Positions 1 to 45,940 of a DNA stretch of 45,940 bases are shown piece after piece. Positions within the stretch are counted from its first letter, which is position 1. Each line of letters opens with the position of its first letter. The position numbers and the translations under genes are program-made. The notes beneath the pieces are model-generated. The model worked only from the letters and a program-made list of their open reading frames with translations, made no database searches and had not been told where the DNA came from. The DNA is taken from positions 1 to 45,940 of the forward strand of contig PCCK01000044.1 in the NCBI GenBank assembly GCA_002731695.1, given 5' to 3'. The stretch comes from Porticoccaceae bacterium (GTDB lineage Bacteria; Pseudomonadota; Gammaproteobacteria; Pseudomonadales; Porticoccaceae).

Positions 1-2
1 AA

Positions 3-860
3 TCAGTCTACCAAGATAGATTGAAAATTTGGCGTCCTTTTCTCAACGAAAGATGATACTCCCTCTTTAAAATCCTCTCGTTTTAGACTCTCATCCATCC
101 ATAGTTTTGATTCTTCCATGGACGATCCCAGCTCCTGATTGAGATGCCGGTAGACCTGTTTTTTCATCATCATAATTGATATTGGAGCGGAGGTCTTGGC
201 GATTTCGTTAAGGTATTGTTTAGCTTCGATAGCAGATCTACCGGGCTCACAAAGACGATTAGCGTATCCAATTCGAAAGGCCTCTAAAGCATCCAGTCGT
301 TTTGATGTCCAGAGAAGGTCCAATGCGTTTGAGGGTCCGACTATGCGTGGCAGCATCCAACTAGTTCCGTGTTCGGCGATCAGTCCTCGCGGTCCAAAAG
401 AGGTAACAAATTTAGCCGTCCGGTCTACGAAACGGAGATCACAAAAGGTCGCATAACTGAATCCAAGTCCTGCGCTAGCTCCGTTGACAGCAGCTATTAG
501 CGGTTTTCGTAAGCCCAGAAAATAGGCTGGAGAAGATTGAAAGTTTGGGTCATTGTCTGGGTTGCCGGGGTCTGCTGCTAGTCTTTCGTGCGATGTCCAA
601 GTTGATTCTCCGGCCTTGCTCATCTCACTCAATGAGCCCATATCTACGCCAGAGCAGAATCCTTTACCTGCACCGGTCAGGATTGTCCCCAAAATACTTC
701 CATTTCGCTCTGAACAATCAAGTGCATGGCGGATTTCTGCCTGGGTAAGGTCGGTTAAGGCGTTTAGCTTGTTTGGTCGGTTGATTGTAATGGTTGCTAC
801 CGGGCCATCGATCTCATAAATAATTTCGTCGTATGAATGGATTTCGATTTCTGATGTCAT
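3..860 (-). CDS. enoyl-CoA hydratase/isomerase (crotonase) family protein
   Basis: Crotonase motifs ILTGAGKGFCSGVDM, AAVNGASAGLGFSYATFCDLRF, EHGTSWMLPRIVG; ATGA overlap with the upstream gene. Confidence 0.9.
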   Translation of the reverse strand: MTSEIEIHSYDEIIYEIDGPVATITINRPNKLNALTDLTQAEIRHALDCSERNGSILGTILTGAGKGFCSGVDMGSLSEMSKAGESTWTSHERLAADPGNPDNDPNFQSSPAYFLGLRKPLIAAVNGASAGLGFSYATFCDLRFVDRTAKFVTSFGPRGLIAEHGTSWMLPRIVGPSNALDLLWTSKRLDALEAFRIGYANRLCEPGRSAIEAKQYLNEIAKTSAPISIMMMKKQVYRHLNQELGSSMEESKLWMDESLKREDFKEGVSSFVEKRTPNFQSILVD

Positions 861-2053
861 CTGTGTAATCTCCGATAAGCTTCATCACCTATTTTTTTAC
901 AGATGCCAAGACCAAAATCATGGGCTGCTTTAATCGCTTCCCGAAGTGATTCATGTGTTATTGGTATCTGCATGTTGTAGGCGATCGGTTTGTTAAGTGT
1001 TGCCTCGATAAGTAGATCAAGATTATTTTGTTCTTTTGTCGATAATAAAATCTGGCCGAGATGGATTGGTAATCCTACTTGCGCAAAAAAGCTGGCTGCT
1101 TTCTCCAAGTCATTTGATTTTTCCAAGCAGAGTTGGGTCATGAGTCCCATCGCAACCATTTCACCGTGCATAAAGTTTTCGTGGACTTTAGGTATTTCTG
1201 GATAAGAGTTTCCTAAAGCGTGAGCTAGGGCAAGACCACCATTTTCGAAACCTAGACCGCTTAGGAGCGTATTTGCCTCTATAATTTTTTCAACTGCTTC
1301 ATCATTACGGTGCTCTCTAACCGCAGCTGCTGCAGCTTCACCGAACTCATATAATGTTTTTGCGCATATTTCGCCGACTGCATAAGACGCGAGAGTAGGC
1401 CGTCCTCCAGTAGCGGTGATTGTCTTGGGGTTTGCAAGGCATATGATAGCCTCATACCAAGTGGCGAGTGCATCACCCATGCCCGAGACGAGGTACCGTT
1501 CTCCGGCGTCGACTATTATATTGGTATCCACTATTACCATTGCGGGATGTTGTGGATAAAATTCGATATTTTCTAGAATACCCGTTTCGGAATAGATGGC
1601 AGACAAGGCGGAGCACGGCGCGTCCGTTGAAGCTATAGTAGGGACGATTATTGTGGGTATATTTAACCGAAAGGCAATAGCCCTGCCCGCATCAATTAGC
1701 TTCCCTCCGCCCGAGGCGATGATACAGCTGATGTCGACTCCATTCAAGGCATCTACTTGGGAGTTGATCTCAGTGAGCGAACACTCTCCCCCGAATATGA
1801 GAGGGACTGTAGTTATTCCAGAATTTCCTAGTCTGGTAGATATTTTTGTTCCTACTGCGCTATGACCTCGTTTTGATGCTAGCAATCCCGCGCTTGTAGT
1901 TTTTAGAAGAGAGAGATAGTGCCCGATATCCTCTATCACCCCTGGACCTTGTATATATCGCTGAGCTACTGCGAGTATTCGCGGGGGGGTCTCTCTTTTT
2001 CGGATAAAGAATTGTCTCGGCAAGTAAGGTTTTTCTGTCATATGAAGGCTCAT
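857..2053 (-). CDS. iron-containing alcohol dehydrogenase, glycerol dehydrogenase (GldA)-like
   Basis: IIASGGGKLIDAGRAIAFRLNIPTIIVPTIASTDAPCSALSAIYS, GGLALAHALGNSY, HGEMVAMG motifs. Confidence 0.85.
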   Translation of the reverse strand: MSLHMTEKPYLPRQFFIRKRETPPRILAVAQRYIQGPGVIEDIGHYLSLLKTTSAGLLASKRGHSAVGTKISTRLGNSGITTVPLIFGGECSLTEINSQVDALNGVDISCIIASGGGKLIDAGRAIAFRLNIPTIIVPTIASTDAPCSALSAIYSETGILENIEFYPQHPAMVIVDTNIIVDAGERYLVSGMGDALATWYEAIICLANPKTITATGGRPTLASYAVGEICAKTLYEFGEAAAAAVREHRNDEAVEKIIEANTLLSGLGFENGGLALAHALGNSYPEIPKVHENFMHGEMVAMGLMTQLCLEKSNDLEKAASFFAQVGLPIHLGQILLSTKEQNNLDLLIEATLNKPIAYNMQIPITHESLREAIKAAHDFGLGICKKIGDEAYRRLHR

Positions 2054-2119
2054 CCGTGATCAGTTGTCTTAGCGGGTCGCTACAAAACCGGAGCTAGATC
2101 AATTAAGTTTTAGTGTTAC

Positions 2120-2131
2120 CATTTCGAAATG
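2120..2131. promoter_or_regulatory. 12-bp perfect palindrome between the divergent gldA-like and acyl-CoA synthetase genes
   Basis: CATTTCGAAATG; lies upstream of the preferred ATG at 2177. Confidence 0.3.
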
Positions 2132-2176
2132 TTAGCAGAGACCACTCATCCCAAAACATTGGAGCAAAAAACTAAC

Positions 2177-3856
2177 ATGACTCGACAGGAAGCAATAGAG
2201 AAATTATGCGCACCAGGTAAGCCGTTCGAGCTCAAGTTCACCCAAATAAGAGGTAAACATTACAAGGTTTTTTCTAATGCACCTCAGACCTTGCGTGATT
2301 TATATGAGGAAACACGGAGCGATTTAGAGTACCTCGTTTTTGAAGGCGAGCGGATGACCTTCGATCAGGTATATCGCCAATCAAGTGCTCTCGGGAGTTC
2401 ATTGGTAAGTGACTTTGGGGTTGCTCAAGGGGACAGGGTGGCCATTGCAATGAGAAATTATCCCGAATGGGTGGTGATATTTTTCGCGGTTACCTCGATA
2501 GGCGCTATTGCAGTCTCTATGAATGCACATTGGAGTGCGCAGGAGCTTTCTTATGGATTAGAGGATTGTGGTGCTAAGTTAATCTTCGTTGATCAAGAGC
2601 GCTTACATCGCCTGTCGTCTAGCTCCTCGTTTTTTTTGCATGTAGGGATTATTAGAGTACGTGCTGAAGAGAATATAAATATTCGTTCTACAGAGTATCA
2701 GAAAATAGTAAGCGCTCACATTAATAAGGAATTACCTTTCGTCCAGATTGGTGCGGATGATGACGCTACCCTCATCTACACGTCCGGCTCAACCGGAAGA
2801 CCAAAGGGTGCGGTGTCCAGTCATCGAAGTATTATTAATGCTTTATTATCGTGGGAGCTAGATGTCGCAGTACGCTCCTTCTTGGGACAGTATGAACAAC
2901 CTAAGCTGTCTTATCAGGAATCATTTTTATTATCGGTACCTCTTTTCCATGTGTCAGGCTCTCATGTAGGAATGCTTGCTAGTCTTCGAGCTCAAAGGAG
3001 ACTTATTCTGATGTACAAATGGGATGCCGATACTGCAATGGATTTGATAGAACGAGAACGTGTTACTGTTTTTACCGCGGCGCCAGCGATTACAGGCGAC
3101 CTTATTCAAGCTACATTGCATCAAAATCGGGACTTGTCAGGCCTTTTGGTGGTCGGTGGGGGGGGTGCTTCTAGGGCGCCAGAGCAAGTCCGTAAAATTA
3201 GTCTGCTCGCCGAAAATGTCGTTCCATCAACGGGTTGGGGGATGACTGAGACTAATGCGATTGGCACGGGTATCCTAGGAAAAACCTATCTTGATCGGCC
3301 CTCAAGTGGTGGACAATGTGCTGCGATCCTTGAGTTGCGGGTAGTAGATGCACATGGTAATGCGCTAGGTCCTGATTCAAGAGGAGAGCTTCAGGTTCGG
3401 GGTACGTCAATGTTTAGGTGCTATTGGAACCGGCCGGAGGAGAATATAACGGCTTTCGATGGGGACTGGTTCAGAACTGGAGACATAGCGTTAATTGATC
3501 GGGAGGGATTTGTATTTATTGTGGATCGAGTCAAGGATATTATTATCCGTGGTGGGGAGAACATTGCGTGTATAGCGGTGGAGGACGCTTTGGTAGAACA
3601 TGCTGATGTAATTGAGGCATGTGTTTATGCCGTGCCAGATGATCGGCTGGGTGAGGATGTCGGTGCCACTATATATGTGAGTAAGGAGATTGAAATCAGA
3701 AAATTGGAAAAATTTCTTCAGATTAGATTAGCGAGTTTTGAGATTCCTGCATATGTGAGACAACAAATGACACCTCTCCCAAGGGGCGCATCTGGGAAAA
3801 TATTTAAACGAGCTCTTAGAGCCGAAGCAATCTCCAAGCTACTCGAGGCCCCATGA
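2177..3856 (+). CDS. AMP-dependent acyl-CoA synthetase/ligase
   Basis: ATLIYTSGSTGRPKGAVSSHR, GWGMTETNA, FRTGDIALIDREGF, DRVKDIIIRGGENI motifs. The ORF opens at 2129; an internal ATG at 2177 preceded by GGAG is the likelier start. Confidence 0.9.
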   Translation: MTRQEAIEKLCAPGKPFELKFTQIRGKHYKVFSNAPQTLRDLYEETRSDLEYLVFEGERMTFDQVYRQSSALGSSLVSDFGVAQGDRVAIAMRNYPEWVVIFFAVTSIGAIAVSMNAHWSAQELSYGLEDCGAKLIFVDQERLHRLSSSSSFFLHVGIIRVRAEENINIRSTEYQKIVSAHINKELPFVQIGADDDATLIYTSGSTGRPKGAVSSHRSIINALLSWELDVAVRSFLGQYEQPKLSYQESFLLSVPLFHVSGSHVGMLASLRAQRRLILMYKWDADTAMDLIERERVTVFTAAPAITGDLIQATLHQNRDLSGLLVVGGGGASRAPEQVRKISLLAENVVPSTGWGMTETNAIGTGILGKTYLDRPSSGGQCAAILELRVVDAHGNALGPDSRGELQVRGTSMFRCYWNRPEENITAFDGDWFRTGDIALIDREGFVFIVDRVKDIIIRGGENIACIAVEDALVEHADVIEACVYAVPDDRLGEDVGATIYVSKEIEIRKLEKFLQIRLASFEIPAYVRQQMTPLPRGASGKIFKRALRAEAISKLLEAP

Positions 3857-3879
3857 TTCAGTAGCAGGTAATTTTTTTT

Positions 3880-4507
3880 TTATCTCACCCCTTTGCAACC
3901 TCTAACTTTCTGCCTTACCATCCGGATCCTTGGAATTATTTTGATCGTTTTGGTTTTTGGAATTTGTGCGCGCACACTATCAAGGAAGAGGTCGAGTTTG
4001 CGTTGTAAGAGATCATCCGCTCTCGCTAGTGGATCCTTAGATGGATTGTATCCAAGGAGTCGATTTTATTTTGCAACTCTTGTAGTGATGTGTCTTTTAT
4101 ATATCGCTTACATATCTAGGTCTTGCCTTTCGGACACAGTAATTGCATATTTGTCTAATGCTGGGGTGAGGACAAATTTTAATGATTCCGGGGTTTCGAT
4201 CAACAATGTCGGTAAGGTGAAGCGCCGCGGGGGACCTTCCAGTTTGTAATGAGGCTCTCGATGGAGATCAGTTGGGGTTTACGGCATATGCCATTATAAA
4301 TCGCATCCCAGATGCGGCGAGCCTCTCGATTTTAGGCGTTTTGAAAAAGTCACTTCGAGATTGCGGTACGCTTGGGTCATAGTTGACAGAAGTTGTCCCC
4401 CAACCTTGGTCGTCCGAGAGGATGAGTACAAAGTTTAGGAATTGCCCGGTAGCCCACAAATTGCCTACAAAAAAGCAGCCACTCACAAAAAAAAGGCACG
4501 AGACCAC
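3880..4507 (-). pseudogene. degraded type I sulfatase (signal peptide and N-terminus intact; TGA at the catalytic Cys position; frameshift; C-terminal remnant)
   Basis: Minus-strand translation: MVSCLFFVSGCFF...NFVLILSDDQGWGTT...KTPKIERLAASGMRFIMAYAVNPN [TGA 4270-4268] SPSRASLQTGRSPAALHLTDIVDRNPG, then a change of frame near 4188 (..LKFVLTPALDKYAITVSE..), two more in-frame stops, and a C-terminus-like stretch LLQRKLDLFLDSVRAQIPKTK. Confidence 0.8.
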
Positions 4508-4563
4508 ACACTTTTCCTGTGTGTGTCGATATCACCTGACCACCTCATGAAAGAACTAAGTTA

Positions 4564-6231
4564 TCATTGCAACACAGTTATTTCAGAGAGCCTAATCTCT
4601 TCTTCCCATCTTGCCATAGCTTTTTTTCGTTGCGCTTCTAAACCGGGAATGAGTTCTCTGCCGGCGGGCAGGACTTTACCCTCGGGATAATCGGCCCCGA
4701 ATGCGCTCCGGCTAACAGATAAGCTCCATTGATCATATGCGTCTCTAAGACGTTTAGCCACCTCAGGATACAGTTCTATCAGGTTTTGCTGTTCGCTCGG
4801 GTCTCCAATAACGTTATATAATTCAAAGGATTTAGTAACCCATGCCCCGTCTACTGTTTCTGCATTTTGTATGAGCTTCCAGTCGTTATCCAACCACATT
4901 CTCCCTTGGTTGGCCCTAAATCCCATGGGTTTATCTCTTCTTCTGGGTTCGTTTTCAAAAACTTGCGCTAGCGATATACCGTCGTGAACTTCATTGATGG
5001 ATTGTGGATCAAGGTTTGCGATATCAATCAATGTGGGAAAGATATCGACAGTCCCTGATGGGAAGTTTGATACTCTCGGCTTTATACCAGCCGGCCACTC
5101 AATTACCGTTGGTACGCGAAGACCTCCCTCATAAAAGTCTTTCTTGAATCCGCGGAGGTGTCCCGTACTATCAGGATCCACACCCCTATAACATCCATGT
5201 AGTGTCCGCGCCTGGAGACTCGTCAGATCTGGATCAATCTCGTCACTGCAGTTAGAGGGGTACTCCACGGTTACGCCGATATTTGGACCTTTTATAGAAG
5301 CATCTTTTGCTTTCATTTTTGTCTCTGGCAAAACTTTAGCATCAATATTGGCGGTTCCACCGTTATCGCTGGTGAACCAGATTAGCGTATTTTCTGCGAT
5401 CCTAAGGTCTCTTAGGCCTCGCTTAAGGCTACCAATTGATCGATCCATTGCAACGATTTCGCCATGCATGTTGGCTGATGTGCGGTCAACTTTTCCTAAA
5501 AAGGGTGCTATATCGGAATCAGAAGCTGTCCAAGGGCCGTGGGGTGCAGAATACCAGATGACTATAAAGAACGGTTCACCCTCGTCAAGCTCGTTCTCAA
5601 TAAATTTTATGGCCTCAGAGACGATAACCTCAGAGCCATCCCCAACAAACTGCTCTCTTTTCCCGTTTCGGCTTAACTCGAATGTTCCACCATCAACTTT
5701 GTGTTTATCGAAGCCGGTGTGATTACTCAGCCAATAATCGAACCCCAGCTCTCCCGGATTATGTGGGTCAGATCCGGGTAGTGGATGGGTGGTATCATCA
5801 TTGGCTTGACCATTGAGGTGCCACTTTCCGAAGTGGGCCGTTACATAGCCAGCATTTCTGAAGGCCGTGGAGAGCGTCTTTTCCTGTTTGTTGATGTAAC
5901 TTCCAACTCGGAAAGCACCCGTTCGGTCGTTTGTTCTGCCGGTCAATACAGAGGCTCTAGTTGGTGTGCAGCTTGGTGCTCCCGCATAAAACCGGTCCAT
6001 CCTGAGACCATTACGAGCCATAGCATCAAGGTTAGGTGTCTTCATGAGAGGGTGACCGTAGTACCCCGTTTGGGCCCAGCCCATGTCATCGGCCATCAGG
6101 AGGATCACGTTGGGTTTCGTTTTGGCGACTTCACAGCTCGAAACTGCGAGCATGCAGCAGATCAAAATAACTGCTAGGGTGGCCGCTTCAAAAGCTGATC
6201 TTTTTATTAATAAGTTATTTTTAACTTTCAT
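4564..6231 (-). CDS. sulfatase (arylsulfatase-type, predicted lipoprotein)
   Basis: KPNVILLMADDMGWAQTGYYGHPLMKTPNLDAMARNGLRMDRFYAGAPSCTPTRASVLTGR with C-T-P-T-R formylglycine motif; lipobox LAVSSC. The ORF extends to a TTG at 6267; ATG at 6231 preferred. Confidence 0.93.
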   Translation of the reverse strand: MKVKNNLLIKRSAFEAATLAVILICCMLAVSSCEVAKTKPNVILLMADDMGWAQTGYYGHPLMKTPNLDAMARNGLRMDRFYAGAPSCTPTRASVLTGRTNDRTGAFRVGSYINKQEKTLSTAFRNAGYVTAHFGKWHLNGQANDDTTHPLPGSDPHNPGELGFDYWLSNHTGFDKHKVDGGTFELSRNGKREQFVGDGSEVIVSEAIKFIENELDEGEPFFIVIWYSAPHGPWTASDSDIAPFLGKVDRTSANMHGEIVAMDRSIGSLKRGLRDLRIAENTLIWFTSDNGGTANIDAKVLPETKMKAKDASIKGPNIGVTVEYPSNCSDEIDPDLTSLQARTLHGCYRGVDPDSTGHLRGFKKDFYEGGLRVPTVIEWPAGIKPRVSNFPSGTVDIFPTLIDIANLDPQSINEVHDGISLAQVFENEPRRRDKPMGFRANQGRMWLDNDWKLIQNAETVDGAWVTKSFELYNVIGDPSEQQNLIELYPEVAKRLRDAYDQWSLSVSRSAFGADYPEGKVLPAGRELIPGLEAQRKKAMARWEEEIRLSEITVLQ

Positions 6232-6329
6232 AAGGTGTCCAGCCCTTTTTTCTTTTAAGACTATCAATCTTGCGGTGAAGCGGATAGCAGGTCTGTTAGA
6301 CTATTTCACCCATAAACTAGTGTGAAGTA

Positions 6330-7214
6330 CTACCCGAGAACCGGAAGCAAATCGGCCCTGTAGGGGATAGAATCGGCGGCGCCGGCCTTCTTGATGCAGT
6401 GAGAAGCTGCAGTGCATGCAAGCTCCAAGGCGCTGTGGATATTATTCTCTCGACAAACTTCGGCTAAAAAGTATCCAATGAACGTATCACCTGCCCCTGT
6501 AGTGTCGAGTGCGTCGGTCGGTATCGCATCAATAAAAATTTGTTGTTTTGCATCCTGATAGATAGCTCCACGAGGACCTAGGGTAAGCACTATTTTGCTG
6601 TTGGGAAATTGTTTTCGAAGTCGTTTTAGCATCTCATCTGGGTCACCATATCCAGCCATTGCCTCCGCCTCGGACCGATTTAAGATAAAGTAGTCCACGT
6701 TTTGGAGTGGATAATTCATTACTTCCGTGGACATTGGAGCTGGATTGAAAAATATCTGACATTTCATTCTGGTGCCCTGTTCGATAATTTCAGCGATACC
6801 ATTAATCTCATTTTGCATCAGAAGGATATCTCCCTCCGATATATGTTCAAAAACCCCTGAGATGCTGTCGGCATTATTTTTCTGATTTGCACCACCATAT
6901 AGTAGTATGGAGTTTTCACCCTTTGAGTCGACCTCGATTATGGCGTGTCCACTCAAACCGTCTACTCGCTCAACAAATGATGTATTCACGTCATTTTCCT
7001 CAAGCGCCTGTTGAAGAACATCACCATCCTTACCAATACACCCAACATGGCTTACATTGGCGCCCGCCCGAGCGAGTGCTATCGACTGATTTAGTCCCTT
7101 ACCGCCAACAAACATTTGATAGTCGTGACTCGCTAATGTCTCGCCCGGCTTCACAAGGTGTGAGACTCGATAAACATGGTCGATGTTAAGGGAGCCGAAA
7201 TTGAAAATCTTCAA
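6330..7214 (-). CDS. ribokinase (PfkB family)
   Basis: GGKGLNQSIALARAGA, NRSEAEAMAGYG, DTTGAGDTFIGYFLAE motifs. Confidence 0.9.
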   Translation of the reverse strand: MKIFNFGSLNIDHVYRVSHLVKPGETLASHDYQMFVGGKGLNQSIALARAGANVSHVGCIGKDGDVLQQALEENDVNTSFVERVDGLSGHAIIEVDSKGENSILLYGGANQKNNADSISGVFEHISEGDILLMQNEINGIAEIIEQGTRMKCQIFFNPAPMSTEVMNYPLQNVDYFILNRSEAEAMAGYGDPDEMLKRLRKQFPNSKIVLTLGPRGAIYQDAKQQIFIDAIPTDALDTTGAGDTFIGYFLAEVCRENNIHSALELACTAASHCIKKAGAADSIPYRADLLPVLG

Positions 7215-8293
7215 AACGAAGTATTTGTGTTGTAACGATCGATAGCTACGACCGCTGCGTCGAGTGACATGGTAATTCGGGCTCGAAGTTCTTCGAGGTC
7301 TATACCCTTGGTGCTTTTTTTTCCTTCAAGATATCGGGCATAAACTCCATGGACTATTGCGGCTGATTTCCAGTGGTTGAAACCGATATAAAAATCCAAC
7401 TTATTTACCCTTAGATTAGTCCTCTCTGCATAGCGGCTCGCTAGGGAACTCCTCGCGGGGAATCCTCCTGCGGATGTTGGGGCTGCCGGACTTGCTGCGA
7501 TATCTTCGACCGTCTCTGGCCAGCTTTTTAGTGTGTATGCGAGATCTGCTAGCGGGTCTCCGAGTGTAGATATTTCCCAGTCGAGTACTGCCGAGATGGT
7601 TGATTCAGCTCCTACAAGGCAGTTGTGGAACCCATAGTCACCATGCACCACTCTGGCAGTGCCCTGTGCAGGAGCATTTTCGATAATATATTCTTTTAAT
7701 TCATGGGCTCTAGGATCGTCATACTTGGCGGGTTCGATAGACGATAACCATGACCTGTACCAGCTTTTAACTTGGCGACCGATATAGTCTTCTTTTTTCG
7801 ATAGAGAGCCAAGACCAATCTCGTCTGGATCAAGAGCATGAAGATCCGCGAGTGTATCGATAAAAGAATTGGCAAGAATCTCTCTTCTATCTAAAGGAAC
7901 CCACTCGCTTGTTTCTTGCGCGGTGGTTAGTGCCCGCCCGTCTGAAAAGCCCATTACATAAAAGATCGCTCCTGTGATGTCCATGTTGTGGCAAATACCA
8001 AAGGCTTTGGGAACAGGAAATCCTACAGGACCTAGGCCGGAGATTAAGGCCCACTCCCGACTCATGTCATGGGCTTTGGGTAGGAGTGTTCCTTTAGGGG
8101 GTCTTCGTACCACTACTTTCTTATTATTTTTATCACTCAAAAGATAGGTCAGGTTTGAGTGTCCGCCTTCAAGGCGTTTCCATTCGAAGGGAGGTAGAAG
8201 GCCAGAAATATTTTGTTCTATCCAGCTCTCCACGGCGGGAATGTCATAGCCCTCGGCTTGTCTTTCTGCTGGGTTATTGGATTGCTTGGACAT
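7211..8293 (-). CDS. phosphotransferase family protein (APH fold; ACAD10/11 kinase-domain / LvaA-like)
   Basis: VVHGDYGFHNCL...AVLDWEISTLGDPLADLAY, VVRRPPKGTLLPKAHDMSREW; ATGA overlap with ribokinase. Confidence 0.88.
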   Translation of the reverse strand: MSKQSNNPAERQAEGYDIPAVESWIEQNISGLLPPFEWKRLEGGHSNLTYLLSDKNNKKVVVRRPPKGTLLPKAHDMSREWALISGLGPVGFPVPKAFGICHNMDITGAIFYVMGFSDGRALTTAQETSEWVPLDRREILANSFIDTLADLHALDPDEIGLGSLSKKEDYIGRQVKSWYRSWLSSIEPAKYDDPRAHELKEYIIENAPAQGTARVVHGDYGFHNCLVGAESTISAVLDWEISTLGDPLADLAYTLKSWPETVEDIAASPAAPTSAGGFPARSSLASRYAERTNLRVNKLDFYIGFNHWKSAAIVHGVYARYLEGKKSTKGIDLEELRARITMSLDAAVVAIDRYNTNTSF

Positions 8294-9982
8294 TTAGCTT
8301 GTGTACTCCGCTCTGATTGTCAGTTGGTCAATTTTTTCTGATGCACCGCGTGGAAGAGGTTGGTCGCGGAGCCAAATTTTAGTGGGAATCTTATAGTCGG
8401 CAAGGTATTGGCGCAAAAAAGAACGCAATTCTTCTTCGGACGTTTTTGTGCTATCAGAAATAAAAACCGCGGCTCCAACAGTTTCGCCTAAACGATCGTC
8501 CGCCACCGGAAAAACGCATACCTCGACGACATCTGGATGATAATGAAGAACCGTCTGCACCTCAGCACATGAGATATTTTCCCCCCCTCTTATAATGATG
8601 TTTTTCTTTCTGTCAACAATATAAATGATGCCCTCTTCGTCGATCTTAGCGAGATCACCGGTGGAGAGCCACCCATCTCTGAGTGTCTGTGCTGTATCTT
8701 CGGGTCGATTTAGATAGCACCGCATGTTTGCAGGGCTTTTTAATAGCAATTCACCTACCTGACCAACCGGAACCTGTTCATACTGTTCATCTACGACCTT
8801 GATTTCGAGCAGGGGTGGTGTTGGTCTTCCTGCAGCTAGGGGATTATCGAGATATGCTGCGCCTCGCATTGTGATACCTAGCCCGCCTGATTCTGTAAGG
8901 CCATAGGTAGTTCCTGTGAGGATATGTGGAACCGCTTTCACAACTTTGGCGGGATGTTGTTCTGGGCGCTGAGCTCCTCCGGTGTCAAGGAATCGGAGCG
9001 ATTGGATGTTTGCCCCAGTTTCAGTTGCTGCATCGATGAGTTCGTCAGCCATCGTAGGTACACCCACTACTCGCGAGATTTTCTCTTTTTCGACAAGCTT
9101 CGCAGCACGAACCGGATCCCATTTGTGGAGGATTATGAGCTTTATTCCCGTGCTTAATGCCAAAAAAAATGGAAGTGTGCCAGATACATGGAAGAAAGGT
9201 GTAGCTACAAGTACGCCGCCTTGGTACAGATTCCCTGTCTCGTCAATCATCGGCGCCGGCCTGACTCCCAATATGTCCTGCACATGCAGACCGAAGAACC
9301 AGGAGTGGATAGTTGAGGCTATATTGCGATGTGTGAGCACAACACCTTTGGGGTAGCCGGTTGAGCCAGAGGTGTATAGCACGATAAAGTCATCGTCTTT
9401 GTCAATTGTGACCTTAGCGGCTAGGTTTTCGCTTTTCCCCGCCAGTTGGTCCCAAAAAACTTGAGCTTTGTTGGTTTTTGCATCCCGAACCTCAACCAGT
9501 TTTATGCCAAAGTCGGAAGCGAAAGATCTAATCTTTTCACTTCTTGCCTCATCGACGAAGGCTAGCGATGCACCGCAGTCCAGGAAGCCATATTTAAGCT
9601 CTTTTTCTGTCCACCAGCTATTCAGGCAAACCGTAAGTGCTCCCACAGAGGCAAGTGCCATCATGAGCATCGGATATTCTGGTGTATTTCGCATTACAAG
9701 GGCGACGGGATCGCCGCGCCTGATCCCATAGGTTGTTATGAGAACATCCGCAATTCTGCTGGTGATATTGTGTACTTCTTTAAATGTATATCGTTCGTCC
9801 TGATAGACAAGGAATTCGGCATCCTCATATGTGAGGCATAAGTCGAGGACTTCTCGGAGATCATGCGGGGCATTTGTAAAGGTTTTGAACGTTGCCTCTC
9901 TTATTATTTGATCCTCTACCGCATATTTTTCCTCGGTGTCGATTACGCGCTGGATAACCTCAGCGAGGGATCTAGGTGTCAT
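8294..9982 (-). CDS. AMP-dependent acyl-CoA synthetase/ligase
   Basis: FIVLYTSGSTGYPKGVVLTHRN, TTYGLTESGG, LSTGDLAKIDEEGIIYIVDRKKNIIIRGGENISC. Confidence 0.93.
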   Translation of the reverse strand: MTPRSLAEVIQRVIDTEEKYAVEDQIIREATFKTFTNAPHDLREVLDLCLTYEDAEFLVYQDERYTFKEVHNITSRIADVLITTYGIRRGDPVALVMRNTPEYPMLMMALASVGALTVCLNSWWTEKELKYGFLDCGASLAFVDEARSEKIRSFASDFGIKLVEVRDAKTNKAQVFWDQLAGKSENLAAKVTIDKDDDFIVLYTSGSTGYPKGVVLTHRNIASTIHSWFFGLHVQDILGVRPAPMIDETGNLYQGGVLVATPFFHVSGTLPFFLALSTGIKLIILHKWDPVRAAKLVEKEKISRVVGVPTMADELIDAATETGANIQSLRFLDTGGAQRPEQHPAKVVKAVPHILTGTTYGLTESGGLGITMRGAAYLDNPLAAGRPTPPLLEIKVVDEQYEQVPVGQVGELLLKSPANMRCYLNRPEDTAQTLRDGWLSTGDLAKIDEEGIIYIVDRKKNIIIRGGENISCAEVQTVLHYHPDVVEVCVFPVADDRLGETVGAAVFISDSTKTSEEELRSFLRQYLADYKIPTKIWLRDQPLPRGASEKIDQLTIRAEYTS

Positions 9983-11570
9983 CTTGCAAACTCTTTTTTT
10001 CTCGAATTACCTCCAATTCGGAGAGGATCCTCGCATGGTATTCCTTGTCGATCTTGTAAAATGCCATGAAGACACAGGCGAGCAGATACAATCCCAAATA
10101 AATTGGTCCATTGATGATTAGTAATCCGTCCATGGTCGCTTCTTCCAAACCTCCAACCTTAGCATTTTCAGGGAACCCTATTACCTCAAGTCCGAAACCC
10201 GCTAAAGCGCTACCAACGCCGGCAGTAGCTTTGTTTCCAAAGCTGCGTACGGAGAATATAACTCCCTCAGACCGACGTTTTGTCCGATATTCGTGGTCAT
10301 CGGCAACGTCAACTAACTGAGAGTCGATTATAATTTGAGTCACAGGAAAGATTGCAAAACCTAGTGCAAGGGGTCCATATACAACCCAAAGTTGGGCAGC
10401 GGTACCGGGAGGAGGCAGAAGATCGAACAAGCCAAAGAAGAAAGGACTGCTGACCATGATTGCAGTCCAAGTACAAGCAATAATGAAAGTCGTTTTCTTT
10501 TCAAAGAATTTAGACATAAACGCGAGGACGGGAAGAGCAACTACCATACCCGGCATTTTTGCGAGGCCGCCCCAAATCATATCTTCCGTTGGAATCTCAA
10601 ATACATATATATATGCGTAACCGCTGCAGACAGTAATAATCCCCAATGAGGCATAACAGGTTAGTAAGCTCAGACACGCCGCAATGTAATTGCGGTTGGT
10701 TATTAAATCGGTTAGCTCTCGGACATATTTTTTAAATGTAATTTTTTCTCTAATTTTTGTGTCGTGAAGATGTGGTATCTGGTTCATTGTACCTACGGCA
10801 CATATCATTACAGAGAAAAAGATCGTTATCGAACCAGCAGAGGCTAGTATTATATATCGAGGCTCATTTAGGAGACCATTCTCATATCCCTCGGTAGACG
10901 GAAAGATCAGGAAATAGGCAAACATCGTGATTGAGGCGGCAAAAACTGAGACTGCAACAGCGTTATATCCGAAGATGGAAGATCTTTCTTGGTAGTTGTC
11001 TGTAAGCTCTGCACCAAGGGCGTCGTGCGGTACAAGGTAAAATGTTTGAGATACCCTTACAAGAACCAAAAAAACCGTCAGCCACCAGAAGTACCCCATC
11101 GCCGAGAGCTCTTGGGGAGGTTGGTACAAAAAGAAGAAGGAAACTGCAAGAGGTAAAGCCGAGAAAAAAATAAACGGATGTCGTCTTCCAATCCTGCTTT
11201 TGAATTGATCCGAGTAGGTGCCTATTAGAGGATCCGTAATGGCATCACTGATACTTGCTATCGCAAAAGCAATCCCGGCCATGGCAGGCGAAACTCCCAA
11301 GACCTGATTATAAAAGATCAGAGTAACAATACCGCCAGCTGATACTACACCTTCTTGAATGGCACCAAAAGCAAAGAGAACTTTTGCCTTTACACTTAAC
11401 TTCCGGTCACGGTTGTCGGAGCCCCCATTATTTTTTCCGATTGATGAGGGTGAAGTCAGCTGTCTCTTACCTATGAAGTAAGCGGCTAAAAAGTTGACCC
11501 AGTGTTCGACCCTAGACAAGTCATCTGGTCTGGGTTGAGAACGTGGATTATTTGATGGTTCAAAGTCCAC
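9972..11570 (-). CDS. MFS transporter, glycoside-pentoside-hexuronide (GPH):cation symporter-like
   Basis: DAITDPLIGTYSDQFKSRIGRRHPFIFFSALPLAVSFFFLY; multiple hydrophobic segments; overlaps both neighbours by 11 nt. Confidence 0.85.
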   Translation of the reverse strand: MDFEPSNNPRSQPRPDDLSRVEHWVNFLAAYFIGKRQLTSPSSIGKNNGGSDNRDRKLSVKAKVLFAFGAIQEGVVSAGGIVTLIFYNQVLGVSPAMAGIAFAIASISDAITDPLIGTYSDQFKSRIGRRHPFIFFSALPLAVSFFFLYQPPQELSAMGYFWWLTVFLVLVRVSQTFYLVPHDALGAELTDNYQERSSIFGYNAVAVSVFAASITMFAYFLIFPSTEGYENGLLNEPRYIILASAGSITIFFSVMICAVGTMNQIPHLHDTKIREKITFKKYVRELTDLITNRNYIAACLSLLTCYASLGIITVCSGYAYIYVFEIPTEDMIWGGLAKMPGMVVALPVLAFMSKFFEKKTTFIIACTWTAIMVSSPFFFGLFDLLPPPGTAAQLWVVYGPLALGFAIFPVTQIIIDSQLVDVADDHEYRTKRRSEGVIFSVRSFGNKATAGVGSALAGFGLEVIGFPENAKVGGLEEATMDGLLIINGPIYLGLYLLACVFMAFYKIDKEYHARILSELEVIREKKSLQDDT

Positions 11571-12387
11571 TGAAGGATGGATCTCGTTTTTCCATGAATG
11601 CTTTTACAGCATTTTTATGGTCCTCGGTCTTGGCGCAATGCACGTGATGCGTACACTCTAGGTCCATACAATCATCTACATCACCTGACGATATAGCTCG
11701 ATTGAGGTTCTCTTTCATGTACCTAAAAGCTATCGGAGGTCCGCTCGCGAGGCGGGCTGCAATTTCGTGAGTTTTAGTTGAAAGTTCTTCTGGCTCGACG
11801 ACCCAGTTTGTCAGGCCCAAGCTTAGAGCATCCTTCGCGCTTAATCTATCGGACAGATAGTACAGTTCTCGAGCCTTAGCCGTTCCTACCAGCTGCGACA
11901 TGAAGAAGGTCCCACCAAAATCTCCAGAGAATCCAACGCGTGCAAACGCTGTGGTCATTATGGCATTAGATGCCATGATCCGAAGATCACAAGCTAGCGC
12001 TAGTGCTAGCCCTGCCCCCGCTGCCGCTCCCGGAAGAACAGCAATTGTTGGTTTGGGGATTTTATAAAGCTGTCCTGCGGTAGCGCGTTGATCTATACGC
12101 TGCCTATGGATGGCTTCATCGATAGTCATGGGCCTTGCGGAGCTATTCATCGCAGCCATTGCCTTCACATCTCCCCCTGAGCAGAAGCCTTTGCCGGCCC
12201 CTGTGAGAATGATGCAGCGTATATCAGTATTCTGGGCTGCATCAGCCAGCTGTGTGCTCAGGCCATGAAGTAACTCGGCAGATAGAGCATTGCGGGCCGC
12301 TGGCCGATTCATTGTGAGGGTCAAGATTCCGTCACTTAGAGACGTTAAAAGATGTTCTTGGGCGTTCGGTGCTGTTTTCAGAGACAT
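11560..12387 (-). CDS. enoyl-CoA hydratase/isomerase family protein
   Basis: CIILTGAGKGFCSGGDVKAM, GAAAGAGLALALACDLRIMA motifs. Confidence 0.92.
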   Translation of the reverse strand: MSLKTAPNAQEHLLTSLSDGILTLTMNRPAARNALSAELLHGLSTQLADAAQNTDIRCIILTGAGKGFCSGGDVKAMAAMNSSARPMTIDEAIHRQRIDQRATAGQLYKIPKPTIAVLPGAAAGAGLALALACDLRIMASNAIMTTAFARVGFSGDFGGTFFMSQLVGTAKARELYYLSDRLSAKDALSLGLTNWVVEPEELSTKTHEIAARLASGPPIAFRYMKENLNRAISSGDVDDCMDLECTHHVHCAKTEDHKNAVKAFMEKRDPSFSGL

Positions 12388-12493
12388 TTGAATTCTATCC
12401 TCTTGTAAAAATTATTTATATTGCTCCAGCAGATCTGAGTATATCGATTGTTATTATCCATCTGTTCGTGTCTTAATTGGGAAAGCACCCATT

Positions 12494-13234
12494 TTAAATA
12501 AGATTCAAGTTAATTCCGCAGGCAGTCACAGAGTTTCCTTTTTTAGGGAGGCCCAATCGCTCAGCCTGATCCAATATAACACTCTTATCGATAACCTCAA
12601 TATCAATGGCGCTAAGAGAGGGACCTTTATTGTCCTCGGCTTTGACAAATCGTACCTCGCTGGAGTCGAGTGGCAGGCGCGGTGCTTCTTTGGAGTAATC
12701 GATAGGGCGGTTATAGGCGATGCCCCAGAGCTTTGCGACTCCATCCGGATCGTCGCTTTGGATTTCGGCGGCCGTTATTGATTGAGCATATTTCGCCTTT
12801 CGCTTATCCCAGCCTTCACCAGCCCAGTACCAAGCGTCCGGAGGCGCCATCCAGTCCAATGAAGCGATTGCGCCGGGGACATCCTTTGGGTGGAGGTGAA
12901 TCGCGGCAGCTCTTTCTGACTCTGTCTCCCATATAATCCTAATATCTGTATTAGTTAGTCGATTTTTTTCAGTTTTGAAATCATTTACTTGAACAATCAC
13001 CATGTAACCCCCGTCTCCCCCTCGCCGGTCGAGGAGCCGTCCGGCTGTCGTCCCATCCTTGATTGGACTTACGACCTCAAGGAAGGTATCACCGACGGTG
13101 AATATAATATTTTGGCAACCAAAAATTACCATTTTAGGATCCGCAAAAATTTGTTCCGCACCCAAAAGCAATGATAGTGTGGATTTTACTTGCTCTATTT
13201 CTCGAGTCACAAGCGCAATCTGCCTGATTCTCAT
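12494..13234 (-). CDS. VOC (glyoxalase/dioxygenase superfamily) protein
   Basis: RIRQIALVTREIEQVKSTLSLLLGAEQ...FTVGDTFLEVVSPIKDGTTAGRLLDRRGGDGGYMVIVQVNDF. Confidence 0.8.
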   Translation of the reverse strand: MRIRQIALVTREIEQVKSTLSLLLGAEQIFADPKMVIFGCQNIIFTVGDTFLEVVSPIKDGTTAGRLLDRRGGDGGYMVIVQVNDFKTEKNRLTNTDIRIIWETESERAAAIHLHPKDVPGAIASLDWMAPPDAWYWAGEGWDKRKAKYAQSITAAEIQSDDPDGVAKLWGIAYNRPIDYSKEAPRLPLDSSEVRFVKAEDNKGPSLSAIDIEVIDKSVILDQAERLGLPKKGNSVTACGINLNLI

Positions 13235-13401
13235 TATGACCCCCTTTGTTGTTATTGGTTGGAACTATACAAGGAGCATCTCTTTGCACTGCCCGAACAA
13301 TTCTGCCTCTGTACAAATGGCCGTTCCTGCGGCATTGTTCCCTTAATTGGAGCATAATGTCAACGCTCCATGTTGCGGCGGATATGTAAAGGGAAACGCG
13401 A

Positions 13402-14952
13402 ATGAATGGAGCAGAGGCACTAATTGAGACATTATTTAAGGGGGGTGTAAGGGTGTGTTTTGCCAATCCCGGTACCTCAGAAATGCAGCTCGTGGCGGCA
13501 ATTGACAAACAGGATGGGATGGAAGCCATTCTAGGTTTGTTTGAGGGGGTAGTTACGGGCGCGGCCGATGGATATGCGCGTATGACGGATAAGCCGGCGG
13601 CGACTTTATTACACCTCGGACCAGGACTGGCAAATGGCCTCGCCAATATACACAACGCGCGGCGTGCGCACACGGCGATGATCAACATTGTGGGTGATCA
13701 CGCGGTCGATCATCTTAAGTATGATGCACCATTGACGTCAGACATAGTTGGTGTAGCCTCACCGATGTCTCATTGGGTTCGTACCTCGACTTCATCCTCT
13801 GATCTTGCAGATGCAGGCGCAGAAGCTATTGTTGCGTCTCAAATTTATCCGGGGCAGATTGCTACTGTGGTTGCCCCTGGGGACCATGCCTGGACTGATG
13901 GTGCCAAGGCAGCCGAGTGTGAAAAAATTCCAGATGTACCAAAGGCAAGAGAGCTTGATGTGTTAAAAGCCGCCGCTGTTCTGGGGGATAAGACGCGGAA
14001 GAGTGCTCTATTCCTCGGCGGAAGGGCTCTTCGAGAGGCAGCTTTGTTTCAAGCGGGTCGAGTGGTTGCAACAACAGGTGCGAGAATTATCTGTGAGACT
14101 ATAAATGCCAGATGGCAGAGGGGTGCTGGAAGAGTGACGGCGGAGCGATTACCGTATTTTTCCGAAATGGCGGTTGAATATCTTGACGGACTTGAGCAGA
14201 TTGTATTCGTTGGCTGTAAACCACCTGTAGCTTTTTTTGCATATCCAGGAAAAGAAAGCTGGATATCTCCGAAGAATGCCAAACTTGTGGAGTTGGCAAA
14301 AGTGTCAATTGACCCAGCGGACGCATTGCGCAGGTTAGCTGATGAATTAGATGCGCCAAGTTTACCCGCAAATGTTCAAGACGAGACACCTATGAATTTT
14401 GAGCGCGGCAAGCTCACTCGGGAGTCCGCGGGGATAATTATTTCAAAGCTGATGCCTGAGAACGCAATAGTCTCTGATGAGTCCGGCACAAGTGGTGGCG
14501 CAGCATTTCGATATAGCGCAGGTGGACCGAAACATGATTGGTTAATGATCACAGGAGGGGCTATTGGACAGGGCCTCCCAGTGGCAGTGGGCGCAGCTGT
14601 GGCGTGTCGGGATCGGAAGGTTATTGCGTTACAGGCAGACGGATCAGGTATGTACACCGTCCAAGCTTTATGGACTATGGCAAGAGAGAATCTTGATGTA
14701 TTGACCATAATTATGAAGAACAATAGTTATGGAATCCTCAATATTGAACTCAGTCGAGTGGGCGTCACACATCCTGGACCTAAGGCCCTTTCGCTATTAG
14801 ACTTATCCAACCCAACCTTAAATTGGGTTTCGATATCCGAGGGCCTCGGCGTCAAGGCGGTAAGAGCAGAAACTACTGACGAGTTTTTCGAGGCAGTTTC
14901 ACAGGCAATGGTCAGTAAAGGGCCACGTTTGATTGAGGCTCAATTAGTGTGA
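13402..14952 (+). CDS. thiamine diphosphate-dependent enzyme (acetolactate synthase large subunit-like; substrate unknown)
   Basis: CFANPGTSEMQLVAAID, GLFEGVVTGAADGYARM (cofactor Glu), QADGSGMYTVQALWTMARENLDVLTIIMKNNSYGIL (ThDP motif). Confidence 0.88.
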   Translation: MNGAEALIETLFKGGVRVCFANPGTSEMQLVAAIDKQDGMEAILGLFEGVVTGAADGYARMTDKPAATLLHLGPGLANGLANIHNARRAHTAMINIVGDHAVDHLKYDAPLTSDIVGVASPMSHWVRTSTSSSDLADAGAEAIVASQIYPGQIATVVAPGDHAWTDGAKAAECEKIPDVPKARELDVLKAAAVLGDKTRKSALFLGGRALREAALFQAGRVVATTGARIICETINARWQRGAGRVTAERLPYFSEMAVEYLDGLEQIVFVGCKPPVAFFAYPGKESWISPKNAKLVELAKVSIDPADALRRLADELDAPSLPANVQDETPMNFERGKLTRESAGIIISKLMPENAIVSDESGTSGGAAFRYSAGGPKHDWLMITGGAIGQGLPVAVGAAVACRDRKVIALQADGSGMYTVQALWTMARENLDVLTIIMKNNSYGILNIELSRVGVTHPGPKALSLLDLSNPTLNWVSISEGLGVKAVRAETTDEFFEAVSQAMVSKGPRLIEAQLV

Positions 14953-14975
14953 CATCACAGCGTGATGCGGAGCCG

Positions 14976-15902
14976 TTATAGGGTTTTTGCAGGGACAAAT
15001 TGATTGATTGTGGTGTAGAAATCTTTGACGATAGCCTCTTCGTTAAAGTTCTCCCTAATAGTGATCGTCCTTTTGTTATCAGGGCGATTAAGCCAGTTAC
15101 CGTTGTCGAGTATTGGCGCGGGTATTGTTACTTCGCTAGACCATCTGGAGTTTTTAAGGATAGCCGCTGCTGCCATGTCATAGAGAGCCCTCGATGGGGG
15201 GTCACCGTAGAGGTGAGTGTTGTTAAGAAGATTTATTGAGTAGTCACCAAAATAGTGGAAAATGCCGCCATGGCGACCCACCACACCATCCTTTATCCAT
15301 GGACCCTTGCCGGCGATATTTTTTTTAAGCGCTTCTGGAGTAACTCTCACAGCCCCCGTTCCTGACTTGGAAAAATATCGGACGACGGCTATCTCAAGGT
15401 CCACGGTAGAGTCTAAGACAAAGTTGACTGATTCTTGATCATTTATGAGGTTATATTCTCCTGGCTGGGGATAATTTGAGCCAAGCCAGACAATTTTGAG
15501 TTTATCCGCTATTGTAGGTTTTTTTTTAAGTGCTAAGGCAACGTTGGTCAGCTTCCCAATGGCAAGTAGAACTAGTTTTTGTTTTTCCGGTCTGGAGGCT
15601 CTCTCGATTATTAGGTTGACCGCGTCAATCCCATCGAAGTTTTCTTGCAAGACATCCTTGGAAATTGTTTCAAAGGAGCCTGAGGCGCCACGCGTTACCC
15701 TTAACTGATCATATAGCCCACAGAATTTTACGATTCTTTCTGCCTCTTCGGCTTGGGATTCTATATCGCCTCCGTTATCAGTGCGGTTTACTGTTATACC
15801 CTCTATAAGGAACGATTTCCCACTAAGAAGAACATAAGCAATTGCCTGCTGGTCATCTATCTCATTATTTGCATCAGTATCTAAAAGAATCCTCGTTTTC
15901 AC
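14976..15902 (-). CDS. nucleoside hydrolase-like protein
   Basis: ILLDTDANNEIDDQQAIAYVL..GITVNRTDNGGDIESQAEEAERIVKFCG; LVLLAIGKLTNVALAL. Confidence 0.82.
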   Translation of the reverse strand: MKTRILLDTDANNEIDDQQAIAYVLLSGKSFLIEGITVNRTDNGGDIESQAEEAERIVKFCGLYDQLRVTRGASGSFETISKDVLQENFDGIDAVNLIIERASRPEKQKLVLLAIGKLTNVALALKKKPTIADKLKIVWLGSNYPQPGEYNLINDQESVNFVLDSTVDLEIAVVRYFSKSGTGAVRVTPEALKKNIAGKGPWIKDGVVGRHGGIFHYFGDYSINLLNNTHLYGDPPSRALYDMAAAAILKNSRWSSEVTIPAPILDNGNWLNRPDNKRTITIRENFNEEAIVKDFYTTINQFVPAKTL

Positions 15903-15928
15903 ACTTATCCCTTATTTTTTTTAAAGGT

Positions 15929-16759
15929 TTAGTTGGTAAAAGTCTTCGCAGGTACCGGTTTTTCACCTCGAATCGTTGCCCTGTAGCCCAGTCTTAGAGC
16001 GGGAAAATAGTCGAAAGAAGCATAGTGCTGAACACAACGATTGTCCCAGAAAACGACGGTATTAGGTTCCCAACGGATTCGACACTGGTGATTAATAGAA
16101 TATGCAACGTGGTTATAAATCATCCGCAGAACTGCTTTGCTCTCAAGAAACGTCAGGCCCTCAATTTTTTCTACGAATGCTGCGTTTACGAAAAGGGCTT
16201 TGCGATTGTTTAAAGGATGTAGTCTTACAACAGGATGCAATGAGGACTCGAGTTCGTCCATTTTTTTCATTCCACTTGTGTACAGGTAGTGCGCTTTAGG
16301 CACATGAAGGGCCTTGAGTTTCTGTAAAAATGCCTTCATGGATACTGATAACGAGTCGAAAGCTTGATACATATTTGCAAAGACTGTATCTCCACCCGAA
16401 CTGGGAGTTATCTCCATTCTAAGCATTGATAGGCCGGGTGGTTTAGAGTCGCTGGATACGTCTGAGTGCCAAAGTTCCCCGGCCGCATACTTAGAATTTT
16501 GGTCTGCCTTAATCTGAACTAATTCCTTCGGGATATCGTTAGGGTTATTGGGTTTAGTGAGGGGATCCCCTAACCTGCGAGCAAATACGGCCTGTTCTTG
16601 CTTACTCATGATAACGTTTCTTACCACCACGATGCACTTGTCAGCAGCCAGCCGCTGGACTTCATCCAACTCTTGATCTGAAAACTCAATAAGCTGCTTT
16701 TGGGTGTCTAGTTCGACACCCAAATGGGGAGTTACCGCCCTTGATCTCAATAAATCCAT
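15929..16759 (-). CDS. TauD/TfdA-family Fe(II)/2-oxoglutarate dioxygenase
   Basis: LWHSDVSSDSKPPGLSMLRM (HxD), VVFWDNRCVQHYASFDY (distal His). Confidence 0.9.
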   Translation of the reverse strand: MDLLRSRAVTPHLGVELDTQKQLIEFSDQELDEVQRLAADKCIVVVRNVIMSKQEQAVFARRLGDPLTKPNNPNDIPKELVQIKADQNSKYAAGELWHSDVSSDSKPPGLSMLRMEITPSSGGDTVFANMYQAFDSLSVSMKAFLQKLKALHVPKAHYLYTSGMKKMDELESSLHPVVRLHPLNNRKALFVNAAFVEKIEGLTFLESKAVLRMIYNHVAYSINHQCRIRWEPNTVVFWDNRCVQHYASFDYFPALRLGYRATIRGEKPVPAKTFTN

Positions 16760-16810
16760 CGAAAGATCATCATAATCAGCGATCTTCAGCAGCGAAGACG
16801 AGCTCTTACC

Positions 16811-18154
16811 CTACCAGAGATCATACTTCCTTACCTCGTTCCTTCCGACAACCATGTGATGAACCTCATCTGGACCATCGGCTAGCCGAAGTGTACGCTG
16901 AGATGCATACATTCTTGCTAATGGTGTCCACTGGGAGGTTCCGGTTGCTCCGTACATCTGAATTGCGTCGTCAATGATCTTACAAACTTTCTCGGGAACC
17001 ATAGCTTTTACAGCGCTCACGTACACGCGAGCTTCTTTATTACCCAAGACATCCATAGCCTTTGCCGCCTGTAGTACCATTAGTCTACAGGCATCGATTT
17101 CAATCCTCGCTCGTGATATAACCTCAAGATTCTTCCCAAGCTTGACGATCGGTTTTCCAAATGCGACTCTGGTGCTGGCACGTTTTATCATCATCTCCAG
17201 CGCGACCTCGGCCGCTCCTATAGACCTCATACAATGATGTATCCTGCCTGGGCCAAGTCGAAGTTGTGAAATTTCAAAACCTCTTCCTTCCCCCAGTAGA
17301 ATATTTTCTTTGGGAACGCGAACGTCTTTGAAGCGAATATGCATATGACCATGCGGCGCCTCAGGATCCCCAAAGACATGCATTGGTCCCATGATTTGTA
17401 CTCCAGGGGTATCAATGGGGACTAGGATCTGTGACTGCTGACGGAAGGTTTCAGCTTCCGGGCTGGTTTTCACCATGGTAATCATGACCTTGCACCTTGG
17501 GTCACCAGCACCACTAATGTAATACTTCTCTCCGTTGATTACCCATTCATCGCCCTCAAGGCACGCTAAAGTACTGATGTTTTTTGCGTCTGATGATGCA
17601 ACAGCAGGTTCGGTCATAGCGTAAGCAGACCGGATCTCACCTGCCAGCAACGGCTTTAACCACTGTTCCTTCTGTTGCGGTGTCCCGACTCGCTCTAGTA
17701 CTTCCATATTGCCAGTATCTGGAGCGCTACAATTCAAAGTTTGTGACGCAAGATAAGTCTTTCCGAGTTCGGTGGCGAGATAGGCATAATCTAGGTTCGA
17801 TAAGCCCTCTCCAGTCTCAGAATTTGGGAGGAAAAAGTTCCATAAACCGGCAGCCTTCGCTTTATCTTTGGCCCCTTCAAGTAATTCGAGCTGTCTGGGG
17901 TGATAACTCCAAATGTTTTCCTTGCTCTCATCATATGAGTGGTATTCCTCGAGCATGGGCGCTACGTTTTCTGCCACATGTTTTTTGATTGCGGCAAAAA
18001 GCGGTTGTGATTCTTCAGACATATTGAGGTTGAAGAGTTCCGGATTTGGTGCGGATATCAAGGAGTCAACATCCTGTTTGCCGACAGAGGATAATTTCGG
18101 CTGACTCTCCGCCGTGCTATGTAGGTCACGTTGCTTTGCATTTGGGTTAGACAT
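16811..18154 (-). CDS. acyl-CoA dehydrogenase, ACAD10/11 (LvaC)-like
   Basis: AYAMTEPAVASSDAKNI, LRLGPGRIHHCMRSIGAAEVALEMM, QMYGATGTSQWTPLARMYASQRTLRLADGPDEVH. Confidence 0.92.
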   Translation of the reverse strand: MSNPNAKQRDLHSTAESQPKLSSVGKQDVDSLISAPNPELFNLNMSEESQPLFAAIKKHVAENVAPMLEEYHSYDESKENIWSYHPRQLELLEGAKDKAKAAGLWNFFLPNSETGEGLSNLDYAYLATELGKTYLASQTLNCSAPDTGNMEVLERVGTPQQKEQWLKPLLAGEIRSAYAMTEPAVASSDAKNISTLACLEGDEWVINGEKYYISGAGDPRCKVMITMVKTSPEAETFRQQSQILVPIDTPGVQIMGPMHVFGDPEAPHGHMHIRFKDVRVPKENILLGEGRGFEISQLRLGPGRIHHCMRSIGAAEVALEMMIKRASTRVAFGKPIVKLGKNLEVISRARIEIDACRLMVLQAAKAMDVLGNKEARVYVSAVKAMVPEKVCKIIDDAIQMYGATGTSQWTPLARMYASQRTLRLADGPDEVHHMVVGRNEVRKYDLW

Positions 18155-18305
18155 TTGGGTACTCCTGAATGTGGTCTGTCAAAGCGGTAATTTCTCATAA
18201 TATCTCCAGTTACGGCATTTTTGTAATCAGAGATTTCCAAGTATACCTAGCGGATTTTTATTTGGGGGGTTTTCTTGCAGGGATCCCCCCATTTTGTTGA
18301 CCAAT

Positions 18306-18329
18306 GAGTACTGAACAAGCAAGGTACTC
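18306..18329. promoter_or_regulatory. inverted repeat GAGTAC-N12-GTACTC upstream of the SDR gene
   Basis: Exact 6-bp arms 12 bp apart in the divergent ACAD/SDR spacer. Confidence 0.3.
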
Positions 18330-18357
18330 GGTCGAATAACTGCATTTTGGGACTTAA

Positions 18358-19137
18358 ATGGTTATGAAAGATATATTTGATATTAGTGGTCGGGTTGCGA
18401 TAGTAACTGGAGGCTCTCGCGGAATTGGTAAAATGATTGCAGCAGAGTTCGTGAAAAGAGGTGTCAAGACATATATCACATCTCGCAAGGCTAAACCGTG
18501 CCAAGAGACTGCAAAAGAGCTCTCTGATTATGGAGAATGTATTGCGATTCCGTATGACTTATCAGGTGTAGAGGGAATAAGTGGTTTTATAAGGGAAATT
18601 TCGGGGCGAGAGGATCATCTTGATATTTTAATAAATAATGCTGGTGCTGCATGGACTGCGCCGTTCGACGATTTTCCAGAAAGTGGTTGGGATAAGGTAA
18701 TGAACATCAACATCAAGTCTGTATTTTTTCTTACTCAACAGTTGGCGCCTCTGTTACGGTTGGGCGCATCTGAAGATCAGCCATCAAAGGTAATAAATAT
18801 TGCGTCTATTGATGGCCTTCGTACTCCGAGACTTGAGACCTACTCTTATGTGGCGAGCAAGGCTGGATTAATAGGTATGACTGGGCTGATGGCGAAGCGG
18901 CTTATAGATGATAATATCATTGTAAACGGAATTGCACCGGGGGCATTTTCCAGTAACATGAATATCAGTGCTAGAGACGAGCCTGACCGAGTTGCTTCGG
19001 TAATACCTGCTAAAAGAATTGGACGAGCAGATGATATAGCTGGGACAGCTGTGTATATGTGCTCGCGCGCTGGTGATTATCTTGTTGGCACAACGATTGC
19101 TGTGGATGGCGGACTTGTTTATGCGAGGACTGATTAG
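18358..19137 (+). CDS. SDR family oxidoreductase
   Basis: AIVTGGSRGIGKMIA, NNAGAAW, SYVASKAGLIGMT (YxxxK). Confidence 0.93.
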   Translation: MVMKDIFDISGRVAIVTGGSRGIGKMIAAEFVKRGVKTYITSRKAKPCQETAKELSDYGECIAIPYDLSGVEGISGFIREISGREDHLDILINNAGAAWTAPFDDFPESGWDKVMNINIKSVFFLTQQLAPLLRLGASEDQPSKVINIASIDGLRTPRLETYSYVASKAGLIGMTGLMAKRLIDDNIIVNGIAPGAFSSNMNISARDEPDRVASVIPAKRIGRADDIAGTAVYMCSRAGDYLVGTTIAVDGGLVYARTD

Positions 19138-19227
19138 TCTGATAAGAGTTAATATATTTGGGAGGCTACCTCCGATTGATTACCAAAAATAACTAATTGG
19201 AAAGATAAAAAGTTTGGGAGAAAGGTC

Positions 19228-21333
19228 ATGCAGGGAGCGATTGAGAAGCGAGGTTCGATTGGTGTTATCTGGATTGATAATCCACCGGTTAATGCTATTT
19301 CGTTTGCGGTGAGGATAGGATTGATAAATGCGATTCAGTCGGCTTCGTTGGACGATAGCATAGATGCGCTTGTGCTCGCGTGTCGGGGTAGGACTTTTAT
19401 GGCTGGGGCGGATATTTCAGAGTTTGCGTCAGGTGTCAAACCACCGCACCTCGGGGACGTGGTTGATAAGCTTGCCGCAAGCCCCAAAATTGTGGTCGCT
19501 GCCCTTTTTGGCACTACCTTTGGAGGAGGCCTTGAGGTAGCACTTGGGTGTAATTACCGTATTGCACTCGCCTCTGGAAAGGTCGGGCTCCCAGAGGTCA
19601 AACTTGGAATCATCCCGGGGGCGCAGGGCACACAAAGGTTACCGCGACTTACGGGCGCAGAGTTCGCTTTAAAACTTATTACATCGGGAAACCCCGTATC
19701 TACAGCCGAAGCTTTGGCAGCAGGCGCGATTGATCGGGTTGCAGAGGAAAATATTGTCGAGGCCGCAGTAGAGTTCGCGGAAGAGCTGGTGCTACGTAAA
19801 GCCCCTCTTAGAAAGAGTCATGAATTAGTTATTGATTCATCAAAGTTTGATGAGGTCTACTTCAATACGTTTCGCAACTCTATAGCGCGACGTACTCGCG
19901 GAATGGATGCGCCCGAGTGTTGTATACAGGCGGTAAAGGCGGCTGTTGAACTACCATTTCTTGACGGTGTCAATCGAGAGCGTGAGCTGAGCCGAAGTTG
20001 CATTCAGAATCCTCAGTCGAAAGCCTTGCAGCATGTATTTTTTGCGGAGCGTGCCGCGACTAAGGTACCTCTATTGAAAAAGGATGCCGAGCTTTCTCCC
20101 ATAAATCGAGTGGGTATTATTGGGGCCGGAACGATGGGAGGCGGTATCGCAATGAACTTTGCTAACGTCGGACTTCCGGTCACAATTTTGGAGTTGGAGC
20201 AAGGAGCATTAGATAAAGGTCTCGGAGTAATACGTAAAAATTATGAGGCAAGCGCGCACAAGGGGCGCATGAGCTTTGAAATGGTAGAACAGTGTATGAG
20301 TTTGATCGGGGGCACTACCAACTATGGGGATTTGACTGAGAGTGACCTTGTGATTGAAGCGGTATTCGAAAATCTGAGCGTAAAGCAGAAAGTTTTCTCT
20401 AAGCTAAATTCTATCGTTTCAAACGACGCTATTTTGGCGACAAATACCTCGTATCTTGATATAAACGAAATTGCGTCAGTTGTCACAAATCCGGGACGAG
20501 TGCTCGGAATGCATTTTTTCTCACCTGCCAATGTAATGCGTTTGTTAGAGATTGTTCGCGCTGAAAAAACAACTCCAAAAGTCCTAGCTACGGTCTTGAA
20601 ATTAGCGAAGATGATAAAAAAGGCGGGTGTCGTTGCAGGGGTTTGTTATGGCTTTATTGGTAACAGAATGTTGTCAGGATACGGCAGGGAGGCCCATAAA
20701 TTGGTCTTAGAGGGAGCAAAGATGGAACAGGTTGATCGTGTTCTCTTCAATTTCGGTATGCCTATGGGTGTTATTGCTATGGCCGATATGGCAGGTATAG
20801 ATATCGGATACCGTTTGCGGGAGCAGATGGATGAGAGCACCTACGACATTCCTTCTACGTATGTTGCTGACCGATTGGTAGAGATGGGCCGCTGCGGTCA
20901 GAAGTCGGGAGGCGGTTTTTATGATTACTCCCCGGGAAATAGAACTCCAATTCCCTCCGCAGTGAGTGAAAAATTGGTCTCAGAAGCGGCGGAAAAATTT
21001 GGTATACAGCAACGTGAAATTTATGATGATGAAATTGTAGAGCGGTGTTTTTATTCAATGTGTAATATAGGTTTCGAGCTTTTAGACGAGGGAATGGCGT
21101 TTCGTTCCGGTGACATAGACACGGTTTACATAAATGGATATGGATTTCCTGCTTGGCGAGGGGGACCCATGCATTGGGCTGAAAATAATGTTGGACTTGA
21201 TCGTATGCTCGATTCAATTCGTAATTTTGCTGATAAATATGGCGAACGCTGGTGGAAACCATCGCCGTTACTGGAGCGGTTAGTTGCAGAAAAAGCTAGT
21301 TTGCGAGACATACAAAATAAATTACAGCCTTGA
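19228..21333 (+). CDS. bifunctional enoyl-CoA hydratase / 3-hydroxyacyl-CoA dehydrogenase (FadB/FadJ/MFE-1-like)
   Basis: N-terminal crotonase domain (FGGGLEVALGCNYRIA, GIIPGAQGTQRLPRL) followed by 3HCDH domain (VGIIGAGTMGGGIAMNFANVGLPV, ILATNTSYLDINEIA, GMHFFSPANVMRLLEIV). Confidence 0.94.
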   Translation: MQGAIEKRGSIGVIWIDNPPVNAISFAVRIGLINAIQSASLDDSIDALVLACRGRTFMAGADISEFASGVKPPHLGDVVDKLAASPKIVVAALFGTTFGGGLEVALGCNYRIALASGKVGLPEVKLGIIPGAQGTQRLPRLTGAEFALKLITSGNPVSTAEALAAGAIDRVAEENIVEAAVEFAEELVLRKAPLRKSHELVIDSSKFDEVYFNTFRNSIARRTRGMDAPECCIQAVKAAVELPFLDGVNRERELSRSCIQNPQSKALQHVFFAERAATKVPLLKKDAELSPINRVGIIGAGTMGGGIAMNFANVGLPVTILELEQGALDKGLGVIRKNYEASAHKGRMSFEMVEQCMSLIGGTTNYGDLTESDLVIEAVFENLSVKQKVFSKLNSIVSNDAILATNTSYLDINEIASVVTNPGRVLGMHFFSPANVMRLLEIVRAEKTTPKVLATVLKLAKMIKKAGVVAGVCYGFIGNRMLSGYGREAHKLVLEGAKMEQVDRVLFNFGMPMGVIAMADMAGIDIGYRLREQMDESTYDIPSTYVADRLVEMGRCGQKSGGGFYDYSPGNRTPIPSAVSEKLVSEAAEKFGIQQREIYDDEIVERCFYSMCNIGFELLDEGMAFRSGDIDTVYINGYGFPAWRGGPMHWAENNVGLDRMLDSIRNFADKYGERWWKPSPLLERLVAEKASLRDIQNKLQP

Positions 21334-21354
21334 AATAACAAAAAAGGTTATCGG

Positions 21355-22512
21355 ATGTCTCTAGACCGTGAAACACTTTTTCAGCTTACTGCTACGGTTC
21401 GTCGTTTTGTCGAACAACGTTTGATACCCCTCGAGCCTCAAGTTGCCGAGGAAGACAAGATTCCCGAGTCTGTGTTGGATGAAATGCGCGAACTCGGACT
21501 TTTTGGTCTCACGATCCCTTGTGAGTACGGTGGTTTAGGACTAAACACCTACGACGAGTGTAAAGTTATAATGGAGATGGGTAGGACCTCGCCTGCTTTT
21601 AGGTCCATGATCGGAACAAACAACGGGATCGGTAGTCAGGGTATCGTTATACATGGTACTGAAGAGCAAAAGCGTCGCTTTCTTCCTTTGTTGGCCTCGG
21701 GAGAGGTGATTGGATCCTTTGCATTGACGGAGCCAGATTCAGGGTCTGATGCAGCCGCCTTGAGAACTAGGGCAGTAAAGGATGGTGATGACTATCTCCT
21801 AACCGGGACAAAGCGCTGGATTACGAATGCAAACATTGCTGGACTGTTCACAGTCTTTGCCCGCACAAATGCTGAAGAGGCCGGTTCAAAAGGCGTTAGC
21901 GCATTTTTGGTGGACGCTAAATCTGAGGGTATTTCATTGGGGTTACCGTATAAAAAGATGGGCCAACAGGGGACTCACGTTTGTGATGTGATTTTTGAGG
22001 GTTGCCGGGTCCCTCAGGAAAATATAATCGGCGGACCAGAGATGATTGACCTTGGTTTCAAGACCGCGATGAAGACACTTGATCGTGGTCGAATTCATAT
22101 TTCGGCGCTTTCGGTGGGCTGTGCACGAAGGCTGATAGAGCTTTCTGTAGCTTTCGCTAAGGATAGAAAGCAATTTGGCCGTCCTATATCTGACTTCCAG
22201 TTGCCGCAAGCGATTTTGGCCGAGAGCGAAACAGAATGTTATGCAGCTGAGTGTATGGTGTTGGACGCAGCCCAAAAACGGGATTTGGGAGATGATGTTA
22301 GGATGCTTGCGTCCTGTTGTAAGCTGTTTGCAACTGAGATGGTTGGCCGTGTTGCTGACCGCGCAGTGCAAATTCATGGGGGCGCTGGTTATATGGAAGA
22401 GTACGCGGTGGCTCGTTTTTATAGAGACGTGCGCTTATTGCGTATTTATGAGGGCACCAGTGAAATTCAAAAAACGATCATAGCCCGCGAGCTTGTTAAA
22501 CACACAATTTAA
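21355..22512 (+). CDS. acyl-CoA dehydrogenase
   Basis: SFALTEPDSGSDAAAL, RKQFGRPISDFQLPQA, LLRIYEGTSEIQKTIIAREL (catalytic Glu motif present). Confidence 0.94.
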   Translation: MSLDRETLFQLTATVRRFVEQRLIPLEPQVAEEDKIPESVLDEMRELGLFGLTIPCEYGGLGLNTYDECKVIMEMGRTSPAFRSMIGTNNGIGSQGIVIHGTEEQKRRFLPLLASGEVIGSFALTEPDSGSDAAALRTRAVKDGDDYLLTGTKRWITNANIAGLFTVFARTNAEEAGSKGVSAFLVDAKSEGISLGLPYKKMGQQGTHVCDVIFEGCRVPQENIIGGPEMIDLGFKTAMKTLDRGRIHISALSVGCARRLIELSVAFAKDRKQFGRPISDFQLPQAILAESETECYAAECMVLDAAQKRDLGDDVRMLASCCKLFATEMVGRVADRAVQIHGGAGYMEEYAVARFYRDVRLLRIYEGTSEIQKTIIARELVKHTI

Positions 22513-23648
22513 AAACCAGATAACTCCGAAACACGGTTTGTGTGGTAGCGTTGATCCCCAAACAAAAGTTGCGCAACTCGGGCGCGCTTTAAAAAGAAAC
22601 CAATATCGAATTCGTCTGTCATTCCTATCCCGCCATGCATCTGAACTGCCTCGTTCGTGGCTAGCGCGGCGACCTTACATGTTTTTGCTTTAGCTGAGCT
22701 CGCTAGTCTTGGCGTACTCAAATTAGGGTGATCAAGTGAACGGAGAGCTTTTAAAACAATTGACTTACACAACTCGATCTCTGACCATAAAGTTGCTGCA
22801 CGATGTTGTAATGCTTGAAAGCTACCAATGTTTACGCCAAATTGTTTTCTTTCTTTAAGGTAGCGCAGGGTTCGCCGAAAACTCTCAATTGAAATACCAA
22901 GAAGCTCAGCCGCTAGATGAGTGTTCGCGATATCTAAAATTGCAGATAAAACATTGCTTCCGTTACCTACACCGCCAAGTATTTGATGCTCTGAAAGATG
23001 CACATTTTCAAAAATTATTGTGGACGAATTGCGGCTATCTACCATCGGCACCTTGGTTACTTCTATCCCTTTAGATGCTGTTGGCACTATAAAGAGGGTT
23101 GTACTACCATTATTCACCTGATTATTAGAAATCTTAGCTGATACTATCAGGTTATCTGAAATATGACCGTCCACAACATAACGCTTTACCCCAGATAGTA
23201 TGTATTCACTTCCGTTCTTTTCCGCTTTACAATCCACTAACTCTGGGTTATGCCGTGGAGCCTCGTCTATGGCTAGAGCCAAGAAAAGTTCTCCAGCTGC
23301 AATCAAAGGAAGCAGATCTTTCTTTTGTTGCTCAGTACCAGAGTATTCAAGTACAGAGACCCCGAGTATGGATGATGCGAACAGAGGAGAACTGGCCAAA
23401 AAACTACCAGTTTGTTCACTGATCTGCCCCATTGCAACGTGTGAAAAACCAAGACCGCCGTAATCTTCGGAGACTAACACTGCGGGCCAGCCAAGATCGA
23501 CCATTTGATCCCAAAGTGCACTAGAGTACCCTCGTGAGGAAACACTGTCGCGGAGTTCTCTGTGCAAGCTCGGACCGGCATGAGTGTTTAAAAATTCTAT
23601 TGCTGAATCCTTAACCATGGACTCCTCTTGATTTAGTAATAGTTCCAT
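22509..23648 (-). CDS. acyl-CoA dehydrogenase family protein, catalytic-Glu motif absent
   Basis: DLGWPAVLVSEDYGGLGFSHVAMGQI, RKQFGVNIGSFQALQHRAATLW, QMHGGIGMTDEFDIGFFLKRARVAQLLFGDQRYH. Confidence 0.88.
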   Translation of the reverse strand: MELLLNQEESMVKDSAIEFLNTHAGPSLHRELRDSVSSRGYSSALWDQMVDLGWPAVLVSEDYGGLGFSHVAMGQISEQTGSFLASSPLFASSILGVSVLEYSGTEQQKKDLLPLIAAGELFLALAIDEAPRHNPELVDCKAEKNGSEYILSGVKRYVVDGHISDNLIVSAKISNNQVNNGSTTLFIVPTASKGIEVTKVPMVDSRNSSTIIFENVHLSEHQILGGVGNGSNVLSAILDIANTHLAAELLGISIESFRRTLRYLKERKQFGVNIGSFQALQHRAATLWSEIELCKSIVLKALRSLDHPNLSTPRLASSAKAKTCKVAALATNEAVQMHGGIGMTDEFDIGFFLKRARVAQLLFGDQRYHTNRVSELSGF

Positions 23649-23650
23649 CT

Positions 23651-24826
23651 CTACCCTAGTCCAAGTATTCTTTTGGAAATGATGTTTAGCTGGATCTCAG
23701 AGGTGCCCCCCTCGATGGAATTGCCTTTTGACCGCAGCCAAGGCCGTGCGATTGAATTTTCTCCCCAGCCGAGCGCTGCACCGCCATGAATACTCATTTC
23801 AAGTTCATGTCGACGTTTGTTTAGTTCAGTACCATAGTATTTAAGCATAGCTGATGTATTTCCGACTCCAAAGGACTCAATTTCTAAATTAACACGCTCC
23901 ATTGTAAGCTGATGGCATTCATAATCGATTTCCCATTCTGCTATTTCGGTTCGGAGACCTGAATCGGATAGCTGGCCGTCGCGCAAACCTATTGAATTTA
24001 TAGCCTCTTCGGATAGGGTGTGTCTCCTAGCCACATTTCCTATATCACCAATGTTCTGACGTTCATGAGTCAGGAGATACTTTGCTATGGTCCATCCTTT
24101 GTTAATTTCTCCAACAACCTGACTTTTTTCAACTTTGACGTTATCAAGATAAGTTTCACAGAATGGTGATGCGCCGGAAATGAGTTTTATTGGTCGGACT
24201 GTGACGCCGGCGCTCTCCATATCAAATAACACCAAACTAATTCCAGAGTGTTTTCCTGAATCGAAGTCGGTCCTTACCAAACAGAACATCCAGTCAGATT
24301 TGTCGGCACTAGACGTCCAAACTTTCTGGCCATTTACAACAAAGTAATCGCCAAAATCTTCTGCCCTAGTTTGCAGTCCTGCCAGATCAGACCCAGAATT
24401 TGGTTCACTGTAACCCTGACACCAACGAATTTCTCCACGGATCATCTTTGGCAGATGCTGCCGTTTGAGTTCCTCGGAGCCAAATTCAAGGATCGCTGGC
24501 CCTATCATCGACAGACCCATGCTGCTGAATATTGGGCTTCTAGCTTTGATAGCCGAGAGCTCTTCTTTGAGAACCTGTTCCTGTTCTTTTGCAAGACCGC
24601 CACCTCCATATTCACGTGGCCACGTGGGTGCGATCCAACCTTTCGAAATCATACTTTGAACCCAAGCTCTTTGATCATTACTAAAGTATGAGCTTCTGCG
24701 CCCCCCACAGTATTTTTCTTTCTCCTGGACCACAGGTGTCCGCATGCTCTGAGGGCAATGGTCCTCAAGCCACTCGCGAGTTTCGCGCCTAAAGTCATTA
24801 AGGTCTTGCACTGCTTGGCACCTCAT
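23651..24826 (-). CDS. acyl-CoA dehydrogenase (catalytic-type subunit)
   Basis: WIAPTWPREYGGGGL, CQGYSEPNSGSDLAGLQTRAEDFGDYFVVNGQKVWTSSA, GNSIEGGTSEIQLNIISKRILGLG. Confidence 0.93.
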   Translation of the reverse strand: MRCQAVQDLNDFRRETREWLEDHCPQSMRTPVVQEKEKYCGGRRSSYFSNDQRAWVQSMISKGWIAPTWPREYGGGGLAKEQEQVLKEELSAIKARSPIFSSMGLSMIGPAILEFGSEELKRQHLPKMIRGEIRWCQGYSEPNSGSDLAGLQTRAEDFGDYFVVNGQKVWTSSADKSDWMFCLVRTDFDSGKHSGISLVLFDMESAGVTVRPIKLISGASPFCETYLDNVKVEKSQVVGEINKGWTIAKYLLTHERQNIGDIGNVARRHTLSEEAINSIGLRDGQLSDSGLRTEIAEWEIDYECHQLTMERVNLEIESFGVGNTSAMLKYYGTELNKRRHELEMSIHGGAALGWGENSIARPWLRSKGNSIEGGTSEIQLNIISKRILGLG

Positions 24827-24953
24827 TATTTTGATCTTTGATTATACGATGTTTTCGGCTGTGAATATTTTTCTTAGGCCGTATCGACATTTGAATTGGA
24901 TATTATCCCCCAAAAAATAAATTTTCCAAACGAGTCATACCAATTTTTCAATG

Positions 24954-25706
24954 TTACCGCAAGCTATTGCTAAAACTCTTCAATTCATTGAGCACTTCAT
25001 CATCAACAAGCCGCGCTTGTCCGAGAATATCCGCAATATTGTCATTGGGAGGTTTTGTGATAACTAACCTGCCGCCATGGACACCTAGAAGTTCTCGTGT
25101 CTTTGTACTAAGTAGTGGTGCGCCAGAGAACCCTGGCCCAATAGCACAGTTATGTATTAGAAGAGATGGATCCTCAATATGGTATGAACGCATTATCCGA
25201 CAATCTTCAATTTTCCTAATCTTGCCTGCTTGCTTGTCGTAAGCAAGCATTGTTAAGGTAAGGTTTCTTCTGGAGTTTTTTAATGATTCATAGAATGTTC
25301 GTCGCAGTTTCAGAGTAGGCGCATAAAGTTTGCGACTAAGCGAAGCAAAAACCCAATCTCTTTTCATACTATTAAGTTCATCGCTATCTTGCAATAATTC
25401 CTTCGGCGTGGATGTTTTTGAGATGAGGTAATTTTGAAAACGCGCGTTAGAGGCTCTATATGAGCAATTTCTAAAGGCCGAGCGGGTTGTTAGATCAAAA
25501 AGTACATGTGCGGCAGTCATTATAACGGAGTGTTCTTTTCTTTTATGCTGCACATGCGACGCGGTGCCACGGATTGCTCCATCACAATATATTGTTCCTA
25601 CTGCTTCAAGTAAGGTATTTGTTTGATTTTGATTAGCCCATGTTGCGGTAGTATATATCATGACTACCACAGGTAGTGTTAATCGTCTGACCAGTTTATT
25701 TGTCAT
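24954..25706 (-). CDS. secreted trypsin-like serine protease
   Basis: N-terminal hydrophobic signal; SVIMTAAHVLFD (His), DWVFASLSR (Asp), GPGFSGAPLL (Ser). The ORF opens at 25721, but ATG at 25706 gives an ATGA overlap with the rsmE stop. Confidence 0.75.
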   Translation of the reverse strand: MTNKLVRRLTLPVVVMIYTTATWANQNQTNTLLEAVGTIYCDGAIRGTASHVQHKRKEHSVIMTAAHVLFDLTTRSAFRNCSYRASNARFQNYLISKTSTPKELLQDSDELNSMKRDWVFASLSRKLYAPTLKLRRTFYESLKNSRRNLTLTMLAYDKQAGKIRKIEDCRIMRSYHIEDPSLLIHNCAIGPGFSGAPLLSTKTRELLGVHGGRLVITKPPNDNIADILGQARLVDDEVLNELKSFSNSLR

Positions 25707-26440
25707 TTCATATCGCCCCACATTGACTGTAAGATACTGATTGCAGCAATGGGTGCGGTCTCCGCTCGCAGGATTCTCGGCCCGAGATTTATTTTATAAA
25801 AGTTAGCTGATTCGGTATTTTTAATTTCTTCTTCGTCCAAGCCGCCTTCGGGGCCCACTAAAAGCGAGACAGAGTTCCCAGTTTTCGTAAAAGTATTGAC
25901 AGTTTTTTGCGCTCTCGGGTCAAGAACGAACCTGACTTGCTCATTGAGACCGGTTATCCAGTCGTTTACTGTTTTGGGTTTAGCGAGTTTTGGGATACGG
26001 TTTCGCAGACTTTGTCGACACGCAGCTACTGCTATTTGCTGCCAATGGAACAGCTTTTTTTCGAGGCGCGCGGCAGAGAGTCTGACCTCAGAACGTCTTG
26101 CCAATAACGGAGTGATAGTGTTAACTCCAAGTTCAGTTGTTTTTTGAACCATAAAATCCATACTCTCTCCACGAGAGATTCCGATTCCGAGATGTATTCT
26201 TAGGTCAGACTCTCGCTCGATAGGATTAAAATATCTCACTTCGACCCGTACGAATTTTTTTTTCACCTCAATTATCTTGCATAGATACTCTCCTCCAAGG
26301 CCGGTGAATATGGCTACATTATCGCCGATGGAAAGACGCAAGACGGTGCTGAGGTAATGCGCATTACTCTTGGTGACATTGAACTCCAGCCCTTCTCCAA
26401 CTAGGTCCGGCTCAAAAATGCGGGGAGTACGCATAGGCAT
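25703..26440 (-). CDS. rsmE: 16S rRNA (uracil(1498)-N(3))-methyltransferase RsmE
   Basis: MDFMVQKTTELGVNTITPLLARRSEV, SLLVGPEGGLDEEEI, LGPRILRAETAPIAAIS. Confidence 0.95.
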   Translation of the reverse strand: MPMRTPRIFEPDLVGEGLEFNVTKSNAHYLSTVLRLSIGDNVAIFTGLGGEYLCKIIEVKKKFVRVEVRYFNPIERESDLRIHLGIGISRGESMDFMVQKTTELGVNTITPLLARRSEVRLSAARLEKKLFHWQQIAVAACRQSLRNRIPKLAKPKTVNDWITGLNEQVRFVLDPRAQKTVNTFTKTGNSVSLLVGPEGGLDEEEIKNTESANFYKINLGPRILRAETAPIAAISILQSMWGDMK

Positions 26441-26587
26441 TTTGCAGTATTATCCTCCCCTAATATTCTGTCATGTTGGGGGGAACCCGTGTGAAGGACC
26501 TCTGAAGAGCGAGGAAAGCGATCTACTTTCGATTTCCTCTAACGATTGACTCGAAATAAAAATCAATAATAGATGTCACCGCTTAAG

Positions 26588-27982
26588 TCAGTACTTGTAG
26601 GAGTCTGCCTTGAAGGGACCATCAACCGGAACCTTTATATAATCAGCTTGTGTCTGCGTAAGCTTTGTCATTACGCCACCAAAGCCCTGCACCATATATG
26701 CAGCGACCTCCTCATCAAGCCGCTTGGGTAATACCTCAACCTTTAACATGGCGGACTTGACTTCGGGATTTTGCTCTGCATAACGTTTACTGTAAAGCTC
26801 CATTTGAGCGAGTACTTGATTGGCAAATGACCCATCCATTATCCTACTAGGGTGCCCCGTTGCGTTCCCTAGGTTTACGAGACGACCTTCGGCCAAAAGT
26901 ATTAGATGGTCTCTTGCATCACCGCTTCTAAATACTTTGTGAACCTGCGGTTTAATTTCTTCCCACTTCCAATTATCGCGCATGTACTCAGTATCAATTT
27001 CATTATCAAAATGGCCAATATTACAGACAACGCAGCCGGGTTTGAGCGCGTCTAGTATTTCGCGATTACAAACGTTGAAGTTTCCGGTGCTGGTGACTAA
27101 AAGATCTGTCTGCTCTAGTAGGATAGAATTTGGACCCTTATTGGTGTCGCCTTCGTTGTATGTAGAAACTACCTCGAAGCCATCCATGCATGCTTGCATC
27201 GCGCAAATAGGATCTATCTCGGTTATTTTCACAATCATGCCCTCTTGGCGAAGTGACTGAGCTGATCCCTTCCCGACATCCCCATATCCAACAACTACTG
27301 CCTTTTTGCCCGCAAGTAGATGGTCGGTGGCTCGCTTTATTGCGTCATTTAAACTGTGTCTACAACCATATTTGTTATCATTTTTTGATTTCGTTATAGA
27401 ATCATTCACATTTATGGCAGGTATTTTGAGTCGTCCACGTTCTAGCATTTCATGCAGCCTAAGCACTCCGGTTGTCGTTTCTTCTGTGATTCCATGGCAA
27501 CCATCGAGAACGGAAGTGTACTTCTCGTGAAGAAGAGCTGTCAGATCACCTCCATCGTCAAGGACCATGTTCGCGTTCCAAGGGCTGCCATCTTTGAGAA
27601 TCTGTTGCTCCAAGCACCAATTATACTCGTCTTCTGTCTCTCCCTTCCATGCAAAAACTGGCGTCCCATTCGCTGCGACTGCCGCCGCTGCATGATCTTG
27701 CGTCGAAAAAATATTACATGAAGTCCATCGTACAATCGCACCAAGAGCTTCAAGAGTTTCAATAAGCACTGCAGTTTGAATCGTCATGTGTATACAACCC
27801 AAGATTCGAGCTCCCTCAAGAGGCTTAGTTTTTGAATATTTCTTTCTTAGCGCCATCAATGCTGGCATCTCTGATTCCGCTATCGTGATCTCACGACGAC
27901 CGTAGTCTGCTAGGGATATATCAGCCACCCGATAATCTTGGACGGAGTTTTTTCTATGTAAAGCTTGTACGCTGGCGGCCAT
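26588..27982 (-). CDS. ahcY: adenosylhomocysteinase
   Basis: [50 protein letters not shown], terminal KADSYKY. Confidence 0.98.
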
Positions 27983-28047
27983 GGCTTTTCCTCTAATATA
28001 ATTACGGTCGATTGTAGGAGTACGCGATTAACGATTCAACAGATGTA

Positions 28048-29202
28048 TCAAAGAGCTTTTTTTAGAGCGTTAACGCGGTCTAATTTCTCCCAAGTGAAGG
28101 TATTGTCTGTGCGTCCAAAGTGCCCATAAGTTGCTGTTGGGCGGTATATGGGCTTTCGCAGATCGAGCATGGCAATCAAACCGCTAGGACGTAAGTCGAA
28201 ATTTTCATTAACAAGCGTTACGATTTCGTGCTCGGGAAGCTTTCCGCTGCCAAAGGTATCTAAACTTATCGAGGTCGGTTCGGACACACCAATGGCATAA
28301 GAGATTTGGATTTCACACCGATCAGCAAGTCCAGCCGCAACAATGTTTTTTGCCACATACCTTCCAGCATAGGCAGCTGATCGGTCTACCTTAGTAGGAT
28401 CCTTCCCAGAAAATGCTCCTCCGCCATGATGTGCCATGCCACCATATGTATCTACAATAATCTTTCTCCCAGTTACCCCACAGTCGCCCATCGGACCGCC
28501 TATAACAAATTTACCAGTCGGGTTTATATGGTATTTTGTTTCTTTGTGGAGCCAAATTTCTGGCAAAACATCCGAGATGATCTCCTCAAGAACCGCCTCG
28601 CGCAGTTCACCTAATGAGATGGACTCTGAATGTTGAGTGGACAGGACAACTGCGTCTATTGCAACGGGAACTCCCTCTTCATATCGTAATGTCACCTGGC
28701 TCTTGGCATCTGGTCTTAGCCATGGCAGGGTGCCATCCTTTCTGAGTTCAGCTTGTCTCTCAACTAATCGATGTGCGAAGTAGATTGGGGCAGGCATTAG
28801 CACTTCAGTTTCGTTACTCGCGTAACCAAACATCATCCCTTGGTCTCCAGCTCCGATGTCTTTGCTCTCGCTCGCATCCACTCCGAGTGCAATGTCGCTC
28901 GATTGTTTACCTATAGCACTTAAAACAGCACAGGAGTTTCCGTCGAATCCCTTGCTCGAGCTGTCATACCCGATATCCGTAATTACACCTCGGACGATAC
29001 TTTCAAGGTCAACATAAGTGTCGGTGCGAACTTCACCGGCAATGATGGCCATACCTGTTTTCACCATTGTTTCAACGGCGACTCTTGCATGAGGATCATC
29101 ATTAAGAATTGCGTCCAACACTGCGTCAGAAATTTGATCCGCCATTTTGTCTGGGTGCCCCTCCGACACAGACTCAGATGTGAATATACTATTGCTTGAC
29201 AT
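28048..29202 (-). CDS. metK: S-adenosylmethionine synthetase
   Basis: [59 protein letters not shown]. Confidence 0.98.
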
Positions 29203-29240
29203 AAACGTTCCTCATTCGGCCCAGCATTATGTCTTTTAAC

Positions 29241-29252
29241 GACAAGCTTGTC
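29241..29252. promoter_or_regulatory. 12-bp perfect palindrome in the divergent metK/tkt intergenic region
   Basis: GACAAGCTTGTC within the 151-bp divergent spacer. Confidence 0.3.
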
Positions 29253-29353
29253 ACTAAAGCTTTAACTTCTGATGTAAATCGAATATTGGTTTACTGGAAC
29301 TCCGCTGTGCGCGACAATATGAATCAACTTTTTAAGAATGCGGAGACAAATCT

Positions 29354-31348
29354 ATGCCTAGTCGTAGAGACTTAGCTAATGCCGTGAGGGCTCTTAGCAT
29401 GGATGCCGTCCAACAGGCGAAGAGTGGACACCCCGGTGCACCAATGGGATTAGCTGACATTGCGCAAGTATTATGGAATGACTTTCTAAAGCACAATCCT
29501 GCTGATCCTGATTGGGTTGATAGAGATCGATTTGTGCTTTCAAACGGACATGGTTCGATGTTGCTTTACGCACTTTTACATCTCAGTGGGTATGATTTAC
29601 CGATTGAGGAGTTGAAGAAATTCCGTCAGTTGCATTCTAAAACACCAGGACATCCAGAGAAGGGTTATGCTCCCGGAGTTGAGACCACGACGGGGCCACT
29701 CGGTCAGGGATTAGCTAATGCCGTTGGCATGGCTATAGCTGAGAAGGTCCTAGCGACAAATTTTAATCGACCCGGGCACACTATTGTGGACCACTATACT
29801 TATACAATTGTGGGTGATGGTTGCCTGATGGAGGGGATCTCGCACGAGGTGTGCTCACTATCGGGTACTCTCGGACTGAGCAAGCTTATTGTTATTTATG
29901 ATGACAATGGTATCTCAATCGATGGAGAGGTTCATGACTGGTTCAACGATGATACGTCTGCGCGTTTTTCGGCTTATGGCTGGCAAGTCTTATCCGACAT
30001 CGATGGACATGATGGCGAGGCGGTGATTTCCGCGATCATGTCCGCTAAAGCAGACACGGCGCGTCCAAGTCTTATTTGCTGCAAGACGGTTATCGGTTTT
30101 GGTTCTCCAAATAAGCAGGGTAAAGAAAGCTGTCACGGAGCGCCCCTCGGAGCTGACGAAATTATTCTTACGCGCAAACAACTCGGCTGGGAGTATCCTC
30201 CATTCGAGATACCACGGGATTATTATGAGGGATGGGATGCTACCGACCGAGGAGCAGTCCTTCAAAAAGACTGGACAGAAAAGATGAATTTGTATAAGTC
30301 AGAGTATCCAGCCCTGCATAAAGAATTTGAGCGTCGAATGAGGGGTTTCTTGCCTCCTGACTTTGAGTCTGAGGCCAACAGTTACATAGCATCCTGTCAA
30401 TTTTCGATGCAAAAGATTGCATCCCGTAAAGCTTCACAGGATGCGTTAAACGCGTACGGGGCAATACTTCCGGAGTTACTCGGAGGCTCAGCTGACCTAG
30501 CAGGCTCAAACCTTACACTTTGGTCTGGTTCAAAACCGATAAGTTCGGGGGATGGAGGTGGAAATTACATACATTATGGAGTTCGTGAATTTGGTATGAG
30601 TGCGATTATAAATGGCATTGCGTTACATGGCGGATTTATTAACTATGGGGGCACGTTTCTAATGTTCATGGAGTACGCTCGCAATGCGGTACGCATGGCG
30701 GCTCTTATGAAAATAAATAGTATCTTCGTATATACACATGATTCCATCGGTCTTGGTGAAGACGGACCAACTCATCAACCTGTGGAGCAGCTCACTGCGT
30801 TGCGTGCGACACCGAATCTACACACATGGCGACCTTGTGACAACACAGAAACAGCTGTGTGTTGGAAATTGGCGATTCAGCGAACCGATGGACCCAGTGC
30901 GCTTATCTTTAGTCGACAAGGCCTGGAGCCAATGAAACGTTCCACTTCGCAAGTCGATGAGATAAGTCGCGGAGGCTATATTCTTCAGGATTGTACAAAT
31001 CCAAGAGCGATAATAATTGCAACCGGGTCAGAGGTAGAGCTTGCCGTAAATGCGGCTGAAGAGCTCGCTGAAAATGGCATACATGTGCGTGTAGTCTCAC
31101 TACCATGCGCTGAATTGTTTGACATTCAAGATGAGGACTATCGTGAATTTGTGTTGCCATCTCATATTTCTTCCAGGATTGCGGTAGAGGCATCACACCC
31201 AGACTTCTGGCGTAAGTATGTGGGATTGAAGGGCTCGGTAGTTGGCATGAACAGTTTTGGCGAATCGGCACCCGGACCAGTGGTTATGGACCATTTCGGT
31301 TTTTCAGTGAAAAATGTCGTTGCCGAAGTGCTAGAGGTTGTCCACTAG
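29354..31348 (+). CDS. tkt: transketolase
   Basis: [58 protein letters not shown]. Confidence 0.97.
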
Positions 31349-32394
31349 TGCTCCGAGTCGCGATTAATGGCTACGGACGAATCGGGCGATCTTTGCTGAG
31401 AGCCGTCTACGAGTCTTCAGCGACAGAAGCAATCAAAATTGTTGCGATTAATGAGCCATCTGACTCCTCTACTATAGCACATCTAACTCGCTATGATTCT
31501 ACTCACGGAAGATTTCCGGGCTCTGTGAGATCAGATGGATTAAAGCTTTACATTAATGAAGACGAGATTCAATTATTTGCCGAGGTTCTAGTTGAACGGT
31601 TACCTTGGGAGCAGTTGGAGATTGATGCTGTATTGGAGTGTAGCGGAACTTTTAGCGATCGAAATACTGCTGAAGGTCATCTCAGCAGCGGTGCAAAAAA
31701 GGTTCTATTTTCGCAGCCTGCAGAGGCAGATGTTGATACCACCATTGTTTTCGGTGTCAATCATCACATGCTCCGAAAAGAACAAACTATTGTTTCGAAT
31801 GCATCGTGTACTACAAATGCTGTTGTTCCAGTAATTAAGCTGCTTGATGATAATTATGGCGTCAAATCGGGCGTAATCACGACAATTCACTCCGCTATGA
31901 ATGATCAGCCGGTAATTGATGCCTATCACCACACCGACCTTCGAAAAACTCGAGCTGCCATGCAATCGATTATTCCCGTAGAAACCGGGTTGGCGCTAGG
32001 AATCGATAGACTTTTACCCCATTTAAATGGGCGATTTGAGGCCCAAGCTATGCGAGTGCCTGTTTTGAATGTCTCTGTAATAGACTTATCAGTTGTTGTG
32101 AACAAACAGTTGGACGTTACAGCTGTAAATTATTGTTTTCGAGAGGCCTCCGCCAATGCCTTGCTAGGTATATTGGGATATACCGAAGAGCCACTTGCAT
32201 CATGCGATTTTAATCATGATTCCCGAAGCGGTATTATAGACGCGAATCAAACAAGAGTCGCTCAGGGGAATCTGCTCAAGGTTTTGATATGGTTTGATAA
32301 TGAGTGGGGTTATGCAAATCGCATGATCGATACGTTACTTACTTGGTATAGTTTGCCGGTGTATAGCTGTAGGTCTAACTTTGAGGTTAATTGA
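31348..32394 (+). CDS. epd: erythrose-4-phosphate dehydrogenase / GAPDH family
   Basis: [66 protein letters not shown]; tkt-epd-pgk order; GTG start overlapping the tkt TAG. Confidence 0.88.
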
Positions 32395-33539
32395 TGCCTA
32401 AATTTATGGAACACATAGATCTATCAAAAAAACGTGTGTTGATTCGAGAAGATTTGAATGTACCTCTTGATGGTGATTGTGTAGCAAGTGATGCGCGGAT
32501 TCTTGCTGCGGTTCCCACAATTGAAAGTGCTCTTAAATCCGGAGCCGCTGTTGTTCTGATGTCTCACCTTGGAAGACCTAACGAGGGTAGTTTTCAAGCA
32601 GAGTTTTCTCTGCGGCCAATAGCCGATCGGCTTAGCGAACTGTTAAGGTGTCCAGTGCCGATCGTTAGAGAGTGGAGGTTGGGGTTTAAAATAGATTTTG
32701 GAGAGGTGGTTTTACTTGAAAATGTCCGTTTCAATCGGGGAGAAAAGTCAAATGATGACCAATTAGCAAAAGCGTATGCCTCTTTGTGTGATGTTTATGT
32801 CATGGATGCATTTGCCGCAGCGCATAGGGCACAAGCCTCCACTCACGGAGTCTCAAAATTCGCACCTCTGGCGTGTATAGGGCCTCTCCTTGCAGCTGAA
32901 TTGGCTGCCTTGGACCAAGCGATGAAAAGTCCCTCCCGTCCTTTGGCCGCTATTGTCGGGGGCAGCAAGGTATCCACTAAATTATTTGTTTTAGAGACGT
33001 TGGCAAAGCGTGTTGATCAGCTTATTGTGGGAGGAGGGATAGCGAATACTTTCTTGGCGGCGAGCGGCAAACCGGTGGGTAGGTCAATCTTTGAGGATGA
33101 TCTACTATGTGTTGCAAAAAGTTTAATGAGCAAGGTAAATATCCCTCTTCCGGTGGATGTGGTTGTGGCGAAAGAGTTTTCGAGACATGCAGTAGCTGAG
33201 GTCAAAGCTGTTGATGATGTTGGTTATGACGATATGATTTTAGATGTTGGGCCCAGCTCACGAGCTCACTTGGTGGAGGTTCTCGAATCGATGTCCACTA
33301 TAATTTGGAATGGTCCACTTGGGGTCTTTGAGTTTGATCAGTTTAGTGACGGCACCAGTGCGGTTGGAAGGGCTGTTGCGAACAGTTCCGCGTTTACGCT
33401 GGCGGGAGGAGGGGACACCCTTGCAGCGCTTGAAAAGTACCAATTATCAGACCGGATCTCTTATATTTCTACTGGCGGTGGAGCTTTCCTTGAGTATATT
33501 GGGGGGAAAACATTGCCGGCATTACAGGCATTAGGTTGA
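32394..33539 (+). CDS. pgk: phosphoglycerate kinase
   Basis: [59 protein letters not shown] at 32394 overlaps the epd TGA. Confidence 0.96.
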
Positions 33540-33607
33540 CATATTCGCGGTTTTGGTTGGTCGACTCGATAGCTGTTAGGTACCTCGGTCTGGAGCAGTA
33601 ATACCCA

Positions 33608-34471
33608 TTATTTAGAGTACCGTCTCGCAAGATTTTGTACCTCGTTGTATAGAAATAAAGTTAAGGTTTGCCTACTGTCTAACGTTTTCAATAGTTTCCA
33701 GTCGAGCGGTTTACCGATTTCGCTGTATATGGGCTTACCAAATCTCTTCGTAACTTCGTTCATAAGAGCTGCTGAACGCAAGGCAGCAGACCAGTGCGAG
33801 GTAATATGAAATATACGGCTGTTTTGACCTTTATAGTAGACTGGAACGACGGTCGCTTCAGCATCGCGAATCATTTTTGCGGCGAATGTTGTCCAAGGAG
33901 ATTCTACGACCTGGCCAAATCCCCAGTGTGTGGCTGTCGAGACGTGGCCTGACGGAAATACTAGTAGGGGTATTTCGTCTCTCAATGCCTGCTGTGCTAT
34001 CCGCTTGGAACGAATGTTGTTTTTTACGGCATCTCTATTGTCACTGAAGTCTACGGGGAGGAAGTATTCTGCCAAATCTTTGTCTTGGCACATAATCGAG
34101 TTAATTAAAATACGGAAATTTCCTCTAAGTCGGACAGCCAAGTCACACAATGCGAGTCCATCTATTACACCAAATGGATGATTTGCTACAAAGACGATCG
34201 GACCGCGTGTCGGTAAATCAGCGAGTTTTTGCCTATCATATTGATGATTAATTTTGGCGATTTTTAATGCTTCCTCAATAAATCCCTCGATGGTGAATGG
34301 ACGCTCTTTAACCTTGAAGTAGATAGACTCGATCCTTGGTCGGCCAAAAAACCTCTCAGCCGCTTCTAAAGAATAGCGCTGATACCAAGGCTGCCCTGGC
34401 CTAACGAACGACAGAAGAGGGTAGTCTTTGACATAGTCCATAACACCTACGTCTGTTTTGGTCTTGGCCAT
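33608..34471 (-). CDS. lysophospholipid acyltransferase family protein
   Basis: PIVFVANHPFGVIDGLALCDLAVRLR (NHxxxxD-type motif), LLVFPSGHVST. Confidence 0.8.
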   Translation of the reverse strand: MAKTKTDVGVMDYVKDYPLLSFVRPGQPWYQRYSLEAAERFFGRPRIESIYFKVKERPFTIEGFIEEALKIAKINHQYDRQKLADLPTRGPIVFVANHPFGVIDGLALCDLAVRLRGNFRILINSIMCQDKDLAEYFLPVDFSDNRDAVKNNIRSKRIAQQALRDEIPLLVFPSGHVSTATHWGFGQVVESPWTTFAAKMIRDAEATVVPVYYKGQNSRIFHITSHWSAALRSAALMNEVTKRFGKPIYSEIGKPLDWKLLKTLDSRQTLTLFLYNEVQNLARRYSK

Positions 34472-34582
34472 CTAAAGCTTAATTCTCCCGTTTCACTGAA
34501 ATCTTTTTACACACCACCCTAATATTATAGGGACATGGCTGCGTTAGCAAAAAATAGAACTTTTTTTAAGCTCTGTAATTTG

Positions 34583-36673
34583 CTAGGCCTGAGCATATTC
34601 TTGACTGTTACTAATCCATCTCTCAATTAACTTCTCAACTAAGTCTGGATTTTTGTTTATCAACTTTTCTGCAAGAAATTTTACCTCAGACATTAAATAG
34701 ACATCTCTAGTTAAATCTGCGATTTTGAAATGCATGGTTCCGGTTTGTCGTACCCCCAAAACCTCGCCGGGGCCGCGAAGTTCCAAGTCTTTTTCGGCTA
34801 TTTCAAAGCCATTATTTGTCTCACGCATCATTTTTAGGCGCTCTTTCCCTTCGTTTGAAAGAGGTGAATCATATAGGAGCACGCAGTGGCTTCTATCTGC
34901 GCCGCGTCCTACCCTACCCCTGAGTTGGTGTAATTGAGAGAGTCCGAGGCGTTCAGAATTTTCAACAATAATGAGGCTAGCGTTTGGGATGTCCATACCC
35001 ACCTCAATTACAGTTGTTGCGACCAACAAATTTATTTCTCGGTCTCTAAATTTATTCATAATATTAATTTTTTTATCCGCTCTTAGTCGGCCATGTAAGA
35101 GGCCAATATTGAGCTCTGGGAGTAATAATTTTAGTTCACCTGCTACAACTTCAGCAGCTTGATTCGCGATTGATTCTGATTCTTCAATCAGCGTGCAAAC
35201 CCAATATGCCTGTCGTCCGAGGGCGCATGCAGACGCAACTCGTTTGATAACATCAGCGCGGCGAGAGGAGTTTATGACAGTCGTTTCAATTGGTTTCCGG
35301 CCGGTTGGGAGTTCGTCGATGATCGAAAAATCAAGATCAGCATATGAACTCATCGCAAGTGTTCTCGGAATGGGCGTTGCGGTCATGATTAGTTGGTGAG
35401 GCAACTGCTTGAGAGTTTGTCCACTATTATCAAAAGTTACTCCTTTTTTTCTGAGTGCTAATCTTTGGTGAACCCCAAATCTGTGTTGCTCATCGATTAT
35501 CGACAACCCAAGGGAGTAGAAATTCACCTTTTCCTGAAAAAGCGCATGAGTGCCAATTATCATTTTTGCAGATCCATCGGCGATCGATTCGAGTTGATAA
35601 TTTCTGGCTTTACCTTTTAATTTTCCTGTAAGCCATGCTATTTTAATTCCAAAAGGTTGAAACCAATTTTCAAAATTTAGTCGATGTTGTTCAGATAAGA
35701 GTTCAGTAGGTGCCATTAGCGCAGCTTGTTCTCCATTTGCGATGGCTTGTAGAGCAGCAAGAGCAGACACAATAGTCTTACCTGAGCCCACATCTCCCTG
35801 AAGGAGCCTAAGCATAGGTGCAGGCTTTGACATGTCATGGCTTATCTCTGCGCTAACTTTTAGTTGTGCTGAAGTAAGTTTAAAAGATAGCTGTGCCAAA
35901 AAGTTATCTCTTTGGTTTAACTTCTCGACTAGCGACTTTGCAGGATGCTTTTGAATCCTTTGTCGAAGAAGGAGAAGACTCAATTGATGCGCGACTAATT
36001 CTTCGCGGATTAGCCTTAGCTGAGCTGGGTGTTTACCCGTCGCGAGAATATTCAGTTCCGTATTTACAGGAGGGTTATGTAAAAATTTTAAAGCTTTAAT
36101 TAGCGAGTATTCATTTGTTGTATGCTTTGGAAGTAACTCACTTAACGATGTATCGTCTAACTTGGTTAGTGCCAGCGCGCATAGACTTCGAATACGAGTT
36201 TGTGTCACGCCCTCTCCTGTAGGATAGATAGGGGTTAACTTGTCATCTAGAGCGGTTGGAAGCTCTTCCTTTAATACTGTGAATTCAGGATGATATATTT
36301 CGATTCCTGATGATCCCCTGCGAATTTCTCCGAAACAACGTAGTTTGGTTCCGAGGCGCAATTCCGATAGTTGCGACTTGTTAAAATGATAAAATCTCAG
36401 AGTGACGATGCCAGTATTATCCTGAAGTCTACATAAAAGGCTGCGCCTCCTCCCGAAAACGACATTGCTTGCTTTTATGACTCCCTCAATTACCGCGCTG
36501 GTGAACGGGTGAAGGCCTCCGATTGGCGATATCTTAGTCTTATCTACGTAGCGAAGTGGGAGGTGAAAAACTAAATCTTGAATTGTCTCAAGACCAAGTT
36601 TTTTTAATTTCTCGGCGAGTTGTGGACCGACACCCCGTAAAATTTGAACACTTACCCTTTGTTGGTTCTGCAT
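34583..36673 (-). CDS. recG: ATP-dependent DNA helicase RecG
   Basis: LLQGDVGSGKTIVSALAAL, IIDEQHRFGVHQR, MTATPIPRTLAMS, QLRGRVGRGADRSHCVLLY. Confidence 0.97.
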   Translation of the reverse strand: MQNQQRVSVQILRGVGPQLAEKLKKLGLETIQDLVFHLPLRYVDKTKISPIGGLHPFTSAVIEGVIKASNVVFGRRRSLLCRLQDNTGIVTLRFYHFNKSQLSELRLGTKLRCFGEIRRGSSGIEIYHPEFTVLKEELPTALDDKLTPIYPTGEGVTQTRIRSLCALALTKLDDTSLSELLPKHTTNEYSLIKALKFLHNPPVNTELNILATGKHPAQLRLIREELVAHQLSLLLLRQRIQKHPAKSLVEKLNQRDNFLAQLSFKLTSAQLKVSAEISHDMSKPAPMLRLLQGDVGSGKTIVSALAALQAIANGEQAALMAPTELLSEQHRLNFENWFQPFGIKIAWLTGKLKGKARNYQLESIADGSAKMIIGTHALFQEKVNFYSLGLSIIDEQHRFGVHQRLALRKKGVTFDNSGQTLKQLPHQLIMTATPIPRTLAMSSYADLDFSIIDELPTGRKPIETTVINSSRRADVIKRVASACALGRQAYWVCTLIEESESIANQAAEVVAGELKLLLPELNIGLLHGRLRADKKINIMNKFRDREINLLVATTVIEVGMDIPNASLIIVENSERLGLSQLHQLRGRVGRGADRSHCVLLYDSPLSNEGKERLKMMRETNNGFEIAEKDLELRGPGEVLGVRQTGTMHFKIADLTRDVYLMSEVKFLAEKLINKNPDLVEKLIERWISNSQEYAQA

Positions 36674-36773
36674 TTCCCGAGCTCATCAGTCGATGCTTGC
36701 ATTGACATCACATGTGGTCCTTAATGGGTACGTCATTAATGATAGCTAATAAGTTTCAACTAAGGAAATTTAC

Positions 36774-37622
36774 GTGAAAATATTGATGGCTGGGTGCGGA
36801 GACTTGGGTAAGCGTACTGCACTTATGCTTGCACCAGAGCATACTTGTTTCGGGCTCAACCGTAGGCGGAGTCAATTACCCAGTCCAATCGTGTCAATTT
36901 CTGCTGATGTGACCAATGTTTTGGATATGAAGAGGGTTTTAGCGGAACCGTTTGATGTTGTTATTGTCACTGTTACCCCCGCGGCATTTTGTCAGTCTGC
37001 CTATCGTGATTCTTATGTTGCAGCAGCGGAAGCATTAAAAAGTGCCGTGAGTTTAGCAAATCATCCGCCGAAGCTCCTTATTTGGACCTCTAGTACACGA
37101 GTGTATGGTGATCACGGCGGGGCATGGGTTAATGAAGAGAGCTGCCCCTTCGATCAGGACTTCGCAGGAAAATCATTGTTGGAGGCGGAACTATTGATCT
37201 CTCAATTATCTTGCAGGTATGTGGTGGTCAGATTCTCCGGAATCTATGGCCCCGGAAGAAAGAGTTTTTTGAATAAGATCCGTTCGGGCGGTGTTCGGAT
37301 TCAATTCCCGGAAAAATGGACTAATAGGATCCATAGCGATGATTGTGCAGCGGTTTTTAGTCATCTAATTAAAAGATATTTTGGTGGTGAGAGTCTCGAT
37401 CCATTGTACATAGCTAGCGATTGCGAGCCAGTAACTCAAAAAGTGGTATATGAGTGGTTGGCGAAAGAACTTGGTGTCGATTTTCAAAGGCCTCAAGGGG
37501 GTGTGGCTAAAGAATACAAAATCTCTCGTCGTTGTAATAACCAAAGGCTGTTGGAAAGCGGATTTTGCTTTAAGTACCCCACCTTCCGAGATGGTTACCG
37601 AGCTTTGATAAGAGAAACTTAG
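36774..37622 (+). CDS. NAD-dependent epimerase/dehydratase-family protein
   Basis: [54 protein letters not shown] start. Confidence 0.82.
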
Positions 37623-38002
37623 ATGACCATAATTCCATCCATCTCAACTGCCGCGTCCATGGGTAGTGCGGCTACTCCAATTGCCGCTCGTGCTGGATAA
37701 GGTTTTGCAAAATACTTTTCCATTGCCTTGTTGACAAGTGCAAAGTTATCCAAATTTGTGAGGAAGACATTCAGTTTTACTAAACAATTTAAATCGCCCC
37801 CAGCGGCATAGCAAACGGCTTGAAGGTTTTCGAGAACCTGACAGATTTGATTTTCTATATCTGTATCAACGAGTTGCATCACTGACGGATCGAGGGGAAT
37901 TTGCCCAGAGAGGTATACAGTATTATTTACTTTTATAGCTTGTGAGTATGTTCCAATTGCCATCGGCGCGTTATTTGTTTGAATAGTGGCTCTGTTTGTC
38001 AC
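37619..38002 (-). CDS. ridA: RidA family protein
   Basis: [45 protein letters not shown]. Confidence 0.93.
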
Positions 38003-38031
38003 GGTAACGAGTTCTCCAAAAGTAATTTATG

Positions 38032-40143
38032 TTAGTTTCTCACACGAGAAACCCTGCGGACAGGGGAGAGTGCCCGAACCCTTCGCAAAATATCTGCAAG
38101 GTGGGTCCGGTCGCGCACTGCGATTACAATATCAACTATACTGGTGAAAGCATCTTTTTCTAGCGTACTTATTTTTTCGATGGTTGCATCTTTTTCAGTA
38201 ATTCTAGAGGCAAGTGTAGCAATAAAACCTCTCTTTGGCGTTACCTCCACTTTTAACTCTACAGGAAATTGACCCTGAACGGAGTCTGACCAAGTCATTG
38301 GAGTACATTTTTCGGGATTCGATCTCAATTCAATAAGATTTCGGCAAGATTCCAGATGCACTACAGCGCCCTTTCCGGGACTAAGATGACCAAGTATCGG
38401 ATCTCCTGGAATCGGATGACAACACTTTCCATATTGAAGTAACATAGCTTTTTGTCCCCCAACCTCAAGCGGCAGTGGCGGTTTACGATTTTGATCTTTT
38501 GTTTGAGATTCCTCTAAAGGTACGATCAGATTTGCTATTGCAAGGGGCACTCGATTTCCTAATCCTATTTGATGCAAAATATATTTAAAAGTGGAGGCGC
38601 CTGAGCTTTGAAGAATTCGTTTGATTTCTGATTTTTTTAACTGACGATAGCTGGTTCCAAATCTGCTGAGTGCTTGGTCAAGAAGTCGCTTTCCAAGATT
38701 GACGGATTCATCATGCTCTTGGGTCTTTAAAAAATGCCGTATTGCGCTACGAGCCTTTGCAGTGGCGACGAAGCTAAGCCAGTTGGGATTTGGTTGTGCG
38801 CCCTCAGCGCTGATAATCTCAATCTTTTGCCCGCTCTGGAGCCCCTCTGAAAGAGGAGTTAGCTGACCATCAACCCTGCAAGCAATGCAACTATTTCCCA
38901 AGGCAGTATGCACGGAGTATGCAAAGTCAACGGCGGTTGCTCCAGTGGGTAGTTCTATGATTTCTCCTCGTGGTGTAAAGACATATACCTCGTCTGGAAA
39001 TAAGTCTGCTTTAACATTCTCCAAGAACTCAATCGAGTTTCCTGCTTGTTTTTGCATAGCTAAAAGGCCTTGAATCCACCTCGACGCCCTGCTTTGGCTT
39101 CCCTCTTTTCGGGTATTTCCAGCTTTGTATTCTCCATGAGCGGCGATACCGTAGTTTGCGATCATTTCCATTTCGGTAGTTCGTATTTGCACCTCAATCA
39201 ATACTCCATGCATACCCACTAGCACTGTGTGAAGCGACTGATAGCCATTAGCTTTCGGTATGGCAATATAATCTTTAAACTCGCCTGGAACTGGCTTAAA
39301 AATACTATGCATCATTCCGAGAGCGCGGTAGCAGTTGTCTACAGAATCAACTACCAATCTGAATGCAAAAACATCCATGATATCTCTGAAAGCTTTCTTT
39401 TTATCCCGCATTTTTAGGTAGATACTCCACAGATGTTTTTGTCGACCCTTGACGAGAGCGTTAATAGATTCTTGCTCTAAACAATTTTCAATGGCCTGTC
39501 GGATTTCTATAACGAAGGCTTTTCTATTTTGTCTGGCAGCTTCTGTTGCTTCTCGGAGTCTTTGGTGACGCAGTGGATACATTGCTGCAAAGCTGAGTTC
39601 TTCATATTCAATTCTTACATGCTCAATACCAAGACGTTGCGCGATAGGAGCATAGATTTCCATGGTCTCTCGGGCAATTCGGCGACGTTTGTCTGCTGAA
39701 AGGGTTCCTAGTGTACGCATATTATGTAGGCGATCGGCAAGTTTGACCAAAACAACTCGAATATCCCGAGACATGGCAAGAGTCATCTTCTGAAAACTCT
39801 CTGCTTGCTGCTGTGCCTTTGATTCAAACTCAATTTCATTGAGTTTACTGACGCCATCTACGAGATCCGCTACAGTACGACCGAAACGACGAGAGATTTG
39901 TCCCTTGGTCACTCCAGTGTCTTCTATGACGTCATGCAACATTGCCGCCATAAGACCCTCTGGGTCCATATGCATATCGGCAAGTATGTTCGCTACCGCT
40001 AGGGGATGAGTTATATACAAGTCACCTGTCTGACGAACTTGTCCAGTGTGACTGCGTTCAGCGTAACGATACGCCCGCTCAATTCTGCGTATATCCGGTT
40101 CACTAAGATAAGTTAATTTTTCTGTAAGTCCTAGGAGCGCCAC
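38032..40143 (-). CDS. spoT: bifunctional (p)ppGpp synthetase/hydrolase
   Basis: AMLHDVIEDTGVT (HD), YIAIPKANGYQSLHTVLVG, TGS domain VFTPRGEIIELPTGATAVDFAYSVHTALG, C-terminal ACT-like domain; next to rpoZ and gmk. Confidence 0.95.
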   Translation of the reverse strand: MALLGLTEKLTYLSEPDIRRIERAYRYAERSHTGQVRQTGDLYITHPLAVANILADMHMDPEGLMAAMLHDVIEDTGVTKGQISRRFGRTVADLVDGVSKLNEIEFESKAQQQAESFQKMTLAMSRDIRVVLVKLADRLHNMRTLGTLSADKRRRIARETMEIYAPIAQRLGIEHVRIEYEELSFAAMYPLRHQRLREATEAARQNRKAFVIEIRQAIENCLEQESINALVKGRQKHLWSIYLKMRDKKKAFRDIMDVFAFRLVVDSVDNCYRALGMMHSIFKPVPGEFKDYIAIPKANGYQSLHTVLVGMHGVLIEVQIRTTEMEMIANYGIAAHGEYKAGNTRKEGSQSRASRWIQGLLAMQKQAGNSIEFLENVKADLFPDEVYVFTPRGEIIELPTGATAVDFAYSVHTALGNSCIACRVDGQLTPLSEGLQSGQKIEIISAEGAQPNPNWLSFVATAKARSAIRHFLKTQEHDESVNLGKRLLDQALSRFGTSYRQLKKSEIKRILQSSGASTFKYILHQIGLGNRVPLAIANLIVPLEESQTKDQNRKPPLPLEVGGQKAMLLQYGKCCHPIPGDPILGHLSPGKGAVVHLESCRNLIELRSNPEKCTPMTWSDSVQGQFPVELKVEVTPKRGFIATLASRITEKDATIEKISTLEKDAFTSIVDIVIAVRDRTHLADILRRVRALSPVRRVSRVRN

Positions 40144-40164
40144 ACCATGGATCCCGAGGAATCT

Positions 40165-40575
40165 CTAATCAGGGGATTGCCCATCTGAGAGAGGAAATGA
40201 TTCTTCGTCAACAATTACAGTATCATCGGACGCCGCATCTAATTGATCGTTACCAGCCAGCGCCTCCAGAGCTGCCGCAATGGCGGCATCTGCTTCTGCT
40301 TCAAGATCTGTCTCAGTTGCTGCCGATTGTCCACCACTTTCATCAACATCTTCGTTTAGAGCGAAATTTTGTTTTATGGGCGACAGGATGCTTGCGTCCA
40401 CATGACCCCCTGCTATCTCTCGAAGTGCTACCACTGTTGGTTTATCGTTCCCCTCAGGTACTAAGGCAGGGCGACCCTCCACGGCTAATTGACGGGCACG
40501 TTTCGAGCCAATCATAACTAGCTCGAATCGGTTGTCTACATTCTCGAGACAGTCTTCGACGGTGATTCGGGCCAT
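40165..40575 (-). CDS. rpoZ: DNA-directed RNA polymerase omega subunit
   Basis: [34 protein letters not shown]. Confidence 0.96.
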
Positions 40576-40633
40576 AACAACTCCACTTGGATCTCAACAA
40601 TATTTCAAGAGGGACGAGTATACAAGAATGTGA

Positions 40634-41257
40634 TTAATTCGACAATAATTCTCTAGTTAAATTGGAAAAAGAGATGTTCGTTGTTCGTAATGACGGGTCA
40701 TCAAACCTTCCGGAAAGAAGTTGTTGGAGCTCTTCGCATGCAGTTTCGAAGTCATCGTTAGTTATCACATAATCTGCGTCTTTCCAATGACTTATCTCTT
40801 TCCGTGCCTCGGCCATCCGTCTCTCAATTACAAGCACAGAATCTTGGCCACGGTCAAAAAGACGCTGTCGTAATTCCCCGACCGAGGGAGGAAGAACAAA
40901 AATACTGACACCGCTTTTAAATACCGAACGGACTTGGTTAGCCCCTTGCCAGTCAATTTCTAGGATAACATCGAGGCCATTGCTTATCTTTTCCTCAACC
41001 CATTGACGAGAGGTACCATATAAGTTGCCGTGCACATTTGCCGACTCAAGAAATTCACCTTTGGTGCGCATTTGTTCGAATTTTTCGTGAGTGACGAAGT
41101 AGTAATGCGTGCCATTAATTTCGCCGGCCCGAGGCGTCCGTGTGGTATGAGAAACCGATGTACAGACGTTGCTCAACTGCGATACTGCCTTGTCGATAAG
41201 ACTTGTCTTCCCAGCGCCGGAGGGAGCTGATATTATAAAAAGCGAGCCACTTGACAT
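40634..41257 (-). CDS. gmk: guanylate kinase
   Basis: GSLFIISAPSGAGKTSLIDKAV, VSHTTRTPRAGEINGTHYYFV. The ORF opens at 41317; ATG at 41257 (MSSGSLF..) preferred. Confidence 0.96.
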   Translation of the reverse strand: MSSGSLFIISAPSGAGKTSLIDKAVSQLSNVCTSVSHTTRTPRAGEINGTHYYFVTHEKFEQMRTKGEFLESANVHGNLYGTSRQWVEEKISNGLDVILEIDWQGANQVRSVFKSGVSIFVLPPSVGELRQRLFDRGQDSVLVIERRMAEARKEISHWKDADYVITNDDFETACEELQQLLSGRFDDPSLRTTNISFSNLTRELLSN

Positions 41258-41366
41258 ATATGCTTGTTTTTCTCCTGTGTTTCTTGAAAAAATTAATACA
41301 AAGTATACAGGAAGCATTATTTCTTAACAGGTTATCTGATTGAAAAACTTTGCAGGGATAGCCTAG

Positions 41367-41406
41367 AAAAAAAGGCCCTTTTATGTAAAAGGCCCTTTTA
41401 TTTTTC
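41367..41406 (-). terminator. Rho-independent terminator downstream of the TonB-dependent receptor
   Basis: AAAAGG-C-CCTTTT-ATGT-AAAAGG-C-CCTTTT hairpin flanked by an A-tract on the left (T-tract on the minus strand) and a T-rich tract on the right. Confidence 0.8.
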
Positions 41407-41417
41407 TAAAATACCAT

Positions 41418-44400
41418 TTAAAAACTGAATTTAACACCCAGTTTTGCATTCCACACAGAGTATTGGATATTCTGGTCGGTCACCTCAGGAGCATTGAACG
41501 CGGTGTAAACGTGCTGCCCATCGGCGTTTACGTCAGAGGCTACTATCATTTGATCAGGTGCGGCGTCTCCCTGAAAGCCATTATCATCGCTCAAGAAGTT
41601 ACCGAGGTTGTACATTTTTAGATATACATGTCCTTTGGCGCCTTCAAAAAATGCAGGAATTTCCTGAAGAACGTACAGGTCAAGGCGGGTCCTCCATCGA
41701 GAGCTCAGCTCGTTTCGTCCGACAAATGTTCCGCGAGCTAGTCCTTGTTCTGCGATAAACGAATCAAATGACGCTAGATCTGAACTAGACATCCGGCTGA
41801 GATCAACCGCAGGATCATTGAGTGTGGGAACATAAAGTAGATGTCGCTGTTCCTCAATATTGGGCTCTAAACCCTCAGAAGACATAACTGCACTCGTCGG
41901 TTGACCTGCGCTCCTGAAGCCACTGAGTTGCAACATGGTGTCATAACCCGATATCAGTTGTATTTTGTAGTTGAGGTTAAACGTGAATCGGTGAGGAACA
42001 GCATACATTGAGTCGCCAACAGATGGATTATTTGCATCAACGAGTGCGGTCTTCTGATAGTTTGTGGATGCTTGCGCTGCTTCCATGCCTGACAAATCTT
42101 CAGCTGAGACACTCGCATAACCAATATTTGCTGTCAGGCCAAAATCAAATTCTTTGTTTAGAAGAACGGAAAACATAGTTGATTTAGCATCGTGATCAGA
42201 GTTGGTAAGTAAGTGAGTACCACAGCAGGGGTTTCCGGGCTTGTCTGTGTAAATTGGAGCACCCGCAAGTGTAGACAACAGTGTTTCTTGCCCGGGATCT
42301 ATTGTGATTACTGCATCCCGAAGTGTAGAGTGAATTAGATCTACTTCAAGGCGCATCGAGTCATCTATGAACCAAGTGCCGCCTATGGTATATCGGAGCT
42401 CACTCGGCTGATCGAAAGCACTATCCAACACAGCAACCTGATAGGTGTCTGCGTCCGCAGGAGTGGTATTGGCAACATTTTGGTAAAGGCTTTGTGGCGC
42501 GTCGTAGCCAGGCCTTCCGTTGCCATTGATTCCTAGAAACATGTCAAAGACAGACGGTTGCCCGCTCTCCCTGAACCTCGAGGAAAATACTCTTATCACG
42601 CCGTCGGAATAGGTGTTAGATAGCCAAACCAGCGGGTTTCCACCAGAGAAAACACCCAATCCACCTCGAAGTTTTATGTCCTCGCTAAAATCGTACTCGA
42701 CACCTATTCGTGGCATCAAAATATCTAGACCATCTATGCTGACGTCATTCCTAACTCCCGCTTGAGTAAGCAAATTCGCGTTAAAGTTAGGGGTGTCATC
42801 AGTTTCAAACCATTCATAGCGCAGTCCTGCAGTGACCTCCAAACCTATGGCATCGAAGAGATATGTGTCTTGAACATATAACGCATTCATATCTAGGTCA
42901 TAGCTTGCAGCGCCGTCTCTAGGATTATTTGTACCAGAACCGCTGCCATAGTAGATTGCATATGGTTTTCCGAGCTCAAAACCGTCAATCCCTGTCAAAC
43001 CGCAGTCGTTAGATGTATCTGAGTCGTTCTGAGTTTCCAAACGCTGGGTGGCTGAAAGATTAGAACAACTTGCGGGATTTTCATCGCTGTAATCTCGGTA
43101 GTCATGTTCTCCTCCTGCAGAGTGAGGCACAAACATATTGAACACTTCGATAGTATCCTTTTCATAGCCGCCCTCAATGATATGTTTATCTAAAACAAGT
43201 GATCCCTTTAGCTTTATCAAGGTAGAAAACCACGAGAGCTCATTGGCTTGACGCGAGTCATCTGCTCCAACGTAGACCACTCCACCGCCTCCAAATGGGT
43301 TTCCCAAGTTAATTTGGTGATCACCGAAGTCCAGCGGTCCATTGGTATTTTGGGAGTCAATCATCTCGGTATTGTTGATAAAAACTTCCGAAGAAAAAGA
43401 GTCGGTCCATTGAGAATTAAGCTTTAGTGTTTTAGCCGTGAGCTTTGCTCCTTTGGTATACATATGATTAGCATATTCAAACTCATTGGGATCTGAGTCG
43501 GAAAGACGTTGCTCGTTCCCTTCCGAGAAGCCATAAAGGAAGTGTGCGGAATGTTGATCATTGATTGTGTAGTCAATTTTTAAGGAATATTTCTCATTTG
43601 GCGCAACCGTATTGGTTGGCGAACCTCCTGCATCATAGCCGTAAACATCGCTTGCGATGTCTTGAATTCGCTGCCAATCAGCTTGAGTAAGCCAGGACTT
43701 GTCATCCCCAGAACCTTGACCATTGTAACCAGCAGCTGTTCCTCTCGGCAGTTCCTTCTCTTCATATGCGGCAAATACAAACAGCTTGTCGGTTATGATC
43801 GGACCCCCAAATGAAAATCCCATCTGCGTTGAATCATATGGTGTTGGGTCATAAGAAACATCTCCAACTCGGTCACCTTGCAAATCGTCGCTGGTAAATT
43901 CATAAAAAACGCTGCCTTCCCACTCGTTGGTACCACTTTTGGTGACCAGATTCATGTAGCACGCGGAAAATCCTCCAAGCTTCGCATCTAGAGGAGAAAA
44001 TTCTACCGCCACCTGTTCAATTGCATCATATGGGACTGGCATTCCGTCAGCGGTAGCGAAACCATTACTATTGAGTCCGAACCGGTCAGCATAATTCACG
44101 CCGTCGGCGGTAAAAGTATTGTATCTCGGGTGCTTACCCGCGCAGTTAACAGATCCCCTTGAACCATACCCATCAATATATAACCTTGGATCCGTCTCGT
44201 ATAACTGGAACACCTCTCTCTCAAAAGCCACCAAATTATTCAGATCTGACTCGTCGAATAGAGAAGAAGACCCCATAGCGGCAAGACGTGTGTTATCACC
44301 CGCTTCCGCAGTCACTATCACTTCGTTAACCTCAATCTGTGAATCCGCTCGAAAGACGACATTGGTAGTTTCGCCAAGGTCAAGTGATCTAATTATGATC

Positions 44401-44666
44401 GTGTTCTGGCCTGTAACTGAAACTTGATATGGCCCGCCAACTGCAAGCCCAGTGGCTAAAAAGATCCCAGAACCATTTGTTTGGAAACTCTTTTCAACTC
44501 CCGTTCTTTTATCTACTACTTGTACCGTTGCTGCTTCGATCGGAACCGCTTTGGAATCAAAGACTACTCCCTTGATGCTTGCTGTTGTGTCAGAGAATGA
44601 CATGAAACTAAGAGCTGAGAGGCTAAGAATAACAATGGAAATTCCATTACGAAAGATACATGACAT
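41418..44666 (-). CDS. TonB-dependent receptor, Oar-like, with carboxypeptidase-regulatory-like N-terminal domain
   Basis: Signal peptide; ASIKGVVFDSKAVPIEAATVQVVDKRTG..SVTGQNTIIIRSLDLGETTNVVF; plug-like IDGYGSRG..NTFTADGVNY; YMNLVTKSGTNEWEGSVFYE; C-terminal Phe (LGVKFSF). ATG at 44666 has a GGAGAAA RBS; the ORF opens at 44702. Confidence 0.9.
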   Translation of the reverse strand: MSCIFRNGISIVILSLSALSFMSFSDTTASIKGVVFDSKAVPIEAATVQVVDKRTGVEKSFQTNGSGIFLATGLAVGGPYQVSVTGQNTIIIRSLDLGETTNVVFRADSQIEVNEVIVTAEAGDNTRLAAMGSSSLFDESDLNNLVAFEREVFQLYETDPRLYIDGYGSRGSVNCAGKHPRYNTFTADGVNYADRFGLNSNGFATADGMPVPYDAIEQVAVEFSPLDAKLGGFSACYMNLVTKSGTNEWEGSVFYEFTSDDLQGDRVGDVSYDPTPYDSTQMGFSFGGPIITDKLFVFAAYEEKELPRGTAAGYNGQGSGDDKSWLTQADWQRIQDIASDVYGYDAGGSPTNTVAPNEKYSLKIDYTINDQHSAHFLYGFSEGNEQRLSDSDPNEFEYANHMYTKGAKLTAKTLKLNSQWTDSFSSEVFINNTEMIDSQNTNGPLDFGDHQINLGNPFGGGGVVYVGADDSRQANELSWFSTLIKLKGSLVLDKHIIEGGYEKDTIEVFNMFVPHSAGGEHDYRDYSDENPASCSNLSATQRLETQNDSDTSNDCGLTGIDGFELGKPYAIYYGSGSGTNNPRDGAASYDLDMNALYVQDTYLFDAIGLEVTAGLRYEWFETDDTPNFNANLLTQAGVRNDVSIDGLDILMPRIGVEYDFSEDIKLRGGLGVFSGGNPLVWLSNTYSDGVIRVFSSRFRESGQPSVFDMFLGINGNGRPGYDAPQSLYQNVANTTPADADTYQVAVLDSAFDQPSELRYTIGGTWFIDDSMRLEVDLIHSTLRDAVITIDPGQETLLSTLAGAPIYTDKPGNPCCGTHLLTNSDHDAKSTMFSVLLNKEFDFGLTANIGYASVSAEDLSGMEAAQASTNYQKTALVDANNPSVGDSMYAVPHRFTFNLNYKIQLISGYDTMLQLSGFRSAGQPTSAVMSSEGLEPNIEEQRHLLYVPTLNDPAVDLSRMSSSDLASFDSFIAEQGLARGTFVGRNELSSRWRTRLDLYVLQEIPAFFEGAKGHVYLKMYNLGNFLSDDNGFQGDAAPDQMIVASDVNADGQHVYTAFNAPEVTDQNIQYSVWNAKLGVKFSF

Positions 44667-44747
44667 AATACTTTTTCTCCAAAAAATTAAAAAGTAGTGC
44701 AATATAAATGTTTAAAATAAGGTTAACGACGCTTTGTTACGAATACA

Positions 44748-44767
44748 TGATTCATCATGATGAATCA
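44748..44767. promoter_or_regulatory. perfect 20-bp palindrome (candidate operator) upstream of the TonB-dependent receptor
   Basis: TGATTCATCATGATGAATCA equals its own reverse complement; intergenic, 82 bp upstream of the ATG at 44666. Confidence 0.55.
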
Positions 44768-44878
44768 GCCATTTTCCCCCACCGAGCGGAACGCCCATCT
44801 CAGGTAAGGAACAGTAATCCCCACCACAATTCTCACAGACACTAATAAAATCATATTATTTACAAAAATAGCAACAAA

Positions 44879-45742
44879 CTATTCAATATTTTGGATTTGC
44901 TCTCGCATTTGCTCAATTGAAACTTTTAATTCGATAGACGCTTGCGTTGTGACACCTGCGATTGATTTGGACCCCAAAGTATTAGACTCGCGATTCAATT
45001 CTTGCATCAAAAAATCAAGCCTTCGGCCGATAGCTTCTTTACTCTTAAGTGTCCTGCGAACCTCAAAAATATGCGCCTCCAATCGTTCCAGCTCTTCATT
45101 CACATCGGTCCTGTTGGCGACGAGTACCATTTCCTGTTCTACGCGATCATTATCGAGGTCTTGCTTGATTTGAGTGAGCCGATCTTTCAATCGAGTTCTT
45201 TGACTTTCCAAAATTTTTGGAAGGTTAATTTTAATTTTTCTAATCTGCTCCTCCATATTTAAGAGACGAAGTAATATCATTTCAGTCAGCTTCTCGCCTT
45301 CTCGAGCTCGCCCTTCGAGTAATTGGCCAATAGTATTTGTAAAGAGCTCAAGCACTTCTTCCTCGACTTTATCGGTATTCAAGTCTTTGTCTATAATTAT
45401 CCCCGGCCATCGCATTACCTCAAGTGCAGAAATCGGTGCTGGATTTTGAATTTCGTTTGATAGCTTCTCAGCTACATCTATGTAGCGTCTTGCTAATGGA
45501 ATATTCGCCTGCAAGAGATTTTCATTTTCGGTCAATGTGAGTTGTATTGTGCAGTCAATTTTACCTCGCTGAAGTTTTGCACGCGCGATTTCGCGAAGAG
45601 AGTTTTCGGTTTGTCGAAAAGATTCGGGCAGACGAAAGCTTGTTTCAAGAAATCGATGATTCAAAGATCGTATTTCGCAAGAAATTGTGCCCCAGCCTAG
45701 TTCCCTTCGGTTTCGAGCAAAGGCGGTCATACTTCTAGGCAT
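44879..45742 (-). CDS. yicC: YicC family protein
   Basis: SMTAFARNRRELGWGTISCEIRSLNHRFLETSFRLPE; C-terminal GRRLDFLMQELNRESNTLGSKS. Confidence 0.95.
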   Translation of the reverse strand: MPRSMTAFARNRRELGWGTISCEIRSLNHRFLETSFRLPESFRQTENSLREIARAKLQRGKIDCTIQLTLTENENLLQANIPLARRYIDVAEKLSNEIQNPAPISALEVMRWPGIIIDKDLNTDKVEEEVLELFTNTIGQLLEGRAREGEKLTEMILLRLLNMEEQIRKIKINLPKILESQRTRLKDRLTQIKQDLDNDRVEQEMVLVANRTDVNEELERLEAHIFEVRRTLKSKEAIGRRLDFLMQELNRESNTLGSKSIAGVTTQASIELKVSIEQMREQIQNIE

Positions 45743-45896
45743 TATGCTCCTCCATTATTAATTTACTCCATGGTATCAAAACATCGCGTAAAAGTTTCGT
45801 AAGGTTCGTAATTTTCTGGGCCGGATTCTAAAATTTACCCACAACGATCCTAATCTCGATATACTGTTTTTCTGTTGTGGATAATAAGGGTTTTTT

Positions 45897-45940
45897 ATGG
45901 GGCGTCCCAGTGGTCGATCTCCTAATGAGATGAGGTCAGT
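45897..45940 (+). CDS. rph: ribonuclease PH, partial (5' end only)
   Basis: ATG at 45897 encodes MGRPSGRSPNEMRS..; divergent from yicC, a common gammaproteobacterial arrangement. Confidence 0.75.
   Translation, partial: MGRPSGRSPNEMRS

Follow-up and report, generated by a model that had tools for sequence, protein, structure and literature searches.

The closest described relatives of the locus studied here are type I sulfatases encoded by syntenic orthologs in three genomes of the same genus: Porticoccaceae AG-907-E05 (G003; locus L093), Cellvibrionales UBA1854 (G010; L094) and Porticoccaceae SP293 (G006; L095). Their N-termini are 75–77% identical in amino acids to our sulfatase relic, and they have its neighbouring sulfatase and its active-site motif in common. 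Unlike the relic, all three have TGT at the active-site codon; the AG-907-E05 and UBA1854 genes are full length, and the SP293 gene is interrupted by runs of N. The relic also resembles bacterial pseudogenes made by nonsense mutation and deletion, with which it shares a premature stop, a frameshift, an internal deletion and lost constraint, the sole difference being that its stop happens to lie on the catalytic codon. With bacterial selenoproteins it shares an in-frame TGA at a catalytic Cys position and a genome that encodes the selenocysteine (Sec) machinery, but it lacks their intact frame, SECIS-like fold, conserved TGA and constraint. In the passages found in an open-access paper (PMC4807772), sulfatases and selenoproteins are separate topics. 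We conclude that the relic is an ordinary sulfatase pseudogene.

The window (the whole stretch of 45,940 nucleotides that was analysed) contains the following features:

4268..4507, minus strand: N-terminal sulfatase remnant, through the TGA inclusive; 75–82% amino acid identity to the syntenic orthologs in G003, G006, G010 and G012
4268..4270, minus strand: TGA in place of the formylglycine-cysteine codon, which is TGC in G012 and TGT in G010, G003 and G006
4140..4267, minus strand: continuation in the same frame past the TGA (SPSRASLQTGRSPAALHLTDIVDRNPG...), homologous to the orthologs
4138..4139, minus strand: 10 bp lost here in comparison with G012 and G010, which shifts the frame
4053..4054, minus strand: point at which 1,057 bp, the middle part of the gene, have been deleted; 2730-3786 of L053 (G012:C24) is absent from the window
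3900..4053, minus strand: what is left of the pseudogene's 3' part, with homology to the relic in G012 (87% nucleotide identity over 205 bases)
4564..6267, minus strand: intact sulfatase of 567 a.a. next to the relic, its active-site Cys encoded by TGC; the relatives have conserved it in the same place

The minus-strand frame 4507..4268, open for 79 a.a. from a GTG at 4507, closes with the TGA at 4270-4268, downstream of which the same frame reads on as SPSRASLQTGRSPAALHLTDIVDRNPG. An earlier sequence-only reading had recognized here a sulfatase motif lacking only its Cys, with the TGA exactly at the catalytic cysteine codon, and both points are borne out. When the TGA is taken as a residue, a stretch of 106 a.a. 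matches the Pfam Sulfatase family (PF00884, profile positions 2–68, E=3.7e-10), which establishes homology to the sulfatase domain. Alignment to the intact orthologs places the TGA at the C of C-x-P-S-R, the formylglycine-cysteine codon; the motif C/S-x-P/A-S/T-R, with Cys or Ser for formylglycine, is therefore broken in the window copy by TGA instead of Cys.

Similarity to the orthologs stays in the frame of the TGA to about 4140, switches frame after the 10 missing bp and then continues to 4054. The frame thus does break, as the sequence-only reading had said, but about 128 bases past the TGA and not near 4188. Its suspicion that the middle of the gene had been deleted before a C-terminus-like stretch proved right: 1,057 bp are absent at 4054/4053 relative to the nearest relative (G012), the flanks on both sides align to it at 94%, and 4053 to about 3900 is the true 3' end of the gene, joined straight onto the junction. 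The two deletions leave no open frame that spans a complete sulfatase domain (about 500 a.a.), and these disabling lesions are missing from the intact orthologs.

Among 58 related genomes searched, four, all of the same genus, have the syntenic gene, each time beside the same intact sulfatase, and the DNA of the orthologs aligns with the window starting at the end of this neighbour. The codon equivalent to the TGA encodes Cys in four out of four syntenic orthologs: TGC in G012 and TGT in UBA1854, AG-907-E05 and SP293. The UBA1854 and AG-907-E05 orthologs are intact (534 and 535 a.a., respectively), and the N runs inside the SP293 ortholog belong to its assembly. Among homologs from named genomes (these three and 26 more distant ones) 29 out of 29 have TGT or TGC, so that Cys stands at this position in every other copy examined. 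The G012 copy (90% DNA identity to the window) is full length yet contains eight in-frame stops, one of them, 44 residues ahead of the Cys, a TGA that has replaced the TGG of a Trp; the window and G012 relics bear different lesions. G012 also has a second copy of the relic's gene, with a TAG, at a contig end (L051:4-243, G012:C35), and a further sulfatase relic lies near the AG-907-E05 ortholog (L050:5326-5565, G003:C8), in which TGA stands in place of a Trp of its paralog.

Selective constraint has been lost in the relic. Between the window and G012 copies dN/dS is 0.95, an estimate limited to 93 codons, in which the differences number 6.5 (synonymous) and 18.5 (nonsynonymous). The adjacent sulfatase, which served as the control for constraint, gives 0.26 in this genome pair, and the values among the AG-907-E05, SP293 and UBA1854 orthologs are 0.06–0.10. 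Because of this difference, decay is probably older than the split between the window and G012 lineages, and a beginning before the split is the most likely course.

Taken together, the locus is almost certainly a sulfatase pseudogene that lost its function and then decayed independently in the window and G012 lineages. We infer the following order of lesions. A type I (formylglycine) sulfatase gene of this marine Porticoccaceae genus would have lost its function, probably before the two lineages parted, and the two copies would then have decayed separately: the window lineage would have acquired the TGA in place of its catalytic Cys codon (TGC or TGT), the 10-bp deletion and the 1,057-bp deletion, and the G012 lineage a different set of stops. 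The TGA is a chance nonsense mutation in a gene already dead, because close relatives keep Cys there and there is no sign of selective maintenance. Its position had been called striking. In the 93 homologous codons 22–26 single-base changes create a stop (7–10 of them a TGA) and exactly one of these falls on the Cys codon, i.e. about 4%, a figure to be read with the fact that the locus was selected for this very coincidence; the stop on the exact catalytic codon is only a modest coincidence.

An alternative is a working sulfatase in which the TGA is read as selenocysteine at the formylglycine position. The TGA lies precisely on the nucleophile codon, and selA, selB, selD and two tRNA-Sec genes (anticodon TCA) are all present in the genome. 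The sequence-only reading had asked for the sel genes to be looked up; they were, and since they are present their absence cannot serve as an argument against Sec, which is excluded by the ortholog comparison and not by missing sel genes. The two deletions disrupt the frame, so that it is not intact on both sides of the TGA, and the TGA is conserved in none of the relatives examined. As had been noted by eye, there is no convincing SECIS: 3' of the TGA, shuffled sequences fold on average more stably than the native one (minimum free energy, z=+1.4 over 46 nt and +0.8 over 60 nt; folding against shuffles, not a dedicated SECIS predictor), and the locus has no Rfam match. No second sulfatase with TGA at the motif was found in 112 genomes of the family (four out of four pattern matches inspected) or among the 30 matches inspected, out of 48, from 392 genomes of the order, in which the window is the sole true sulfatase; the other TGA-pattern loci inspected (29 + 3) have no sulfatase flank. 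With TGN in the same pattern, the motif is matched 60 times in 14 genomes of the genus, and TGA occurs in the window copy alone. The pattern catches only canonical CxPSRA...TG motifs, sulfatases with variant motifs being outside its coverage (nine of the 60 matches are in the window's own genome, which has 36 matches to PF00884). With the TGT/TGC orthologs, the dN/dS near 1, the lack of a SECIS-like fold and the lack of a second TGA case, the preference already given to a nonsense change in a pseudogene over Sec is upheld; the intact UBA1854 and AG-907-E05 genes with TGT are the very outcome that was to rule Sec out. The absent middle of the gene and the Cys of the orthologs refute a functional Sec sulfatase at this locus, and the residual chance we leave it is minute. 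That the lineage formerly had a selenocysteine sulfatase of which the window copy is a remnant is likewise exceedingly improbable.

It is very unlikely that the gene is intact and that the TGA and the deletions are errors of sequencing or assembly. The genome is a draft of 108 contigs with an estimated contamination of 5%, and the TGA itself may be a base error, but the deletions break the gene regardless. Besides the 94% alignment of both deletion flanks to G012, the near-neutral substitution pattern extends across the remnant, which a few base errors would not produce, and the nearest relative is dead as well. Hardly any credence is due to the remaining 79-codon frame as a new small protein under selection: the open frame from GTG 4507 exists, but its ending at this TGA is unique to the window (G012 has an earlier TGA in the same frame) and dN/dS is 0.95. 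Reading the locus as a decayed sulfatase gene disposes of a misleading candidate for a selenocysteine sulfatase and has little import beyond annotation. It also shows that a stop at a catalytic cysteine, even where the genome encodes a complete Sec machinery, is no evidence for Sec unless orthologs are compared and constraint is tested.

Several observations were made along the way. In G009 (L052:3250-4680, G009:C14) a sulfatase gene has a TGA directly before its active-site Cys and two TAG stops downstream, and is otherwise open; it was rejected as a second Sec-like case because of the two TAG stops, and looks like a young pseudogene. Formate dehydrogenase was considered as a user of Sec in the window's genome, with no match above the cut-off and no TGA within the matches. 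The 36 PF00884 matches are a high sulfatase load for a genome of 2.35 Mb (G000). Its selA and selB genes are found in two cassettes, each with a tRNA-Sec (anticodon TCA): on contig C102 (L048, G000:C102:1-7421) three sulfatase genes follow the tRNA-Sec, and on contig C1 (L049, G000:C1:1-8361) a phage-type integrase does. selC is commonly used as an integration site, which the integrase on C1 fits. The second cassette could be explained by contamination (5%); SP293 likewise has two selA-selB-tRNA-Sec cassettes (C10 and C59).
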